From the NCBI GenBank assembly GCA_016712865.1, contig JADJQH010000008.1:620001-684000 (forward strand): a DNA stretch of 64,000 bases, written 5' to 3'. The notes beneath the pieces are model-generated. The model was not told the DNA's origin, searched no databases, and saw only the letters and a list, made by a program, of their open reading frames with translations. The DNA is from Dokdonella sp. GTDB lineage: Bacteria; Pseudomonadota; Gammaproteobacteria; Xanthomonadales; Rhodanobacteraceae. Made by a program: the position numbers and the translations under genes. This document shows positions 1 through 64,000 of the stretch, one piece after another (within the stretch, counting starts at the first letter, position 1; each line of letters begins with the position of its first letter).

Positions 1-467
1 TCGATCTCGCGCAACTGTTCGGCGATTGCTGACGTGGCATCCAGCGTGCTGAAGCCGCGCCATTCGTATCCGGGCGCCACGGTGCAGCCTACCAGCGCGT
101 AGCTGCCCAGTGGTCGTGCCGCTTGCCAGCAACCGGCGGGCACGACGAACACCGGGGCCGACTCGTGGCTGACTGGGCCAAGCACATGGCGCGAGAGCTG
201 CTGGTCACGCGGATCAAAGCGCAGCATTTCCAGCGCCTCACCTTCGTACCAATGCCAGATTTCGTCGGCGTCGATGCGATGCCAACGGCTGACCTCGCCT
301 GCGCACAGCAGGTAGTAGATCGAGGTCGCGGCCAGGCGCTCGCGGCCATCGTCGCCAACGCGCAGCGTGCTGCTGGATTCGTAGATGCGGCGATAGTGAC
401 CGCCCTCGACGTGGGCATCGAGGCGCAGCAGGCGTTTGAGGTGTTCGGCGCGTTCATTCATGCGCAT
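1..467 (-). CDS. Cupin_5 (DUF985) family protein, 3' end outside window
   Basis: Reading the minus strand from an ATG at 467 (a second in-frame ATG lies at 461) gives about 155 codons without a stop, so the gene runs off the left edge. The N-terminus MNERAEHLKRLLRL is followed by EGGHYRRIYES, a WHRIDADEIWHWYEG stretch and VPAGCWQAARPLG, the pattern of the DUF985/Cupin_5 fold, a small single-domain beta-barrel. The WHR...EIWHWYEG segment holds the probable metal or ligand pocket. The substrate of these proteins is not established. The gene diverges from the toxin-antitoxin pair to its right. Family assignment is fairly sure; function is unknown. Confidence 0.8.
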   Translation of the reverse strand, partial: MRMNERAEHLKRLLRLDAHVEGGHYRRIYESSSTLRVGDDGRERLAATSIYYLLCAGEVSRWHRIDADEIWHWYEGEALEMLRFDPRDQQLSRHVLGPVSHESAPVFVVPAGCWQAARPLGSYALVGCTVAPGYEWRGFSTLDATSAIAEQLREI

Positions 468-622
468 AGGATACCCGTGACCCGGCACGGCAGGTATGCT
501 CAGTGGCGTCTTCCATTGCGCAATTGGATTGCCGAAGGTCGCCGCCGCGCGCAGCAACCGGGGCGAAGAGGAATCTTCTCAGTCGTTAGACGCAGCTGTG
601 GTGCCTCGTTAGACTCCAAGCC

Positions 623-901
623 ATGCAGTTCGAATGGGATCAGCGCAAAGCCGCCAACAACCAGCGAAAGCACAAGGTTGCCTTTGCTGACGCAATCACC
701 GTCTTCGCTGATCCGCATGCCCGAATTTTTCCTGATCCGGACCATTCCGAAGCCGAAGAGCGAGAGATTATTGTCGGTTACGATGCCGCAACCCGCTTGC
801 TCTACATCAGTTTCGTCGAGCGGCATGGTAACGTTCGCATCATCAGCGCGCGTCGCGCCACCAATTCCGAGGCACGAGCCCATGAAAGCTACCTCAAGTA
901 A
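623..901 (+). CDS. brnT: BrnT-family toxin (type II toxin-antitoxin)
   Basis: This 92-aa protein starts MQFEWDQRKAANNQRKH and contains DHSEAEEREIIVG, RLLYISFVERHG and RIISARRAT, the order of conserved blocks in BrnT toxins (RelE-like fold ribonucleases that inhibit translation in the Brucella prototype). The next gene begins inside its last codons, as expected for BrnT-BrnA pairs in which toxin precedes antitoxin. Autoregulation by the complex is usual for the family; no operator was identified here. The family call rests on motif recognition; toxicity is inferred. Confidence 0.85.
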   Translation: MQFEWDQRKAANNQRKHKVAFADAITVFADPHARIFPDPDHSEAEEREIIVGYDAATRLLYISFVERHGNVRIISARRATNSEARAHESYLK

Positions 902-1124
902 AGCGTCGCAAGACGAACTTCGGGACGAATACGCACTGGACTACGCCAAGTCCAAGCCGAATCGCTTCGCCGCAAAGCTCAAGGACACTACCGTTGTCGT
1001 CCTCCAGCCGGATGTTGCGGAGGTCTTTCAATCCTCCAAGGTTGTCAACGACCTGTTGCGCTCTGCAATCACAGCCACGCGCGCGTCATCCGCAAAGCAG
1101 CGATCAGCGCGTCGCTCGAGTTGA
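882..1124 (+). CDS. brnA: BrnA-like antitoxin
   Basis: ATG at 882 overlaps the toxin gene by 20 nt. The 80-aa product carries ELRDEYALDYAKSKPNRFA and VVVLQPDVAEVFQSSKVVND, matching the tail of BrnA-type antitoxins, which neutralise BrnT and bind operator DNA through a ribbon-helix-helix segment (DVAEVFQSS...VNDLLR). The C-terminus (ATRASSAKQRSARRSS) is Ser/Arg-rich and longer than usual, so a frameshift or altered 3' end is possible. A much longer open frame from 123 shares this reading frame but its upstream part is antisense to the cupin gene, so I start here. Confidence 0.75.
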   Translation: MKATSSKASQDELRDEYALDYAKSKPNRFAAKLKDTTVVVLQPDVAEVFQSSKVVNDLLRSAITATRASSAKQRSARRSS

Positions 1125-1322
1125 CGCCACTAGCACGACACTGTTGACCTGGGGGCGCTGACACTGGCTTGCCGAGGATGAGGTTGGATTGGTTGAGGAC
1201 TTGCCCAATGGGTGCTCGTCCGCAAAACCTCGATGGCTTCCAGCCTGGTGATTTGCGGTAGCGGAGCATCTTCGTGCGGTGCGTCCCAAAGGCTGAAGAA
1301 CCCAGGAATTGGTGGCAAGTGT

Positions 1323-1643
1323 ATGAATATCGACATTGATACGCTGAGCGAGTCCGAGCTTCACGATCTCAACCACCGAATCGTAGAGCGACTTCGGTTC
1401 ATGCGCGAGACGCGTGCGCATGTGACCATGTTGCAGTTCCGCATCGGACAGCGAGTCTGGTTCCCTGCGCAAGATGGCGAACGCATCATTGGAGTCGTCA
1501 CGCGCCACAACAGGAAGTCGGCTACGGTTGTTTCACTGGATGGTGTTCGATGGAACGTGGCGCCGGGGTTGTTGCAGGCCGAACCCGAGTTCGTTGATGC
1601 TCGGTTGGCCCCTGCCAACGTGGTGCTGCTACCGAAAAAGTAG
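1323..1643 (+). CDS. Conserved hypothetical protein, 106 aa
   Basis: The ATG at 1323 opens MNIDIDTLSESELHDLNHRI, a short helical N-terminus, followed by a beta-rich part with FRIGQRVWF, ERIIGVVTRHNRKSATVV and VRWNVAPGLL. The second half looks like a small KOW/SH3-like barrel (GxRVxF...GxVTRxNxKxxxVxxxxGxxWxVxP). Similar small proteins occur widely in bacteria without a known function. I do not recognise a named family. The stretch 1125-1322 before it holds no gene I can support. Confidence 0.65.
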   Translation: MNIDIDTLSESELHDLNHRIVERLRFMRETRAHVTMLQFRIGQRVWFPAQDGERIIGVVTRHNRKSATVVSLDGVRWNVAPGLLQAEPEFVDARLAPANVVLLPKK

Positions 1644-1659
1644 CCAGTACGCATTTCAA

Positions 1660-1679
1660 CCGTCGGCTTCGGCTGACGG
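1660..1679. terminator. UUCG-tetraloop hairpin between convergent genes
   Basis: The sequence ccgtcggcttcggctgacgg folds into an 8-bp stem (one G-U pair) closed by a cTTCGg tetraloop, placed between the hypothetical gene ending at 1643 and tamB ending at 1724. A strong U-tract is lacking, so it may be only a weak or Rho-assisted terminator. Confidence 0.5.
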
Positions 1680-1723
1680 CGGAATGTTGTGCCAGACCTG
1701 ATCCGTCGGGAATCCCGGATCAG

Positions 1724-4700
1724 CTATTTTTCAATGCGGTAGTTGATGCCGGCGCGGCTGCCGGTGGTGGCGTTCTGTGCCTCGAAGTTCCAGCGCCTGC
1801 TCATGAGGTAGCGCAGGGTAACCACTTCGCCGGGATCGAAGATGCCAACGCCATAGCTGAGATACAACTTGGGCGAGAGGTACTTGCCGATGGTGAATGC
1901 AGCCCCGCCCAGCGTGGCATCGTCGGCGACGCCGATGTCATCGACTCCGAGGCGACCGCCGATGCTCTTGGCCAGCAGGTCGCCGGTGGCGGTGCCCAGG
2001 GCGCGCGCCGCCGTGCCCAGCATGTCGCCTTCGCCGCTCTTGAGTGCCGAAAGCGGCTTGCCGGTGACGAGGTAAGACAAGGCTTCGGATTGTTCCATCG
2101 CCGGTTCGGAAAACACCGTCAGCACCGGAAGTTGCGCGGTGCCACGCACCAGCAGTCCGGCACGGATTTCCCTGGCCTTGATCTCGCGCACGGCCCGGAT
2201 GTCGAGGCCGGGGTTGTCGATGCCTGCGCCGACAAACAGGATGCGTCCGGATTCGATCTTGAGATCCTGGCCGTAGGCCTTGTAAATACCACCGGCGTTC
2301 AGAGTGCCGCTGCCACTGGTGGCCCGCCCGGGCTTTTCGATGATGGTGAGATTGCCATTCAGCGTGCCGTTGAATCCATAGCCGGCGAGCTTGACCTCCT
2401 CTCCGAGCACGAGCCTGATTTCCGCACTCACCGGCAGGGATTTTTTCGTCGAAGGCTTTGCATCATCGGTGACCACGACATCCGCCGACGCGGAACTTGC
2501 GCCGCCACCGGGCAGCTTGGCGAGGTCGATGTTTGCCGCCGGAATGCCGAGCGTGCCGCTGGCGCGCACGCCGCTGGCGTCCTGCTCGATGACGAGGTCC
2601 GGACTGATGCTGATCTTCAACGCGGGAATGTCGGCAACCAGCACGTTTTCCCCACGCAAGGTCATGCGCAGCGGCGTGCTGCCATCGAGGGTACCTTCAC
2701 CGGCAACCACGAGCTGCCCCTGGTTGGCGTCGAGTTGGCCTTCCAGCACGAAGCGCTGCGCATCCTCGGCGCGCACGCTGAACCTGCCATCGTGCAGCTT
2801 GAGGCCGAGGGCAGGGACTTCCGTTGCCAGCCCTTCCACGTTCAGCGAGCCCAGCAGGCGCGGTTCGGCCAGCGTTCCGGCAATCGTGTACTGCGCGTTC
2901 GCGCGCCCCTGGCTGCGGGTGATCTCGGGACTCAACAGGTCGAGGAAGGCAAGATCGTTGAGGGCGAGGTCGAGGTTTCCATCCAGCACCTGCTCACCCG
3001 CCGGGCCTGGGGTGACGTTCAACGCGCCCTGGATGCGACCTTCGTGGTCGAATCGGGTTTCGAGTTTCACGTTGCCGGAGGCGCCATCGAGGCTGCCTTC
3101 CAGCAACAAGTCGCTGTAACGGAGGGCCGGTGTGTTGCCACCTTCCGGATAGCGCACCTGGCCGCTGGCGGAAGTGAACCGCGCGTTGCCCTGCAGGGGT
3201 CCCGATGCGCTGCGCTTCAGTTGCGCCGAACCGTCCAGTTCACCGCGAAAACGCAAAGGCGAATCCGCTGCCGCCAGGCGTGTGATCAGGCGCAGCGGCA
3301 GATGGGCGATTTGCAGGCCCAGTTCCAGATCACCGCCCGCGGCGGTTTGCCCGTTCACGCACAGGCGCGTGGGCGCTGTTGTTGGTTCCGCTGCGGCGGT
3401 GCCATCAACGGTATGGCTTTCCGGCGAATCAGGCGTGTTCCCGTTGTTGCCTGTGGCCACCGGCAGCGTGCCCGTCAAGCAGGTTTCGCCGAGTGAGAGG
3501 CGGCTTCCATCCCAGGCCAAGGCAGCGGGTTGCTCAAGCGACAGATCCGGCAAGCGGCGTGCCTTGGCGTCGAAATCGAGGCGGGCGAGATTTCCCTGCC
3601 ATTGCGAGCCGTCGAAGCGGCCATCAAGATCCAACGCAATGCCAAGCGGATCGCCTTTGGCATTCACGCGCAGATGGTGCGCAGTTCGATTGCCATCGGC
3701 GTCCACGCGCAATGACTCGAACCGGAACGGCCCTTGCGCCAATCCCGTGACATCGATGCCCATCGATCCGGCGGCTTGTCCAAGATCGCTGATGCGGATG
3801 TCGGCCTGCAGCGTATTGGCCTTGAGATCCGTCCAGCTGAGGTCATGCGCCGACACCTGCCCGTTCAGCGCAAGCGCAGGCCAGCTGCCGCTGATGCGCA
3901 GATCGCCACGGGAGGCACCGCGCGCCGATGGCAGCCAGTCGGTCAATGCGGCAAGCTCGAAACGCAGGCGTGCGTCGGTCTGCGTGCCGCCGTTGCCGGT
4001 GATCGAAATGCGACTGTCGCCCAGTTGCAGATCGAGATTGCCATCGACGATGTTGCCGGGTTGCAGACGCAAGTCCGCGCTTCCGCCCAGGGCGCGATCG
4101 CGCAGGCGCCCACCGATGCGTGGCATTTGCAGGTTCGCCTCGATGCCGTGATCGGTCAGGCGGCCCTGGCTGTTCAATGCGAATTCGATGGCGCCCGGCC
4201 ACTGCGCGGCGAATGCAGCCGGATCGAGTCCTTGCGCGTTGGCCTCGATCTGCCAGGCCAGCTCAGGTTGCAGAGTGAGTGTGCCCTTGGCTTGCAATCC
4301 GCCATTGGCCTGCTTCAGCTGAATGCGCTTGAGTTCGACGCTGCGGGTGTTGCCCTGGATGTCGATGTCGATATCCGCCAGCGCGCCCTGCGGACCGAGC
4401 GCGAGTTGCCCGAACGCGCTGTAGTCATCCGCATGGCCGCGCAAGGCCAGGCTGCCATGACTGTGCAGGGCCTGGCCCACCCATTCCGCCGGCAGTTGCA
4501 GATCCTTCCAGCTGGCGGTGAGATCCGCCTGCGGCGTGTCCGTGGTCAGATCCAGCGTGCCGCTCACCTGCAGGCTTCCGGGTGTGCCCGGCATGGAAAT
4601 TTGCAGTTGTTCGATGTTCAGGGCCTTGTCGGCCAACGCGACGCGCAGCGGTTCGAGCGCCACGCTGTACGCACCGATGCCAAGCAGGCCGTCCACGCTG

Positions 4701-5603
4701 GCATGCCTGCGGTCGCCACTGCCGTGCAGTTGCAGGGAAAGATCGCCCAGCGTGCTGTCGGTGAACACGCGTTGCGCGGGAAACGCGGGAATCTCCACCG
4801 CGAGGGTCCACGGCAGCTCGGCGCTCTGGCCAATCGTGGCGTTGATGCGGGTCTGGCTGGGCTGGTCGAGATCCAGTTGCAGACGTGTCTGTCCACGTTC
4901 GCCGCGTGCATTCACGGTGCCGGAAAGCGTGATGTCGCCAAGGCGCCAGTTGAACCATCCATCCGCCTGGCCCGGGTAGCCGGTCTGGTTGGCCAGGGTG
5001 CCACTCAGGTTGACCTGGCCATCGACGGCTTTGACTTCCAATTGCCGGAGCACCACGCCCCATCCGCTCCAGGCACCGCTGAGTTCCGCGTGATCGATGG
5101 TTTGCAGCGGCTGGCCATCGCGGGTGATCGCGGCGCGGTCGATGCGCAGGCGCTCGACGATCAGGTCGATGGGCGGTGACAGCGAGAATTCCGAGGGTGG
5201 TTCGGCAGGCGATGCCACGCTCGTCAAGGCCACATGGATGTCGCTGGCCTCTTAGGTCCTGGATCGCCACCCGGCCACCGAACAGGGCCAGCACGCCGAC
5301 ATCGACGCTGGCCTGCGCAATCTGCGCATCCACGCCGCTGTCCGCATCGCGGTAACGCAAATCCGTCACCCGCAGCGGACCGGCCAGGGTTCCGTCGATA
5401 CCGCCGATGCCGAGTTTGTCGTCCAGCGCCGCCTGCACGCGCGCCAGCACAAAGCGCGCTCCGGAGGCCGTGTGCAGCGCCCACAACGCGGTCAAGCCGA
5501 TCAACGCCAATACCACCAACAAGCCGATGCCCACTCGACGCAGGATGCGGCGCTGGCGTATCGGTTTCACCTTGCTGGGGTTCCTGTCGCGTGGCGTGTT
5601 CAC
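1724..5603 (-). CDS. tamB: Translocation and assembly module subunit TamB, with apparent 1-nt frameshift
   Basis: TamB is an inner-membrane-anchored AsmA-like protein that bridges the periplasm, works with TamA and is linked to autotransporter assembly and phospholipid transport to the outer membrane. The N-terminal frame starts at GTG 5603 with a basic stretch and one membrane helix (GLLVVLALIGLTALWAL), runs through VAIQDLR, and then leaves frame. The rest continues in another frame from about 5250 as DIHVALTSVASPAEP to the C-terminal DUF490/TamB domain ending GSRAGINYRIEK. The whole span is 3880 nt, one more than 1293 codons; deleting one base near 5250 restores LRASDIHV. The second frame has a TAA just upstream of the junction, so the parts are not joined as written. 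The start overlaps the tamA stop (GTGA), implying coupling. A genuine mutation or a sequencing error are both possible. Confidence 0.88.
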
Positions 5604-7390
5604 AGGTCGGGCCCGATGATGATGTGAAGTTCCACGCCGCTGGCGAACGTGTCGCTTATCGGCGTGCCGAGATCCACGCGCACCATGCCCACCGGAGAGC
5701 GCCAGCGCAGGCCGAGCCCCGCGCCGATCTTGAGATCGAAGTCCTTGCCACTGAAGGCATCACCGGCATCGACGAATGCGGCCGCACCCCACTTCGGCGA
5801 AAAATAATGTTCGTATTCGGCACTGCCGACCAGCAGGCGCTCACCACCGATGACTTGTGGTGTCGCTTCGCCTTCCACCGCAATGCGCGGACCCACGCTC
5901 TGGAACGAGTAGCCCCGGATCGAGCGGTCGCCGCCGGCAAAGAAGCGCAGCTCCGGCGGCAGCTTGTCGAAGCCGCCGACCTGGGTGATTCCCGCCGAGC
6001 CGCGCGCGATGAAGCGGCCATGCTCGCCCAGGCCGTGGATCCATTTCGCATCGGCGCCAATCTGGGCGAAGCTGGTGTCTGCCAGCACGCCTTCCTGCGC
6101 AGCGCGCCCAACCAGGGTCAGTGACCAGCCCTTGCGCGGGAAATTGAAATCGTCGGCATGCTTCTTCGAAAGGGAAATTTCCGGATAGAGCAAGGTGGTG
6201 TTGCCCTTCTGCTGGGCCACGGTGAAATCGCCGGTCAGGAACTGCAAGCCGAAGGTTCGCGTCCAGCCGTGCCATGTGCGCGAGTCGTTGGCCGCCAGGC
6301 GAAAGGTTTGCGACTCGCTGGTATCGGTGTTCTCGTCGCGGTAGGTGACGCCAAAGTTGAAGCTGTGGTTGTCCTGGCCAGGCAATGGAATCTGGTACAG
6401 CGAGGAAAGGGTTTTCAGCCGTTGCGCCACGATCGACTCGAAGCGCAACTTGTGGCCGCGCTTGTTCACCCAGCGTCGCTCCACGCCGCCGCGCAGGCCG
6501 AATCCGGTATCCGTGCCGACGAACAGGCCGCCGGTATAGACCGTGCGCTTGGCTGGCGCCAGCATCACCGCGATCGGCACGTTGTCATCGGCGGCATGCT
6601 CGATGTCCGGCTGCACCTGGGAAATCGAGAAGTAGCCGGTATCGACCAGACGCTGTTGCAACTCCAGCAGTTTGTTTTGCGAGTAGTAATCTCCGACGTT
6701 CCAGGGAATGAAACGCTGCATGAATGCGGACGGGAACTGGCCACCCTCGAAACCGGTTTCGGCAAAGCGATGGCGATGGCCGGCCTTCCAGAGCAGGGTG
6801 ATGTGCGCGCTGTTGCTGGCGCGCTCAACCTCGACACGGTGTGTCTCCAGTTTCGCATCGAGGAAACCGACGCCGATCAGCGCGGCATGGATCGCGGCCT
6901 TGCTGCGCTCGTAAAGGGCATGGTCAAGCGGCTGGCCCTGGCCCGGCGCAAAGGCGCTGCGCGCGGCCCTGACGCTGCGCATCGCGTGGTCATCCGTCGG
7001 CAGGCCTTCGATTTCCAGGTCCAGGCGGGTGATGGTCACCGCGGGGCCGGCATCCACCTGCAGGCGTGCGGTGTAGGTCTCGCCGTCCTGATCGAGTTTT
7101 GAGGTGAACGTGGGGTTGTAATAGCCGTACGGTTCCAGCGCGGAACGCACCTGGCGTTCGGCGCGACGATACAGGCGCTGCACCTGGGCGCGGCTGACCT
7201 CGCGGGATGCGTACTGATGAAGCTCGACGGCGCCCAGGATCACCGTCTGCAATTCGGGGCTGACGCCCTCTACGGTCACGTTGACGCGCGCCGCCGATGC
7301 CGACGACGCGGCCAAGCACAGGAGCAGTGCGAGCAATTTCCGAGAAGTTTGGGTAGGCAAGACTGCGGCGCGCAAAAAAGAACAGGGCAT
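5600..7390 (-). CDS. tamA: Translocation and assembly module subunit TamA (Omp85 family)
   Basis: TamA is an outer-membrane Omp85 protein with periplasmic POTRA domains and a 16-strand barrel; with TamB it forms the translocation and assembly module. This 596-aa product begins MPCSFLRAAV, has a signal peptide ending near SSASAARV, POTRA-like repeats over roughly residues 30-240, and a barrel with the Omp85 signature RSIRGYSF. It ends in HIIIGPDL. I chose ATG 7390 because the open frame upstream runs through a palindromic repeat (LRRNDV) and gives no signal peptide. tamB follows with a 4-nt overlap. Confidence 0.9.
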   Translation of the reverse strand: MPCSFLRAAVLPTQTSRKLLALLLCLAASSASAARVNVTVEGVSPELQTVILGAVELHQYASREVSRAQVQRLYRRAERQVRSALEPYGYYNPTFTSKLDQDGETYTARLQVDAGPAVTITRLDLEIEGLPTDDHAMRSVRAARSAFAPGQGQPLDHALYERSKAAIHAALIGVGFLDAKLETHRVEVERASNSAHITLLWKAGHRHRFAETGFEGGQFPSAFMQRFIPWNVGDYYSQNKLLELQQRLVDTGYFSISQVQPDIEHAADDNVPIAVMLAPAKRTVYTGGLFVGTDTGFGLRGGVERRWVNKRGHKLRFESIVAQRLKTLSSLYQIPLPGQDNHSFNFGVTYRDENTDTSESQTFRLAANDSRTWHGWTRTFGLQFLTGDFTVAQQKGNTTLLYPEISLSKKHADDFNFPRKGWSLTLVGRAAQEGVLADTSFAQIGADAKWIHGLGEHGRFIARGSAGITQVGGFDKLPPELRFFAGGDRSIRGYSFQSVGPRIAVEGEATPQVIGGERLLVGSAEYEHYFSPKWGAAAFVDAGDAFSGKDFDLKIGAGLGLRWRSPVGMVRVDLGTPISDTFASGVELHIIIGPDL

Positions 7391-7458
7391 GGTGGACTTA
7401 TAGCAGGGCCGCATGAAAATCGGTGTTAGGGCAACACGGAACAAGTTGCTTGTAACGT

Positions 7459-7543
7459 CATTCCGGCGCAAGCCGGAATCCATTTGGAATTTGAAAACAC
7501 GCCATGGGAATCAAGATGGATCCCGGCTTGCGCCGGGAAGACG
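7459..7543. repeat. REP-like inverted palindrome pair
   Basis: Two related palindromes face each other: cattccggcgcaagccgg at the left and ggatcccggcttgcgccggg at the right, separated by about 45 bp. Each arm is itself a hairpin, the structure of REP/BIME elements. It lies in the gap between tamA and the glucan synthase gene, upstream of tamA. Confidence 0.65.
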
Positions 7544-7611
7544 ACTTGAAAATTGATGCCATTGGCCAGCCTTCACAGCAGACCTTGGGGACATCGGGAT
7601 CGATCTATCTA

Positions 7612-10203
7612 TCAGGCCATTGCCTCATTGGACTGGTGCGCCACCCAGGCGCCGATCAGGGCGGAGGCATAGGGGATGGCTTGGGCGGCCAGGATGCCGA
7701 TCCACAGCTTGCCCTCGGTGTAGGTGATGGCATTGGAATTGATCATGCCGAAGATGCAGGCGAGCAGGGCGAGGAACATCAGCAGTTCCTCGCGCACCGA
7801 GGCAAACGCGCTGGGCTTGCTGCTCAGGCGGCGACTCTTGGCGGTGCGCACGAACTCTCCCTTCTTCTTCCACAAGCCGAGGAAAATGCCGCGCGCGATG
7901 GCGTGGCTCAGGCCCATGCTGGCAATCGAGGCCATGATGGTGTCGTGCCATGAGCAAGGCACCCGCTTGCGGTAAAGCACGATGCCGAACACCGCCTTGC
8001 TGACGAAGAAGCCGATGATCGGAATCAGGAACAGCTCCATCGGCAGCGAGAAGTATTTTGGCCAACCGACCATGCCGATGGTCCAGGCAATGGCCATCAT
8101 GGTGAACACCAGGTGCAGGGCATCGGCAAACCAGGAAAACCAGCCGGTCAGGAAATGGAATTTCTGGCCGCGGCTCAGGGGGCTGTCCTTGCGCGTCATC
8201 CAACCAAAACGCGCCTTCATGATCTGCATCGCGCCGAATGCCCAGCGGTAACGCTGTGACTTGTACGCAGTGAAATCGGCAGGCGTGAGGCCCTTGCCGA
8301 GCAGGTCATCGACATAAACCAGATCGTGTCCGGCGTGCATCAGGCGCAGGCCCAGCTCGGCATCCTCGCAGATGGTCCATTCCGACCACGCACCGGTGCC
8401 GACCAGCAGGTCCTTGCGCACCATGGTCATGGTGCCGTGCTGGATGATGGCATTGCGCTCGTTGCGATGGTGCATGCCGATGCGGAAGAAGCCGTCGTAC
8501 TCCCAGGCGGTCATGCGCCGGAATGCGTTGTCCTCGAAATCGCGGTGTGCCTGCGGACACTGCACGACGGCAACCTTGGGATCGTGGAAATAGCCAGTCA
8601 GCGAACTCAACCAATCCTCGCGCACCACGTAGTCGGCATCGACCACGGCAACCACTTCGGCGCGCGGATCGGTTTGCTCCAGGCCGAAATTGAGTGCGCC
8701 AGCCTTGAAGCCCTCCCACGGATTCAAATGGAAGAAGCGGAAGCGTTCGCCCAGCTTCGCGCAATGCTCCTCGACCGGTTTCCACACATCCTCGCGCTTG
8801 GTGTTGTTGTCGATCACCAACACTTCGTAGTTCTGGTAGTCGAGCGCGGCCAGCGAATCGAGGGTGAGGATCACCATCTCCGGCGGTTCGTTGCAGCAGG
8901 CCAGGTGGATCGAGACGAACGGCTGATCGGCAGGCGGCGAGGGTTGCAGAAGATTGAAATGGCGCAGCCAGCGCGGACGCCACAGCACCTCGGTGAATTC
9001 GAATCCGTTGATAAGCAGGATCAGGATGATGGCGATCTGGGCCGGAACCAGCAGCAGGAACATGGTCCAGTCGAGCGGGCTGAGATAGAACGCCAGCGGC
9101 ACGCTGACCGACCAGACCACCACCGATGCCGACAACTGGATCAGACCGAGGAAGAACAGGATGCCGGTCACGTAAAAACGCATGAAGTGACGGGCAAACC
9201 AGAACATCGGCAGGAATGCCAGCAAGCATGCGGCGATTGCCTTGATTGGCCAGCTCGGGTCCTCGACCACTTTGCCGGTCAGTGCGAATTTCGGTTCGCG
9301 CGCGGCGTTGAACATGCCCCAATAGGCTTCGACCCGGCCGGCGAGTGCTTCCTTCCACGGCTGGTCGATGGCCTCCATCACGTAGTAGTCGATGTTCTCG
9401 CGCTCGGCCACGTTGAACCACTCGCGCAGGAACTGCGCCTCGTCCTCGATCGAGGGCTTGGCGTATTCCTTGCGGTCACCGGCCGAAGGCCAGCCGATTT
9501 CGGCAATGACAATGTGTTTGTCGGGAAACAATTCCTTGAGGCGGTGGTACTGGCCGAGGGTGAAATTGATGGCGTCCTTGCGCGGCAGTTTTTCCCAGTA
9601 CGGCAGCAGGTGCACGCTGATGAAATCGACGTGATCGGCCAGTTCCGGGTTGCGCTCCCAGACGTAGAACGGTTCTGCCGTGGAGACGGGGATCTTGAGC
9701 TGCGCGCGTGCGCGGTCGATGTAGCCGATCAACTGCTTGACGCTGATGTCGGCACGCAGCAGAACTTCGTTGCCGACCATGGCGCGGGTGATGTTGGGAT
9801 GCTTGCGCGAGAGGGCGATCAAACCCTCGAGCTCGACCTCGTTGTTGCGCATGCGACGGTCGATCCAGGCGCCGGCCATCACCTCCATGTCGTAGAACGC
9901 CGCGATGCGTGGAACCTGCGGGCTTTCGGCCGAGGAGTAGGTACGCAGGCGCTTGGTGTGCTTGGAGAGCAGGCGGATGTCGCTGGCCAATTCCTGCTCG
10001 CTGGGATAGAGGCCAAGGATCGGGCTCTGGTAACGCTGGAATGCGTTGTAGGCGAGGCCGCCGATCTTTCCGCTCCAGTCGTCGATCTGCTTGGGGCGGT
10101 TGAGGAAGGCCCACAGGCCGAAATTCAGCATGGCCACCAGTGACGCGAACATCACGGCGCGCCAGAAGGACTTTGTAACCACCTCGGAATGGGTATGGAT
10201 CAA
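7612..10203 (-). CDS. GH17-GT2 membrane beta-glucan synthase (NdvB/PA1163-like)
   Basis: This 863-aa protein joins two enzymes. After one N-terminal membrane helix (residues 14-33) comes a GH17-like domain with the two family acids in MVGNEVLLR and IAEIGWPS. A block of membrane helices (about 320-400) follows, then a family 2 glycosyltransferase with FVSIHLACCNEPPE, VVDADYV (DxD), CEDAELGLRL and QRYRWAFG (QxxRW), and more helices to the C-terminus. The layout matches P. aeruginosa NdvB (PA1163), a glucosyltransferase making periplasmic beta-1,3-linked glucans tied to biofilm antibiotic tolerance. The GT2 half probably polymerises glucose and the GH17 half may trim or cyclise it in the periplasm. 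It stands alone, between tamA and lpxB. Architecture is sure; product is inferred. Confidence 0.85.
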   Translation of the reverse strand: MIHTHSEVVTKSFWRAVMFASLVAMLNFGLWAFLNRPKQIDDWSGKIGGLAYNAFQRYQSPILGLYPSEQELASDIRLLSKHTKRLRTYSSAESPQVPRIAAFYDMEVMAGAWIDRRMRNNEVELEGLIALSRKHPNITRAMVGNEVLLRADISVKQLIGYIDRARAQLKIPVSTAEPFYVWERNPELADHVDFISVHLLPYWEKLPRKDAINFTLGQYHRLKELFPDKHIVIAEIGWPSAGDRKEYAKPSIEDEAQFLREWFNVAERENIDYYVMEAIDQPWKEALAGRVEAYWGMFNAAREPKFALTGKVVEDPSWPIKAIAACLLAFLPMFWFARHFMRFYVTGILFFLGLIQLSASVVVWSVSVPLAFYLSPLDWTMFLLLVPAQIAIILILLINGFEFTEVLWRPRWLRHFNLLQPSPPADQPFVSIHLACCNEPPEMVILTLDSLAALDYQNYEVLVIDNNTKREDVWKPVEEHCAKLGERFRFFHLNPWEGFKAGALNFGLEQTDPRAEVVAVVDADYVVREDWLSSLTGYFHDPKVAVVQCPQAHRDFEDNAFRRMTAWEYDGFFRIGMHHRNERNAIIQHGTMTMVRKDLLVGTGAWSEWTICEDAELGLRLMHAGHDLVYVDDLLGKGLTPADFTAYKSQRYRWAFGAMQIMKARFGWMTRKDSPLSRGQKFHFLTGWFSWFADALHLVFTMMAIAWTIGMVGWPKYFSLPMELFLIPIIGFFVSKAVFGIVLYRKRVPCSWHDTIMASIASMGLSHAIARGIFLGLWKKKGEFVRTAKSRRLSSKPSAFASVREELLMFLALLACIFGMINSNAITYTEGKLWIGILAAQAIPYASALIGAWVAHQSNEAMA

Positions 10204-10280
10204 GACAGGCTCGGACGGGCAAAGCGCAGCGCGGCAGCATAGCCGAGGCCACTGTGTGCCTCAATGGAAACCGGGTCTGG

Positions 10281-10354
10281 CCCGTAGAGCGGAGCTTGCT
10301 CCGCTGCCCCGCAATGCCCGACATCCAGCCGAGCAAGCTCGGCTCTACACGGGT
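10281..10354. repeat. Palindromic repeat overlapping the lpxB stop
   Basis: Two inner palindromes (gagcggagcttgctccgctg and cagccgagcaagctcggctc) sit within an outer inverted pair cccgtagag / ctctacacggg. The lpxB stop codon and its last codons lie inside the right arm. Close relatives of this 'gagcttgctc' palindrome occur at 25458-25546. Confidence 0.7.
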
Positions 10355-11628
10355 TTATTCAGGATTGCCGCGGCCGCATTGCGGTCGGCATCGCCGCCGA
10401 GCTGTGCGTGAAGGCGTTGATACTCGGCAAGCAGGGCGGGGTCGATGCGGCGCGTGCGCAGGGGTTCACGCAGCGCGGCGGCCAAGGCATCGGGGGTGCA
10501 GGCGTCCTGCATCAATTCCGGGACCAGTTCTCGGCCGGCCAGATGGTTGGGCAGGGAGTAGCGATCCACCTTGAGCAGGCCCAAGCCCTTGACGATGCGG
10601 TAGGTGAGGGGCGACAGCCGGTAGGCCACCACCATCGGCCGCTTGGCCAGCATCGCCTCCAGCGCTGCGGTGCCGGAAGCCAACAGCACCGCATCGGCAG
10701 CGATCATGGCTTCGTGTGCTCGCCCTTCAAGAACGAGAATCGGGAATGGGGAATTGGGAATGGAAGTGGAGCCGGGAATGGAGAATGGGGAATGGGGAAT
10801 GGTTGGATCCAAAGCGGATGCCGGGTTGCTGTTGTTTTTCTCGACTCCCGACTCGCGAATTCCCAATCCCGCTTTCGCCAGCTCTTCGGCGAAAGCACGC
10901 CGACAGGCGTCATTGGCCATCGGCGCAATCACATGCAGATCCGGGATGTCCTGGGCAAGCAGTTTGGCTGCGGCAATGAAATCCGCGCCCAGGCGGCGGA
11001 TTTCACCCAGGCGGCTGCCGGGCAGCATCGCCAGCACGGGCGCGTCGGCGGGGATGCCCAACGTGGCGCGCGCCGCGGCCTGGTCGGGATTCATGGCAAA
11101 CGCATCGGCCAGCGGATGACCGACAAAGCGCGCATCGACGCCGTGACGCGCGTAGATTTCCGGCTCCATCGGAAACAGGCACAGCACGCGGTCGGCGCTT
11201 TGGCCGATCCTAGTAGCGCGCTTCTCGCGCCAGGCCCAGATCGACGGACTCACGTAGTGGATGGTGCGAAAGCCGGCGCACTTGAGCGTGCGCTCCAGCG
11301 CAAGATTGAAATCCGGGGCATCGATGCCGATGAAGGCATCCGGGCGCAAAGCCATGGTGCGCCTTCGTACGTCACGTCGGATGCGCAACAGTTCGGGCAA
11401 GTGGCGCAGCACCTCGACCAGCCCCATCACCGCCAACTTCTCGGCCGGATACCAGGCATCCAGCCCGGCCGCGATCATCTGCGGACCCCCGATGCCGGCA
11501 AAGCGCGCTTCGGGAAAGCGCTCGCGCAGCGCCTTGATCAGCCCTGCACCCAGCAGGTCGCCGGAGGCTTCACCAGCGATGAGGATGAAGAGCGGAGAGT
11601 CGGGAATGGGGAATGGGGAATGGTTCAA
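10345..11628 (-). CDS. lpxB: Lipid-A-disaccharide synthase LpxB with in-frame repeat insertion
   Basis: LpxB joins UDP-2,3-diacyl-glucosamine and lipid X to make the lipid A disaccharide at the inner membrane. The family motifs IAGEASGDLLGAG, GIDAPDFNLALE, HYVSPSIWAWR, LPGSRLGEIRRL and LLASGTAALEAML are intact. The protein is 427 aa against about 380 for E. coli. The excess is mainly residues ~257-296 (RESGVEKNNSNPASALDP..IPHSPFSIPGS..), a translated dispersed repeat placed between the Rossmann-fold elements preceding VLEGRAHEAM. The N-terminus MNHSPFPIPDSP is also repeat-derived and the only nearby start is TTG (11628), so the true start is uncertain. The stop falls in another repeat. In relatives lpxB directly follows lpxA; here a protease gene intervenes. 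Confidence 0.92.
   Translation of the reverse strand: MNHSPFPIPDSPLFILIAGEASGDLLGAGLIKALRERFPEARFAGIGGPQMIAAGLDAWYPAEKLAVMGLVEVLRHLPELLRIRRDVRRRTMALRPDAFIGIDAPDFNLALERTLKCAGFRTIHYVSPSIWAWREKRATRIGQSADRVLCLFPMEPEIYARHGVDARFVGHPLADAFAMNPDQAAARATLGIPADAPVLAMLPGSRLGEIRRLGADFIAAAKLLAQDIPDLHVIAPMANDACRRAFAEELAKAGLGIRESGVEKNNSNPASALDPTIPHSPFSIPGSTSIPNSPFPILVLEGRAHEAMIAADAVLLASGTAALEAMLAKRPMVVAYRLSPLTYRIVKGLGLLKVDRYSLPNHLAGRELVPELMQDACTPDALAAALREPLRTRRIDPALLAEYQRLHAQLGGDADRNAAAAILNKPV
10737..10857. repeat. SPFxIP-type dispersed repeat inserted inside lpxB
   Basis: About 120 bp matching, in inverted orientation, the core of the direct repeats at 11664-11802 and 15098-15236 (shared core ggagtcgagaaaa.caacagcaac.cggcatccgctttgg, flanked by gggaatgg runs). 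Its length is a multiple of three and it is open in the lpxB frame. Confidence 0.8.
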
Positions 11629-11663
11629 AGCCGGGAGTAGTTCAAGCCTGGGAATCGAGAATG

Positions 11664-11802
11664 GGGAATCGGGAATGGTGTTGAGCCGGGAATGGAGAAT
11701 GGAGAATCGGGAGTCGAGAAAAGCAACAGCAACTCGGCTTCCGCTTTGGCTCCAACAATTCCCGGCTCCCTATTCCCGATTCCCGGCTTCTAACGCACCA
11801 AC
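11664..11802. repeat. 139-bp direct repeat, copy 1 (lpxB side)
   Basis: Identical over 139 bp to 15098-15236 except one base (cggcttccg versus cggcatccg). It is built of gggaatgg/ggagaatgg runs around a unique core and ends with gcaccaac, which in copy 2 encodes the end of LpxA (LVR-stop). Further gggaatgg-type sequence extends left to about 11595, into the lpxB N-terminal codons. Confidence 0.9.
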
Positions 11803-11858
11803 AAACGTTGTTGCAGTTTTGCGAAACCCTTCAGCGCTGTATTCGCGTGAGGAAAACG

Positions 11859-14816
11859 TTAGTCAAACCCATCCTGAAAAATGATATCCGAAGCCGGGCA
11901 ATTGCCGCCGCTTGGGCCATCGCATGGATCGCTGATGGGGAGTCCGACCATCGGAAACTCGTTGGCATCGCAACGCACCGATGGACTGCCACTGCACGAA
12001 CCATCGCCATCGGAATCCTTCAGCAGGATGTTTGTTCCGACCACATACTCAAACCCATCGACCAAGCCATCACCGTCACTGTCAACGGCCGGATACGCGT
12101 AACCGAGACGCTTGTTGCTGCCAGCTGGGAATGCAGTCGTGTAGCCCATGCCTTCAAAGGTGGTTCGTTCGTTCTCAAGAAACGTCGCGCAGTCGCCGTC
12201 CACCGATTTGCAGGCTCGATAGAACTTCTCGGCTCCTGGCGGAATGCAGGAAGGCTCGGGCGTGCAAGGCTGATAGATGTAGCCCTGAATGGTTCGCAGG
12301 TTGTAACCGGAAACTCGCGCTTGCTCGATATGCGTGGTGGTGGTCAGCAGGGTGAAATCCTGATTCGACAGCACGCAACCAGCGACACCCTGACAACCCA
12401 TCGGGAAATAATGTCCGCGGTCAACCATATGCAAAGGAATGAGATCTGGCCACGAGGCGCGTGGCTTGTATTCCGTCGTCAGCACGTAGACCGAAGCCTT
12501 GGGTACGGAAGGTGGGGTCGAAGCGGAAGGAAACGTTGGATAGCCGGGAACCGTCGCGCCTTGCGAGGTGTAGCCGCCTGCGGCAAACAAAGCGGAATGA
12601 GCGAACTGAGGTGACGTAGTATCGAGATAGTCCTTGCTGGTGCTGCCATACAGTCGGAACAGCGGCGTCACCCGATTCTTGATGACGCTGCCTGCCACCC
12701 AGCCAAGCACATTCTGTATGGCTGAATTGGCGTCGGGCCGTCCATAGCCCAGCTTCGGGTCCCAGGGAATCGACGACTGTGCCTGAAAAGTCGTGTTGAT
12801 GAGCACGGTACGCATTCCCCATGGCTGGCCGACGGGCGGAACCGGAACGCTTGGCGGCACCAGGGGATTGACCGAACGCAGGATACCCATCACGCCGGAA
12901 ATCAGCGGTGCGGACATCGAGGTTCCCGTGCACGAGCCGACACCGTCGCTCGGTGTGGTGGCAAACGAATCCCCACAACCGATGACCGTGTTCCAGTCCT
13001 TGCCTGGGTACATGCTGGAGACGATGGACTTGGCTCCAGAGACCACTTCCTGTTTCGGCAAGCTGGGTGGGCGCGACCAATTGGATCCGCATTCTCTATT
13101 GTCCCCGTATGGACAGTTCGCATAGTTCCCTGGCGATTCGTCCCAGAACGTGATGGTGTCGTCGTAGCCCCCAACCGCGACCACCCGAGGATCAGCAGCA
13201 GGAAATTGCAATCGAATCCGCCAGTTGCCCGAAGCCCCTACCAGCACAACCCCGCGCGAGTCGGCGTAGGTCATGGCCAGACACCACACGTTCGATGGAT
13301 GCGTGGCGCAATAGTCAGGCGGATCCAACGTCGCGGCCCCCAGACTCATGTTGACTATTTGCACCCCGGAATCGGCCAGCCAAGTAATGCCTTCTGCCAC
13401 ACTAGGAAAAGTAATGTTCGTAATAACGACGCCATTCCCGTCACAAAAACCAGCCGCAATCCGCGCCATGGCTACACCGCAGTGCTTACAGGTGCCTTTG
13501 AAACCCAAGCCACTGCTGACGTTGGATCCAACCAGACCAGATACATGTGTTCCGTGTCCGGCGAAGGTCACAGGGACGCCGGGCAATCCCGACGGATTGC
13601 AGCTTGGATCAGTGATCGACTCGGGCTCTTGCTCATCGACGTTGTAATCCGTTGTCGAGGTACCGCCCACATCCAGGGAAGCGGCGGGAATGAAGTTGCC
13701 ACCGATGTACTGCCCGCTCGCTGAAAACTGCCGCAATGCAGAATGATTGATGTACAGGCCGGTGTCGGTAATTCCAACCAAGGCGTAACCCGTCGCGCGA
13801 AACCACGCAGCCTCCAGGTTGAGCGTGCTCCATTCATAGTCATTGCCCAACGGGCCTAGAGGAATGTCGCCGTACACGGCGAAGCTGGATAGTTCAGTGG
13901 ATGAAAAATCCACGGCCGGAGAAACATACGCCGCCTCGATCGCCGGATCCGTCCTGAGCGAATGCAAAGCAAGCTCGACATCGATGTCGCCGGGATAGCG
14001 GATAAGCAGGTAGCGTTCCAGTTTCGCCCGAGCCGAATCTGGATGCTGATCGAGCCAAGTCTTGAGCTCGGGGTGTGCGCGCCTTGCCAGCAGAAACGCA
14101 GCCCCTTGCGGCCCCACATCGCGGAACGCAGCCAGTGGTGGATCCCCGCCAGCCGCGCCATCCACCCAAAACACGACATCTTCGGGTGTCGGTGTACCGG
14201 GCTGTCCGGAAAGCAGAGCCTCCACCAAATACGATGTGTCCTGCGCGCGCAGGTCTTGGGAGATGGGCGCCAGTATCAATGCCGCGCAAAAACTTCCTAA
14301 CCCGAGCAAGGCCCGCTGCCGACGGGCAACCAGGCCGACCAGGCCGCCGATCAAAAGCAGACCAGCAACCAGGCCGAACGAGGGCAGTGCATTCGGCGAA
14401 GGTGCGCCACTGACCGTAAAGGTGAAGTTCGCCAGGGTCTCGAACACAGGTTCCGGCACCAGAGTTTCGTAAAACCGTTCCACATGGAGTGTGTACTCCC
14501 CTCCAGGGAATGTTCCAACATCGAAGACGCCGGTGGATATCGGGTTCTGGCAGAACAGAGGATCGTCAAAATGCGTTGTTTCGAGCAACATGTGAATGGA
14601 ATTTCCCGTCTGAGTAATGGTCGGCGGGGCTGCGGAAATCCCGTCGCATTCTCCATATCGAATACTGACCGAAATCATTTCGCCAGCTACCGGGTTGGCA
14701 GGTACCAAGACCGGCGGATCAATAAACGCGAATGCGTTTGATGGGCCGATCAAACCAGCACTCATGCCGACAATCAGAGACAGGTAAAACAACCATCCGC
14801 GCTGCTTGCTCGCCAT
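11859..14816 (-). CDS. Secreted S8 (subtilisin-type) serine protease
   Basis: The 985-aa product (ATG 14816, RBS ggggaga) has a signal peptide (FYLSLIVGMSAGLI..AFA), a beta-rich domain to about residue 140, a hydrophobic helix with a following RRQR (ALPSFGLVAGLLLIGG), and then an S8 catalytic domain. Catalytic Asp351 is in VGITDTG, His421 in AGHGTHVSG, oxyanion Asn531 in GASGN and Ser633 in GTSMSAP. Many Cys residues suggest disulfides. Near the end lies a DSDGDGLVDGFE calcium-binding-type repeat, then the tail IIFQDGFD. The internal LPSxG-hydrophobic-RR segment resembles a C-terminal sorting domain but sits in the N-terminal third, suggesting fusion of two proteins. It is codirectional with lpxA and lpxB, between direct repeats. 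Substrate unknown. Confidence 0.9.
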   Translation of the reverse strand: MASKQRGWLFYLSLIVGMSAGLIGPSNAFAFIDPPVLVPANPVAGEMISVSIRYGECDGISAAPPTITQTGNSIHMLLETTHFDDPLFCQNPISTGVFDVGTFPGGEYTLHVERFYETLVPEPVFETLANFTFTVSGAPSPNALPSFGLVAGLLLIGGLVGLVARRQRALLGLGSFCAALILAPISQDLRAQDTSYLVEALLSGQPGTPTPEDVVFWVDGAAGGDPPLAAFRDVGPQGAAFLLARRAHPELKTWLDQHPDSARAKLERYLLIRYPGDIDVELALHSLRTDPAIEAAYVSPAVDFSSTELSSFAVYGDIPLGPLGNDYEWSTLNLEAAWFRATGYALVGITDTGLYINHSALRQFSASGQYIGGNFIPAASLDVGGTSTTDYNVDEQEPESITDPSCNPSGLPGVPVTFAGHGTHVSGLVGSNVSSGLGFKGTCKHCGVAMARIAAGFCDGNGVVITNITFPSVAEGITWLADSGVQIVNMSLGAATLDPPDYCATHPSNVWCLAMTYADSRGVVLVGASGNWRIRLQFPAADPRVVAVGGYDDTITFWDESPGNYANCPYGDNRECGSNWSRPPSLPKQEVVSGAKSIVSSMYPGKDWNTVIGCGDSFATTPSDGVGSCTGTSMSAPLISGVMGILRSVNPLVPPSVPVPPVGQPWGMRTVLINTTFQAQSSIPWDPKLGYGRPDANSAIQNVLGWVAGSVIKNRVTPLFRLYGSTSKDYLDTTSPQFAHSALFAAGGYTSQGATVPGYPTFPSASTPPSVPKASVYVLTTEYKPRASWPDLIPLHMVDRGHYFPMGCQGVAGCVLSNQDFTLLTTTTHIEQARVSGYNLRTIQGYIYQPCTPEPSCIPPGAEKFYRACKSVDGDCATFLENERTTFEGMGYTTAFPAGSNKRLGYAYPAVDSDGDGLVDGFEYVVGTNILLKDSDGDGSCSGSPSVRCDANEFPMVGLPISDPCDGPSGGNCPASDIIFQDGFD

Positions 14817-15097
14817 CGCAATTCTCCCCGGGTCTGGCATTGCTTCGATCGCTTGCTCTACTCAAGCACACTCAGCTGATGCAAAAGGATACCGCCGACC
14901 CATTGAGATTCTGTTCCAAGTATCGCAACGCTTCATTGTGGGCGCCATGCGATTGCCCGATTCATCGGCGACCCTGTGCAGAACTTGCCCTCAAATGCGG
15001 GGAAAGTGGTTAACAAGTTGCCCGAGAACTACCGGAACCATCCATCGGTGAGAGGATGGGGAGGTCGAGATTAGGATTGGGGACTGGGGCATGGGAC
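14817..15097. promoter_or_regulatory. Upstream region of the S8 protease gene
   Basis: About 280 bp with no coding capacity I can support. It should carry the promoter of the protease gene on the minus strand because the preceding lpxA ends before it, but I cannot point to a convincing -35/-10 pair. Confidence 0.3.
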
Positions 15098-15236
15098 GGG
15101 AATCGGGAATGGTGTTGAGCCGGGAATGGAGAATGGAGAATCGGGAGTCGAGAAAAGCAACAGCAACTCGGCATCCGCTTTGGCTCCAACAATTCCCGGC
15201 TCCCTATTCCCGATTCCCGGCTTCTAACGCACCAAC
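15098..15236. repeat. 139-bp direct repeat, copy 2 (lpxA side)
   Basis: Second copy of the repeat at 11664-11802, differing at one position. Its right end encodes the last codons of lpxA (LVR-stop on the minus strand), so this copy appears to be the one in the original location. Confidence 0.9.
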
Positions 15237-15994
15237 GACCGTTGCGAGCGTTCGATGAAATCGAGCAGCAGTTTCACGTCGGGCGCGCCTTCGGCGGCGC
15301 GGGCCAGTTCCGATCGTGCTTCGGCCAGCGGCAGGCCGGAGGTATAGAGCGTGCGGTATGCGCGCTTGATCGCCATGATGCGATCGTTCGAATAGCCGCG
15401 GCGGCGCAGGCCTTCGGAATTGATGCCCTTGGGTTCGGCAAAACTGCCGGCGACGGTCACGTACGGCGGCACGTCGCGATTGATGATGGCGCCCATCGCG
15501 GTGAAGGCGTGCGAGCCCACCTGGCAGAACTGGTGAACCAGGGTGAAGCCGCCGAGGATGACCCAGTCGTCAACGCTGACGTGCCCGGCCAGCGAGGCAG
15601 CGTTGGAGAAAATGGTGTTGTTGCCGACCGTGCAGTCGTGGGCAATGTGCACGTAGGCCATCAGCCAGTTGTCGTTGCCGATGCGGGTCAGGCCGCCGCC
15701 ATCCTCGGTGCCGCGGTTGAAGGTGACGAACTCGCGGATGACATTGCGATCACCGATTTCCAGGCGCGAACGCTCGCCATGGAATTTCTTGTCTTGCGGG
15801 GCTGCGCCAATCGAGGCGAACTGCCAGATGCGGTTGTCGCGGCCGATGCGGGTATTGCTGCCGATCACCACGTGGGAACCGATGCTGGTGCCATCGCCGA
15901 CCTCGACATCGGCCTCGATGATGCTGAACGGGCCGATGCTCACATTGCTTCCGATCCGCGCGCCGGGATCGACCAGGGCGGTTGGATGGATCAT
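15224..15994 (-). CDS. lpxA: UDP-N-acetylglucosamine acyltransferase LpxA
   Basis: LpxA transfers a 3-hydroxyacyl chain from ACP to UDP-GlcNAc, the first step of lipid A synthesis, in the cytoplasm as a trimer. The 256-aa protein starts [15 protein letters not shown] and shows left-handed beta-helix hexapeptide repeats, the catalytic-His region [15 protein letters not shown], and a C-terminal helical domain with [13 protein letters not shown]. The ATG (15994) overlaps the fabZ stop as ATGA. It is the last gene of skp-lpxD-fabZ-lpxA; the usual next gene, lpxB, is displaced by about 3.6 kb. Its final codons lie in a direct repeat. Confidence 0.97.
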
Positions 15995-16464
15995 CCCTCT
16001 CTCCGTTCCGCGCACAGCAATTCGGCTTCGGCAACGATCTCGCCATCGACTTTTGCCTGTCCCCAGAACAGGCCCATGCGCCTGAGCATGCGTTTTTGCT
16101 CCACCTCCAGCACCAACTGATCGCCTGGTACCACGGTGCGGCTGAAGCGGGCCTTGTCGATCTTGACCAGATAGAACAGGGCCGGCTGGTTGGGGTCCTT
16201 GGCCACGGACAACTGCACGAGTGCGCCCGATGCCTGGGCCAAGGCCTCGATCACCAGCACGCCGGGCATCACCGGGTGACCCGGGAAATGGCCCTGGAAA
16301 AACGGCTCGTTGAAGGTCACGTTCTTGATCGCCGTCAGGTGCTTGCCCGGATCCCAGGACACGACGCGATCAATCAAAAGGAAGGGATAGCGGTGCGGCA
16401 GCAACTGGGCGATCTGGCGCACATCGATCGGGCCACGCTCCGGCATCGGATTGGTTTCATTCAT
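15991..16464 (-). CDS. fabZ: 3-hydroxyacyl-ACP dehydratase FabZ
   Basis: FabZ dehydrates 3-hydroxyacyl-ACP in fatty acid synthesis, drawing on the same substrate pool as LpxA and LpxD. The 157-aa protein has [17 protein letters not shown] and the hot-dog active-site segment [11 protein letters not shown] with catalytic His, followed by [13 protein letters not shown] containing the catalytic Glu. I chose ATG 16464, which overlaps the lpxD end by 8 nt; longer open frame upstream is inside lpxD. Confidence 0.96.
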
Positions 16465-17500
16465 GGGAGGGTCCATTGTCCTTGTCCGCAAGCTGCCGCG
16501 CCAGCTTGTCCAGATGTTTGAAACGTGCTGCGTTGCGTCGCCACAGTCGGCTTTCCTGTATCGGCGTACCCGACGAATACTCGCCGGCTGCGCGGATGGA
16601 GTGGGTGACAAGGCTCATCGCGGTGATGGTCACACGGTCGGCAATCGTCAAATGACCAATTATGCCAGCCGCGCCGCCAATCAGGCAGTAGCGGCCCACC
16701 CGCGTGCTGCCGGCAATCGCGGCGCAGCCGGCAATGGCGGTGTGGGCGCCGATCACCACGTTGTGGGCGATCTGGATCTGGTTGTCCAGGCGCACGTCCT
16801 CTTCCAGCACGGTGTCTTCGAGGGCGCCACGGTCGATGGTCGTGTTGGCGCCGATCTCGCAGTCATCGCCAATGCGCACGCCGCCCAGTTGCGGCACCTT
16901 GATCCAGTGGTCGCGATCAAAGGCCAGGCCAAAACCGTCGGCGCCGAGCACCGCACCGGAATGGATCAGCACGCGCTGGCCAAGCCGCACGCGACGCACC
17001 AGGGTCACGTTGGCGCCCAGGCGGGACTGTGCGCCCACCACGCAATCCGCGCCGATGGTGCAATGAGGACCGAGGACTGCCCCTGCTTCAACGCGGCTGC
17101 CGGATTCGATGACGCAAAACGGGCCAATCGACACACCCTCGGCAATTTCGGCGTCGGCGCAGATCACGGCACTGGGATGAATTCCGGGCGAGCCGGCGGC
17201 ATCGTCGGCAAACAGGGCGGCAATGCGGGCAAAGGAAACGTAGGGCTGCTCGGCAACCAGCAGCACCGTGCGCCCGGTTTCAATGCCGGCCACATCTGCG
17301 GAAGCCACGATCACAGCGCTTGCCTGGGTGGTGGCAAGCTGTGCGCGATAGCGCGAGTTGGCAAGGAAGCCCAGATCACCGGTTCCGGCCCCGGCCAGGG
17401 TGGCGACGCCGCGGATGGTGGTGTCGCGGTCGCCCAACAGTTTCAGGCCGAAGCGTTCGGCCAGATCTCCCAGACGGTGTGCATGCGCGGGCCTGCTCAT
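16457..17500 (-). CDS. lpxD: UDP-3-O-acylglucosamine N-acyltransferase LpxD
   Basis: LpxD adds the second hydroxyacyl chain (N-acyl) to UDP-3-O-acyl-glucosamine. The 347-aa product has the N-terminal uridine-binding domain (HRLGDLAERFGLKLLGD) followed by hexapeptide repeats such as GIHPSAVI, GVSIGPFCVIESGS and IQIAHNVVIGAHTAIAG, the latter holding the catalytic His. The start overlaps the skp stop (ATGA) and the end overlaps fabZ, so skp-lpxD-fabZ-lpxA are likely translationally coupled. Confidence 0.97.
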   Translation of the reverse strand: MSRPAHAHRLGDLAERFGLKLLGDRDTTIRGVATLAGAGTGDLGFLANSRYRAQLATTQASAVIVASADVAGIETGRTVLLVAEQPYVSFARIAALFADDAAGSPGIHPSAVICADAEIAEGVSIGPFCVIESGSRVEAGAVLGPHCTIGADCVVGAQSRLGANVTLVRRVRLGQRVLIHSGAVLGADGFGLAFDRDHWIKVPQLGGVRIGDDCEIGANTTIDRGALEDTVLEEDVRLDNQIQIAHNVVIGAHTAIAGCAAIAGSTRVGRYCLIGGAAGIIGHLTIADRVTITAMSLVTHSIRAAGEYSSGTPIQESRLWRRNAARFKHLDKLARQLADKDNGPSHE

Positions 17501-18048
17501 GGAATCTTCGATGATGCCTCGAAGGCGCGGCGCAGCCGCTCCAGAACCTGGTCGGTCACATCAATGCGCGGGCTGGCATACACCACGGGACTCGGCACGA
17601 TCAGGTCCATGTCATTCTCGCGGGCGAATTCAACCACGGCATTGTTGATTTCGCGCCAGCTGCGATCAAGCTCCTGGTCACTGCGCGTCTTGAGTTCGTT
17701 GCGAAGGGTTTCCCGGCTGCGCTTGATGGAGCGATCCAGGGCCTCGATTTCGCGGCGCATGGCGGTGGCTGCATCGGCCGCCAGTGTCGGCGATTCACGT
17801 TCGTAACGTGCGCGCAGTTCGGCCAACTTCGTGGACTGCGCATTCAATGCGGTATCGCGTGGGGCAAATTCGCGCTCAAGCTTCTGGCGGCTGGCGACAA
17901 CCTGCGGCGCATTGTCGAGCAGGCGTTTCATGTCGACATAACCGATGCGCGGACTCGGTGCTTGCGCAGCCAGCGGCAGGGCGAACGACATCAAGAGCGC
18001 CAGCAGCAGCGCGCAAGTCGTTGTTGCCCTTGATGCGCTACCAGCCAA
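17497..18048 (-). CDS. skp: Periplasmic chaperone Skp/OmpH
   Basis: Skp is a trimeric periplasmic chaperone that carries unfolded outer-membrane proteins to the Bam complex. The 183-aa protein has a signal peptide (LLLALLMSFALPLAAQA), then RIGYVDMKRLLDNAPQV, a long charged coiled-coil stretch (FAPRDTALNAQSTKLAELRARY...), and a C-terminal part EFARENDMDLIVPSPVVYAS. The start appears to be TTG 18048 behind a gggag RBS. It lies between bamA and lpxD, the typical order. Confidence 0.93.
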   Translation of the reverse strand: MAGSASRATTTCALLLALLMSFALPLAAQAPSPRIGYVDMKRLLDNAPQVVASRQKLEREFAPRDTALNAQSTKLAELRARYERESPTLAADAATAMRREIEALDRSIKRSRETLRNELKTRSDQELDRSWREINNAVVEFARENDMDLIVPSPVVYASPRIDVTDQVLERLRRAFEASSKIP

Positions 18049-18107
18049 GCCCGTACTCCCGCATCACGTCCGATTCAAGTATCGCTCCCCGCTCGCTCCG
18101 CGCAGGG

Positions 18108-20462
18108 TCAGAACTGGGGTCCGAAGGAGAATTGAATGGACTCCGTATCGTCTCCGTCCTGCTTGCGCAACGGTTTGGAAATGCTGATGACGATGGGACC
18201 GACCGGCGCGCGCCACTGGAACGACAGGCCGGTCGAGGCGCGCAACTCGCTCGCGTCCCAAGCGTTGTAATCCTTGAACACATTGCCGACATCGACGAAC
18301 CAGGACAGGCGCGTGGTGTTGCTGCCTTCCTTCATGAATGGCGTCGGGAAGATCAACTCGGCCGTTGCCACCGTCTTGAATGCGCCACCCAGCGGCTGCC
18401 GGAAACCGGCACTGAAGTCGGCGGGTCCGAGGGTGTTGTCGCGGAAGCCGCGGATGTCCGCGCTGCCGCCGGCAAAGAAGTTCTCGAAGAATGGCAAGCC
18501 GCGAGCGCCGTATTCCGTGGTAATCGGCGGATCCTGGCTGTTGTCGGTGGCCGTGCGGTAGACGCCGCTGTAGCTGCCGCCGTATCCAACCGACGCGCTG
18601 CCGAACAGGGTCAGCTTTTCGGTCAATGGGATGTACTGCGAATACAGGTACTTGAACTTGAAGTACTCGACCGTGGAGCCGGGCAGGGTGGTTTCGAAGG
18701 AAACGGTCTGCAACGAACCCCGGGTGGGGTTGTAGTACTTGTTGCGTGTGTCATGCGCCCACGAAAGTTCAAGGCTGCCGTTGTGGAAGGTGTTGTGATT
18801 GAGCGCAAACAGGTAATCGATGAACTGTTGTGGCGTGCTTCCGCGGAAGGTACGGATCGTCGTCTGGCTGATGCCGATGCGCGTGTTGAGGACGTCGCTT
18901 TCGGTAAGCGGCAGGCCAATGTAGGTGCTGAAGCTGTCGGAATTGGTCAGGTAGTTGGCGATATTGGCCTGGCCGGAATCCAGTTCGCGATGCGCGATGT
19001 CGTAGCCGAGGCCGATGCCGTCATCGGTGAGGTATGGCTCGAAATAGGAAATGCTGTAGGTCTTGAGATAGGAGCTGCGTTGCAGGGTGAGACCGACGCG
19101 GTCACCGGTGCCGAAGAAGTTGTTCTGCTGCAGGGAGATGCTGGTGATGAGGCCCTGTACCTGCGAATAGCCGACGCCGAAGGTGAAGCTGCCGGAGGGC
19201 TGTTCCTTCACTTCCACGGTGATGTCGACCTGGTCTTCCTGACCGGGGACGCGTGGCGTATCAATGGCCACCGTTTCGAAATAGCCCAGCCTTTGCAGGC
19301 GGATCTTGGAGCGGTCGATGGCAGCCTGCGAATACCAGGCACCTTCAAGCTGGCGCATTTCACGGCGAAGAACCTGGTCTTCGGTGTGCAGGTTGCCCTT
19401 GAAGCTGATGCGGCGGACGTACACGCGCTGGCCGGGTACCACCTGGAAGTTGAGGCTGACCTCGCGCTTTTCGCGATCAATCTCGGGAATCGGGTTGACC
19501 TCGGCGAAGGCATAGCCGATGTTGGACAGAACCGAGGTGATGGCGTCGGACGACTGCTCGACCTTGCGCCGGGAAAAAGTTTCGCCGGCCTTGATGGAGA
19601 GCTGCTTGCGCAGGTCCTCGTCGGTGAGGATGAGGTCGCCGGTCAGCTTGATGTCGGAGACGGTATAGACCTCGCCTTCCTCGATATTGGCAACCACGTA
19701 CATCTTGCGCTTGTCCGGGCTCATCGAGACCTGGGTTGAATCAACCGCGAAGTCGACATAGCCGCGGTCCAGGTAAAACGAGGTCAGGCGCTCCAGGTCG
19801 CCGGACATCTTTTCGCGCGAATACTGGTCGTCCTTGGAGTACCACGAAGTCCAGTTGGTGGTGTCGGACTGGAAATCCTCGCGGATCTTCTTGGCCTTGA
19901 ACGAGTTGTTGCCGACGATGTTGAGGTGCTTGATCTTTGCCGCCTTGCCTTCGGTGATATTGATGCTCACCTGCACGCGGTTGCGGTCCAGGTTGACCAC
20001 CGAGGTCTTGACTGAGACGTTGTACTTGCCGCGGTTGTAGTACTGGCGGGTCAGCTCCTGCTGCACGGAATCGAGCGCCAGGCGCTTGAAGGTTTCGCCT
20101 TCAACCAGGCCGATGTTCTTGAGACCGGCGCGCAGGTCGTCTTCCCTAAGCTCCTTGTTGCCGCGGATGGCCACCTTGGAGATCGAAGGGCGCTCGCTGA
20201 GCTTGACCACCAGGATGTCGCCCTGGCGGTCAAGGCTTACGTCATTGAAGAATCCGGTCTGGTAGAGCGCTCGAATCGCCTGCTCGGCGCGGTCGCTGGT
20301 CAGGACGTCGCCTTTTTCTACCGGCAGGTAGGTGAAAACCGTTCCCGAGGCGATGCGCGACAAGCCGTCGATGCGGATGTCGGAAACCGTGAAGCTGTCG
20401 AACGCCAACGCATTCTGGGCGCTGAGCGAGGCAAGCAGGAGCAGGGCGGCGATACGCTTCAT
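18108..20462 (-). CDS. bamA: Outer membrane protein assembly factor BamA
   Basis: BamA is the Omp85 core of the Bam complex that folds beta-barrel proteins into the outer membrane. The 784-aa product has a signal peptide (MKRIAALLLLASLSAQNALAF), five POTRA domains over about 25-420 beginning FTVSDIRIDGLSRI, and a C-terminal barrel with the RGF motif in DIRGFRDNTLGP. It ends in Phe (SFGPQF), as outer-membrane barrels do. ATG 20462 is preceded by ggaagtga. It sits downstream of rseP and upstream of skp. Confidence 0.97.
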   Translation of the reverse strand: MKRIAALLLLASLSAQNALAFDSFTVSDIRIDGLSRIASGTVFTYLPVEKGDVLTSDRAEQAIRALYQTGFFNDVSLDRQGDILVVKLSERPSISKVAIRGNKELREDDLRAGLKNIGLVEGETFKRLALDSVQQELTRQYYNRGKYNVSVKTSVVNLDRNRVQVSINITEGKAAKIKHLNIVGNNSFKAKKIREDFQSDTTNWTSWYSKDDQYSREKMSGDLERLTSFYLDRGYVDFAVDSTQVSMSPDKRKMYVVANIEEGEVYTVSDIKLTGDLILTDEDLRKQLSIKAGETFSRRKVEQSSDAITSVLSNIGYAFAEVNPIPEIDREKREVSLNFQVVPGQRVYVRRISFKGNLHTEDQVLRREMRQLEGAWYSQAAIDRSKIRLQRLGYFETVAIDTPRVPGQEDQVDITVEVKEQPSGSFTFGVGYSQVQGLITSISLQQNNFFGTGDRVGLTLQRSSYLKTYSISYFEPYLTDDGIGLGYDIAHRELDSGQANIANYLTNSDSFSTYIGLPLTESDVLNTRIGISQTTIRTFRGSTPQQFIDYLFALNHNTFHNGSLELSWAHDTRNKYYNPTRGSLQTVSFETTLPGSTVEYFKFKYLYSQYIPLTEKLTLFGSASVGYGGSYSGVYRTATDNSQDPPITTEYGARGLPFFENFFAGGSADIRGFRDNTLGPADFSAGFRQPLGGAFKTVATAELIFPTPFMKEGSNTTRLSWFVDVGNVFKDYNAWDASELRASTGLSFQWRAPVGPIVISISKPLRKQDGDDTESIQFSFGPQF

Positions 20463-20535
20463 CGTCACTTCCATTGGTGCATGGTCGGCTTGCGGTCAGG
20501 GCAAACCGCATCCGTTGTTGTTGGGCAGCACCGGC

Positions 20536-21882
20536 TCAGGGCAGGAGCCGATGGATATCGTTGAAGATTGCCAGCCCCATCAGGGCCACCAGCATCAGCA
20601 GGCCCACGTACTGGCCTGCAATCTGGCTGCGCTCACTCACCGGACCGCCTTTTATCAGTTCGATAAGGTAATACAGCAGGTGGCCGCCGTCCAAGATCGG
20701 GATAGGCAAGAGGTTGATGATGGCCAGCGAAAGCGAGATCAGGGCAAGGAATCCGAGGAACCAGGCCAGACCCATCTGCGCCGAACCGTTGGCAAAGCGG
20801 GCAATGGAGATCGGGCCGGACAGGTTGTCCAGGCTGGCCCGGCCGACCACCAGCATCTTCAGCATGGAAAGCGAGCTTTTGGTGGCATCCCAGGTTTCGG
20901 CAAATGCCTGCGGAATGGCAGCCAGGGGGCCGTATTGGAGCTTGGCGTCGTACGCGGCGGTACTGCCGACGCCGATGATGAAACGGGACTTGCCATCCCC
21001 TGCATCGACGGCCGCTGCCGTGAGGGGAATCTCGATGCGTTCGTTGCCGCGCTGGATGAGCAGGTCCAGCTGCGGATCGCGGGCGGCCTCCTCCGGGATG
21101 AGGGTTTCGATGTCGGAAAATCCGTTCACGTCGCGGTCGTTGATGCGCAGGATGCGATCACCGACCTGGATTCCGGCCTGTGCAGCCGGGTCGCCGTCGG
21201 AAATCCGGCCCACCACCGCCGGGCGCTCGCGCGGGGCCAGGCTGAGGCCGATCTGGTCGAAAAGCTGGTCCTCGCCAACATTCGCGGGCATTTGGCTGAA
21301 GGCCAGTGTGCGCGTGGCGCTGCCATTGCCTGAGGTGACCACGTCAACCCGGGCATCCATGCGTCCGATCGCGCTTTCGCCCAGTTTCTGCAGGGCCTTG
21401 CTCCAGGAATCCACCGCATCGCCATTGACTGCGGTGATGCGATCGCCAGCCAGCATGCCGGCCTCGGCGGCAATTCCGGAGGGTGCGGCAACAATCGGCA
21501 GGAAGTCGGGCTTGCCGACCACGAACATCAGCCAGAACGCCAGCACGGTGAATACGAGGTTGAAAGCGGGGCCGGCGGCGGCGATGGCCATGCGCTGCAG
21601 AACCGGCTTGCGGTTGTGCGCCTGATCCAGGTCAGCCGGCGCCACCTCGCCCTCGCGTTCGTCGAGCATCTTCACGTAGCCGCCGAGCGGAATGGCGGCC
21701 ACCGCAAACTCCGTACCGTGGCGATCACGGCGCATCCATAGTGGCTTTCCGAAACCCACCGAGAACCGCAGCACCTTGACCCCGAACCAGCGGGCCACGA
21801 TGAAATGGCCGAACTCGTGGAAGGTGACCAGGAGGCCCAGGGTGACGATCAGCCACCAGACTGACCCAAAAAACTCGTTCAT
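20536..21882 (-). CDS. rseP: Site-2 metalloprotease RseP
   Basis: RseP is the inner-membrane intramembrane protease that cleaves anti-sigma factor RseA after DegS, activating the envelope stress response. The 448-aa product starts MNEFFGSVWWLIVTLG, has the zinc motif HEFGH in the first helix, two PDZ-like regions (AEAGMLAGDRITAVNGD and AAQAGIQVGDRILRIN) and the third ligand motif NLLPIPILDGGH. I chose ATG 21882; the longer open frame upstream crosses a mobile-type repeat (21910-22053). The repeat ends about 28 bp before the start codon. Confidence 0.95.
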   Translation of the reverse strand: MNEFFGSVWWLIVTLGLLVTFHEFGHFIVARWFGVKVLRFSVGFGKPLWMRRDRHGTEFAVAAIPLGGYVKMLDEREGEVAPADLDQAHNRKPVLQRMAIAAAGPAFNLVFTVLAFWLMFVVGKPDFLPIVAAPSGIAAEAGMLAGDRITAVNGDAVDSWSKALQKLGESAIGRMDARVDVVTSGNGSATRTLAFSQMPANVGEDQLFDQIGLSLAPRERPAVVGRISDGDPAAQAGIQVGDRILRINDRDVNGFSDIETLIPEEAARDPQLDLLIQRGNERIEIPLTAAAVDAGDGKSRFIIGVGSTAAYDAKLQYGPLAAIPQAFAETWDATKSSLSMLKMLVVGRASLDNLSGPISIARFANGSAQMGLAWFLGFLALISLSLAIINLLPIPILDGGHLLYYLIELIKGGPVSERSQIAGQYVGLLMLVALMGLAIFNDIHRLLP

Positions 21883-21909
21883 CAAAAAAATCTCGTCGAT
21901 CATGCCGCC

Positions 21910-22053
21910 AGCAGGCTGTTGAAAAACTACCTGCGTTGCCATTGCTGCGTTAAAAACAGGCTCAAAATGCTCATTTACCGCACGTAAACTGCGCTTTTTC
22001 GCCTGCTTTTGTCTTGCACTGGCTGCCTCGCCTACGTTTTTCAACAGCCTGCT
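21910..22053. repeat. 144-bp inverted-repeat element (MITE-like) between dxr and rseP
   Basis: Terminal inverted repeats agcaggctgttgaaaaac (left) and gtttttcaacagcctgct (right) bound an interior with no gene and a small inner palindrome (ccgcacgtaaactgcg). The right end supplies the dxr stop codon. Confidence 0.75.
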
Positions 22054-23222
22054 AGTCGGGCAATGATACGTTGTGCCTGCCGGCGCGCGGTTAAATCACT
22101 GTCAAGCAAGGCGTCCAGACCGTCGGCAGGCCGGGCCGGCAAGGCCGAAAGGCACTGCTCGATCACCTCGGCAATGGCCAGGAACGGCAGGCGGCCACCA
22201 AGAAATGCGGCCACGGCTTCCTCGTTGGCGGCATTCAGGGTGGTTGGTGCGTCTCCGCCTGCGGCCAGGGCCTGGTAGGCCAAACCAAGGCAGCTGAAGG
22301 TGCCGTGGTCGACTGCCTCGAATTCAAGTCTGGCGATGTCGATCAGGTTGAGCGCAGGCACGCCGGCTTCGATGCGCTCGGGCCAGGCCAGGCCATGGGC
22401 AATGGCGGTGCGCATGTCCGGATTGCCCAGCTGCGCCAGCACCGAACCGTCGCGATACTCGACCAGGGAATGCACGATGCTTTGCGGATGGACCACCACC
22501 TCGATGGCCGAAGCCGCCGCGCCAAACAGGAAATGGGCCTCGATCACCTCAAGGCCCTTGTTCATGAGCGTGGCCGAATCCACCGAGATCTTGCGCCCCA
22601 TCGACCATTTCGGATGGGCACAGGCCATGTCTGGCGTCACATCGCCCAGCTCGGCACGGCTGCGGCCGCGGAAGGGTCCACCGGAAGCGGTGAGCAGGAT
22701 GCGCCGCACCCCGGCCTGCGCGAGATCCGGCCGAGCACCGGGCAGACACTGGAAAACGGCGTTGTGTTCGGAATCCAGCGGCAGCAGATCGCCACCGCCG
22801 CGTTCCAGCGCGTCCAGCAGCAAGGGGCCGGCCATCACCACCGATTCCTTGTTGGCCAGGAGCAGGCGCTTGCCGGCGCGCGCGGCGGCCAGCGTGGACC
22901 CAAGGCCGGCTGCACCGACAATGGCGGCGACCACGCAATCCGCATGCGCGCCTTGTGCCGCCTCGACCAATGCCTCCGGTCCGGCCAGCACCCGGGTCTC
23001 GGGGCTTTGTGCAGCGAGCAAGCTGCGCAGTTCGGATTCACATCCCTTCTCGGCCACCACTGCGATCTCGGGGCGGAACCGGGCGCACAAGCGGGCAAGC
23101 GCGGCGACATCGCGATTTGCCGTCAGCGCGGTAACGCGAAAGCGATCCGCATGGCGCGCGATGACATCAAGCGTGCTTGCCCCGATCGAGCCGGTCGCGC
23201 CCAGCACGGCAACCCGTTTCAT
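22041..23222 (-). CDS. dxr: 1-deoxy-D-xylulose 5-phosphate reductoisomerase Dxr
   Basis: Dxr (IspC) converts DXP to 2-C-methyl-D-erythritol 4-phosphate in the MEP isoprenoid pathway, supplying undecaprenyl precursors for the neighbouring uppS. The 393-aa product has the NADPH-binding [44 protein letters not shown] and GPFRGRSR, and [19 protein letters not shown] with substrate and metal ligands. Its ATG overlaps the cdsA stop (ATGA). The last residues (LAGC-stop) are encoded by the terminal inverted repeat of the adjacent element, so the native C-terminus has been replaced. Confidence 0.96.
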
Positions 23223-24046
23223 GGCGCAACCAGCAGATCGATGCCGACTTTGCCGATAACGAACAGCGGCAGGGCCGCAAACACGCCATCGAGCCGATCG
23301 AGCATGCCGCCGTGGCCGGGAAACAGGGATCCGGAATCCTTGACCCCGGCCTGCCGCTTCATGAGGCTCTCAAACAGGTCGCCGATGATGGAGAACACCA
23401 CGCAGAGCACGGCAAGCCCCACCAGCAAGGCCAGGCCCGCGCCACGCTGTTGCATCCACCAGCCGGCAATCAGGGCGACCAGCGCGGTGCCGATGAGGGC
23501 GCCCCAGACGCCTTCCAGGGTTTTGCCGGGACTGATCCGGGGCGCCAGCTTGTTGCGTCCGAAGCGGCTGCCGGCAAAGTAGGCGAAAGTATCCGCCGCC
23601 CAAACCAGGACCAGGGCAAACAGGGTCCACAGGCGGCCATCGGGCGTTTCCCCGTGGAGTTGAACCAAGGCAGCCCAGGCCGGAACCAGCACGCAGAGGC
23701 CGGCAAGCAGCTTGATTGCCTTGTTGCGCGACGTTGGTGAGGCGGAGAACGTGTAACGCCGCATCCACAGCAGGGCCAGCCACCACCAGACCACGCCGGC
23801 CACCAGCACCACCCACCACAGCGAGCTGTCGCGCACGGACCACAGTCCTGCCTGGGCAAGCACCACCGCCAGCACGGCCGCGATGCGGACTTGTGCGGCG
23901 CGCATGCCGATCAATCCGGTCCATTCCCAAACAGCCACGGCCCACACCACCACCAATACGCTGGCAAACAGTGAAGTGGGCGCGAGCAGGATCAGGCAAA
24001 CGGCAACAATGGCCAGAATGAGCGCGGTGACGATGCGTTGCTTCAT
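23219..24046 (-). CDS. cdsA: Phosphatidate cytidylyltransferase CdsA
   Basis: CdsA makes CDP-diacylglycerol from phosphatidate and CTP for phospholipid synthesis at the inner membrane. The 275-aa protein is strongly hydrophobic with about eight helices and carries the family signature near its C-terminus ([29 protein letters not shown]) and [14 protein letters not shown]. The start [10 protein letters not shown] (24046) overlaps the uppS stop as ATGA. Confidence 0.96.
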
Positions 24047-24810
24047 GCGTTCCCCGTTGCACTGCTTGCCTGAACCTGCGCGGATGTCTTGCCGAATCGC
24101 CGTTCCCGCCGATGGAATTCGTGCACGGCAGAATCCAGCACGGCGGCGTCGACATCCGGCCACAGGGTATCGACGAAAACCAGTTCCGCATAGGCCAGTT
24201 GCCAGAGCAGGAAGTTGCTGATGCGCTGCTCTCCGCCGGTTCGCAGCAAAAGATCGACCGGTGGCTGTTCCGCCAGGCTGAAGTAGGGCGCCAGGGTGGC
24301 CTCGCTGATGGCATCGGCCGCCAGCTCGCCACGGGTGACCGCCTCGGCAGCAAGCCGCGCAGCATGGGCGATATCCCAGCGCCCGCCGTAGTTGACCGCG
24401 ACATTGGCAAACAGGGCGCGATTGGCCTGCGTCTTGCGCATGGCCTTGTGCATGCGTTCGCGCAGCTCGGCGGAAAATGCGCCCAGGTCGCCAATGAATT
24501 CGATACGCACGCCATGTCCGTGCAGCTCGTCGACTTCGCGATCCAGCGCCTTCAGGAAAAGCTGCATCAACGCGCCGACTTCCTCATCGGGGCGCTTCCA
24601 GTTTTCACTGGAAAACGCAAACAGGGTCAGCGAGCCGATGCCGTTGCGAAGGCAGTATTCGATGGTCGCACGCAGCGCCTTCTGTCCTTCGCGGTGGCCG
24701 AAGCTGCGCGGGCGATGGCGTTGTACGGCCCAGCGGCCGTTGCCATCCATGACAATGGCCAGATGGCGCGGAGCACGCGCAGGAGACGTGCTCGCGGAGT
24801 CGATAGTCAT
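24043..24810 (-). CDS. uppS: Undecaprenyl diphosphate synthase UppS
   Basis: UppS condenses isopentenyl diphosphate onto farnesyl diphosphate to give the C55 carrier lipid for peptidoglycan and LPS. The 255-aa protein has HLAIVMDGNGRWA with catalytic Asp, GHREGQKALR, LFAFSSENWKRP and the C-terminal LLLRTGGEQRISNFLLWQ, all typical of cis-prenyltransferases. It is in the frr-uppS-cdsA-dxr-rseP run. Confidence 0.96.
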   Translation of the reverse strand: MTIDSASTSPARAPRHLAIVMDGNGRWAVQRHRPRSFGHREGQKALRATIEYCLRNGIGSLTLFAFSSENWKRPDEEVGALMQLFLKALDREVDELHGHGVRIEFIGDLGAFSAELRERMHKAMRKTQANRALFANVAVNYGGRWDIAHAARLAAEAVTRGELAADAISEATLAPYFSLAEQPPVDLLLRTGGEQRISNFLLWQLAYAELVFVDTLWPDVDAAVLDSAVHEFHRRERRFGKTSAQVQASSATGNA

Positions 24811-24834
24811 TGCGGGAAATGATGGGCGATCGGA

Positions 24835-25392
24835 TCAGATCGCCATCAACTCGTCTTCCTTGTGCTTGACCACGCCATCGACTTCCTTGACGTATTTGTC
24901 GGTCAGTTTCTGCACATCGTCCTCACCGCGACGTTCCTCGTCCTCGCTGATCTTCTTGTCCTTGAGCAGTTCCTTGATGTGATGGATGGCATCGCGGCGG
25001 ATGTTGCGGATGGCGACCTTGGCGTTCTCGCCTTCGCCTGCAACCTGCTTGGACAACTCCTTGCGCCGCTGTTCGGTAAGCGCAGGCAAGTTGATGCGGA
25101 TGACCTGGCCGACCGTGGTGGGCGTGAGGCCAAGGTTGGAACCCAGAATGGCCTTCTCGACCACGGCAACCATGGTCTTTTCGAAGGGGGTGATGGTCAG
25201 CGAGCGCGCATCGGCAACAGCGATGTTGGCAACCTGGGGCAACGGCACGTCGGATCCGTAATAGGGCACCTGCAACTGGTCGACCAGGGCCACGCTGGCG
25301 CGGCCGGTGCGCAGATGGGTCAGATCATGGCGCAGCGATTCGACGCTTTTGGTCATGCGCGTTTGCGCGTCCTTCTTGATGGTGTCGAGCAT
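24835..25392 (-). CDS. frr: Ribosome recycling factor
   Basis: Frr, with EF-G, splits post-termination ribosomes. The 185-aa product starts MLDTIKKDAQTRMTKSVESL and contains LRTGRASVALVDQLQVPYYG, a VRINLPALTEQRRKEL-like block (here VIRINLPALTEQ) and a C-terminal charged helix, with the usual length. The ATG at 25392 is chosen over an upstream in-frame ATG because the extra residues match nothing in the family. Confidence 0.97.
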   Translation of the reverse strand: MLDTIKKDAQTRMTKSVESLRHDLTHLRTGRASVALVDQLQVPYYGSDVPLPQVANIAVADARSLTITPFEKTMVAVVEKAILGSNLGLTPTTVGQVIRINLPALTEQRRKELSKQVAGEGENAKVAIRNIRRDAIHHIKELLKDKKISEDEERRGEDDVQKLTDKYVKEVDGVVKHKEDELMAI

Positions 25393-25457
25393 GATGGGGC
25401 TACCCGTGGTGCATGGTGATTGGCCGGGAAGTATAGCAGCGGCGCCCATGCTTCCTC

Positions 25458-25546
25458 GCAGATCGGAGCTTGCTCAGCTGTCTTGTGTGGCGTTGCGATG
25501 AGCGGGGTAGATTCCGATTGTAGAGCCGAGCTTGCTCGGCTGTCGT
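25458..25546. repeat. Paired 'gagcttgctc' palindromic repeats between frr and pyrH
   Basis: Two copies of gatcggagcttgctcagctg / gccgagcttgctcggctg-type palindromes about 50 bp apart, of the same family as 10281-10354. Confidence 0.6.
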
Positions 25547-25547
25547 G

Positions 25548-26270
25548 TCAGGCGCTGCTGCCGACCAACGTGCCGATGGAGGCGCCTTGCATGATGCGCA
25601 TCAGGTCGCCTTCCTTCGACATGTCGTAGATGCGCAGGGGAATCTTGTGGTCGCGACACAGGGCAATGGCGCTGGTGTCCATCACTTGCAGGTTGCGCTG
25701 GATGACATCGTCGTAGCTCAGGCTTTCGTAGCGCGTGGCAGCAGGATTCTTGGCCGGATCGGCCGAATACACGCCATCGACCTTGGTCGCCTTCAACAAC
25801 AGGTCCGCCCCAATCTCGATGGCGCGCAAAGCCGCCGCCGAGTCGGTGGTGAAAAAGGGATTGCCGGTACCTGCGGCAAACAGCGCGACTCGGCCTTTTT
25901 CCAGATGGCGGATCGCGCGACGGCGGATGAAGTCCTCGCACACCTGGTTGATCTTGATCGCGCTCATGGTGCGCGCGGTGCCACCGGCACGCTCGATCGC
26001 ATCCTGCATGGCCAGGGCATTCATCACAGTAGCCAGCATGCCCATGTGGTCACCGGTAACCCGGTCCATGCCGGAGGCGGCAAGCCCCGCGCCGCGAAAG
26101 ATGTTGCCGCCGCCGATGACGACGCCAACCTGCACTCCGGCGTCGCGCACGTCGATGATTTCCTGGGCCAAGCGGCCGATGACCTTGGGGTCGATGCCGT
26201 AATCGGCCTCACCCATCAAGGCTTCGCCGGAGAGCTTGAGCAGAATGCGTTTGTACTTGATCGCTGACAT
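25548..26270 (-). CDS. pyrH: UMP kinase
   Basis: PyrH phosphorylates UMP to UDP, is hexameric and is regulated by UTP/GTP. The 240-aa product starts [18 protein letters not shown] behind ggagcc, and shows [11 protein letters not shown], the kinase core [17 protein letters not shown] and [12 protein letters not shown]. It precedes frr as in most gammaproteobacteria; tsf and rpsB, often directly upstream, are here separated by a serine hydrolase gene and repeats. Confidence 0.97.
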
Positions 26271-26397
26271 CAATGGCTCCGGGCCGGCAAAACCGCTGCA
26301 TTGTACGGGACTTCCCCGCACTTGCCACGCGCGATGTTGCAAGAAGCAGCCGACGAAGCCGGGCAGATGGTCGAATGCCGATTCGCGCGAGCGCCGC

Positions 26398-26484
26398 ATT
26401 GCCCCTGAAGCCTGTCCTGAGCTCGACGAAGGGGGCTCCTACAGAGTGAATCAGCCACCGTAGGAGCCCCTGCAGGGGCGAGCT
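26398..26484. repeat. 'Aggagcccc' inverted repeat, copy 1
   Basis: Contains gcccctgaagcctgtcctgagctcgacgaagggggctcctac followed after 16 bp by gtaggagcccctgcaggggc, forming an imperfect hairpin. The left part is repeated in inverted orientation at 28560-28603. Confidence 0.7.
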
Positions 26485-26610
26485 CGGATACGCGAGATCG
26501 CCCAATTGCCGGGGAGCATTTGTGATCTGTGATGCGAGTGTTGCGAATTGCGAACCACCTTCGACAACGTGGTCCGAGATTGTCCCCGGGGTTTGGTTTC
26601 TCTTGGGAAG

Positions 26611-26720
26611 GTCTGAACAAGTATTGTCGCGAGCAAGCTCGCTCCCACCATTGCTTGATTTTGTGGGAGCGAGCTTGCTCGCGACGAATGAGTTCCGTAC
26701 TTGTTCAGAGTTTCCCTAGA
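26611..26720. repeat. REPIN-like element, copy A
   Basis: Nested palindrome: outer arms tctgaacaagta / tacttgttcaga, inner arms tcgcgagcaagctcgctccc / gggagcgagcttgctcgcga around ttgcttgatttt, then gagtttccctag. Near-identical copies at 52157-52265 and, inverted, 60445-60549. Confidence 0.85.
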
Positions 26721-26771
26721 TGTTGGGAACGCATCAGCGCGCAGGGCAAGTCTCGCGAGAGATGCGCGTGT

Positions 26772-26840
26772 GGCGCCTTGATTCCGTTCATGGTTCCCTT
26801 CGGCAGGCCTGTCCTGAGCACAGTCGAAGGGCTCACCATG
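26772..26840. repeat. Dispersed repeat ('cctgtcctgagcacagtcgaa'), copy 1
   Basis: About 65 bp, from ggcgccttgattccgttcatg to agggctcacca, found inverted at 60341-60402. Both copies lie next to a REPIN-like element, so the two repeats may travel as one composite. Confidence 0.75.
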
Positions 26841-26866
26841 ATCGGAATCTACTTTTCTGCGCTGCC

Positions 26867-28426
26867 TCAGTTGGCCTTTGCGGGCGGTGCCTTGCGCACA
26901 AAGCGAATGGAATCCTCGCCACCGAGGATCAATGCGCTGACATTGCCGTCGCCGGCTTGCTCGAAACGCACGGCCATATCCCCATAGCGGCCATCAACGC
27001 CGCGCCAGCGGAAACTGTCGTAATGCCAATGAGTCAACGGACCCTGGTTTTGCGGCAATGGGCCGAAGCGGAGCAGCAGGCGTCCGTTGCGGCGCTCGAC
27101 TTCGATGTCGCCGAACGCAGGGTGGAGGTAGGTGCCGGCATAGGCGCTCAGCGCGTGTGATGGCTGGGTTCCCTTCACCCGACGTGCATTCTGGGCGCGT
27201 TCCTCAGCCTTGCCCTTTTTCTTCGCATCGCCGTAGAGGGTGAGCAACTCGGCACTCCAATCGCGTGCCGGTGCATCGGTATACAGGTCCATCGCCTTCC
27301 ACATCAGCGCATGGCGCAATTCGACGTGATCGGCGTTGCCGAACACGTAAACACCCAGGTTTGCATCCGGCATCAGTCCGATGATGGAAACGCGACCGTC
27401 GATGCTGCCCGTGTGCATGGCGACGTAGTGGCCACGGTAATCCTGCTGGAACCAACCCAGGCCATAGCTCACCCAGTGCGGTTGGGTCAGTTGTGCGGTT
27501 GGATAGAACTGGCTGGCAGGGACCAGTGCCTGCGGTTTGAACATCTCGCGGAAGTTGGCCTCGCTGAGCAGACGCTTGCCGTCCCACTGGCCGCCTGCCA
27601 GCAGGAAGTTCATCCAGCGTGCCATGTCGGTTGCACTGGACCAGGCGGCGCCGGCGGCAGGGACGCTGTCGACCGTTCCGTCGCCAATGCGCTTGAGCTT
27701 GCCGTCAATCTCGAAATGCGCGGTGGATACGTTGCCGCTGTTCTGCGCGAGCATGCCGGCATGGGTAGCGCTCGATTCGGTCATGCCCAGCGGGGCGAAG
27801 ATGCGGGTTTCCACGAAGCGACTCCACGGCATGCCGGACGCCGCCGAGACCAGTTCGCCGGCAAGTTCATACATCACGTTGGCGTAAATGAAGGAGGAAT
27901 AGGGTGTGTAGGCGGGTTCAAGCTCGCGCACGCGTTCGAGGATCTGGCGGGAATCCAGATCGCCACGCACCCACAACATGTCGGCTTCCGGTGCGAGACC
28001 GGCATTGTGGGTCAAGGTGTCGCGGACGGTGAGCTTGCGGCTGAATTCGGCATCGGCCAACTGGAACCACGGCAGGGTCTTCTGCACCGGATCATCCCAG
28101 GCCAGCTTGCCTTCATCGACGAGCATGGCCACCGCCATGGCGGTCAGCGCCTTGGTCGTCGACATCATGCCGAAGCGCGTGTGGGTATCGACCCGGGTCG
28201 GCTCACCCACGGTGCGCACGCCGAATCCGCGCAGGTAAACCGTCTGCCCATCCTTGACGATGGCGATCGACAGGCCGGGCATCTTCCAATCGCCCATGGC
28301 CTTGTCGATGTAGGCATCTAGCTCGGTCGTTCTTGCATCCGTCGCGAACGACGTTGCGCTTGGTTGATCCTGCGCCAGCGCAGGTCCCGCGACGAGCAAA
28401 CACAAAGCCAGAACCATCCCGCGCAT
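26867..28426 (-). CDS. Serine hydrolase, class C beta-lactamase/LACTB-like family
   Basis: The 519-aa exported protein (signal MRGMVLALCLLVAGPALAQ) is a member of the serine beta-lactamase-like superfamily. The nucleophile motif SxxK is in GMMSTTKALTAMA, the YxN motif in FIYANVMYELAG, and a HTGS segment stands where KTG is expected. The C-terminal third (about 390-519) resembles the DUF3471-type lipocalin-like domain that follows many such hydrolases. Members are peptidases, esterases or D-aminopeptidases; the substrate is unknown. It is flanked by dispersed repeats and interrupts the tsf-pyrH order. Confidence 0.85.
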   Translation of the reverse strand: MRGMVLALCLLVAGPALAQDQPSATSFATDARTTELDAYIDKAMGDWKMPGLSIAIVKDGQTVYLRGFGVRTVGEPTRVDTHTRFGMMSTTKALTAMAVAMLVDEGKLAWDDPVQKTLPWFQLADAEFSRKLTVRDTLTHNAGLAPEADMLWVRGDLDSRQILERVRELEPAYTPYSSFIYANVMYELAGELVSAASGMPWSRFVETRIFAPLGMTESSATHAGMLAQNSGNVSTAHFEIDGKLKRIGDGTVDSVPAAGAAWSSATDMARWMNFLLAGGQWDGKRLLSEANFREMFKPQALVPASQFYPTAQLTQPHWVSYGLGWFQQDYRGHYVAMHTGSIDGRVSIIGLMPDANLGVYVFGNADHVELRHALMWKAMDLYTDAPARDWSAELLTLYGDAKKKGKAEERAQNARRVKGTQPSHALSAYAGTYLHPAFGDIEVERRNGRLLLRFGPLPQNQGPLTHWHYDSFRWRGVDGRYGDMAVRFEQAGDGNVSALILGGEDSIRFVRKAPPAKAN

Positions 28427-28517
28427 GCGAAAGTCCTCATCAAGGTGGAACTCGATGATAGGGCAAGGCTCCGCTCAGGTGGGGCGAGTCTTGAGCGAGT
28501 GTCTGGAGTAGCAAAGG

Positions 28518-28603
28518 TTCGCCCCTGAAGGGGCTCCTACCGAGAAAAGCCACCACTGTAGGAGCCCCCTTCGTCGAGCTCAGGACAGGCTTCAGGGGCG
28601 AAT
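28518..28603. repeat. 'Aggagcccc' inverted repeat, copy 2
   Basis: Starts ttcgcccctgaaggggctcctac and ends gtaggagcccccttcg..caggggcgaat, the inverted form of copy 1 (26398-26484). Copies 1 and 2 bracket the serine hydrolase gene in opposite orientations. Confidence 0.7.
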
Positions 28604-28682
28604 CCGATCCACGGGCGATCTTGCGGGAGCCTGCATTCGGACGGCGATTGCTTCATCTTGCACCTCATCACCAAGGCGCAAG

Positions 28683-28709
28683 AAAAAGCCCCGCGTGTGC
28701 GGGGCTTTT
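28683..28709 (-). terminator. Rho-independent terminator of rpsB-tsf
   Basis: On the minus strand, aaaagccccgcacacgcggggctttttc forms an 11-bp GC-rich stem with an acac loop followed by a T-run. It lies about 28 bp after the tsf stop. Confidence 0.9.
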
Positions 28710-28736
28710 CGGGTTTGCATCTCTTGAAGGATGAAA

Positions 28737-29609
28737 TCAGGCCAGGCCGGCCTGCTTCATCACTTCGGCGGCGTAGTCCTCGACCACCTTCTCGATACCT
28801 TCGCCAACCACCAGGCGATGGAAGGCGATGACTTCGGCGCCTTCCTTCTTCAGCACGTTGCCCACGGTCTCGTTGGTGTCGAGCACGTAGGGCTGGCCGA
28901 CCAGGGTGACGTCGTTGATGATCTTGTTGATCTTGCCGCTGATGATCTTCTCCAGGATCTCGACCGGCTTGGACTTGTCCTTCTCGGACATCTTGGCCAG
29001 CTCGATTTCCTTTTCCTTGGCGATGAACTCGGCGGGAACGTCCTTCTCGGCGATGTGCGGCGGGTTCATGGCCGCGATATGCATGGCCAGGCCACGCGCC
29101 AGATCGGCAGAGCCGCCCTTGAGCTCGACCAGCACGCCGATGCGACCGCCGTGCAGGTAACCGGCCACCGTGTTGGCACTGTCGATGCGCACCATGCGAC
29201 GGATCTGCACGTTCTCACCGACCTTGGCGATCACCGCAGCGCGTGCTTCCTCGACGGTTCCGCCGCTCGCATAGGCGGCACTCTTGAGTGCTTCGACGTC
29301 AGCCACGCCCAGCGCAGCCTTGGCCACGTTGTCGGCAAAGCCGAGGAAGTTGGCATCCTTGGCGACGAAGTCGGTTTCACTGTTGATCTCGACCAGCACG
29401 CCCTTGCCGGCATCCTGGGCCAGCACGATGCGGCCTTCGGCGGCGACGCGGTCGGCCTTCTTGTCGGCCTTGGCCAGTCCCTGCTTGCGCAGCCACTCGA
29501 TCGAGGCGTCCATGTCGCCATTGTTCTGGGTCAGGGCCTTCTTGCACTCCATCATGCCGGCACCGGAACGCTCGCGCAGTTCCTTGACCATCTGGGCAGT
29601 GATTTCCAT
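28737..29609 (-). CDS. tsf: Elongation factor Ts
   Basis: EF-Ts recharges EF-Tu by exchanging GDP for GTP. The 290-aa product starts [20 protein letters not shown] and contains ECKKAL, the core motif [13 protein letters not shown] and later [11 protein letters not shown], matching the family. The start at 29609 is favoured because family members begin there. It follows rpsB with a 200-bp spacer and has its own terminator downstream. Confidence 0.98.
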
Positions 29610-29812
29610 CGGTAAACCTCGCAACTGGGCGTGACCCTGGGATCACGCGAATGAATGAAAGTCATGCAGGCTTGCGTCCGCACCGGCGCTGCAAAGCCGG
29701 ACATCGTGCGTTGGCGGAATTCCCTCGCGGGCCACCAACGCCATTCCTTGAGGACTGCGGAATCCGTTTGAAGCTGGGCAGGTCAGGCCATGGCCGAACC
29801 TGCCGGTAAACC

Positions 29813-30694
29813 TCAGGCGTCGCTGCCGGCGTCGTCTGACTTGGCTTCGGCGCGCGGCTTGGCCGGACCGCGACGCGCGCCGCCCGACGGTGCGCCACGC
29901 TTGGCCGCCGGCTTGCCACGCGGGGCCTGCTTGCGACGATCATCCTTGGCGATCGGGTTGCCTTCGGCATCCATTTCGACGAACTCGTCGCTGTTGACGG
30001 CAATCGCCGGCGCTGCCGCCTTGCCTTCGAGAACGGCATCGGCAACGGCGCGGGTGTACAGCTGCACGGCGCGAATGGCGTCGTCATTGCCCGGGATGGC
30101 ATAGTCGACGAGGCTCGGGTCGTAGTTGGTATCGACTACCGCAACCACCGGAATGCCGAGTTTCTTGGCTTCCAGGATGGCGATGTTCTCGTGGCCGATG
30201 TCAACGACGAAGATCGCGTCGGGCAGGCGCGGCATGTCCTTGATGCCGCCCAGCGAGCGTTCCAGCTTCTCGCGCTCACGCTGCAGCTGCAGGACTTCGT
30301 GCTTGACCAGCTTCTCGAAACGGCCGTCGGTGGACATGGCCTCGATTTCCTTGAGGCGGGCGATCGACTGCTTGACGGTGCGGAAGTTGGTCAGCATGCC
30401 GCCCAGCCAGCGCGCTGCGACATAGGGCTGGCCACAGCGGGTGGCGTCTTCCTTGATCGCTTCGCGGGCCGAACGCTTGGTGCCTACGAAAAGCAAGGTT
30501 CCGCGCTTCTGCGCCAGGCCGGACACGAAATTCATCGCGTCGTTGAACAGCGGCAGGGTCTTTTCAAGATTGATGATGTGGATGCGACCGCGTGCGCCGA
30601 AGATGTACGGCGCCATGCGGGGGTTCCAGTAACGGGTCTGATGGCCGAAGTGGACGCCCGCTTCGAGCATCTGGCGCATGGTTACCTGAGGCAT
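29813..30694 (-). CDS. rpsB: 30S ribosomal protein S2
   Basis: S2 of the small subunit. The 293-aa product contains [48 protein letters not shown] and the second signature [21 protein letters not shown]. It has a lysine/arginine/alanine-rich tail of about 50 residues beyond the usual end ([20 protein letters not shown]), longer than in E. coli (241 aa) and common in xanthomonads. Confidence 0.98.
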
Positions 30695-31018
30695 GGTGTA
30701 GCTCCAATGATGGACAGCCGCACGGCAGAGCCTTGTGGTGTGCGGTGATGTCCGGGGTTGAGACCTCCACGCATCCGCCGCTTGCGACCTTCAGTGAAGG
30801 CACCCCGAAAGCGGTGACGATACGTGTGCGGATTTGGCGGATTGAGGCAAAATGACTACCCTTGTCCACCGTATTCGGCCGCGCACCTGGGTGCGTGACC
30901 GGCTTGGGCTGTCGGTGCAGGGAACACAATTGCCCCGACAAAGCCTCGGAATTCTAGCCAATCGCGGCGATTCCGACAAGGCATCCACCCCGCAATCGAA
31001 CCTTTCGGCCCAATCGCC
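30695..31018. promoter_or_regulatory. Divergent intergenic region rpsB / map
   Basis: 324 bp between divergently read rpsB and map. It must hold promoters for both and the rpsB 5' leader, which in gammaproteobacteria often carries an S2-responsive RNA structure. I see G/C-rich inverted stretches (gccgtgcggc, gtgcggctg) near the rpsB start but cannot fold the known motif by eye. Confidence 0.4.
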
Positions 31019-31786
31019 ATGTCCGTCACCATCAAGACCCCGCAGGAAATCGAGAAGATGCGCATCGCCGGCCGGCTGGCCGCCGAGGTGCTGGAAATGG
31101 TGGCGGCGCACGTCAAGCCGGGCGTGACCACCGAGCAGCTCGACCAGATCTGCCATGACCACATCGTGCAGGTGCAGGGGGCGATTCCGGCCAATGTCGG
31201 CTACAAGGGCTTCCCCAAGACGGTGTGCACCTCGGTCAACCATGTGATCTGCCACGGCATTCCAAGCCCCGGCAAGGTGCTCAAGGATGGCGACATCATC
31301 AATATCGATGTCACCGTGATCAAGGATGGCTGGCACGGCGATACCAGCCGCATGTACTACGTGGGCGAGCCGTCGGTACTGGCGCGGCGCCTGGTGGAAA
31401 CCACCCGCGAGGCCATGTTTGCCGGCATCTCCGTGGTGCGTCCGGGGGCAACCCTTGGCGATATCGGCGAGGCCATCCAGCGGCATGCCGAAGCGCAGGG
31501 TTTTTCGGTGGTTCGCGAGTACTGCGGACATGGCATCGGCCGCGTGTACCACGAAGATCCGCAGGTTCTCCACTACGGCCAGGCCGGCGCCGGACTCAAG
31601 CTCAAGCAGGGCATGACCTTCACCATCGAGCCGATGATCAATGCCGGCAAACCGCAGACGCGGCTGTTGCCCGACGGCTGGACCGTGGTCACCCGCGATC
31701 ATTCGCTGTCGGCGCAGTGGGAGCACACCCTGGCCGTCACCGAGACGGGCTTCGAGATCCTGACGCCCTGGCCCAACGCAGCCTGA
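31019..31786 (+). CDS. map: Methionine aminopeptidase, type I
   Basis: Map removes initiator Met from nascent proteins using a two-metal site. The 255-aa protein starts MSVTIKTPQEIEKMRIAGR; metal ligands appear in DIINIDVTVIKDGWHGDTS (two Asp), EYCGHGIGRVYHEDP (His), FTIEPMIN (Glu) and QWEHTLAVTE (Glu). It is divergent from rpsB and six bases upstream of glnD. Confidence 0.98.
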   Translation: MSVTIKTPQEIEKMRIAGRLAAEVLEMVAAHVKPGVTTEQLDQICHDHIVQVQGAIPANVGYKGFPKTVCTSVNHVICHGIPSPGKVLKDGDIINIDVTVIKDGWHGDTSRMYYVGEPSVLARRLVETTREAMFAGISVVRPGATLGDIGEAIQRHAEAQGFSVVREYCGHGIGRVYHEDPQVLHYGQAGAGLKLKQGMTFTIEPMINAGKPQTRLLPDGWTVVTRDHSLSAQWEHTLAVTETGFEILTPWPNAA

Positions 31787-31792
31787 GGCCCC

Positions 31793-34477
31793 GTGCAGCA
31801 GGTCTCCGCCACGCGCGTGCCCCCGCTGCCGCGGCTGGCGCAGCCGCTGCCGCGGGCCGGTGTGGTCGGTGCGTCGAGGTTGGCCCTGCGCCAGTATCTG
31901 ATGGACTACGAGCGCGACCTGGCCGGCTCATTCCGCGATGGCGCAGCCATTGACGAGGTGATAGCAGCGCGCACGTCGGCGGTCGAAAAGGTGTTGGCGC
32001 ATGTCTGGTTCGGCTGGATGGGGGAAACCCCGGATGCGGCCCTGTTGGCCGTGGGTGGATTCGGTCGGGGCGAACTGTTTCCGCACTCGGACGTCGATCT
32101 CCTGGTCTTGACCGTGGCCCAACCCGAGCCGCGCGTGTTGCGCGCCATCGAGGCGTTTGCGGCTTGCCTCTGGGATGTGGGGCTCAAGCCGGGCATGGCG
32201 GTGCGCGATGCCGGCGCGTGCTTCGCGCTGGCCGAGCAGGACCTGAGCGTCTACACCAGCCTTCTGGATGCGCGCCATCTCGATGGATCGCGATTGCTGA
32301 GCGTCGCCCTGCTCGAATCCGGGCAGGAGTCGACGCGCTGGACTGCGCCCGCATTCCTCGCCGCCAAGCGCGGGGAGCAGGAAGCGCGGCATCAGCGTTA
32401 TGGCGACACCGCCTACAACCTGGAGCCGCAGTTGAAGGAGGGAACCGGTGGCTTGCGCGACCTGCACCTGATCGGCTGGCTGGGAAAGCTGGTGTGTGGC
32501 TCGTCCGACCCATCGCGCATGCAGGCGGATGGCTTGCTGGATCCGAGTGAGGTGCTTGCCCTTGCCGCGGCCAGGGCATGCCTGTTCCGCATTCGCTATG
32601 GCCTGCATCTGGTAGCGCAACGTGCGGAAGACCGCCTGCTGTTCGATCACCAGCGGCAACTGGCCACCCTGCTCGGCTACCGTGACGAACGTGCCGACAA
32701 CCTCGGTGTCGAACAGTGCATGCAGGCGTACTACCGCGCGGTGCGCTGTGTTGCGGCCATCAATTCGGAATTGCTGGTGCTGTGTGATGAGCGCTTGAAT
32801 CCCCAGCAAAACGACGTGGTGGCTCTCGGCAACGGATTGCTGCGCGTTGGCGATGGTCTGGATGTTGAGCCCGGTTGCAGCTTGCATCAGGACCCGAAAG
32901 CCCTCGTCGCGCTGTTTGCCGAGTTGGCATCCGGCAATGGCGTGCGCAGGTTGCGCGCCAATGCCCTGCGGCAGCTGCGCCTGGCGCTGGATGACCCGCA
33001 GCTCGATTTCAACCACCCCGACGTGCTCGTTGAAGTGCGCAACATCTTCCTGCGGGGTGCCACTGCGGTCGATGCCCTGGCAGCCATGGCACGCCATGGC
33101 GTGCTGGCGCGCATCATTCCCGGATTCGCCCGGGTCAGCGGGCGCATGCAGTACGACCTCTTTCATGTGTACACGGTCGATGAACACACCATTCGCGTGT
33201 TGCGCTTCATGGCGCGCTTTGCCAGTGCCGAAGGCGCCCGCGAATTCCCGCTGGCGCATGCGGTGTACCAGCGCATTCCGCAGCCGGAACTGCTGATCCT
33301 GGCCGGGATATTCCACGACATCGCCAAGGGGCGTGGCGGCGATCATTCGCTGCTCGGCGAGGACGATGCCCGTGAATTCTGCACGCGATTGGGCTTGCAT
33401 CCGGCGGCGGTCAACCGCGTGGCCTGGCTGGTTCGCGTGCATCTGTTGATGAGCGTGACCGCGCAGCGCCAGGACATTACCGATCCACAGGTCGTGCATC
33501 GCTTTGCCGAGCAGGTGCAGGACTGGGAGCGGCTGGACTACCTTTATCTGCTGACCGTGGCCGACATCAACGGCACCAGCCCGAAATTGTGGAACACCTG
33601 GCGTGATCGCCTGTTGTCGGATCTGTACGCCGGCACCCGTTCGGTACTGCGCGAGGAGACCGGCGAGTTGCCAAAGGCCGAGGAGCGTGTCGCCGAAACC
33701 CGCCTGGCCGCACAAGGCCTGCTCACGCAGGCGGGCATCACCGCAACGCAGGCTGAAGCCGTCTGGGAGGATTTTCCCGGGGAGAGTTTCCTGCGCTACC
33801 GACCCGAGCAGATTGCCTGGCAGACACAGGCCATCGTCGAGCATGCCCAGAGTGAATCGGCATTGGCGCGGGTCAACCCCATGGGCGCACGCGGAACCAC
33901 CGAGGTGTTCGTGTATTCCGCCGACCGCGACGGCCTGTTCGCCGCAGTCACCGCCGTGCTCGACCGCGCCCATCTGAACGTGCTGGAAGCGCGTGCGATC
34001 ACGGCACGCTCGGGTCGTGTGCTCGATACCTTTTTCGTGCTCGACAAGCACGCCAAGCCCTTGCTGGAAGCAGAGCGGGTCGCGGCGCTGGAGCAGAACC
34101 TGCGTTCCGTGCTGGGACGCAGAGCGCTCGATGTGCAGCCGGTTCGACGGGCCTTGCCGCGCAACCTGCGCCATTTCCATATTGCACCGCGCGTCGTCTT
34201 CACCGAGGAAGATGGACGCACGCGCCTGGGTCTCGTGTGCAGCGATCGCCCCGGATTGCTGGCGTCGGTTGCGCAAACCTTTCGCAGCCATCGCATTCGC
34301 GTGCATGATGCGCGCATCGCGACCTTCGGCGAGCGGGTCGAGGATTTCTTCCGCATCAGCGATGAAAATGACGCGACGCTTGATCAAACGACCCAGCAGG
34401 TCTTGCGCGACGCCCTGCTCGAACAGCTTGAATTGCACCAACCCACAGCCTTGAAGGAACGCCATGCACGACATTGA
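31793..34477 (+). CDS. glnD: Bifunctional uridylyltransferase/uridylyl-removing enzyme GlnD
   Basis: GlnD senses glutamine and adds or removes UMP on PII proteins, controlling glutamine synthetase. The 894-aa product (GTG start) has the nucleotidyltransferase motif [19 protein letters not shown] near residue 90, a helical PII-uridylyl region, an HD domain ([11 protein letters not shown] and [13 protein letters not shown], about 460-530) and two C-terminal ACT domains ([19 protein letters not shown] and [18 protein letters not shown]). It overlaps dapD by 14 nt. Confidence 0.97.
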
Positions 34478-35285
34478 GCGCATCATCGACAGCGCCTGGG
34501 AGCGACGCGCCGAACTGCTGCCGGATTCACCCGACTTGGAGGTGCGTGCGGCCGTGGACGCTGCGCTGGACCTGCTTGAATGCGGTACGCGCAGGGTTGC
34601 CGAGCCTTCACCGGACGGAGGCTGGCGAGTCAATCAATGGCTCAAGAAGGCAGTGCTGCTTTACTTCCGCATCAACGCCAACCGGGTCATGGCGGGCGGT
34701 CCGGCGCAGGCCTGGGACAAGGTGCCTCTGCGTTTCGGCAACGCCGATGCGGAGGAGTTTGCCGGGCTGGGTGCGCGCGTGGTGCCCGGTGCGCTGGTCC
34801 GCCGTGGTGCGCACGTGGCCGCCGATGCGGTGCTGATGCCGAGCTACGTCAACATCGGTGCGCATGTGGGCGCCGGCAGCATGGTCGATACCTGGGCCAC
34901 GGTGGGTTCCTGCGCGCAGATCGGCGCGCGCGTGCACCTGTCCGGTGGTGTCGGCATCGGTGGCGTGCTGGAACCGTTGCAGGCTTCACCCACCATCATC
35001 GAGGACGATTGCTTCATTGGCGCACGTTCGGAAGTGGTGGAAGGCGTGGTGGTGGAGCAAGGCAGCGTGATCGGCATGGGTGTGTTCCTCGGCCAGTCCA
35101 CGCGCATTTACGACCGCGCCAGTGGCGAAGTCGGCTATGGCCGCGTGCCTGCCGGCAGCGTGGTGGTGGCAGGCTCGCTGCCTGCCGCCGATGGCAGCCA
35201 CAGCCTGTATGCGGCAGTCATCGTCAAGCGCGTGGACGCGAAGACGCGCTCGAAGACCAGCATCAACGAACTGCTGAGAGCCTGA
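34464..35285 (+). CDS. dapD: Tetrahydrodipicolinate N-succinyltransferase DapD
   Basis: DapD succinylates tetrahydrodipicolinate in the succinylase branch of lysine/meso-DAP synthesis. The 273-aa protein starts [18 protein letters not shown], has [16 protein letters not shown], and then left-handed beta-helix repeats ([39 protein letters not shown]). dapE lies two genes downstream. Confidence 0.97.
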
Positions 35286-35287
35286 GC

Positions 35288-35650
35288 ATGGCCATCCAGA
35301 TGTATGGTTTGAAGAATTGCGATACCTGCAAGAAGGCGCGCAACTGGCTGGATCGGCATGCCGTGGAATACCGTTTCATCGACTACCGCGAGCAGCCCGC
35401 CACGCCCGAGCAGCTCAAGCGCTGGGCAGAAGCGGCCGGTGGCTTCGAAAAGCTGGTCAACCGCGCCGGAACCACCTGGCGCAACCTGCCGCCGGCACGC
35501 AAGACTCCTGGTTCAACACCCGAATGGACCTTGCTGATCCGCGAATACCCGGCGCTGGTGCGTCGCCCGGTGCTGGTGATGGCTGACGCCAGTGTGCTCG
35601 TGGGCTTTGCTGCCAAGAGCTGGGAATCGAGAATAGGGAGTAGGGAGTAG
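35288..35650 (+). CDS. ArsC/Spx-like (YffB-type) thioredoxin-fold protein
   Basis: The 120-aa protein begins [21 protein letters not shown] with a CDTC active-site pair, continues with [10 protein letters not shown] and ends with the family block [15 protein letters not shown]. This is the YffB branch of the ArsC family, of unknown function, and it often sits between dapD and dapE as here (3 nt after dapD). The last residues ([10 protein letters not shown]) are encoded by a gggaatcgagaatagggag repeat, so the native C-terminus has been replaced. Confidence 0.9.
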
Positions 35651-35764
35651 AGAATAGGGAAGAGCGAAGAGCGAAGAGCGAAGAGCGAAGAGCGAAGTGC
35701 CCTTCGCATTGGTCCTTGCTCTCGACCATTCTCGATTCTCCATTCCCAATTGCCGGCTCCTCAA
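35627..35764. repeat. GGGAATGG-type dispersed repeat with 7-bp tandem array
   Basis: Begins gggaatcgagaatagggagtagg and ends ctcgattctccattcccaattgcc, the same edge type as the lpxB/lpxA repeats but with a different core. Inside, agagcga is repeated five times at 35661-35695. The left edge overprints the ArsC-like gene's last codons; the right edge stops about 6 bp before the dapE ATG. Confidence 0.8.
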
Positions 35765-35766
35765 CC

Positions 35767-36906
35767 ATGTCCGAAATCCTTGATCTCACCTGCGAACTGA
35801 TCCGCCGTGCATCGGTCACCCCCGAGGATGCGGGTTGCCAGCAACTGCTGGGCGAGCGATTGGCAGCGGCGGGGTTCGCCATCGAAGACCTGCATTACGG
35901 CGACGTGCGAAATTTGTGGGCCACGCATGGAACCGACGGTCCGGTCTTGATCCTGCTGGGCCACACGGATGTGGTGCCGACCGGGCCGGTCGAGAACTGG
36001 ACCAGCCCTCCGTTCGAGCCGACCATCCGCAATGGTCATTTGTTCGGCCGTGGCGCAGCCGACATGAAATCCGGCGTGGCCGCCATGACCCTGGCGCTGG
36101 AGGCGTTCGTGCGTCGGCATCCGCAGCATGCCGGCGTCGTCGGGCTGTTGTTGACCAGCGATGAGGAAGGGCCATCCATCGACGGCGTGCGTCGGGTGGT
36201 CGAGGAGTTTCACAGGCGCGGACAGCGCGTGGACTGGTGTCTGGTCGGCGAGCCTTCGTCGCGCCAGGCATTGGGCGATCTGGTTCGCGTCGGTCGACGC
36301 GGTTCCCTGCATGGTCGCCTCAGCGTGCGCGGCATCCAGGGTCATGTCGCCTATCCGGATCTGGCGCGCAATCCCGTTCACCTCGCTGCTGCGGCCCTGG
36401 CTGAGCTTGCAGCCACGGTCTGGGACGAGGGAAATGCCAGCTTCCCGCCAACGAGCTTCCAGATTTCCAACCTCCACGCCGGCACCGGTGCCAACAACGT
36501 GATCCCCGGGCAGTTGGAAGTCGTTTTCAATTTCCGCTACGGAACCGCCAGCAGCGCGGATGGATTGCGTGCGCGGGTCGAAGACTGCCTCAAGCGCCAT
36601 GGCCTGGACTACGCAATCGAATGGGAGCTTTCCGGCGAACCGTTCCTGACCGAGCCCGGCGCCCTGCGTTCGGCTGTCGAGGCGGTTCTCATGCAGCACT
36701 GTGGCCGGGTGCCGGAATCCAGTACTGGCGGCGGCACCTCGGATGGGCGCTTCATTGCGCCGCTGGGCGCGGAGGTGGTGGAGTTCGGGCCGGTCAACGC
36801 CAGCATCCACAAGGTGGACGAATGTGTGTCCGTGGCTGATCTGGAGCGATTGCCCGATATGTACCTCGCGATCATCGAGAGGTTGCTGGCTCCGTCCCCG
36901 GGCTGA
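35767..36906 (+). CDS. dapE: Succinyl-diaminopimelate desuccinylase DapE
   Basis: DapE is a zinc-dependent M20-family enzyme that removes succinate from N-succinyl-LL-diaminopimelate. The 379-aa protein starts [19 protein letters not shown] and shows [35 protein letters not shown] with the catalytic Glu, and [12 protein letters not shown]. Earlier in-frame starts lie in the dispersed repeat and are not used. A clear RBS is missing because the repeat reaches to the start. Confidence 0.97.
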
Positions 36907-36989
36907 GCTTCCCGTGGTCGGCTTTTTGCGTATGCCCGCACACATCTGCCGCATGCTTGACCGGCTTTTCGGACGCTTAACGCCGGTTT

Positions 36990-37003
36990 GTGATAAAAAT
37001 CAG
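36990..37003. promoter_or_regulatory. Candidate FNR/Anr-type site
   Basis: GTGATaaaaATCAG is an interrupted palindrome one mismatch per half-site from the FNR consensus TTGATnnnnATCAA. It lies about 140 bp upstream of the multiheme cytochrome gene. The rest of 36907-37084 shows nothing I can assign. Confidence 0.35.
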
Positions 37004-37084
37004 CGGGTTTTACTGTGCGCAAGGCGAAATGGGGCGAATAGCAGCCGCCGAAGCACGCAGACTCCCACTCCAAGGAATTCAGGC

Positions 37085-37144
37085 ATGGACAGGCTGGCGC
37101 CCTTCGTGGCGCGTTTCGTGCATCGTGATTACAGCATCAGGTGA
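37085..37144 (+). CDS. Possible 19-codon leader peptide coupled to the cytochrome gene
   Basis: ATG at 37085 follows aaggaattcaggc, a better RBS than any before the next gene. It encodes MDRLAPFVARFVHRDYSIR and stops with a TGA that overlaps the GTG start of the cytochrome gene (GTGA). This suggests translational coupling. Whether the peptide has its own role is unknown. Confidence 0.4.
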   Translation: MDRLAPFVARFVHRDYSIR

Positions 37145-39051
37145 ATGCATTGTTCGGGAAAACCGCTTCTTCCGTGAAGTTCGCAACGAGGCTGGCTGCA
37201 ATGCTGGCTTGCCTTGTCCTGTCGAACGCAGCCTGGGCCATCGACTTCACCCCGCACGGCACGCAACCAGGCCTGGCTTGGGGCATGGAAGAGCCGATGG
37301 CCTGTTCGTCCTGCCATCGTGGTTTTTCCGGCAACGATCCAAACTTCATGCCGCACAGCACCTGGGGCGGAAGCATGATGGCCAATGCCATGCGAGACCC
37401 CTTGTTCTGGGCGGCACTGGATATTGCCAACAAGGATTATCCGGGCGTTGGTGATTTCTGCCTGCGTTGCCATACACCTCCGGGCTGGCTGGCGGGGCGC
37501 GTGGTCAAGGCCATTGGAGGAGGTTCCACCGGACCGGGTGGCGCCAGCGGATGCCAGCTCAATGGCGACTACGATGACAATGATGGCAAGAGCAACGATT
37601 ACGCAGGAGTGACCTGCCATTTCTGCCACCGCATGATGCCGACCGGGCCGGCTGGACAGCCGGGAATGATCGGCAATGCCAACATCTGGATTGATGACTC
37701 CTCTACGTGCACCAATCCCTCTGGAGACACCTTTGGTGGACCGTGCCGGCGCGGACCGTATGGCTACACCAGCGGGTTTCTCGAACCACCTCACGGCTGG
37801 GTCGCGTCTCCCTACCATCAGGATTCCAAGTTGTGCGGAACCTGTCACGACGTGACCACCCCCGATACGGACGAGGGACCGCTGAAGACCCTGGTGCTGG
37901 AAGGCGGAGTGGCAACCACGCGACCCATGCCGCTGGAGCGCACCTATTCCGAGTGGAACAACAGCCTGTTCTCCGAAACCATATTCCGCGATGGCATGGG
38001 CGAAGGTCCGGACCTGGTGCCTGCCATTGCCAAGGCCCAGCAGTGTCAGAACTGCCACATGCGCAGCAGCGACGATCCGGAGGCCAAGGCCTGCAACCAG
38101 AATCCGGACGGGTCACGAACGGGCAATCTCCCCGTCCATGAATTTGCCGGTGCCAACACCTGGATCCCTTCCATCATCAAGACCGAATACGCCAATGGCG
38201 TGACCGGTTTTGACCGCGAAGCCGATTTCGATCGCACCATTGCCAGTGCCCGCGCCATGTTGGAGTCCAGCGCTTCAGTCGAGACATCAATCCTTGCCTA
38301 CAGTCCGCCAACTGCCGGCAGTGCCGGCTCCATCAGCGTGCGAGTCAAGGTCACGAATCTGAGTGGTCACAAGTTGCCGACCGGTTACGCCGAAGGTCGG
38401 CGCATGTGGCTGAACGTCAAGGCCCTCAGTGCAACCGATGCCGTGGTTGCCGAAAGCGCCGCCTATGACGGCACGACCGGCGTCCTGACCGAGGACGCGC
38501 AAGCCAAGGTATACGAGGTTCTGCAAGGCATCTGGACGTCGGGTCCGCCTGCCGAATGCAAGATCGAGGAAGCAGGCAAGAAGCAGTTCCACTTCGTACT
38601 CAACAATTGCGTACGCAAGGACAACCGCATTCCGCCGCTGGGTTTCCATCCGGCAGCCGATGGTGATCCCAATGGCGATGAGATTCGACCGGTGGCGTAC
38701 ACATATCCCGAGGTTTCGCCCGGCTCCGGCGTGCTCGTCAACTACGATTCAGCCGACTACACCTTCGTGTTGCCGGCTGGTACCGCGCGGCCGATAAAGA
38801 TCGAGGCCGGGTTGAAATTCCAGATTGCCAGCAAGGACTACATCGAGTTCCTCAAGGATGAATCCGCTGAAGCACCTGCGGTTCCTGCGGAGAACACCTT
38901 GTGCACGGGCGGTCCGGGTCGGCCCTTCAACATCGGTCCGCAGTCGCTTTCCCGGGCGGACTACCTGTTCCAGTTGTGGAACAACCCTGCTTACGGAAAA
39001 TCGCCGCCGGAAACGGCGGGCAATGTCGCCACCGTATCGACCCCAAATTGA
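37141..39051 (+). CDS. Exported five-heme c-type cytochrome
   Basis: The 636-aa protein has a signal peptide (AAMLACLVLSNAAWA) and five CxxCH heme-binding motifs: CSSCH, CLRCH, CHFCH, CGTCH and CQNCH, all within the N-terminal ~320 residues. The rest includes a beta-rich part with VKVTNLSGHKLPTGYAEGRR. Spare His and Met residues between motifs may be distal ligands. It should act in periplasmic electron transfer; the partner is unknown. A GTG start is used since the frame is closed just upstream by TGA. It heads a tight plus-strand cluster, 9 nt before the first lipoprotein gene, so electrons from or to the amine-oxidase-like proteins are a reasonable guess. Confidence 0.85.
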   Translation: MNALFGKTASSVKFATRLAAMLACLVLSNAAWAIDFTPHGTQPGLAWGMEEPMACSSCHRGFSGNDPNFMPHSTWGGSMMANAMRDPLFWAALDIANKDYPGVGDFCLRCHTPPGWLAGRVVKAIGGGSTGPGGASGCQLNGDYDDNDGKSNDYAGVTCHFCHRMMPTGPAGQPGMIGNANIWIDDSSTCTNPSGDTFGGPCRRGPYGYTSGFLEPPHGWVASPYHQDSKLCGTCHDVTTPDTDEGPLKTLVLEGGVATTRPMPLERTYSEWNNSLFSETIFRDGMGEGPDLVPAIAKAQQCQNCHMRSSDDPEAKACNQNPDGSRTGNLPVHEFAGANTWIPSIIKTEYANGVTGFDREADFDRTIASARAMLESSASVETSILAYSPPTAGSAGSISVRVKVTNLSGHKLPTGYAEGRRMWLNVKALSATDAVVAESAAYDGTTGVLTEDAQAKVYEVLQGIWTSGPPAECKIEEAGKKQFHFVLNNCVRKDNRIPPLGFHPAADGDPNGDEIRPVAYTYPEVSPGSGVLVNYDSADYTFVLPAGTARPIKIEAGLKFQIASKDYIEFLKDESAEAPAVPAENTLCTGGPGRPFNIGPQSLSRADYLFQLWNNPAYGKSPPETAGNVATVSTPN

Positions 39052-39060
39052 TCAACAGCC

Positions 39061-39675
39061 ATGTCTGAATCGAATCGTTCTCCAGCTTCCCTTTTCCGCG
39101 CGTGCTACCTGCTTGCCCTGAGCCTGGGGCTTGCTGCTTGCGGCAGCCAGGCGACCAGGAACGATATTGCTTCCGATGGCATCGATCACAGCGGCAGGAT
39201 GCGCGGCTATGTGGAGTCAAGCCGGGTTACGGATTTCTGTCCTGACCAGTCCGAACGTCGTGACGACGAACGTTGTGTGGTCACTCGCGGATGGGACTAC
39301 GCGCGTGGACAAAACATCGTCCGCACCTTCGATCCCAACGGGAATCTCATCGCCACCCAGTATCCGCCTGGCGCTGATCTCAGCCTGACGGAGCCCGAGC
39401 GGCAACGCGCGGCCGCGCTGGTGAAGTTGGATCCGAGGACGCGTGACATCGTGAACAAGCCGGACGTGATGCTCTGGCATGGTGGTTTTGCCATGCGTGA
39501 ACCTGGGGACCCCTTTTGCGACAGGGGTTCGCGCTGCATTCGCGTGATCGCCGCCGTGAACAACGGAGACGATGTGATCCTTCATTCCGTGGTCGATCTG
39601 ATGAGCGATCGCGTTGTTTATCCGGACTACGTGCCTTCCGGACGGAAGGCGGCCCATTCATCGTTGGAGCATTGA
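39061..39675 (+). CDS. Lipoprotein resembling copper amine oxidase N-terminal domain, paralog 1
   Basis: The 204-aa product has a lipobox (LGLAACGS). The body shares with the gene at 40904 the pattern GWDYxRG, a P/N-G-N segment, an acidic helix (LTEPERQRAAALVKLDPRTRDIV), GSRC[IV][RH]VI and VVDLMSDRVV. The helix plus final strand resembles the N2/N3 domains of copper amine oxidases, where a xDLxxxxVV strand ends the domain. Those domains do not bind copper. The gene lies 3 nt before the amine-oxidase-like gene. Family assignment is by eye. Confidence 0.6.
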   Translation: MSESNRSPASLFRACYLLALSLGLAACGSQATRNDIASDGIDHSGRMRGYVESSRVTDFCPDQSERRDDERCVVTRGWDYARGQNIVRTFDPNGNLIATQYPPGADLSLTEPERQRAAALVKLDPRTRDIVNKPDVMLWHGGFAMREPGDPFCDRGSRCIRVIAAVNNGDDVILHSVVDLMSDRVVYPDYVPSGRKAAHSSLEH

Positions 39676-39678
39676 GCC

Positions 39679-40884
39679 ATGTTCATCCAGAGATTCATTC
39701 CTGTTATCGGGCTGGCGATGTTTGCCTCCTCGGCACTTGTGCACGCCGGATCACCCACCTGCGTTGCGCCGGAAACCAAACTGAGCTGGCCTGCCGTCAA
39801 CCCGGTTTGGGAAATGTGCTGGTTGGCACCGGATGACAGCGTGGGGCCCGCAGGCTCCGGCATGGAATTGCGCAACGTGTACTGGAACGGGCAACTGGTG
39901 TTGCGCCGCGCGCATGCACCGATGCTCTTCGCGGAATACAAGGATGGCAATGGCGGAGACTGCTATCGCGACTGGAAGGACCAGCCGACTTCGACCCTGG
40001 CCGCCAACGCCGTGCAGAACCAGTTGGGAGATATCCCGCCGGGTGGCAATGCAGCAATCACTAGTTGCGATCGCTCGAATGATGCGACCGCCTCCTATGG
40101 CTATTGCCCCTATCTATTGCCGATTCCAGCGGGCTACTCCTGCACCCAGGGCGTCGCCATCGAGAACATGGGCGACCACGTGCGCCTGACGGCGCAGTAC
40201 ATCGCTGATTGGTACATGTACTCATCGCGCATGGAATTCTATGTCGATGGCCGCATGAAGCCGACCTTCGGCTTTGGCAACCGCAACGGCACCTTCAATG
40301 GCGTGACACATTGGCACCACAACTACTGGCGATTCGAGTTCGACATGGATGGGCTCGGCAACAACGTGGTCAGCATCGACAATTCCGATCAGGCCGTCGA
40401 ATTCACCGACTTGCGCAATGTCGGTGGTGGTCCCGGCGGCGGGCCACGGACTTGGTCGGTACGCAATCCCTCAAGCGGGAATGGCTATCGCATGGTTCCT
40501 GGTGCCAGTGACTACGAGTACGCGACCAACGAATCCGGTCGCGGATTCCACACGCTCGATTTCATGGCGACGCGAACGCACGCCAACGAGTACGGTGACA
40601 ACCCGAACTACGACTTATTCGATTGCGAAATGCATGAAGAGAACATCGTCAATGGTGAAAACATCGCCAACACCAACCAGGCCATCTACTACCGGGTTGC
40701 CGTTCGTGACACCACAGCGAACAGCTGGCCACCGGGCTGCAGCGGTGGAAATTGTCAGGCGCAGAATTCCATGGTCTGCAAGTCGGTTGGTCCGACTTTG
40801 TACCCATTCGGCCCTTGGGCTGATCTGATTTTTGCGGATGGTTTTGACGTGCTTGTGCCTGGTGCCCGGTTGCAGATCTACTGA
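39679..40884 (+). CDS. Secreted copper-amine-oxidase-like protein, paralog 1
   Basis: The 401-aa protein has a signal peptide (LAMFASSALVHAG). Landmarks follow the order of the copper amine oxidase catalytic domain: GMELRNVYWNGQLVLRRAHAP (compare GLVLxDIxFxGRPVxYRLS), TAQYIADWYMYSSRM (compare the topaquinone-bearing FIATxANYEYI), THWHHNYWRFEFDMDG (compare HQH...RxDxxVDG) and NIVNGENIANTNQAIYYRV. His211 and His213 match the first two copper ligands. Tyr181 sits at the cofactor position but lacks the N-Y-[DE] setting, and the third His appears to be Asp344 (AVRDTTANSWP). Catalysis is therefore doubtful. The end carries LIFADGFD. Assignment is by eye. Confidence 0.62.
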   Translation: MFIQRFIPVIGLAMFASSALVHAGSPTCVAPETKLSWPAVNPVWEMCWLAPDDSVGPAGSGMELRNVYWNGQLVLRRAHAPMLFAEYKDGNGGDCYRDWKDQPTSTLAANAVQNQLGDIPPGGNAAITSCDRSNDATASYGYCPYLLPIPAGYSCTQGVAIENMGDHVRLTAQYIADWYMYSSRMEFYVDGRMKPTFGFGNRNGTFNGVTHWHHNYWRFEFDMDGLGNNVVSIDNSDQAVEFTDLRNVGGGPGGGPRTWSVRNPSSGNGYRMVPGASDYEYATNESGRGFHTLDFMATRTHANEYGDNPNYDLFDCEMHEENIVNGENIANTNQAIYYRVAVRDTTANSWPPGCSGGNCQAQNSMVCKSVGPTLYPFGPWADLIFADGFDVLVPGARLQIY

Positions 40885-40903
40885 TCCTGGCGTGGAAACG
40901 ACC

Positions 40904-41557
40904 ATGAAATACCTGCGCCCCGGATACCTGCTCACGATCGTTGCCATATTGATTCCGGCCTTCATCGCTTCTTGCCAGCCGAGAACCCGCACGGAAGGAG
41001 TCCGTGACGCTGACAGTGCGATGACTCCACTCACGGCATCGGCCGGAGTAGGCGGCAACAAGGTGAGAATCGACCGCAATTCGGCAGACATCAAGCTGCC
41101 GGATTACCAACCGGTGCGGCGGTATGGCGATGTATTCACCGAGAATGGCATCAACCGGAAAGTGTTCGTTGAGTATGGTTGGGACTATCGACGTGGTGTC
41201 GTCGTGGAGTCGGTTTTTGACGAGTCCGGCAATTCGCTGAGGCGCACGGACAAGCCTGGGTACACCTTGAATTTTGCAGATCGTGAGCTCGAGTTGGCGA
41301 TCGCATTGGCCAGGGAAGAGCCCAGTCTTCACGAATTGCTGTCCGCTCCCGACTTGAATTTCTATGCCGGATTCGTTCTGCGCAACGAGAACGATGCTGG
41401 TTGCAAAGCGGGTTCCAGATGCGTGCACGTGATCGTATCCCGTGGCGATGGCCAACAGCATGTGGCCCACGCCATTGTTGATTTGATGACGCGGCGAGTC
41501 GTGCACGCCGCACTTGACCCGGATCGGAAGCCCGATCCGGTAGCTGACAAAAACTGA
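40904..41557 (+). CDS. Lipoprotein resembling copper amine oxidase N-terminal domain, paralog 2
   Basis: The 217-aa product (ATG 40904) has a lipobox (PAFIASCQP). It is a divergent paralog of the protein at 39061: GWDYRRGVVVESVFDESGN, LNFADRELELAIALAREEPS, GSRCVHVIVSRGDG and HAIVDLMTRRVVHA align in order. It precedes its own amine-oxidase-like partner by 10 nt, so the gene pair as a unit has been duplicated. Function is unknown; it may anchor or support the partner at the membrane. Confidence 0.6.
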   Translation: MKYLRPGYLLTIVAILIPAFIASCQPRTRTEGVRDADSAMTPLTASAGVGGNKVRIDRNSADIKLPDYQPVRRYGDVFTENGINRKVFVEYGWDYRRGVVVESVFDESGNSLRRTDKPGYTLNFADRELELAIALAREEPSLHELLSAPDLNFYAGFVLRNENDAGCKAGSRCVHVIVSRGDGQQHVAHAIVDLMTRRVVHAALDPDRKPDPVADKN

Positions 41558-41567
41558 GGACAAGCCG

Positions 41568-42746
41568 ATGCAGATGATCACGCGCAGACTGGTGGCAGGC
41601 TTGGCCCTGCTTGGCATGGGAATCAGCGGATCCGCATTCGCTGCGGCCGCAGATTGCGGTCTGTGGGGCGGTAACTTGCTGCAATGGCCCGCAGCCAATC
41701 CGGTCTGGGAGATGTGCTGGGTACAACCGAGCCAGAGCGTGGCCGCGGATGGCTCCGGCCTGGAATTGCGGGATGTGCACTACAAGGGAATTCTGGTCGC
41801 CAAGCGCCTGCATGCTCCGATCCTGTTTGCCGAGTATCGCAACAGCGGTACCTGTTATCGCGACTGGAAAGATTCCGATGCGCGTTTTGTCGCATCGGTC
41901 CCGGTACGCAATCAATTGGGTGTACCTTCGCCCTACATTGCAACCACGGTATGCGACGTTTCGCAGGACGCAACTGCGGCCTACGGAAGCTGCCCGTTTA
42001 CCGGTGCGCCAGGAACCAACTTCGTCCTGGCTGATTGCATTGGTGCGCCAGGCGGAGTCGCAATCGAGGACATGGGAGATCATGTGGTCCTGACCACCCA
42101 GTACTCGGCAGCCTGGTACCAGTACACGGGTCGTTACGCGTTCTGGGCCAATGGCGACATACAACCGGAATTCGGTTTTGGCAACAGAGATGGAACCAAC
42201 AACAGCCTCACCCACTGGCACCACAACTACTGGCGCTTTGATTTCGACATCGATGGCTCCGGCAACAACGAAATTCTTTCCAATGGGGTATCGCAGTCAA
42301 CGGAGTTTTCCGGATTGCGCAGCCTGACCGGCGGACCGGGTGGCGGGCCGACGTATTGGGACGTGATGAGCACCAAGGGAGATTTCGGCTACCGCATTGT
42401 TTCCGGATCGGGTGACTACAATCCGCCGAATCAGTCCGGGCGCAATTTTCATTCGGTTGACGTGATCGGCAGCCGTTTCATCAACAACGAATACGCCGAC
42501 CGTAGCGACAACAACCTGGGTGACTGCACCATGACGGCAACGAATATTGCCAACAGCCAGTCGATTGCAGATACGGATGTCGTGTTCTGGTATCGCGCCA
42601 GCGTACGGGATGCCAACGGCAACAACTGGCCGCCCGGTTGCAGCGGAGCTTCCTGCGAGCCGCAAAATTCGATGGTGTGCAAACAGGTCGGTCCAACCAT
42701 TACCCAAGTCGGCGACTGGCCAATTTTCCGAAACGGTTTTGAGTAA
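41568..42746 (+). CDS. Secreted copper-amine-oxidase-like protein, paralog 2
   Basis: The 392-aa protein (signal ALLGMGISGSAFAA) parallels the protein at 39679 throughout: WPAANPVWEMCW, GLELRDVHYKGILVAKRLHAP, CYRDWKD, THWHHNYWRFDFDIDG and PPGCSGASCEPQNSMVCKQVGP. His216 and His218 keep the HxH pair; Tyr186 is at the cofactor position without N-Y-[DE]; the third ligand position reads SVRDANGNNWP, again Asp. Conserved cysteines imply disulfides. It ends IFRNGFE. The same losses in both copies argue for a shared, altered role rather than decay. Confidence 0.62.
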   Translation: MQMITRRLVAGLALLGMGISGSAFAAAADCGLWGGNLLQWPAANPVWEMCWVQPSQSVAADGSGLELRDVHYKGILVAKRLHAPILFAEYRNSGTCYRDWKDSDARFVASVPVRNQLGVPSPYIATTVCDVSQDATAAYGSCPFTGAPGTNFVLADCIGAPGGVAIEDMGDHVVLTTQYSAAWYQYTGRYAFWANGDIQPEFGFGNRDGTNNSLTHWHHNYWRFDFDIDGSGNNEILSNGVSQSTEFSGLRSLTGGPGGGPTYWDVMSTKGDFGYRIVSGSGDYNPPNQSGRNFHSVDVIGSRFINNEYADRSDNNLGDCTMTATNIANSQSIADTDVVFWYRASVRDANGNNWPPGCSGASCEPQNSMVCKQVGPTITQVGDWPIFRNGFE

Positions 42747-42807
42747 TCGAGGGTTTCCGTGGTAGCGAAACGCCACGCAACCAGGATTTTGACTTGGAGT
42801 AAGCGAA

Positions 42808-44868
42808 ATGCAGCGTGATGCAGGATTTCAGAGAGTCATGTTGGCGAGCGTGCTGGCTTTCGGGCTTGCACCCGCATGGGTGATGGCTGAGTCAAGCACG
42901 ACCGCGGCAGAGCTCAGCCAGGATTCGCTGTGGGCCGTATGGGGTGGCGAAGTGGGCATGCGATGGAATCGCGAGCTGCTTGCCGACATGGGTTTGAGCA
43001 TCACCAAGACGAATGGGAAGCTCAAAGATTTGAGCTGGCGGCAGCATGAACGGTTCAACGTTCGCCAGTCCGGCAGTCTCGAATTCCGCGTGCACAACAA
43101 CAACCTGCAAAGCTTCGTGGGTGGTTCCGTGCAGGCGCGCGGTGGCTATGTCTTGGCGCTGAACGATGGAACACAGATCAACCTGTCGGATTTCCGCCTG
43201 CGCACACGGGCGGATGACCCCCTCATCCTGGATCTGGTGGGTGCAGATGGAATCGCCTGGTTTTATGTCGATCGCCTGATGTACGAGCTGGTCAATGACA
43301 ACCGCACGCTTGCCGTACAGACGATGGACTTGCGCATCAGTCCGGCTCTTGCCAGTCGCCTGGGCTTCCCTGAGCGCGCAAACTGGGCGATTGCCGACAT
43401 GATGTTGCTGAGTCAGGTGCTTCGCCAGGGTGTTGGAGCCACACCCAAGGGCGGCAGCGTGTTTGACTGGACAGGGACCCAGGTGCCTGGGCAACCCGCG
43501 GGAACGGTCTACCAGGCCGATCTGTTCATGCAGAACTTCAGCGTCAGCTACAGTCGCTGCAATGGCTGCACGGGAAGTTCGACCACGGGCCAGGTGGTGT
43601 TCACGCCGAGCTCCACCCTGAGGAACAATGTCAACAATGGCTCTGCCCAGGCAACGGTTGCGGGTGATCCATTGGGAACCAGCTCTGTGCTGTGGACCGC
43701 CGACATTCCCTGGTACACCAAGTTCTCCGGCACCTTCGCGCCCTATAGCAATGACCAACACCCATACCTGATCTGGAACCTGTATCGATACAACGCCGAT
43801 GGCAGCATCGACCAAATCGGGCGCTCTGGCGTCAAGCACGCGTTCCTGACCACCAATGTCGGTTGCGCCTCTGGCCATGGCACCAATTCGCATGTGCTCG
43901 GTCGAGCTTGTTCCGACACCTATGGAACCGGCAACAACGACAGCAACAACGATCTCGGTCCGCGTTCGGAAATCATTCCTGCCGACAACATCTGGGGTCG
44001 TTGCGGTTCCATCTACGACACCAATTGCGATGGCAATTCGAACAGCTCCGGCAACGGTCAGTATTCACAGCGCCTGATCACCATCGAGTCCCAAATCGAT
44101 CCCGCCTTGAATGCGGGAGCGTCGTATCGCTTCGAATCGTGGTATCTGGCGCGCGAAGACGTGAACATCTACAACTCCATGGCCACGCGTGGTGTTTCAC
44201 CTTCGCGCTCGGGTTCAACCTGGATGCCAGGGGCCGGAGAAGCTTTCCGCCTCGGCTCGGCCATCGATCGCTGGGCTGAAACCACACCGCCGGGTGGTGC
44301 CAAAGCCATTCAGGAACTGGCCAGCAGCGAAGGTCACGTCAAGGCTGCGGTCAAGGTGTTTGATCTTGGCGGCGGCCAGTACCGCTACGACTACGTGATC
44401 ATGAACTTTGATTTTGCGCGCGCTGCGACGGAGTGCCTTGATCCGAATCCTGCTCCTCCGTGCGAGCCAGGTTATGTAAAGGTCGTGCACAATTTCGGCC
44501 TTGATCGTTTTCGCATCAACACGGCCCCAGGAATTTCCATCAGCAACCTGGTTTTCAGCGATGGAGATCTGAATGCCGCGAATGACTGGACAGGCACGGT
44601 TGCGCCGACCGCGGTCAACTGGGTTGCGCCGGCGGATCCGTCGCCGCCGGTCGGCACCCCAGCCGTGACCAATCCACTTAATTGGGGAACGATGTTCCGG
44701 TTCTCGTTCACTGCCAATGCTGCGCCGACAGCCAGCGGCGTGCATTTGCATGTTGCCCAAGCCGGTTCCGCGGGTCAGGCCGACAACCTTACGACAACAC
44801 TGCTTGGTCCAGGGGCCGGCAACGACGTGATTTTTGTGGACGGCTTTGAAACCTTAGCCAGGCCGTGA
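42808..44868 (+). CDS. Secreted protein of unknown family, 686 aa
   Basis: It has a signal peptide (SVLAFGLAPAWVMAES) and is rich in Asn, Gly and aromatic residues, as expected for a beta-rich extracellular protein. Residues 1-220 include SFVGGSVQARGGYVLALNDG and IAWFYVDRLMYELVND. The middle has GNGQYSQRLITIESQIDPAL and SWYLAREDVNIYNSMATRG. The C-terminal part has NLVFSDGDLNAANDWTG and ends DVIFVDGFETLARP, the tail also seen on neighbouring proteins. It closes the cytochrome/amine-oxidase-like cluster and is followed by a terminator. I do not recognise the family. Confidence 0.75.
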   Translation: MQRDAGFQRVMLASVLAFGLAPAWVMAESSTTAAELSQDSLWAVWGGEVGMRWNRELLADMGLSITKTNGKLKDLSWRQHERFNVRQSGSLEFRVHNNNLQSFVGGSVQARGGYVLALNDGTQINLSDFRLRTRADDPLILDLVGADGIAWFYVDRLMYELVNDNRTLAVQTMDLRISPALASRLGFPERANWAIADMMLLSQVLRQGVGATPKGGSVFDWTGTQVPGQPAGTVYQADLFMQNFSVSYSRCNGCTGSSTTGQVVFTPSSTLRNNVNNGSAQATVAGDPLGTSSVLWTADIPWYTKFSGTFAPYSNDQHPYLIWNLYRYNADGSIDQIGRSGVKHAFLTTNVGCASGHGTNSHVLGRACSDTYGTGNNDSNNDLGPRSEIIPADNIWGRCGSIYDTNCDGNSNSSGNGQYSQRLITIESQIDPALNAGASYRFESWYLAREDVNIYNSMATRGVSPSRSGSTWMPGAGEAFRLGSAIDRWAETTPPGGAKAIQELASSEGHVKAAVKVFDLGGGQYRYDYVIMNFDFARAATECLDPNPAPPCEPGYVKVVHNFGLDRFRINTAPGISISNLVFSDGDLNAANDWTGTVAPTAVNWVAPADPSPPVGTPAVTNPLNWGTMFRFSFTANAAPTASGVHLHVAQAGSAGQADNLTTTLLGPGAGNDVIFVDGFETLARP

Positions 44869-44898
44869 CGCGTTCATCGGTTTGACCATGGCATCGAC

Positions 44899-44933
44899 GA
44901 ATGAGCCGGCACCGAATCGGTGCCGGCTCATTC
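44899..44933. terminator. Bidirectional terminator hairpin
   Basis: gaatgagccggcacc and its perfect complement ggtgccggctcattc flank a 5-nt loop, a 15-bp stem lying between the convergent 686-aa protein gene and the penicillin acylase gene. Confidence 0.85.
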
Positions 44934-44937
44934 GCGA

Positions 44938-47370
44938 TCAGTTTGCCGGCTTGAATACCAGATGATGGATGGATGGGCCAGGCAGGAACGGTGTCGGCTT
45001 GCCCTCCACCCAATCCCGGTGTCCCGCGCCGTAGAACGGTGACAGCGGATGGCCGCTCTGGCCTCCCGGCAGTTCGAAGTAGCCGTGCTCCTCGTCACCC
45101 GGTGCAACCGCAAAGCGTTCGGACGCGCCGAACGCGGGGCCTTGTACGCGGGGCATGTTGCTGTCGCCGGGCAAGGGATCGGCGGGCATGTCGAGCAGAC
45201 GGGCGAGGAATGCGGGCAGGGCGCGTGAAACCGGATGCGCAATGCGCGCCGTGTTGCGCTCGCCCCAGGTTCTTGCGGCGAGACCACCGGCCTGTTCATC
45301 CAGGCGCGCGACAACGCGGTCCAGGCATTTTCGTTGCAGGTCTTCCCAGTCTGCATAGCCCGGTGGCAACAGGTGGGGTGGACGCTGTTGCAGGAGCGAC
45401 CACACGGCGTGCTCGGCCTGGGCCAGTTTGGGCATCTGGAAATCCGCATATTTCGCCCGCACAACTGCGGCAAATCCGGCAAGCACGGTGTCTTTCATTT
45501 CATTGCGCCAGGCGCGCACCAGGCGATAGGCGACCGAATCAACCGAGGCATGGCCGCTCCAGTCGGCGAGGATGCCGCCAATCCGCACCAGCCCTGGATC
45601 CTCGGGTGACTGCTTGATCAAGCCATCGAGGCGCTCGTGCCACGGTTTCAGGAACAGGGCGCGATCATCCAACTGGATCTCCAGCATGTCGGCGGCACGG
45701 AACTGCTGCTTGGCGTTGAGCGCGTCGCGTATCTGCATCTGTCGCGCGCCCAGGTCGTATCCGCCGTCGCCCAGTTGCTCGAGTTGGGTGCCGCTGTCGA
45801 CCAGGCGCGCATTCGCTGTCCACAGCCGTTGCCAGGGCGGATTGGAAATCAGCGGATAGTCCGCGTGGGCGAGCCAGCCATCCCAACCCGTTCCGGGCTG
45901 GCTCCAGTCGGCCGGCAGTCGCGGGTCGTAGTTGCCCGTGCGGTGGGGCATGCGACCGGCAATCGTCCATGCAATGCTGCCAAAACGGTCAGCGACCAGG
46001 AAGTTCTGTGCCGGCATACCTGCGCGCTGGGCAATGGCGACAGCCTCGTCCGAGGATTCGGCAGTCTCCAGATTCATTAGTTCCAGGTTGTGTGCGCCGG
46101 GTCGGTGTGCAGTCCACGCCAGCGCCAGCGGTGTGCCGTCGGCATCCTTCGCCAAAATCGGACCCCAGCGCGTGTCGCGAACTTCCAGCGTTTCCGCTTC
46201 GGCACCTTTCACCGCAATGGATTCGTTGTGTACCACGACGGCGTCACTGCCATCCGGAGTCTTGTACCGATTCGCATCGCCCGCGTCGGGCAACACGCGG
46301 ACCCAGTCGGTGAAATCGCCATAGCTGTTGGTGAAGCCCCAAGCCACCGAGCGGTTGCTGCCAACCACCATGGCCGGCGTGCCGGGAAGGCTCGCACCGG
46401 TGACATCAACGGTCTGGCCCTGTCGACGCGGATTCGGATAGATCAGCCGGGTGCGGAACCAGATTCCAGGTACGCGCAGGTCCAGGTGCATGTCGTTGGC
46501 AATCAATCCCGCACCACCGGCAAGGCTTCCGCTCACCGCAAAACTGTTGCTGCCGGGAACCGCATCGGATACGGGGCCGTCCGATTTCATCGTGGCTGGG
46601 TCAAGTTTTCCGAGATCCAGTTCTGCGGGAGTTGGCAGCTTCGGCCAGCGCATGGCGGGCCCGCTGAGCGGGGCATCCCAAGCACCGCCAATGGCCGAGA
46701 GGAACTGCCAGGCGGAATCGGGCAGCGTGGCCTTCATCCGCGAGAACGCAAGCTCACGCGTGTTGGAGGCATCGTTGAGCGAGAAGTACATGGCGTCAAC
46801 GACCAGCAAGGTATCGGCGCTGGTCCACTCGCGAGGCTTGGTTCGCGTGAGCAGATAGGCGAATGGCCGCACTTGCAGATCGGATAACCCAGCGTTGATG
46901 CCGTCGCGATAGCGCGCAATCAGATCGCGATCAGCTGCCGGGGCACTGGCAAGCTCGGCCTCGGCGCGAGCGCGCATGCGATGAGCGCGTGCCCGACGAT
47001 CAATGGGCAGCGCCGCGCTTCCAAACAGCTCGGCGAGTTCGCCGGAAGCACTGCGACGCATCAGGTCCATCTCGAAGAATCGCTCCTGCGCGTGGATGTA
47101 ACCCAGGGTCCATGTGACATCCGCCCGGTTTTCGCCCCGGATGGTGACGGTACCGAGGGCGTCGCGCTCGACGGTCACCGGAAAGCGCAGGGCAGGAGTC
47201 GTCAGCGTGCCATCTGTCTTTGGCAGGCTTCCCCTGAGAAGCAACCAGGCGCCAAAACTGATGCAAATTATGGTAATCAGCGCCAAGATGCTGAATTTTC
47301 TAATGAACCGGATCAAATCAATCTCTCCGTCTTCAGAATGGGGAAGCGGTCTTTTTCGGCGTTGGGTCAT
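44938..47370 (-). CDS. Penicillin acylase (S45) family amidohydrolase
   Basis: S45 enzymes are N-terminal-nucleophile hydrolases made as precursors that self-cleave before a Ser; members cut penicillins, cephalosporins or acyl-homoserine lactones. This 810-aa protein has an N-terminal membrane helix (SILALITIICISFGAWLLL), the alpha-subunit block LGYIHAQERFFEMDLMRR, a spacer, and the cleavage site with nucleophile Ser274 in PGSNSFAVSG. The beta-chain Asn/His region follows in GLIANDMHLDLRVPGIWF. The hydrophobic anchor suggests it acts in the periplasm. Substrate not predictable; quorum-signal acylase is one option. It is divergent from the P-domain gene. Confidence 0.88.
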   Translation of the reverse strand: MTQRRKRPLPHSEDGEIDLIRFIRKFSILALITIICISFGAWLLLRGSLPKTDGTLTTPALRFPVTVERDALGTVTIRGENRADVTWTLGYIHAQERFFEMDLMRRSASGELAELFGSAALPIDRRARAHRMRARAEAELASAPAADRDLIARYRDGINAGLSDLQVRPFAYLLTRTKPREWTSADTLLVVDAMYFSLNDASNTRELAFSRMKATLPDSAWQFLSAIGGAWDAPLSGPAMRWPKLPTPAELDLGKLDPATMKSDGPVSDAVPGSNSFAVSGSLAGGAGLIANDMHLDLRVPGIWFRTRLIYPNPRRQGQTVDVTGASLPGTPAMVVGSNRSVAWGFTNSYGDFTDWVRVLPDAGDANRYKTPDGSDAVVVHNESIAVKGAEAETLEVRDTRWGPILAKDADGTPLALAWTAHRPGAHNLELMNLETAESSDEAVAIAQRAGMPAQNFLVADRFGSIAWTIAGRMPHRTGNYDPRLPADWSQPGTGWDGWLAHADYPLISNPPWQRLWTANARLVDSGTQLEQLGDGGYDLGARQMQIRDALNAKQQFRAADMLEIQLDDRALFLKPWHERLDGLIKQSPEDPGLVRIGGILADWSGHASVDSVAYRLVRAWRNEMKDTVLAGFAAVVRAKYADFQMPKLAQAEHAVWSLLQQRPPHLLPPGYADWEDLQRKCLDRVVARLDEQAGGLAARTWGERNTARIAHPVSRALPAFLARLLDMPADPLPGDSNMPRVQGPAFGASERFAVAPGDEEHGYFELPGGQSGHPLSPFYGAGHRDWVEGKPTPFLPGPSIHHLVFKPAN

Positions 47371-47562
47371 CTGCCAGGGCGATCCGCCTCAAGACCCATG
47401 CAGTTGCTGCTTTTGTCGCACTGCTGACAGTGCTAGGCTGCGAGAAGCCACCGCGACACGCTGCGGTTGCCACTCTGCTTCAAGAAGCCTTTTGGTGTTC
47501 GCAGCGGGTATCAGCGCCCGCAGTGGAACATCGAAGTCATACTCTGCCCTGGGGATTAGATC

Positions 47563-49221
47563 ATGCCGAATCCGATGAGAGCCATGGCCTTGGTGCTCGC
47601 CGCCACCGCCTTGAGTGCACCACTTGCGTTTGCCCAATCGTTTTCCAATTCAACCTTCGAAGTTCCGAAGCCGCTGCGTCCTACGGTTGTGGCACCCACA
47701 GGTGCTTGCGGGACCATCACCCTGACCCAATCCACTTCGCAGTCCATCACCTCGGGCAACTCGGTGTCCTGCAATTCAGGCGGCCTGCATACGGATAATT
47801 CCTACTATCGCTCGTTTGCCCTGGCCGCCGACATCAATGTCTGCGAAGTGCAGTTCGGCATCGAGACGGCCGCAGGTACGGGTGGCTCCCAGCCGGTGAC
47901 GGTCAATCTGTACTCCGGTGCGGGTGCGTTTCCGGGCACCTTCCCGGGCGGTTATACGCAGATTGGCACCGCCTCGTTGAACGTTGCGGACCAGACTGCC
48001 ACCGTCTTCCCGGCCACGGTGTCCGGCTTGGCCACTGCGGGTTCCAATCTGGTCGTCGAAGTATTCACGCCCAATGGGCAGACCGCCGGCAACTCCTTCT
48101 TTATCGGATCCAATGCCTCCGGTGAGTCGGCGCCGAGCTATCTGGCAGCTGCGGACTGCGGCGTTACTGCACCGACCGCAACCTCTGCGATTGGCTTTCC
48201 GCAGATGCAGATCGTCATGAACGTGATCGGCAACCCGGGTGGCCCGAGCCTTTCGGTAGGCTCGGCGTCGGCAACGGTGGCTGATTCGTGCAGCACAAAC
48301 ACCGCCCAGAACAACGGCACGGTGGAGCCTGGTGAAACCGTGACCGTGCAGGTGCCGATCAGCGCGGCTGGTGGCAGCTTCACTGGCGTAGTGGCGTCGC
48401 TCGACTTGCCTGCTCCGGCTGGCATCACCTATGTCACCTCCACGGCCAACATCGGCAATCTGGCCGATGGCAGCAGTGCGAACGCGACCTTTGTCGTCTC
48501 CGTTGCAGAAACCGCGAGCTGCGTGACCCCGTTCACGCTGCCGATCAGCGTCACCAGCAACGAAGGCACCACGGCAGCCGGCTCGGTGGCATCACAGATT
48601 GGACAGTCAGGCACTGTGACACCGAATGAAACCCTGCCGCTGCCGATTACGGACAACAATCCCGCCGGCGTGACCTCCACGATCACGGTTGCCGAAGACA
48701 TCACCTTGACCGACCTGGAGGTGGGCGTGGAAATCGATCACACCTGGGTAGGTGACGTGTTCATCTCGCTGACCAGCCCGGGCGGCACCACGGTGACCTT
48801 GCTGGATCGTCCCGGAGTACCTGGGAGCACATTCGGTTGCAGCGACAACGACATGGACGTGGTGTTCTCGGATGCAGCCAGCGTCAATCCGGAAACCACC
48901 TGCAACGCCACCACGCCCTGGCTGACCGGCCCTGTGCTGCCTGCTTCGCCGCTGTCGGCATTTGATGGCGAAAGCACGGTGGGCACCTGGACCCTGACCG
49001 TCAGTGACAACGCGGGTGGCGATACGGGTCAAATCGTCAACTGGAGCCTGATCCCGACGCCCGGGTTCAGCGGAGTTTGCACGGTTTGCGTCGGTGGCGG
49101 TGGTGGCCCGGTGCAGCCGGCCATCGAGCTGCCGACCCTGCAATCCTGGAGCAAGCTGGCACTGGCTCTGTTTACCCTGATGCTGGGCGTGTTCTATTTC
49201 CGGCGCACTTCCCGCCGTTGA
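47563..49221 (+). CDS. Exported P-domain protein with IPTL-CTERM sorting tail
   Basis: The 552-aa product has a signal peptide (ALVLAATALSAPLAFAQ), then beta-rich repeats with a CARDB-like part (TVEPGETVTVQVPI..), and a proprotein-convertase P-domain over about 360-500 (LEVGVEIDHTWVGDVFISLTSP, FDGESTVGTWTLTVSDNAGG). The end ELPTLQSWSKLALALFTLML followed by FRRTSRR is the IPTL-CTERM sorting signal: motif, membrane helix, basic tail. P-domains usually follow S8 protease domains; here there is no protease, so it may bind or present something at the surface. No neighbour explains its role. Confidence 0.85.
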   Translation: MPNPMRAMALVLAATALSAPLAFAQSFSNSTFEVPKPLRPTVVAPTGACGTITLTQSTSQSITSGNSVSCNSGGLHTDNSYYRSFALAADINVCEVQFGIETAAGTGGSQPVTVNLYSGAGAFPGTFPGGYTQIGTASLNVADQTATVFPATVSGLATAGSNLVVEVFTPNGQTAGNSFFIGSNASGESAPSYLAAADCGVTAPTATSAIGFPQMQIVMNVIGNPGGPSLSVGSASATVADSCSTNTAQNNGTVEPGETVTVQVPISAAGGSFTGVVASLDLPAPAGITYVTSTANIGNLADGSSANATFVVSVAETASCVTPFTLPISVTSNEGTTAAGSVASQIGQSGTVTPNETLPLPITDNNPAGVTSTITVAEDITLTDLEVGVEIDHTWVGDVFISLTSPGGTTVTLLDRPGVPGSTFGCSDNDMDVVFSDAASVNPETTCNATTPWLTGPVLPASPLSAFDGESTVGTWTLTVSDNAGGDTGQIVNWSLIPTPGFSGVCTVCVGGGGGPVQPAIELPTLQSWSKLALALFTLMLGVFYFRRTSRR

Positions 49222-49240
49222 TCAGGTTTGCAAGCTGACA

Positions 49241-49270
49241 GGAAACGGGGGCCGCGAGGCCCCCGTTTCC
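49241..49270. terminator. Bidirectional terminator hairpin
   Basis: ggaaacgggggcc and ggcccccgtttcc form a 13-bp stem around gcga, between the convergent P-domain gene and the TonB-dependent receptor gene. Confidence 0.9.
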
Positions 49271-49275
49271 ATTTG

Positions 49276-51354
49276 TCAGTACGTCAGCCCCAGCCTGACC
49301 CACAGCATTCGTCCTGGTTCATTGATGCGTTGCGGATCGGCGGGAAATCCGAAGTCGGCATTGCCGGCAAGGTTGAGGTGTTCGCTGTAGCTGCGGTCGA
49401 ACACATTGTCGATGCCGGCGGTCAGCTGGGCGTTGTGGTGAAGTCGGAATCCGCCGTTGATCGCAAGGGTGGCGAACCCTTTCGACGGACCGAGGTCACG
49501 CCCTGTCACGTTGCCCTGGTTCTGCGCTATGCGATCCTGTGCCGCCACGGCGCGAAACAACAGGCCGAAGCTCCAACGCCGAAGATTGAAATTGGCCGAG
49601 AGCCGTGTATCCAGCGGTGGCATCTGTGGAAGCGCCGCGCCGCTGTCGCGATTCTCGCCCCAGGCATGGGCCAGCGTCGCGCCAAACATCCAGCAGCCGT
49701 CTGGACGAAATTCGATACCGGATTCGGCTCCGCGGATGCGGGCATCCACGTTTGCCGCCGCCGACATCGGCCCCATCATTCCGCCTCCGGTGTAGGTGAA
49801 CAGAATGAAGTCTTCAATGCGCCCGACGTAGGCCGACAGCCACGCGTGGATCCGTTCGCCGTGGAATTGCGCGCCGATGTCGAACTGGGTCGTGCGTTCC
49901 GGCTCGATGCCCGCAAATGCATTGGCTGCGCCGGCCGGGCCCTGGTCCGGCGAGAACAGCTCCCAGTAGTCCGGCATGCGCTGTACATGTCCGAGTCCGG
50001 CGTACCAGCCCAGCGGCACGTCAGTCGGTGTGCCCTCGAAGCGCAGGAAGCCCGACTGCAAGGTTTCCTTGCGGGTCATGCCCGAACTGGGATTGGGCAT
50101 GCCGGCCATGCCGATGGTTGCACGCTTGTCGGTTGCTTCTGCCCAGTCCACTCGGGCACCTGCGATCCACTTGCCGTCATTGGCAAGCGGATGACTCAAT
50201 TCACCGAAGATCCCACGGTTGGCAAATGTGGCGTCCTTCATTCTCGGCTTGATGAGGTACGCGTCGCGACCCATTGCGCTGCGTCTGCGGTGCCGGCTGT
50301 CCTGGGTGTCCATGCCGGCGCTGAGCTCCCACTGCGACCAGGCCCAATCCAGTGCGACGCGCCCACCCACCGTACGGCGATCGACATTGGAAGCCATCGG
50401 CATCGGCATCGGACCCATCGGGTTGGGTTCGCGCAGGGTGTAGTTGTCCATGACATGGTCGGCGTGGTTGCTGAAGATGCTGGCTTGCAGCGATTGCAGT
50501 GGTCCGGAGAATCCGGATTGATTGAAGCGCAGGAGATAGCTGTCGCGCCTGAACTTCGAGCCGTCCATGCCTCGAGCGGCATAGCGGGCCTCGCCGTCTC
50601 CGGATCCTGCGGAGAGCTCCAGCCGGGTTTCTTCATTGGGTGTCCAGCCGATCGCGGTATCCACGTTCCACTTGTTCCATGACGAAGGTACGACATGACC
50701 GTTGCCGTCCTCGTAGTCGTCCGCTTCGGAGTGGTTGCCATTGACCCGAAGGTAACCTGGCGCGGCGCCTGTTTCGAAATCGGCCACCTGGTCGTTGCGT
50801 GCGAACGATCCGGCCAGAAGACTGCCGTTGACGCGGATGCCAGGCTCTGCGAAGCGGTCAACCTCGCGTTCGAAACGAACCGTGCCGGCGGATGCACCCG
50901 GCCCCCAGAGTACGCTTTGTGGCCCCTTGATCACGATCAGGCGATCGTAGGTTTCCGGGGACACGTACGAGAGCGGATTGTCCATCCGCGCCGGGCATGC
51001 GCCGGGCATGCTTCCGTCATTGGTCAACAAGGCCAGGCGCGAGCCAAACATGCCGCGCAGGACAGGATCCCCGTTGGTGCCGCCGTTGCGCAGAGCGCTG
51101 AACCCCGGGATGGTCTTCAGGTAGTCGGCGCCGTCGCTGGCGGGGACGGGCTGTCGGGGTACTTTGGGGTCGGTTTCCCAGGTCAATGCGGATTCTGGCG
51201 CTTCGCCGATGACCTTGACCGCAGGCAGGATCTGCGCGCCGCGCGGTTCAAGGTCGACAATCTCGGCAAGGACAGGAAAGGAAAACAGCAGCGCGGCAGC
51301 AATGGCCACGGAAATGCGCGACGAACATCGCGTCGATGGACGAAGAATGGACAT
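49276..51354 (-). CDS. TonB-dependent copper receptor (OprC/NosA type)
   Basis: The 692-aa outer-membrane receptor has a signal peptide (SVAIAAALLFSFPVLA), a plug domain with the OprC-type block NDGSMPGACPARMDNPLSY, then YDRLIVIKGPQSVLWGPGAS, and a barrel ending in WVRLGLTY with terminal aromatic. Methionine-rich loops (GPMPMPMAS, GGGMMGPMS) fit copper binding. P. aeruginosa OprC imports copper across the outer membrane in a TonB-linked way. The DUF2946 gene follows in the same orientation upstream, as in other copper-receptor loci. Repression by copper is usual for this family; no operator was found by eye. Confidence 0.9.
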   Translation of the reverse strand: MSILRPSTRCSSRISVAIAAALLFSFPVLAEIVDLEPRGAQILPAVKVIGEAPESALTWETDPKVPRQPVPASDGADYLKTIPGFSALRNGGTNGDPVLRGMFGSRLALLTNDGSMPGACPARMDNPLSYVSPETYDRLIVIKGPQSVLWGPGASAGTVRFEREVDRFAEPGIRVNGSLLAGSFARNDQVADFETGAAPGYLRVNGNHSEADDYEDGNGHVVPSSWNKWNVDTAIGWTPNEETRLELSAGSGDGEARYAARGMDGSKFRRDSYLLRFNQSGFSGPLQSLQASIFSNHADHVMDNYTLREPNPMGPMPMPMASNVDRRTVGGRVALDWAWSQWELSAGMDTQDSRHRRRSAMGRDAYLIKPRMKDATFANRGIFGELSHPLANDGKWIAGARVDWAEATDKRATIGMAGMPNPSSGMTRKETLQSGFLRFEGTPTDVPLGWYAGLGHVQRMPDYWELFSPDQGPAGAANAFAGIEPERTTQFDIGAQFHGERIHAWLSAYVGRIEDFILFTYTGGGMMGPMSAAANVDARIRGAESGIEFRPDGCWMFGATLAHAWGENRDSGAALPQMPPLDTRLSANFNLRRWSFGLLFRAVAAQDRIAQNQGNVTGRDLGPSKGFATLAINGGFRLHHNAQLTAGIDNVFDRSYSEHLNLAGNADFGFPADPQRINEPGRMLWVRLGLTY

Positions 51355-51420
51355 GTTGGCTCCAAGGCACAGGGGCGCGGCCCGCGGGCCACGCAGGAAA
51401 TGATCAACCGGAGGCGTGGC

Positions 51421-51816
51421 TCAGAGCGCGAGCGGTGGAGCCTGGGAACCGAGGCCGCGTCGATTGCGCGGCGAGTGCAGGATCAGACAATAGAAGTGAC
51501 GCCCGTAGGCCGGTGCCGGGCGCAGATGCGGGACCGTCAGCAGGGCTGCAACGAGCAGCAACGGCGCAGCAAGAACGCAATAGTCGCAGGCTTCGTCCAT
51601 ATGCGGCATGGGAGTCATCGGATCCGACTTCCCGCCAGACAATGAGAGGTCAATCAACTTCAGCCCGGTCGCGGTGCACATCTCCACCAGGGACGTGGAG
51701 GCATTGCCCGCGTGGGACGCCAATATGCGGCTGACTGCTGGCGCCAACGCAATCAACAGCGCGGCCACAAGGGCGAGCCACGCGGTACGTCTGAATCGGG
51801 AAGACGAACGGATCAC
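51421..51816 (-). CDS. DUF2946 family membrane protein
   Basis: The ~131-aa protein has an N-terminal membrane helix (AWLALVAALLIALAPAVSRI), the metal-site-like motif PHMDEACDYCVL (His-x4-Cys-x2-Cys) and a second hydrophobic stretch (LAAPLLLVAALLTV). DUF2946 proteins are often found next to copper transport genes; function unproven. Start choice is uncertain: GTG 51816 lies right before the basic N-terminus, and a longer form from GTG 51855 is possible. Confidence 0.75.
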   Translation of the reverse strand: MIRSSSRFRRTAWLALVAALLIALAPAVSRILASHAGNASTSLVEMCTATGLKLIDLSLSGGKSDPMTPMPHMDEACDYCVLAAPLLLVAALLTVPHLRPAPAYGRHFYCLILHSPRNRRGLGSQAPPLAL

Positions 51817-51855
51817 GACCGTATTGTAGGTGGGTGGCTGTCGCCTGCATGCCAC

Positions 51856-52156
51856 CTGATGCGCGCCAAAAGGTCGCAGACTGCAACCGGTCGCGGCATC
51901 GTGACGATCATCCGTTCGGCTGCGATCAACAACCTTTCCATTCTGCTCGACGCGAGACCAAACACAGCTGGTTTTCCAACGACCTGCTAGTGGGTTGTCT
52001 CGCGAATTTCATCAGACAATTCCGGCGTATTTCGCCGCGATACTGCGTTGCTCGTCGTCGCCATACCCCTGCTACGCCTCCTCCTCACGCCTTGTCTGGC
52101 AACGAAATCCATCCGGCATTTCTTTGCGTTACTTGCGAGATACCGCACCAGGGATG
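51856..52156. other. Gap with degenerate repeat, no gene
   Basis: About 300 bp between the DUF2946 gene and the repeat at the parC end. It contains partial repeat-like sequence around 51985 (acctgctagtgg) but no gene or clear signal. Confidence 0.4.
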
Positions 52157-52265
52157 GTCTGAACAAGTACTGTCGCGAGCAAGCTCGCTCCCACCATTGC
52201 TTGATTTTGTGGGAGCGAGCTTGCTCGCGACGAATGAGTTCCGTACTTGTTCTGAGTTTCCCTAG
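52157..52265. repeat. REPIN-like element, copy B, at the parC stop
   Basis: Nearly identical to 26611-26720 and in the same orientation. Its terminal ccctag supplies or abuts the parC stop codon (TAG, 52262-52264 on the minus strand). Confidence 0.85.
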
Positions 52266-54502
52266 GCGCTGGCTTCAATCCGGTCGACGCGCTGGAACCC
52301 ACGTGGCAACAAGGAGCCGCGGGTGGCGCGATTGCCGCCGTACTCGACCAGATCAGCCCATTTGAGTACCAGCTTGCGTTGCCCGGCGAACAGGTTGACC
52401 TCGCCCTTGCCCTCGCTGACGACGGCGATGCCGGCCACGCGTTCACCGGCACCCAGCTTGGCCTTGGGGATCTCGATCAGCTTGTTGCCCTTGCCGCCGT
52501 TGTCGAGTTCGGGAAGCTCGGCCACCGAGAACATCAGCAGATGACCGCTGTTGGTTGCCACCACGATGCGGTCGCGCGCACTGTCCTCGACCAGTGCCGG
52601 ATCCAGCACGTGTGCGTCGTCCTCGATGTTCATCACCTGCTTGCCGGCCTTCTTGCTGCCGAGCAGATTCTCGAATCGCGTGACGAAGCCATAGCCGCGG
52701 TCCGATGCCAGCACCAGCCGGGTGGCGGGATCGGCAATGGCCAGGGTATCGATCTGGGCGCCAGAGGTGATGCTGAACCGACCACTCAGAGGCTCGCCGT
52801 TGCCGCGTGCTGAGGGCAGGCTGTGCGCCGCGGCCGAATAGCTGCGTCCGCTGGAATCGATGAACGCCACCTGCTGGGTGGTGCGACCCTTTGCGGCCGT
52901 ACGAAAACCGTCGCCTTCGCGGTAACTCAATGCCGTCGCGTCGATATCGTGCCCCTTGGCCGCGCGCACCCAGCCCTTGGCCGAGAGCACGATCGTCGTC
53001 GGTTCCGAGGCAACCAGCGCCGCTTCATCAAGCGCCTGCGCTGCAGCGCGCGCAACCAGCGGTGAGCGTCGGCCGTCGCCAAACTTCTTCGCATCCTCGC
53101 GCAACTCGTCCTTGATCAGGGTCTTCAGGCGCGCCTTGGAGTTGAGTACGACATTGATCCTTGCGCGCTCCTGCTCCAGTTCGTCGCGTTCGGCATTGAT
53201 CTTCATCTCCTCGAGCCGGGCCAACTGGCGCAGGCGCGTCTCCAGGATGTAGTCGGCCTGTTCCTCACTCAGGGCGAAGCGCTTCATCAGAACCGGCTTC
53301 GGCTCCTCCTCGCTGCGCACGATGCGGATCACTTCGTCCAGGTTGAGATAGGCAATGCGCAAACCTTCCAGCAGGTGCAGGCGACGCTCGACCTTGTCCA
53401 GGCGATGTTGCAGTCGACGAGTCACCGTGTCGCTGCGGAATTGCAGCCACTCGCCCAGGATCTGCTTGAGATTCTTGACCTGCGGCCGTCCATTGAGGCC
53501 GATCATGTTGAGGTTGACCCGGAAGGTCTTCTCAAGGTCGGTGGTGGCAAACAGGTGCGGCATGATCTCGTCCGCGTCCACGCGCGCGGAGCGCGGAATC
53601 AGCACCAGACGGACTGCGTTCTCATGATCGGATTCATCGCGCAGGTCTTCGATCATCGGCAGCTTTTTCGCACGCATCTGCGTGGCGAGCTGCTCAATGA
53701 TCTTCGAGGGCGAAACCTGGTGCGGCAGCGCGGTGATCACGATGTTGCCGTCTTCGCGGGTGTACACGGCGCGTGCGCGCAGGGTGCCGTTGCCGGTGGC
53801 ATACAGCGCGAGCAGGTCGTTCTTCGAGGTGATGATTTCCGCCTCGGTGGGAAAGTCCGGGGCAGGCAAGTGCTCGCACAGTTCAGCGATGCTGGCATTG
53901 GGTTCATCAAGCAGATGAATGCAGGCGCTGACTACCTCGCGCAGGTTGTGCGGCGGAATGTCGGTGGCCATGCCGACGGCAATGCCGGTGGTGCCATTGA
54001 CCAGCACATGCGGCACGCGCGCGGGCAGCCAGGCCGGCTCGTTCAGCGTGCCATCGAAGTTGGGCGTCCAGTCCACCGTACCTTGGCCCAGTTCACTCAG
54101 CAGGGCTTCGGCAATTGGCGTCAGCTTCGATTCGGTGTAGCGCATCGCCGCAAACGACTTCGGGTCGTCCTGCGAGCCGAAATTGCCCTGGCCGCCCACC
54201 AAGGGGTAGCGGTAGGAGAAGGGTTGCGCCATCAGCACCATGGCTTCGTAGCAGGCGCTGTCCCCGTGCGGATGGAATTTGCCAATGACATCACCCACCG
54301 TTCGCGCGGACTTCTTCGGTTTGGCGCCGGCATCCAGGCCCAGCTCGCTCATCGCGTAGATGATGCGGCGCTGCACCGGCTTGAGCCCGTCGCCAATGAA
54401 TGGCAGGGCGCGATCGAGCACCACATACATCGAATAGTCGAGATAGGCGCGCTCCGCATAGTCCTTGAGCGCGATCTGTTCGTAGTTGCCTTGCAGGGTC
54501 AT
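52262..54502 (-). CDS. parC: DNA topoisomerase IV subunit A
   Basis: ParC is the DNA-cleaving subunit of topoisomerase IV, which unlinks daughter chromosomes. The 746-aa product (ATG 54502, [20 protein letters not shown]) has [18 protein letters not shown], the quinolone-determining region [12 protein letters not shown] with Ser and Glu at the wild-type positions, the catalytic Tyr in [10 protein letters not shown], and C-terminal blades typical of the GyrA/ParC beta-pinwheel. parE is not in the window. The first ATG (54580) adds residues not seen in the family. Confidence 0.96.
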
Positions 54503-54728
54503 GGTTTCCGCAGTCCGGGGCGTCGGCAGGGTGCCTGTGCGAGCCGTGAATTGTGCCGCATCGACCTGCGTATCGCACATGGCGCGACAGCGCGCACGAC
54601 GCGCGCGAGGCTACAATGTGGATGCCCCAGCGGCGATGGTTCGTTTGTAGTCGATTGATTGCGCGGGCAATGCGGGTCTGGCAGCCGTGCCGGTTCGTTC
54701 AGCAGCACGCGCGTGAAAGGAAACTGCG

Positions 54729-55262
54729 ATGAAGCCGGTCAATGCGGCCATGAGCAGCCGCCAGGACCAATTCGAGGCACTGGTCCGCGGACATTCCACG
54801 GACCTGTACCGCTACGCCTATTGGCTGTGCGGCCAGGAAGCGCTGGCCCAGGACCTGGTGCAGGACACCTTCCTGCGCGCCTGGCGTGCGCTTGATCGCC
54901 TGCGCGAGGTTTCCGCGGTCAAGGCCTGGCTGATCACCATCCTGCGTCGCGAGCATGCTCGTTTGTTCGAGAGAAAGCCGATGCCATCGGACGATATCGA
55001 TGACCTCGACTTGCCGGATCCGCAGGCCACGCCGGAGCGCAGTACTGAGGAATCGCGCCTGCGCCAGGCCATGGCCAGTCTCGAACCCAAGTACCGGGAA
55101 CCGCTGGTATTGCAGGTGCTGGGTGGATTTTCATGCTCGGAAATTGCCGAGCAATTGGGCCTTGGAGAAGCTGCCGTGATGACCCAGTTGTTCCGGGCGC
55201 GGCAGAAACTGAAAGGGCAGTTGGGCCTTGAGGACCCGCTGGCCGAGGTGAGTGAGCTATGA
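54729..55262 (+). CDS. ECF-family RNA polymerase sigma factor
   Basis: The 177-aa protein has sigma region 2 (LYRYAYWLCGQEALAQDLVQDTFLRAW), a linker, and region 4 (LVLQVLGGFSCSEIAEQLGLGEAAVM), the two-domain ECF layout. ATG 54729 follows ggaaactgcg. Its stop overlaps the anti-sigma start (ATGA). Position at the head of the DoxX-bufferin-MNIO operon suggests it drives that operon under metal or oxidative stress, as proposed for similar loci. Confidence 0.92.
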   Translation: MKPVNAAMSSRQDQFEALVRGHSTDLYRYAYWLCGQEALAQDLVQDTFLRAWRALDRLREVSAVKAWLITILRREHARLFERKPMPSDDIDDLDLPDPQATPERSTEESRLRQAMASLEPKYREPLVLQVLGGFSCSEIAEQLGLGEAAVMTQLFRARQKLKGQLGLEDPLAEVSEL

Positions 55263-56083
55263 ACTGCCTTGAATTCCGTCGCCATCTTGGCAGTGAGCCA
55301 GGCTCACAGCGCAAGGAGTTTGTTGCGCACAGGGAAGCGTGCCCGGGCTGTTCGGCCGCGCAACTCCGCGCCGATGCCTTCGAGTCGCGACTTTTGCATG
55401 CGTTGCAGGTTGCGGCACCCGCGAATCTCGCTGACCGCATCCTGCTCGCGCAAACCACCCAATTGCGGCGTGGGGACTTGAGCCGTCGGCGTCGCTTTGC
55501 CGCGTTCACCTTGGCGGCAGCCGCGTCCATCCTGATTGCCGTTGTCGCCGTGAATCGCTCCGTGCAACCGGTGCCACCGCTTTCGGCAATGGTGATCGAA
55601 CACCTGCAGGAGCATGTGGTGCATGCGGATGATCTTGTCGATTCGCTTCCACCCGAGCGCGTGATGGAGGCCTTTGCCGAACGTGGCGTGAAACTCGGCT
55701 CGGTTCCCGCTGGAGTCGACTATGTGCACAAGTGTCCGGCAGGGCCGTATCGCACCGTGCACATGGTGATGCCAGAAGCCGAAGGGCCGGTCACCGTGGT
55801 CTATGTGGTCGATGCGCCACCCGCGCCGGGCAGCAGTTTCCGCAGTGGCAGGAATTTCGGCCGTGAAGTGCGCATGGAACAAGGATCCCTGGTCATGATC
55901 GGGCCAAGTGACCGGCACTTCGACGCCATTGCCCTGTCCTGGCGCGACGCGCTGGGCAATGCAGTTGCAGAACACGATTCCAGGGAAACCCATGATGCTT
56001 TCGCCGGTGCGCTGCCGCATCTGCAAACCGTGATCAGGCCGGATGGTGCAGCCGGTTCCATTGCCTGCACGACCTGTCGGTGA
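55259..56083 (+). CDS. DUF3379-type anti-sigma factor, membrane-anchored
   Basis: The 274-aa protein has an N-terminal ZAS-like segment (FVAHREACPGCSAAQ, His-x3-Cys-x2-Cys), one membrane helix (FAAFTLAAAASILIAVVAV, about 82-100), and a periplasmic part ending IACTTCR. This is the DUF3379 arrangement found beside ECF sigma factors. It should hold the sigma factor until a periplasmic signal; the terminal CTTC could sense metal or redox state (inference). Confidence 0.8.
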   Translation: MNCLEFRRHLGSEPGSQRKEFVAHREACPGCSAAQLRADAFESRLLHALQVAAPANLADRILLAQTTQLRRGDLSRRRRFAAFTLAAAASILIAVVAVNRSVQPVPPLSAMVIEHLQEHVVHADDLVDSLPPERVMEAFAERGVKLGSVPAGVDYVHKCPAGPYRTVHMVMPEAEGPVTVVYVVDAPPAPGSSFRSGRNFGREVRMEQGSLVMIGPSDRHFDAIALSWRDALGNAVAEHDSRETHDAFAGALPHLQTVIRPDGAAGSIACTTCR

Positions 56084-56135
56084 AATCCCTTCGGGTTTGC
56101 GCTGCCGACCCGCCATTCCAGAACAGGAGTTTTCC

Positions 56136-56633
56136 ATGAGCATGCGTTGGATCGTTGACCTGTTGATCGATGCGCCGGAGCGAATTGCCCGTCGTTGGCA
56201 TTGGCTTGGACCTTTGCTGGCCCGCATCACCGTGGGCTGGGTTTTCCTTTGGGCCGGCTGGGGCAAGTTGGGCGCGCTGCCCCAGGTGATCGAGAATTTT
56301 CGCGGCTGGGGCGTGCCGATGGCAGAGGTGATGGCGCCGTTCGTGTCCGGGCTGGAATTCGTCGGTGGCATCCTGCTGCTGTGCGGGCTGTTCACGCGGG
56401 TCATTGCCGCACTGCTGATGGTGGTCATGGTGGTGGCCATCCGCTCGGCGTTCTGGAGCGAGATCGACTCGCTGGAATATCTGCTGGGATTGAGCGAAAT
56501 GGCGTATCTGGCGATTTTCCTGTGGCTGGCGCTGGCGGGGGCGGGCACGGTATCGCTCGATTCGCTCCTGCAGCGCAGCGCACGCAAGCCTGCAAGTACC
56601 GATGCGCGGATTTCACAGCCGGCCGTGCAATGA
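56136..56633 (+). CDS. DoxX family membrane protein
   Basis: The 165-aa protein (MSMRWIVDLLIDAPERI, RBS aggag) has four membrane helices starting LLARITVGWVFLWAGWGKLG and GLEFVGGILLLCGLFTRVIA. DoxX proteins are frequent companions of bufferin loci; their function there is not settled, with thiosulfate or quinone-linked redox work suggested for others. Confidence 0.9.
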   Translation: MSMRWIVDLLIDAPERIARRWHWLGPLLARITVGWVFLWAGWGKLGALPQVIENFRGWGVPMAEVMAPFVSGLEFVGGILLLCGLFTRVIAALLMVVMVVAIRSAFWSEIDSLEYLLGLSEMAYLAIFLWLALAGAGTVSLDSLLQRSARKPASTDARISQPAVQ

Positions 56634-56736
56634 TTCTTGTCGAAGCCGGGTCTATTGGTTTGCGTCGCGGCTGTCCCCCGCAGCGCAAGTCGATTGTTCC
56701 ACCACCGCAACATCAACATTCATGGAGAGGGAAACA

Positions 56737-57192
56737 ATGAGCAAATGTACGAATGGTTTGTCCGGTCTTGGTCTGGCGCTTGCTGCGGCGAGCCTGGCGA
56801 GTTTCTCGCCGCAGGCATCCGCAGGCAGTGAAGCGGCTGCCAAGGCTGAAGTTGGGCATTGCATGGGCGTGAATGCCTGCAAGGGCCACAACGGCTGCAA
56901 GACCGCCGCCAATGCCTGCAAGGGTGCCGGTGGCTGCAAGGGCTCGGGTTTCGTGGCAACGACGTCCGCTGCCTGCACCGCGTTGGGCGGCAAGATGGAC
57001 GCCTCCGCCAAGATGACCCAGGTCGATGCAGCCGAAGGCGTGAAGTGTTACGGCGTGAATGCCTGCAAGGGCCACAACGATTGCGCCACCGCGGAGAATT
57101 CCTGCAAGGGAGCCGGAAGCTGCAAGGGCAAGGGTTACATCGTGATTCCGGCCAGCACCTGTGCCGATGTGGGCGGTACCACCAAGTCGTAA
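56737..57192 (+). CDS. Bufferin-like Cys-rich precursor peptide
   Basis: The 151-aa product (ATG 56737, RBS gagaggga) has an N-terminal signal sequence (GLGLALAAASLASFSPQASAG) and a mature part with 12 cysteines. Two similar modules read CMGVNACKGHNGCKTAANAC and CYGVNACKGHNDCATAENSC, each followed by CKG.G[FY]. This is the pattern of bufferins, exported peptides whose Cys residues are turned into thiooxazoles by MNIO enzymes so that they bind copper. The stop overlaps the MNIO gene start (TAATG). The internal duplication and large size are notable. Modification here is inferred from context. Confidence 0.85.
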   Translation: MSKCTNGLSGLGLALAAASLASFSPQASAGSEAAAKAEVGHCMGVNACKGHNGCKTAANACKGAGGCKGSGFVATTSAACTALGGKMDASAKMTQVDAAEGVKCYGVNACKGHNDCATAENSCKGAGSCKGKGYIVIPASTCADVGGTTKS

Positions 57193-58088
57193 TGGTGATG
57201 GGCGCTGAAGCAAAGCGCAGACCGGCACCCGGGGCTGTGGCTCCGGGTGCGCGGCCTTGGCACGGCTATGGCCTCGGTTTGCGCACCGAGCATTTCGAGG
57301 CAGTGCTGGAACAGCGTCCCGCGGTCGACTGGTTCGAGATCATTTCCGAAAACTTCATGGTGGCGGGCGGCAAGCCGCGCCACTACCTCGAATCGATCCG
57401 CAATCTGTATCCGCTGGCCATGCATGGCGTGTCGCTTTCAATCGGATCAACTGACCCGCTTGATCGGGATTACCTGCGCTCGTTGAAAAAACTGGCCAGC
57501 GAAGTCGATCCGATCTGGATTTCGGATCACCTGTGCTGGACCGGTTTTGGCGGCATCAACAGCCATGATCTGCTGCCCTTGCCCTACACCGGGCAAGCCA
57601 TTTTGCACGTCGCGTCGCGCATCGGCGAAGTGCAGGAATTCCTCGGTCGGGAAATCCTCATCGAGAACGTATCGAGCTATGTCAATTTTGCCGATGCGGA
57701 AATGGACGAGGCGACATTCCTCGCCGAGATTGCGCGCCGCAGCGGTTGCCGCATCCTGCTGGATGTCAACAATGTGTATGTCAGTTCGCGCAATCACGGA
57801 TTTGATGCCGATGCCTACATTGCCTCGCTGGACGCGGAGAAGATCTGGCAGATCCACCTGGCCGGCCACAGCGATTACGGCGACTACGTGATCGACACGC
57901 ACGATCATCCGATCCGCGATGAAGTGTGGGATCTCTACGCACGCATGCTCCAGCGGTTGGGCGCGGTGACCACCATGATCGAGCGCGATGACAACATTCC
58001 GCCGCTGCAAGAACTGCTCGCCGAACTTGAACACGCGCGACAGGTGGGTGATGACGCGTTGGCGCGGCGATGCACGGCGGTCGCATGA
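57192..58088 (+). CDS. MNIO family (DUF692) peptide-modifying oxidase
   Basis: MNIOs are non-heme multinuclear iron oxidases with a TIM-barrel fold that modify Cys or Asp residues in RiPP precursors. The 298-aa protein has the family blocks in order: GYGLGLRTEHFE, WFEIISENFM, MHGVSLSIG, WISDHLCW, ILIENVSSY, LLDVNNVYVS, IHLAGHSDY and DTHDHPI, providing the His/Asp/Glu/Asn ligands. ATG 57192 overlaps the precursor stop, and the end overlaps the partner gene (ATGA), so precursor, enzyme and partner are translated together. Confidence 0.93.
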   Translation: MVMGAEAKRRPAPGAVAPGARPWHGYGLGLRTEHFEAVLEQRPAVDWFEIISENFMVAGGKPRHYLESIRNLYPLAMHGVSLSIGSTDPLDRDYLRSLKKLASEVDPIWISDHLCWTGFGGINSHDLLPLPYTGQAILHVASRIGEVQEFLGREILIENVSSYVNFADAEMDEATFLAEIARRSGCRILLDVNNVYVSSRNHGFDADAYIASLDAEKIWQIHLAGHSDYGDYVIDTHDHPIRDEVWDLYARMLQRLGAVTTMIERDDNIPPLQELLAELEHARQVGDDALARRCTAVA

Positions 58089-58867
58089 TCCGCCTCGAAT
58101 CGCTGCAGGGCCGCTTCATCGACCACCTGCGCAGAAAGGCGGATTTCCCGAGCGCCTGGTGTGCACAAGGCACCGTCGACAGCGAAACCGGCCTGGCGAT
58201 CTATGCCAATGCCTACACGGCGCGCCTGCGCGAAGCACTGGAGGCGGACCACCCATGCCTTGCACGCTATCTGGGTGATGAGCTGTGGAGCCGGTTTTGT
58301 GCCGGGTACATCGAACAGCATCCTTCACGGGTGCGCTCGCTGCGCGGATTTGGTGCGCAGGTACCGCATTGGTTGGCGCGCAACCCGCCGTTTTCGCAGC
58401 ACCTTGAAGTCGCCGCGTTGGCGGCATTCGAGCGCGAGTTGATGGATGTGTTCGATGCTGCCGATGCACCGCGCATGGACTGGTCGGCCATGCAGGAATT
58501 CGAACATCCGGATTGGCCGCACCTGCGTTTTGGCTTCCATCCCAGCACGCGATTGCTTACTACTGAAACCAATGCGGTGGAAATCTGGCGCGCGCTCAAG
58601 GACGAATCCGATCCACCCCCCGGCGGAGCAAGCGCGGCTCCGGCGCGCCTGCTGTGGCGGGATGCCGAACGCATCTCACGCTTTCGTCCGGTGCAGGCCG
58701 AAGAGTTGCTTGCCTTGCGTGCATGCCTGCTTGAACGCGCGGACTTTGCCACGCTGTGCGAGCGCTTGGCAGCGCTGCGCGCACCCGATCAGGTTCCGGC
58801 ATTGGCTGTCGAACTGCTGCGTCAGTGGTTTGATGACGGGATCATTCAGGCAATTCGGACGCCTTGA
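58085..58867 (+). CDS. DUF2063 protein, MNIO partner
   Basis: The 260-aa protein begins MIRLESLQGRFIDHL and has GLAIYANAYTARLREAL and YLGDELWSRFCAGYIEQHPSR, the N-terminal DUF2063 domain that in related systems binds the precursor peptide and presents it to the MNIO enzyme. The second half is helical (LEVAALAAFERELMDVFD..). The start lies within the MNIO stop (ATGA). Confidence 0.88.
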   Translation: MIRLESLQGRFIDHLRRKADFPSAWCAQGTVDSETGLAIYANAYTARLREALEADHPCLARYLGDELWSRFCAGYIEQHPSRVRSLRGFGAQVPHWLARNPPFSQHLEVAALAAFERELMDVFDAADAPRMDWSAMQEFEHPDWPHLRFGFHPSTRLLTTETNAVEIWRALKDESDPPPGGASAAPARLLWRDAERISRFRPVQAEELLALRACLLERADFATLCERLAALRAPDQVPALAVELLRQWFDDGIIQAIRTP

Positions 58868-58874
58868 AGCTGTT

Positions 58875-58959
58875 GGTGGATGCCCCCTGCGGGCTTATCC
58901 ACCCTACGAGAGCAGCGTGGGTCCAGATGGGTAGGGTGGATAAGCGCAGCGCATCCACC
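58875..58959. repeat. Nested palindromic repeat
   Basis: Outer arms ggtggatgc / gcatccacc and inner arms gcttatccaccctac / gtagggtggataagc surround a short loop, just after the DUF2063 gene. It could act as a terminator for the bufferin operon but has no T-run. Confidence 0.7.
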
Positions 58960-59090
58960 GTGTCCTGATTGTTGATGCAGCAATCGCGGTTTGCCCTTGT
59001 GCGCAAACTGGTGTCGTTCGCCTGCATACGGATGACTTGCATCCTCGCAGTCCGTAGCATGCGGGAACCCACCGCTCATGAACTCCCGAC

Positions 59091-60311
59091 GTGACCCCGA
59101 TCACTCCGACGCCAAGCCGGAAACAGATTGCGCCCTTGCTTGCCGGCCTTTCGATGTTCGGGCCGTTTGCCATCGACACCATGTTTCCTGCATTTCCGCG
59201 CATGGCAGCGGACCTGCACACCACTGCCTTCGGCATGCAGCAGACCCTGAGCGTCTACATGATCGCCTTCGCGATGATGTCGCTGCTGCACGGTCCATTG
59301 TCGGATGCACTGGGACGACGACGCATCATTCTCGGCGGCGTGGCCGTTTTCGTGCTGGCCTCGATCGGCTGCGCCAGCGCGGATTCGATTGCCGAGCTGC
59401 TGGTCTACCGCGCGGTGCAGGGCATGTCGGCGGGCGCCGGCATGATCGTCGGTCGCGCCATCATCCGCGACTGTTTCGATGGAGCCGAAGCGCAGCGCCT
59501 GATGTCGACGGTCTCGATGATCTTCGGCCTGGCGCCGGCGCTTGCACCCATTGTCGGCGGCTGGATCATCACCTTTGCGCGCTGGCCGATGATCTTTGTT
59601 TTCCTGGCTGCGTTCGCGGCGCTGGTTTGGTTCGGATGCCTGTTGCTGTTGCCGGAAACCCATCCACCTGCACGACGCACGCCCCTTTCGGTTCGGGCCA
59701 TTGCCGGAACCTATCGCACCATTGCCCGCGATCCCGTCTTTCCGCCCCTGGTGCTGGCCGGAACGCTGGGCTTCAATGCGTTGTTCGTCTACATTTCCTC
59801 GGCGCCGGCATTCGTCATCAACCTGCTTGGACTGGACGAGCAGCATTTTGCCTGGCTGTTCATTCCGGCGGTCGGCGGCCTGATGTTCGGCTCGTTCCTG
59901 TCGGGGCGCATGGCGGGTCGCCTGAGTGGACAGGCAACCATCGCCACCGGTTACGCCATCATGTTGCTGGCGTCGCTGGTCAATGTTTCCGTGGCGCTGC
60001 TGCTGGATCGGCCGCAACTGCCATGGTCGGTTCTGCCGATTGGCCTGCATTCAACCGGCATCGGCATTGCCTTTCCATCGCTGACCCTGATCCTGCTCGA
60101 TCGCTTCCCCGGAATTCGCGGTGGCGCATCGTCGATGCAGGCATTCGTCAGTCTGGTAATGAGCGCCATCATCGCCGGCGTGATTTCGCCGCTGGTTTCA
60201 GGCTCGGCCATCGGCCTCGCGGCGACCGCGGCCTCGATCACCGCGGTCGGCTTCCTTGCCTGGCGTCTGTATTGCCTGGTTGCGCGACGATTTCCGCCGG
60301 TTTGTGTCTAA
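59091..60311 (+). CDS. MFS drug exporter, Bcr/CflA family
   Basis: The 406-aa membrane protein has 12 predicted helices. The first loop has the DHA1 motif LSDALGRRRIILGG, and helix 5 has the antiporter motif C-like run GLAPALAPIVGGWI. SMFGPFAIDTMFPAFPRM at the start matches Bcr/CflA members, which export bicyclomycin, chloramphenicol or sulfonamides by proton antiport. GTG 59091 is the likely start. It stands alone; substrate unknown. Confidence 0.88.
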   Translation: MTPITPTPSRKQIAPLLAGLSMFGPFAIDTMFPAFPRMAADLHTTAFGMQQTLSVYMIAFAMMSLLHGPLSDALGRRRIILGGVAVFVLASIGCASADSIAELLVYRAVQGMSAGAGMIVGRAIIRDCFDGAEAQRLMSTVSMIFGLAPALAPIVGGWIITFARWPMIFVFLAAFAALVWFGCLLLLPETHPPARRTPLSVRAIAGTYRTIARDPVFPPLVLAGTLGFNALFVYISSAPAFVINLLGLDEQHFAWLFIPAVGGLMFGSFLSGRMAGRLSGQATIATGYAIMLLASLVNVSVALLLDRPQLPWSVLPIGLHSTGIGIAFPSLTLILLDRFPGIRGGASSMQAFVSLVMSAIIAGVISPLVSGSAIGLAATAASITAVGFLAWRLYCLVARRFPPVCV

Positions 60312-60340
60312 GGCAACGCTGATCAAGTCCCTTCCGTTCG

Positions 60341-60402
60341 TGGTGAGCCCTTCGACTGTGCTCAGGACAGGCCTGTCGAATCATGAACGGAATCAAGGCG
60401 CC
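60341..60402. repeat. Dispersed repeat, copy 2 (inverted)
   Basis: Inverted match to 26772-26840: tggtgagcccttcgactgtgctcaggacaggcct to aatcaaggcgcc. Confidence 0.75.
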
Positions 60403-60444
60403 ATGCGCTCATTTTTGGATGCGCTCTGGAAAAGCAGACCTTGA

Positions 60445-60549
60445 GGAAACTCTGAACAAGTACGGAACTCATTCGTCGCGAGCAAGCTCGCTCCCACAAA
60501 ATCAAGCAATGGTGGGAGCGAGCTTGCTTGCGACAATACGTGTTCAGAC
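60445..60549. repeat. REPIN-like element, copy C (inverted)
   Basis: gaggaaactctgaacaagtacgg to gtgttcagac, the inverted form of the element at 26611-26720. As there, the cctgtcctgagc-type repeat is next to it. Confidence 0.85.
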
Positions 60550-60569
60550 CTTCCTTGATCAGCGTTGTC

Positions 60570-60824
60570 CTAAGTCGCAGGCGCCGGAGCCGCGCTTGAG
60601 TTGGCACCCAGCACGCTGCGCAGCAGGAGGGCAATCTCGTCCTTGCTGCCGACCACGTTGATCTGGTGTTCGCGCGGGAAGCCCGTACCCAGGTTCACCG
60701 CATAGGCCAGGCCAAGATCGTTGCCGTCCTCGTCATAACGATTGAAGGATTCCACCTTTCCAACAAACACGATGCTGTTGGCGTCGATGAAGCGGCCATC
60801 CGGAAGTTTCACCCAGCGTTGCAT
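60570..60824 (-). CDS. Small hypothetical protein, 84 aa
   Basis: MQRWVKLPDGRFIDANSIVF is followed by a strand-rich middle and VVGSKDEIALLLRSVLG, suggesting a small alpha/beta fold. The tail is Ala/Pro-rich. No family recognised. The ATG at 60824 is followed by a clean frame; it is separated from the M2 peptidase gene by about 65 bp and read in the same direction. Confidence 0.6.
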   Translation of the reverse strand: MQRWVKLPDGRFIDANSIVFVGKVESFNRYDEDGNDLGLAYAVNLGTGFPREHQINVVGSKDEIALLLRSVLGANSSAAPAPAT

Positions 60825-60890
60825 GATTTCACCTGCCTTGTTCGAGGGAGGACACCATCGGATCGGGCGTTCGCCGCGTCGATGCGTTGA

Positions 60891-62744
60891 TCATTGCCAA
60901 TTGCATTGCTTGCCTTCATTTTGCTGCTGCAACCAGGTGTACAGCGGTGCGAAGTAGTCGAGGATGGCGCTGGCATCCATTTCTTCCTTGCCGGTCAGCT
61001 CCTTCAGGGTTTCTGGCCAGGGCTGGCTTGCGCCCTTGCTCAGCATCGCCCAGAACTTTTCACCTGCCTGCTTGTTGCCATACACCGAACACTCATGCAG
61101 GGGGCCGGTGAAGCCCGCCGCTTCGCAAAGCGAGCGCTGGAACTGGAACTGCAGGATGTGTGCCATGAAATAGCGAATGTACGGATAGTTCGAGGGCACG
61201 TGGAATTTCGAACCGGGATCAAAATCCTGCTCGCTGCGCGCGATCGGTGCGGACACGCCCTGGTATTTTTCGCGCAGTTGCCACCAGGCGGCATTGAACT
61301 GCTCCGGTTTGATCGAACCATCGAATACGCCCCAGCGCCACTCGTCGATCAACTTGCCAAATGGCAGGAAGACGATCTTCTGCAACGCCAGCTGCATCTG
61401 CGCGTTGAGCACCGCCTTGTCATCGTTGCGTGTTGCCGGTGACAGGCCGATCCGGTGCAGGTAGGCAGGCGTCAGGTTGAGCTGGACGGTATCGCCGATG
61501 GCCTCGTGGAAGCCATCATGCGCGCCAGCCTGGAACAACGGCGGCAGCGGGTTGTAGGCAAGGTCGTAATAGATGTGTCCGAGCTCGTGATAGATCGTGC
61601 GGAAGTCTTCCTCGGTCGGCGTGATGCACATCTTGATGCGCACGTCGCCCTGCATGTTCAAATCCCATGCGCTGGCGTGGCACACCACGTCCCTGTCGCG
61701 CGGGCGCACCAACTGCGAGCGCTCATAGAACGAATCCGGCAGCGCCGGCATGCCGAGCGAGCGATAGAAATCCTCCGCGCTGCGTACCATCTTTTCCGGT
61801 GTGTACTTCTGCGCCTCGAGCGCGGCGGTGACGTCGGTGCTCTTCACCTTGGGATAAGGCTGCAACAGCGGATACAGGGCCGACCAGTCCTGCGCCCACA
61901 TGTTGCCGGTGATGTGCGCCGGAATCGTTCCGTCAGCGGGCATCTTGCCCGGATAGCGCGTGGCGAGCCTGTTGTGTGCGTAGCATTGAAGCTGGCTGTA
62001 CAGCGGCTTGACCTGCGACCAGAGCCGGTCGATTTCGCTGCGGAAGTCGGCCGCGCTCATGTCGTAACCGGAGCGCCACGCCTGGCCTGCATCCGCGTAG
62101 CCGGTATCGCGTGCACCCTCGTTGAGCAACTCGGTGAAGCGCTGGTAATCCGCGCGCATGCCGCTGCCAACGCTATGCCAGCCGACCCAGGCTTCGAGGT
62201 CTTCATCCCAGTCGGTGCTGCTGGCCAGGGTTTTGGACAACTGGTCGAGATTGCGGCAGGTCGCGGGATCAGCCGGATTCTTGCAGTACTTTCCGGCGCC
62301 GTATGCCGCGCCAAGCTTCGAAGCCAGGCTGGCCATCTCCGCCAGATGGGCCGGGTCCTTGGGTGTCGGCATGGCGCTTTGCCGCTTGAGCATTTCAATG
62401 CCGCGGGCGGTGGCTGCAGAGAGGTCATTCATGCCATCAAAGCGGCGCGAGGCCTCGATGTTGTTCTTCAAGCGGATCAGCGCGCGTTCGCTGTACTTTG
62501 ATTCCAGCAATCCGGTGTCCGCCGTGATGTAGGTGGCGGCTACCCATTGCGCAGCCGAGTCTTCCGCGATGTGATCGCGGATTTCCTGGTTGACCGTGGC
62601 TACAAAGGCATCGGCCTCGGCAGGCGAGGCCTTGGTTGTTTTCATCCCGGGCTCGTTCGCCGCATCGGGGCGCTGGCTGGTGGCGGCGCATCCGAGCAGG
62701 ACGCTGGAACTGATCACGGCGCAAAGCGCGCTGGCAACTCGCAT
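60891..62744 (-). CDS. M2 family (ACE-like) zinc dipeptidyl carboxypeptidase lipoprotein
   Basis: The 617-aa product (ATG 62744, RBS gggag) has a lipobox (SVLLGCAATS). The metal site is HELGHIYYD (HExxH) with the third ligand Glu in GFHEAIGD. The flanking helices SEQDFDPGSKFHVPSNYPYI and the RDVVCHASAWD region match bacterial M2 peptidases, relatives of angiotensin-converting enzyme that remove C-terminal dipeptides. It likely acts at the envelope on imported or exported peptides. The start is chosen at the lipoprotein signal rather than an upstream in-frame ATG. Confidence 0.93.
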   Translation of the reverse strand: MRVASALCAVISSSVLLGCAATSQRPDAANEPGMKTTKASPAEADAFVATVNQEIRDHIAEDSAAQWVAATYITADTGLLESKYSERALIRLKNNIEASRRFDGMNDLSAATARGIEMLKRQSAMPTPKDPAHLAEMASLASKLGAAYGAGKYCKNPADPATCRNLDQLSKTLASSTDWDEDLEAWVGWHSVGSGMRADYQRFTELLNEGARDTGYADAGQAWRSGYDMSAADFRSEIDRLWSQVKPLYSQLQCYAHNRLATRYPGKMPADGTIPAHITGNMWAQDWSALYPLLQPYPKVKSTDVTAALEAQKYTPEKMVRSAEDFYRSLGMPALPDSFYERSQLVRPRDRDVVCHASAWDLNMQGDVRIKMCITPTEEDFRTIYHELGHIYYDLAYNPLPPLFQAGAHDGFHEAIGDTVQLNLTPAYLHRIGLSPATRNDDKAVLNAQMQLALQKIVFLPFGKLIDEWRWGVFDGSIKPEQFNAAWWQLREKYQGVSAPIARSEQDFDPGSKFHVPSNYPYIRYFMAHILQFQFQRSLCEAAGFTGPLHECSVYGNKQAGEKFWAMLSKGASQPWPETLKELTGKEEMDASAILDYFAPLYTWLQQQNEGKQCNWQ

Positions 62745-63551
62745 GAGGCTCTCCCTTGGGTGAACCCGAAGGCTAGTGCGCGCCGCGTGCCCTTTGCAAG
62801 AAACCGCGGTTCCCGCAATGGCTTGCCTGGCTGGCAACGGGCGTCACATTCTGCCAAGTCCTTCGCGGTCGGGAATTGCGCCCGCGACGTTCGTTTTGTG
62901 TGGCAGGTTTCTTGGGGAACGGGCCCCTCGGTATTCATTTGTTTGCAATTGGGCGCTTCGGGGATGGGCAACGTGGGTAGGTACCCGAACGGCGCTACGC
63001 TATGCTTTCGTGGCGGCGAAGTGCGCTTTGAGATCGGCGCTGAGGCTGCGGCAGTGGTGAACTGGCCCGGACTGTGCCGGAAGAAAAGGCACGCGCAGTG
63101 CCACGACGTATTGTGACGAAGTTGGCACAATTCATGCTTACGGAACTCACTCAGGAGCGTCTGCAGTCAGGAATCTTCGCCAATCGTGTGCTGGCCGCGT
63201 TGTCAAAGCGGGTCTGGCGTGGCTGGGGTGTCGGGTTTCATGAGTGGATGTGGTTTGTACTTTTGACGCAATTCGCGCGGTTGAAGGATGTCAACCGCCG
63301 TTGATTGCGTTTGCAGGGTGATTGAAAGGGGGGGCAAACGCGGCGCGTGCCGCGTTTGTTGAGGCAATCCGGTTCCCGTGACCGGAGATTCGGCGCTACG
63401 CGAACGGTTCGCAACGCTGACCCGGCACCAGCCGGAGCATCCTTCCCTCGGTCATCGCGTAGCCGCCTTCGGGCGGGGTTTGGTTGTACCCGAGTATCGG
63501 GCACGTGTTGCCAATTGCTGTTCAAACCTTCTGTTTCATCCGGGGCCTGTC
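62745..63551. other. 800-bp gap with hairpins, no supported gene
   Basis: It separates the divergent M2 peptidase and terminal gene. Between 63335 and 63505 there are several short hairpins (caaacgcggc/gccgcgtttg, ccggt/accgg, ccggc/gccgg, ccgcc-ttcg-ggcgg, cccga/tcggg), which could be a structured 5' leader of the gene at 63552. A 76-codon open frame at 63074-63304 has no family features. Confidence 0.4.
63335..63358. other. 10-bp-stem hairpin upstream of the last gene
   Basis: caaacgcggc and gccgcgtttg pair perfectly around gcgt. No T-run follows in either direction, so a terminator role is weak; it is the first of a row of hairpins. Confidence 0.45.
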
Positions 63552-64000
63552 ATGTCGTCGATACCTTTCCTGAAGTCTGCGCAGCCACTTGCCAGCGGTG
63601 TTTGGCTGCGTCGCAGCCTCGCCTGGCTGCTGACGCTCGGCATGTTGATGCCGGCCATTGCCATGGCGCAGCTCACCCAGCGCTTCAGCACCAGCGACAA
63701 TGGCAACGTCGTCCAGACGGGCAATACCCTGACGACCTGCACCGGCTCCGGCTGCGCTGCAGCGCAATCCGGTGGCACCAGCAGCAACCAGAACTTCACC
63801 ATCATCAACGTCAACACCGACCCCGTCGGTGGCGGTGCCCCAGCCAATTCCTCCACCGGCGATATCACCTTGCCGCCGGGTTCGTCCGTGCTGTGGGCCG
63901 GACTGTACTGGTCGGGTCGTACCGCCACGGCCTCCGGTGACGGCAACGGGCCCATCCAGGCAGCGGCGCGCGATTTCTGGTTCAAGGTACCGGGCGGCAG
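63552..64000 (+). CDS. Large secreted protein, N-terminal part only
   Basis: The ATG at 63552 opens a frame that runs off the right edge (about 149 codons seen). It has a signal peptide (LAWLLTLGMLMPAIAMAQL), then a Gly/Ser/Thr/Asn-rich segment (NTLTTCTGSGCAAAQSGG), and a strand-rich part with ITLPPGSSVLWAGLYWSGR. Such starts are seen on long repeat-containing surface proteins, for example with DUF11 repeats, but the family cannot be told from this part. Confidence 0.7.
   Translation, partial: MSSIPFLKSAQPLASGVWLRRSLAWLLTLGMLMPAIAMAQLTQRFSTSDNGNVVQTGNTLTTCTGSGCAAAQSGGTSSNQNFTIINVNTDPVGGGAPANSSTGDITLPPGSSVLWAGLYWSGRTATASGDGNGPIQAAARDFWFKVPGG

Follow-up and report, generated by a model that had tools for sequence, protein, structure and literature searches.

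A copper amine oxidase-like fold split over two chains and encoded beside a pentaheme cytochrome

Copper amine oxidases (CuAOs) are self-processing quinoenzymes with three strictly conserved copper-binding histidines and an N-Y-D/E sequence around the tyrosine that is modified, the fuller consensus at this cofactor tyrosine being T-x-x-N-Y-D/E (excerpts of PMC3382800). The Asn of this consensus is important in HPAO-1, in which its replacement by Ala leaves 5-10% of topaquinone (TPQ) formation (PMC3382800, same excerpts). The roles of the matching active-site residues in AGAO and HPAO-1 are those given in parts of PMC3382800 and PMC9491219. Among the matches listed in open-access titles and abstracts, none described a split or cytochrome-linked CuAO, which does not imply absence from print.

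The locus described here lies in a window of 64,000 nucleotides, the whole stretch of Dokdonella sp. DNA that was analysed. It comprises six genes, all on the plus strand, in the order Cyt-LipA-AoxA-LipB-AoxB-P686, with intergenic gaps of 9, 3, 19, 10 and 61 bp (Table 1). The first-pass annotation, made from the sequence by eye, had placed a cluster with a five-heme cytochrome here and had read its two lipoprotein/secreted-protein pairs as tandem duplicates. Both readings held, with AoxA and AoxB 49-51% identical and LipA and LipB 25% identical. The dN/dS values against a close relative (L003) were 0.05-0.20 across the six genes, indicating purifying selection and thus maintained proteins. We took the ATG at 40904 as the LipB start, the ORF-finder start being a TTG at 40832. 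Scans for promoters and terminators gave nothing above shuffled sequences.

Table 1 Features of the cassette, with positions in the window
Feature	Position	Strand	Remarks
Cyt, secreted five-heme c-type cytochrome	37141..39051	+	First cassette gene; 636 aa; predicted GTG start
LipA, lipoprotein, CuAO D2/D3 fold	39061..39675	+	Lipobox LAAC, Cys 27; AF2 model
AoxA, secreted, CuAO-catalytic-domain-like, copy A	39679..40884	+	Homology with AoxB; key residues
LipB, lipoprotein, copy B	40904..41557	+	Lipobox IASC, Cys 24; D2/D3-like through homology with LipA
AoxB, secreted, CuAO-catalytic-domain-like, copy B	41568..42746	+	Predicted structure
AoxB W183-Y184-x-Y186	42114..42125	+	Tyr at the topaquinone position; Trp replaces Asn, variable residue replaces Asp/Glu
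AoxB H216-W-H218	42213..42221	+	First two copper ligands by position; invariant (45/45)
AoxB D348	42609..42611	+	At the third copper His position by alignment; Asp in 44/45
P686, secreted	42808..44868	+	No Pfam family; frequent but not constant neighbour

A copper amine oxidase fold on two chains

Structures were predicted for one protein of each kind, the catalytic AoxB and the lipoprotein LipA. The AoxB model (pLDDT 83.0) shows the beta-sandwich fold of the CuAO catalytic domain (D4), and Foldseek returned CuAOs in all of the best 50 rows listed. For the AF2 model of LipA (pLDDT 84.8), ranks 1-27 were all CuAOs, matched over domains D2/D3, the best with an E value of 1.4e-4 and a probability of 1.00. 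In profile-profile comparisons, the catalytic part matched four canonical CuAOs (E 1.5e-6, probability 90%). This canonical-only value is the one to quote, because a value of 5.9e-30 was inflated by the presence in alignment A3 of a near relative from genome G569. The Lip profile matched the N-terminal parts of four canonical CuAOs (hhalign, E 7e-5, probability 63%) and the separate D2/D3-like proteins of another gammaproteobacterium, G470 (E 8e-6, probability 84%), two of which matched at 1e-7 and 1.4e-6 within an eight-sequence set. It gave no match to the N-terminal part of the unsplit G569 protein (E 0.14), so that this fusion by itself is no proof that Lip is the N-terminal half.

Aox and Lip are thus almost certainly a CuAO fold split over two chains. 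In the window and its relatives, D2/D3 and D4 lie on separate chains, unlike the single chain of CuAOs. The first-pass annotation had likened the secreted members to the catalytic domain and the lipoproteins to domains N2/N3, and had named predicted structures without the amine oxidase beta-sandwich, or HHpred hits to an unrelated fold, as the outcome that would speak against it; in both AoxB and LipA, the CuAO fold was found.

Against Pfam PF01179, AoxB scores 15.6 bits, below the gathering cut-off of 27, AoxA has no row at E <= 1, and a search of the genome gave no match at E <= 0.001. A match to Pfam Cu_amine_oxid at E <= 0.1 was obtained for 25 of 40 family members, the lowest E value being 6.3e-7. 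Pfam contained no family for LipA or LipB, and no single family was common to more than 3 of the 40 Lip rows. When single sequences were searched against the PDB, no CuAO came up: AoxA gave three chance ribosomal-protein matches and AoxB none. With the Aox profile (A1), antibody chains came first (E 0.021) and an E. coli CuAO followed at E 0.18; this match is not significant alone, and it is the models and the profile-profile comparison that carry the case. The Lip profile (A2) found nothing relevant in the PDB. Alignment A1 combines the two window proteins with 38 of 44 rows (excluded were two copies and two fragments of the window's own proteins in L001/L002, and two pieces of L028), and A2 combines the two window proteins with 38 of 42 (excluded were three copies of the window's own and a row truncated at a contig end). 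Alignments A7 and A8 hold the window's protein with 28 of 31 and 40 of 42 rows, respectively. The lipobox Cys is absent in seven aligned Lip rows, from Marinicella-labelled genomes and their near kin.

An altered active site that is invariant across the family

From 82 matches we took the distinct Aox sequences with a length of 300 aa or more, 45 in all; this set includes both window copies, and no pair in it reaches 97% identity. The AoxA key residues are Y87, D98, W178, Y179, Y181, H211, H213 and D344. Y179 in AoxA and Y184 in AoxB occupy the topaquinone position, and D344 and D348 the third copper position. In AoxB numbering, Y90, Y184, Y186, H216 and H218 are invariant in all 45 sequences. 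W-Y-x-Y replaces the T-x-x-N-Y-D/E consensus in every one of them, both window copies included, and the one sequence without Asp at position 348 has a gap there, in the broken gene of L028. The HWH pair (211/213 in AoxA, 216/218 in AoxB), the Tyr, the lost N-Y-[DE] context and the exchange of the third copper His for Asp had all been picked out by eye in the window, and each proved to be present in both copies and fixed, or nearly so, in the family.

D348 is paired with the third His in three alignments and with the residue after that His in one. The candidate for the catalytic-base Asp also depends on the alignment, being D99 in one, D102 in another and neither clearly in a third; D99 is Asp in all 45 sequences and D102 is Asp in 42 and Asn in 3. 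Because Trp stands in place of the Asn whose loss so reduces cofactor formation in HPAO-1, TPQ may not form in Aox.

Unsplit proteins bearing W-Y-R-Y were found in Variovorax sp. WDL1 (WP_162487223.1, annotated 'hypothetical protein'), in Nonomuraea gerenzanensis, whose record has no annotated gene there, and in G569. These relatives keep three His, so that Trp alone does not imply a lost classical copper site. The 13.6-kb Variovorax stretch shows no cytochrome among its ten annotated features; its gene table may lack some genes. In a tree of 21 of the 40 A1 rows, which left out a Microvirga protein, fused_G470e and the G748 protein, Aox and the unsplit relatives lie on one side of a branch with 100/100 support.

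The conserved cassette and its neighbours

Lip lies directly 5' of Aox in all 34 loci compared (L003-L036), and Cyt lies 5' of Lip in 31; two of the three exceptions begin at a contig end, and L025 has no Cyt match in 2.7 kb of contig upstream. P686 relatives occur inside the fetched flank in 20 of the 34 loci and are absent from it in 14, some of them short contigs and all five Marinicella-labelled loci among them. Of the link that had been suggested to a cytochrome and a 686-aa protein, the first part is thus present in nearly all relatives, whereas P686 is not a constant member.

Cyt carries five CXXCH motifs, at residues 55, 107, 159, 232 and 302, and five are present in 40 of 41 aligned rows (the window protein included), with four in the other. 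It scores 29.4 bits against Pfam Cytochrome_C7 (cut-off 24.8), matches NCBIfam ExtKL weakly (21.3 bits against a cut-off of 250) and, in a PDB profile search, weakly matches cytochrome c552 5ze8 (E 0.034). Kin of the c552/ExtKL cytochromes have been compared with cytochrome nanowires (parts of PMC11976967). A non-systematic reading by eye of nine stretches around distant Cyt relatives and three around P686 relatives, with two proteins scanned in Pfam, revealed no constant partner enzyme.

The P686 family has no Pfam family, save for added domains in single members, and its profile, searched against the PDB, gave antibody light chains and nothing else. AoxA, AoxB and P686 end in a similar [IL]F..GF[ED] motif, which in AoxA stands 11 residues before the end; unrelated secreted proteins bear this motif as well.

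Possible functions and comparison with known systems

The cassette points to an electron-transfer enzyme derived from amine oxidases, for which we found no earlier description. We tentatively propose, at somewhat under an even chance, that Cyt, Lip and Aox make up a CuAO-derived three-component envelope oxidoreductase that works as a dehydrogenase. Lip, as the D2/D3 part, would dock onto the catalytic D4 part, Aox, as D2/D3 sits on D4, and in most lineages its lipid would tether the complex to the membrane. In Aox, two His and one Asp next to the conserved Tyr would form a mononuclear metal site, probably for copper. The substrate oxidised by Aox would most likely be an amine, and the Tyr, as topaquinone or another tyrosine-derived group, would serve as the redox cofactor. 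Electrons would pass from Aox to Cyt and on into respiration, which would make this a dehydrogenase on a CuAO fold and not a plain H2O2-forming oxidase. Two observations lead us to propose this transfer: the changed metal site, and the pentaheme cytochrome gene that precedes Lip in nearly all loci. The full picture of a two-chain quinoprotein with a 2-His-1-Asp site, delivering amine electrons to a pentaheme cytochrome distantly like c552/ExtKL and so allowing cell-surface respiration of amines, is unlikely to be right in every part.

Aox might instead contain no quinone, the 2-His-1-Asp site and an unmodified Tyr forming a mononuclear copper or iron oxidoreductase to which Cyt supplies electrons or from which it removes them. 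The Asp at the third ligand position, the W-Y-x-Y context throughout the family and the importance of the Asn for TPQ formation in HPAO-1 (excerpts of PMC3382800) are in keeping with this, but two Tyr of the pocket (90, 186) and the invariant Asp 99 are kept, for which a site lacking a quinone would have no obvious need, and unsplit W-Y-R-Y relatives retain all three His; we regard it as somewhat unlikely. It is more doubtful still that the fold has lost catalysis and acts for Cyt and P686 as a partner in binding, structure or metal handling. Non-catalytic-looking copies do occur in the superfamily, since one of the two kinds of split catalytic domain in G470 lacks HxH, yet in Aox the invariant columns include the active-site positions, both window copies retain these, and dN/dS against L003 is 0.08 for AoxA and 0.07 for AoxB.

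An ordinary TPQ amine oxidase that is merely split and reduces O2, with Cyt as a neighbour without direct contact, would account for the conservation of the Tyr, the His pair and an Asp, but the missing third His, the missing N-Y-D/E consensus and a Cyt gene upstream in 31 of 34 loci make it very improbable. Least probable of all is a lysyl-oxidase-like enzyme that modifies cell-surface proteins such as P686. Its frequent presence in the flank and the similar C-terminal motif of AoxA, AoxB and P686 would fit, although 14 of the 34 loci have no P686 in the flank, and the motif is also found on unrelated secreted proteins. Under the dehydrogenase proposal, the Aox family may represent a new type of amine dehydrogenase. 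A maintained natural family that alters metal site and cofactor context, splits the chain and travels with a multiheme cytochrome is also a natural experiment on which features are truly required for TPQ formation and the use of O2.

Among known systems, the CuAOs (PF01179; AGAO, ECAO, HPAO-1 and AOC3) share the catalytic-domain and D2/D3 folds with Aox and Lip, and share with Aox the positions of the TPQ Tyr, of the first two copper His and, with residue numbers assigned by alignment and spacing, of AGAO Tyr284 and Tyr384. They differ in that Aox and the lipoprotein Lip are separate chains, with a cytochrome in the cassette, in the Asp at the third copper His, in W-Y-x-Y in place of N-Y-D/E, and in that the window proteins fall below the Pfam cut-off. 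The unsplit W-Y-R-Y proteins share the W-Y-x-Y context with Aox and resemble it in the H.HH.YWR.DFD motif, but form one chain and keep the third His. G470 encodes a second split CuAO-like set (L069, L076-L084), in which a D2/D3-like protein likewise adjoins catalytic-domain proteins; these are of two kinds, one HxH-bearing with the third His and one without HxH, and they fall outside the Aox and W-Y-R-Y group in the tree, which probably makes this a separate split. Penta-heme c552 and ExtKL resemble Cyt, by sequence comparison alone, in their five CXXCH motifs and a weak match in the segment after the hemes, although Cyt lies far below the ExtKL cut-off. Methylamine dehydrogenase and quinohemoprotein amine dehydrogenase differ from the CuAO-like Aox in fold and cofactor (TTQ and CTQ), and the likeness of these quinoprotein amine dehydrogenases to the cassette lies in its proposed working, the oxidation of amines with electrons passed on towards cytochrome c.

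Organization and recurrence of the gene cluster

The cluster, at window positions 37141-44868 on the + strand, comprises the gene for a cytochrome with five CXXCH motifs (Cyt), two pairs of a lipoprotein (Lip, resembling the D2/D3 domains of copper amine oxidases, CuAOs) and a secreted protein (Aox, resembling their catalytic domain), and the gene for a 686-residue protein (P686). The first five genes are separated by 3 to 19 bp, and a gap of 61 bp precedes the sixth. A search of the eight contigs of the same genome with AoxB (E ≤ 1) matched only AoxB itself and AoxA, and PF01179 (Cu_amine_oxid) had no match there at E ≤ 0.001. The nearest locus, in a gammaproteobacterial bin, is 95% identical, and the next two, from Dokdonella, are 81-82% identical, which makes a Dokdonella host probable.

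At 34 of 34 loci on other contigs (L003-L036), the family member closest upstream of Aox was a Lip homologue, with Cyt preceding this Lip at 31; L008 and L016 start at a contig end, and the 2.7 kb upstream in L025 gave no match to Cyt. Two Lip-Aox pairs occurred at 5 of the 34 (L003-L006 and L018). P686 relatives lay inside the flanking sequence retrieved (at most 9 kb) at 20 of the 34. One Dokdonella bin has an Aox gene spread over two reading frames (L028:8986-10147), either broken or a sequencing error, around which Cyt, Lip and a P686 relative were all matched.

Whole-genome searches with the Aox profile, own genome counted, found matches in 40 of 398 genomes (13 of 98 genera) of the order and in 5 of 369 genomes of the class, three being distant relatives (G470, G569 and G748). 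Genera labelled on Aox-bearing records were Dokdonella, Tahibacter, Pseudofulvimonas and Marinicella; the other records were mostly Lysobacterales-type bins, with one Xanthomonas sp. bin, one Alcanivoracaceae bin and several labelled to class or phylum level.

Five CXXCH motifs were present in 40 of 41 rows of the Cyt alignment. Cyt carries Cytochrome_C7 (Pfam) and weakly resembles the ExtKL model (21.3 bits; cut-off 250) and cytochrome c552 (5ze8; E 0.034, confined to profile positions 367-432). For c552 and a related small pentaheme group, PMC11976967 describes structural homology to, or suggested kinship with, an archaeal cytochrome nanowire. Among 274 class genomes, own genome counted, Cyt relatives occurred in 16 (E ≤ 1e-20) and the P686 family, which has no Pfam model, in 4 (E ≤ 1e-5). 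Some clusters hold two or three copies of P686, and family members often adjoin a Cyt relative (L007, L011, L012, L014 and L030). The window's own genome also encodes, on contig C2 (L128:7700-12563), a second five-heme Cyt relative with a dockerin-like segment, adjoining an open frame that combines cytochrome b, 2Fe-2S and FAD/NAD reductase domains.

Active site and C-terminal motif of the secreted proteins

Residue counts cover 45 distinct Aox sequences with a minimum length of 300 aa, among them AoxA and AoxB, with no pair 97% or more identical (AoxB numbering). According to PMC3382800, the CuAO consensus for the topaquinone (TPQ) cofactor is T-x-x-N-Y-D/E and the three copper His are strictly conserved; pocket residues follow PMC9491219. 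All 45 sequences share Y90, R98, D99, W183, Y184, Y186, H216 and H218, and 44 have D348; in the remaining row, from the broken L028 gene, this position is a gap. The first-pass reading of both window copies, with a Tyr at the topaquinone position and an HWH pair, no N-Y-[DE] context and Asp for the third copper His, holds throughout the family, with Trp at the Asn position. The candidate catalytic base depends on the alignment (D99 in one, D102 in another). One alignment pairs D348 with the position that follows the third His in the G569 protein; we favour D348 as the putative ligand position because its strand is ungapped in two alignments, D348 is invariant and residue 347 is variable.

Aox residues aligned with the canonical CuAO AGAO, and locations of the C-terminal motif
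Feature	Position	Counterpart or protein	Basis
Y90	AoxB 90	AGAO Tyr284	spacing
W183	AoxB 183	AGAO Asn381	alignment
Y184	AoxB 184	AGAO TPQ382	alignment
Y186	AoxB 186	AGAO Tyr384	alignment
H216/H218	AoxB 216/218	AGAO His431/His433	alignment
D348	AoxB 348	AGAO His592	alignment
P686	window 42808-44868		
Motif	window 40828-40848	AoxA	
Motif	window 42723-42743	AoxB	
Motif	before window 44868	end of P686	
Motif	loci L037-L066, L094-L101		

Many secreted proteins have [IVLM]F..[GADSNTMH]F[ED] as a short C-terminal motif, which in some relatives follows an added Ig-like domain. It fell within the last 16 residues in 57 of 2527 distinct open frames and elsewhere in 10, a set biased because most loci were fetched for Aox; in the window's AoxA it lies just beyond this limit. 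In the own genome, F..GFE-stop occurred 8 times, and the backward-read pattern 0 times; among the 8 are AoxB and two proteins whose HExGH motifs resemble those of metalloproteases (by eye). The motif resembles a sorting or secretion tag of an undescribed kind. A 1000-residue open frame on the - strand (window 11862-14861, hand-converted coordinates) also ends in it (..DIIFQDGFD).

Unsplit relatives, origin and proposed function

One-chain relatives were found in genome G569, Variovorax sp. WDL1 and Nonomuraea gerenzanensis, sharing W-Y-R-Y and a His at the third copper position. The Variovorax gene, on a plasmid (L140:6016-9797), adjoins one annotated as a galactose oxidase-like domain-containing protein. 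In genome G470, D2/D3-like proteins adjoin catalytic-domain proteins of two kinds, one carrying both HxH and the third His, the other lacking HxH, possibly an active/inactive heterodimer. This genome (L069, L072 and L076-L085) has 11 PF01179 match rows, with one canonical CuAO and several split sets.

In a 35-row tree, rooted at the midpoint and with a program warning of long branches meeting, a 100/100 branch parts Aox and the unsplit relatives from canonical CuAOs and the G470 split proteins. We infer that the Trp arose first, that the Lysobacterales line then acquired both the split and the His-to-Asp change, and that chains were split on two occasions; alternatively, the split may be old and fusion later. 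As to function, Lip and Aox would come together at the membrane as a reconstituted CuAO. Its 2-His-1-Asp metal site would work with the conserved Tyr to oxidise a small substrate, for which an amine is the likeliest candidate, and electrons would pass to the pentaheme cytochrome. Under the strongest rival, the metal acts directly, without quinone formation. The residue before the invariant Tyr is Trp, and in the CuAO HPAO-1 the Asn404Ala variant shows 5-10% TPQ formation (PMC3382800).

The Lip/Aox set belongs to the CuAO fold superfamily. Examined against the features of CuAO enzymes, it has neither the three-His site, the TPQ consensus nor a single chain, and scores below the Pfam cut-off, and for these reasons we do not class it as a copper amine oxidase enzyme. 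Its likeness to quinoprotein amine dehydrogenases lies in the proposed way of working, not in family membership.
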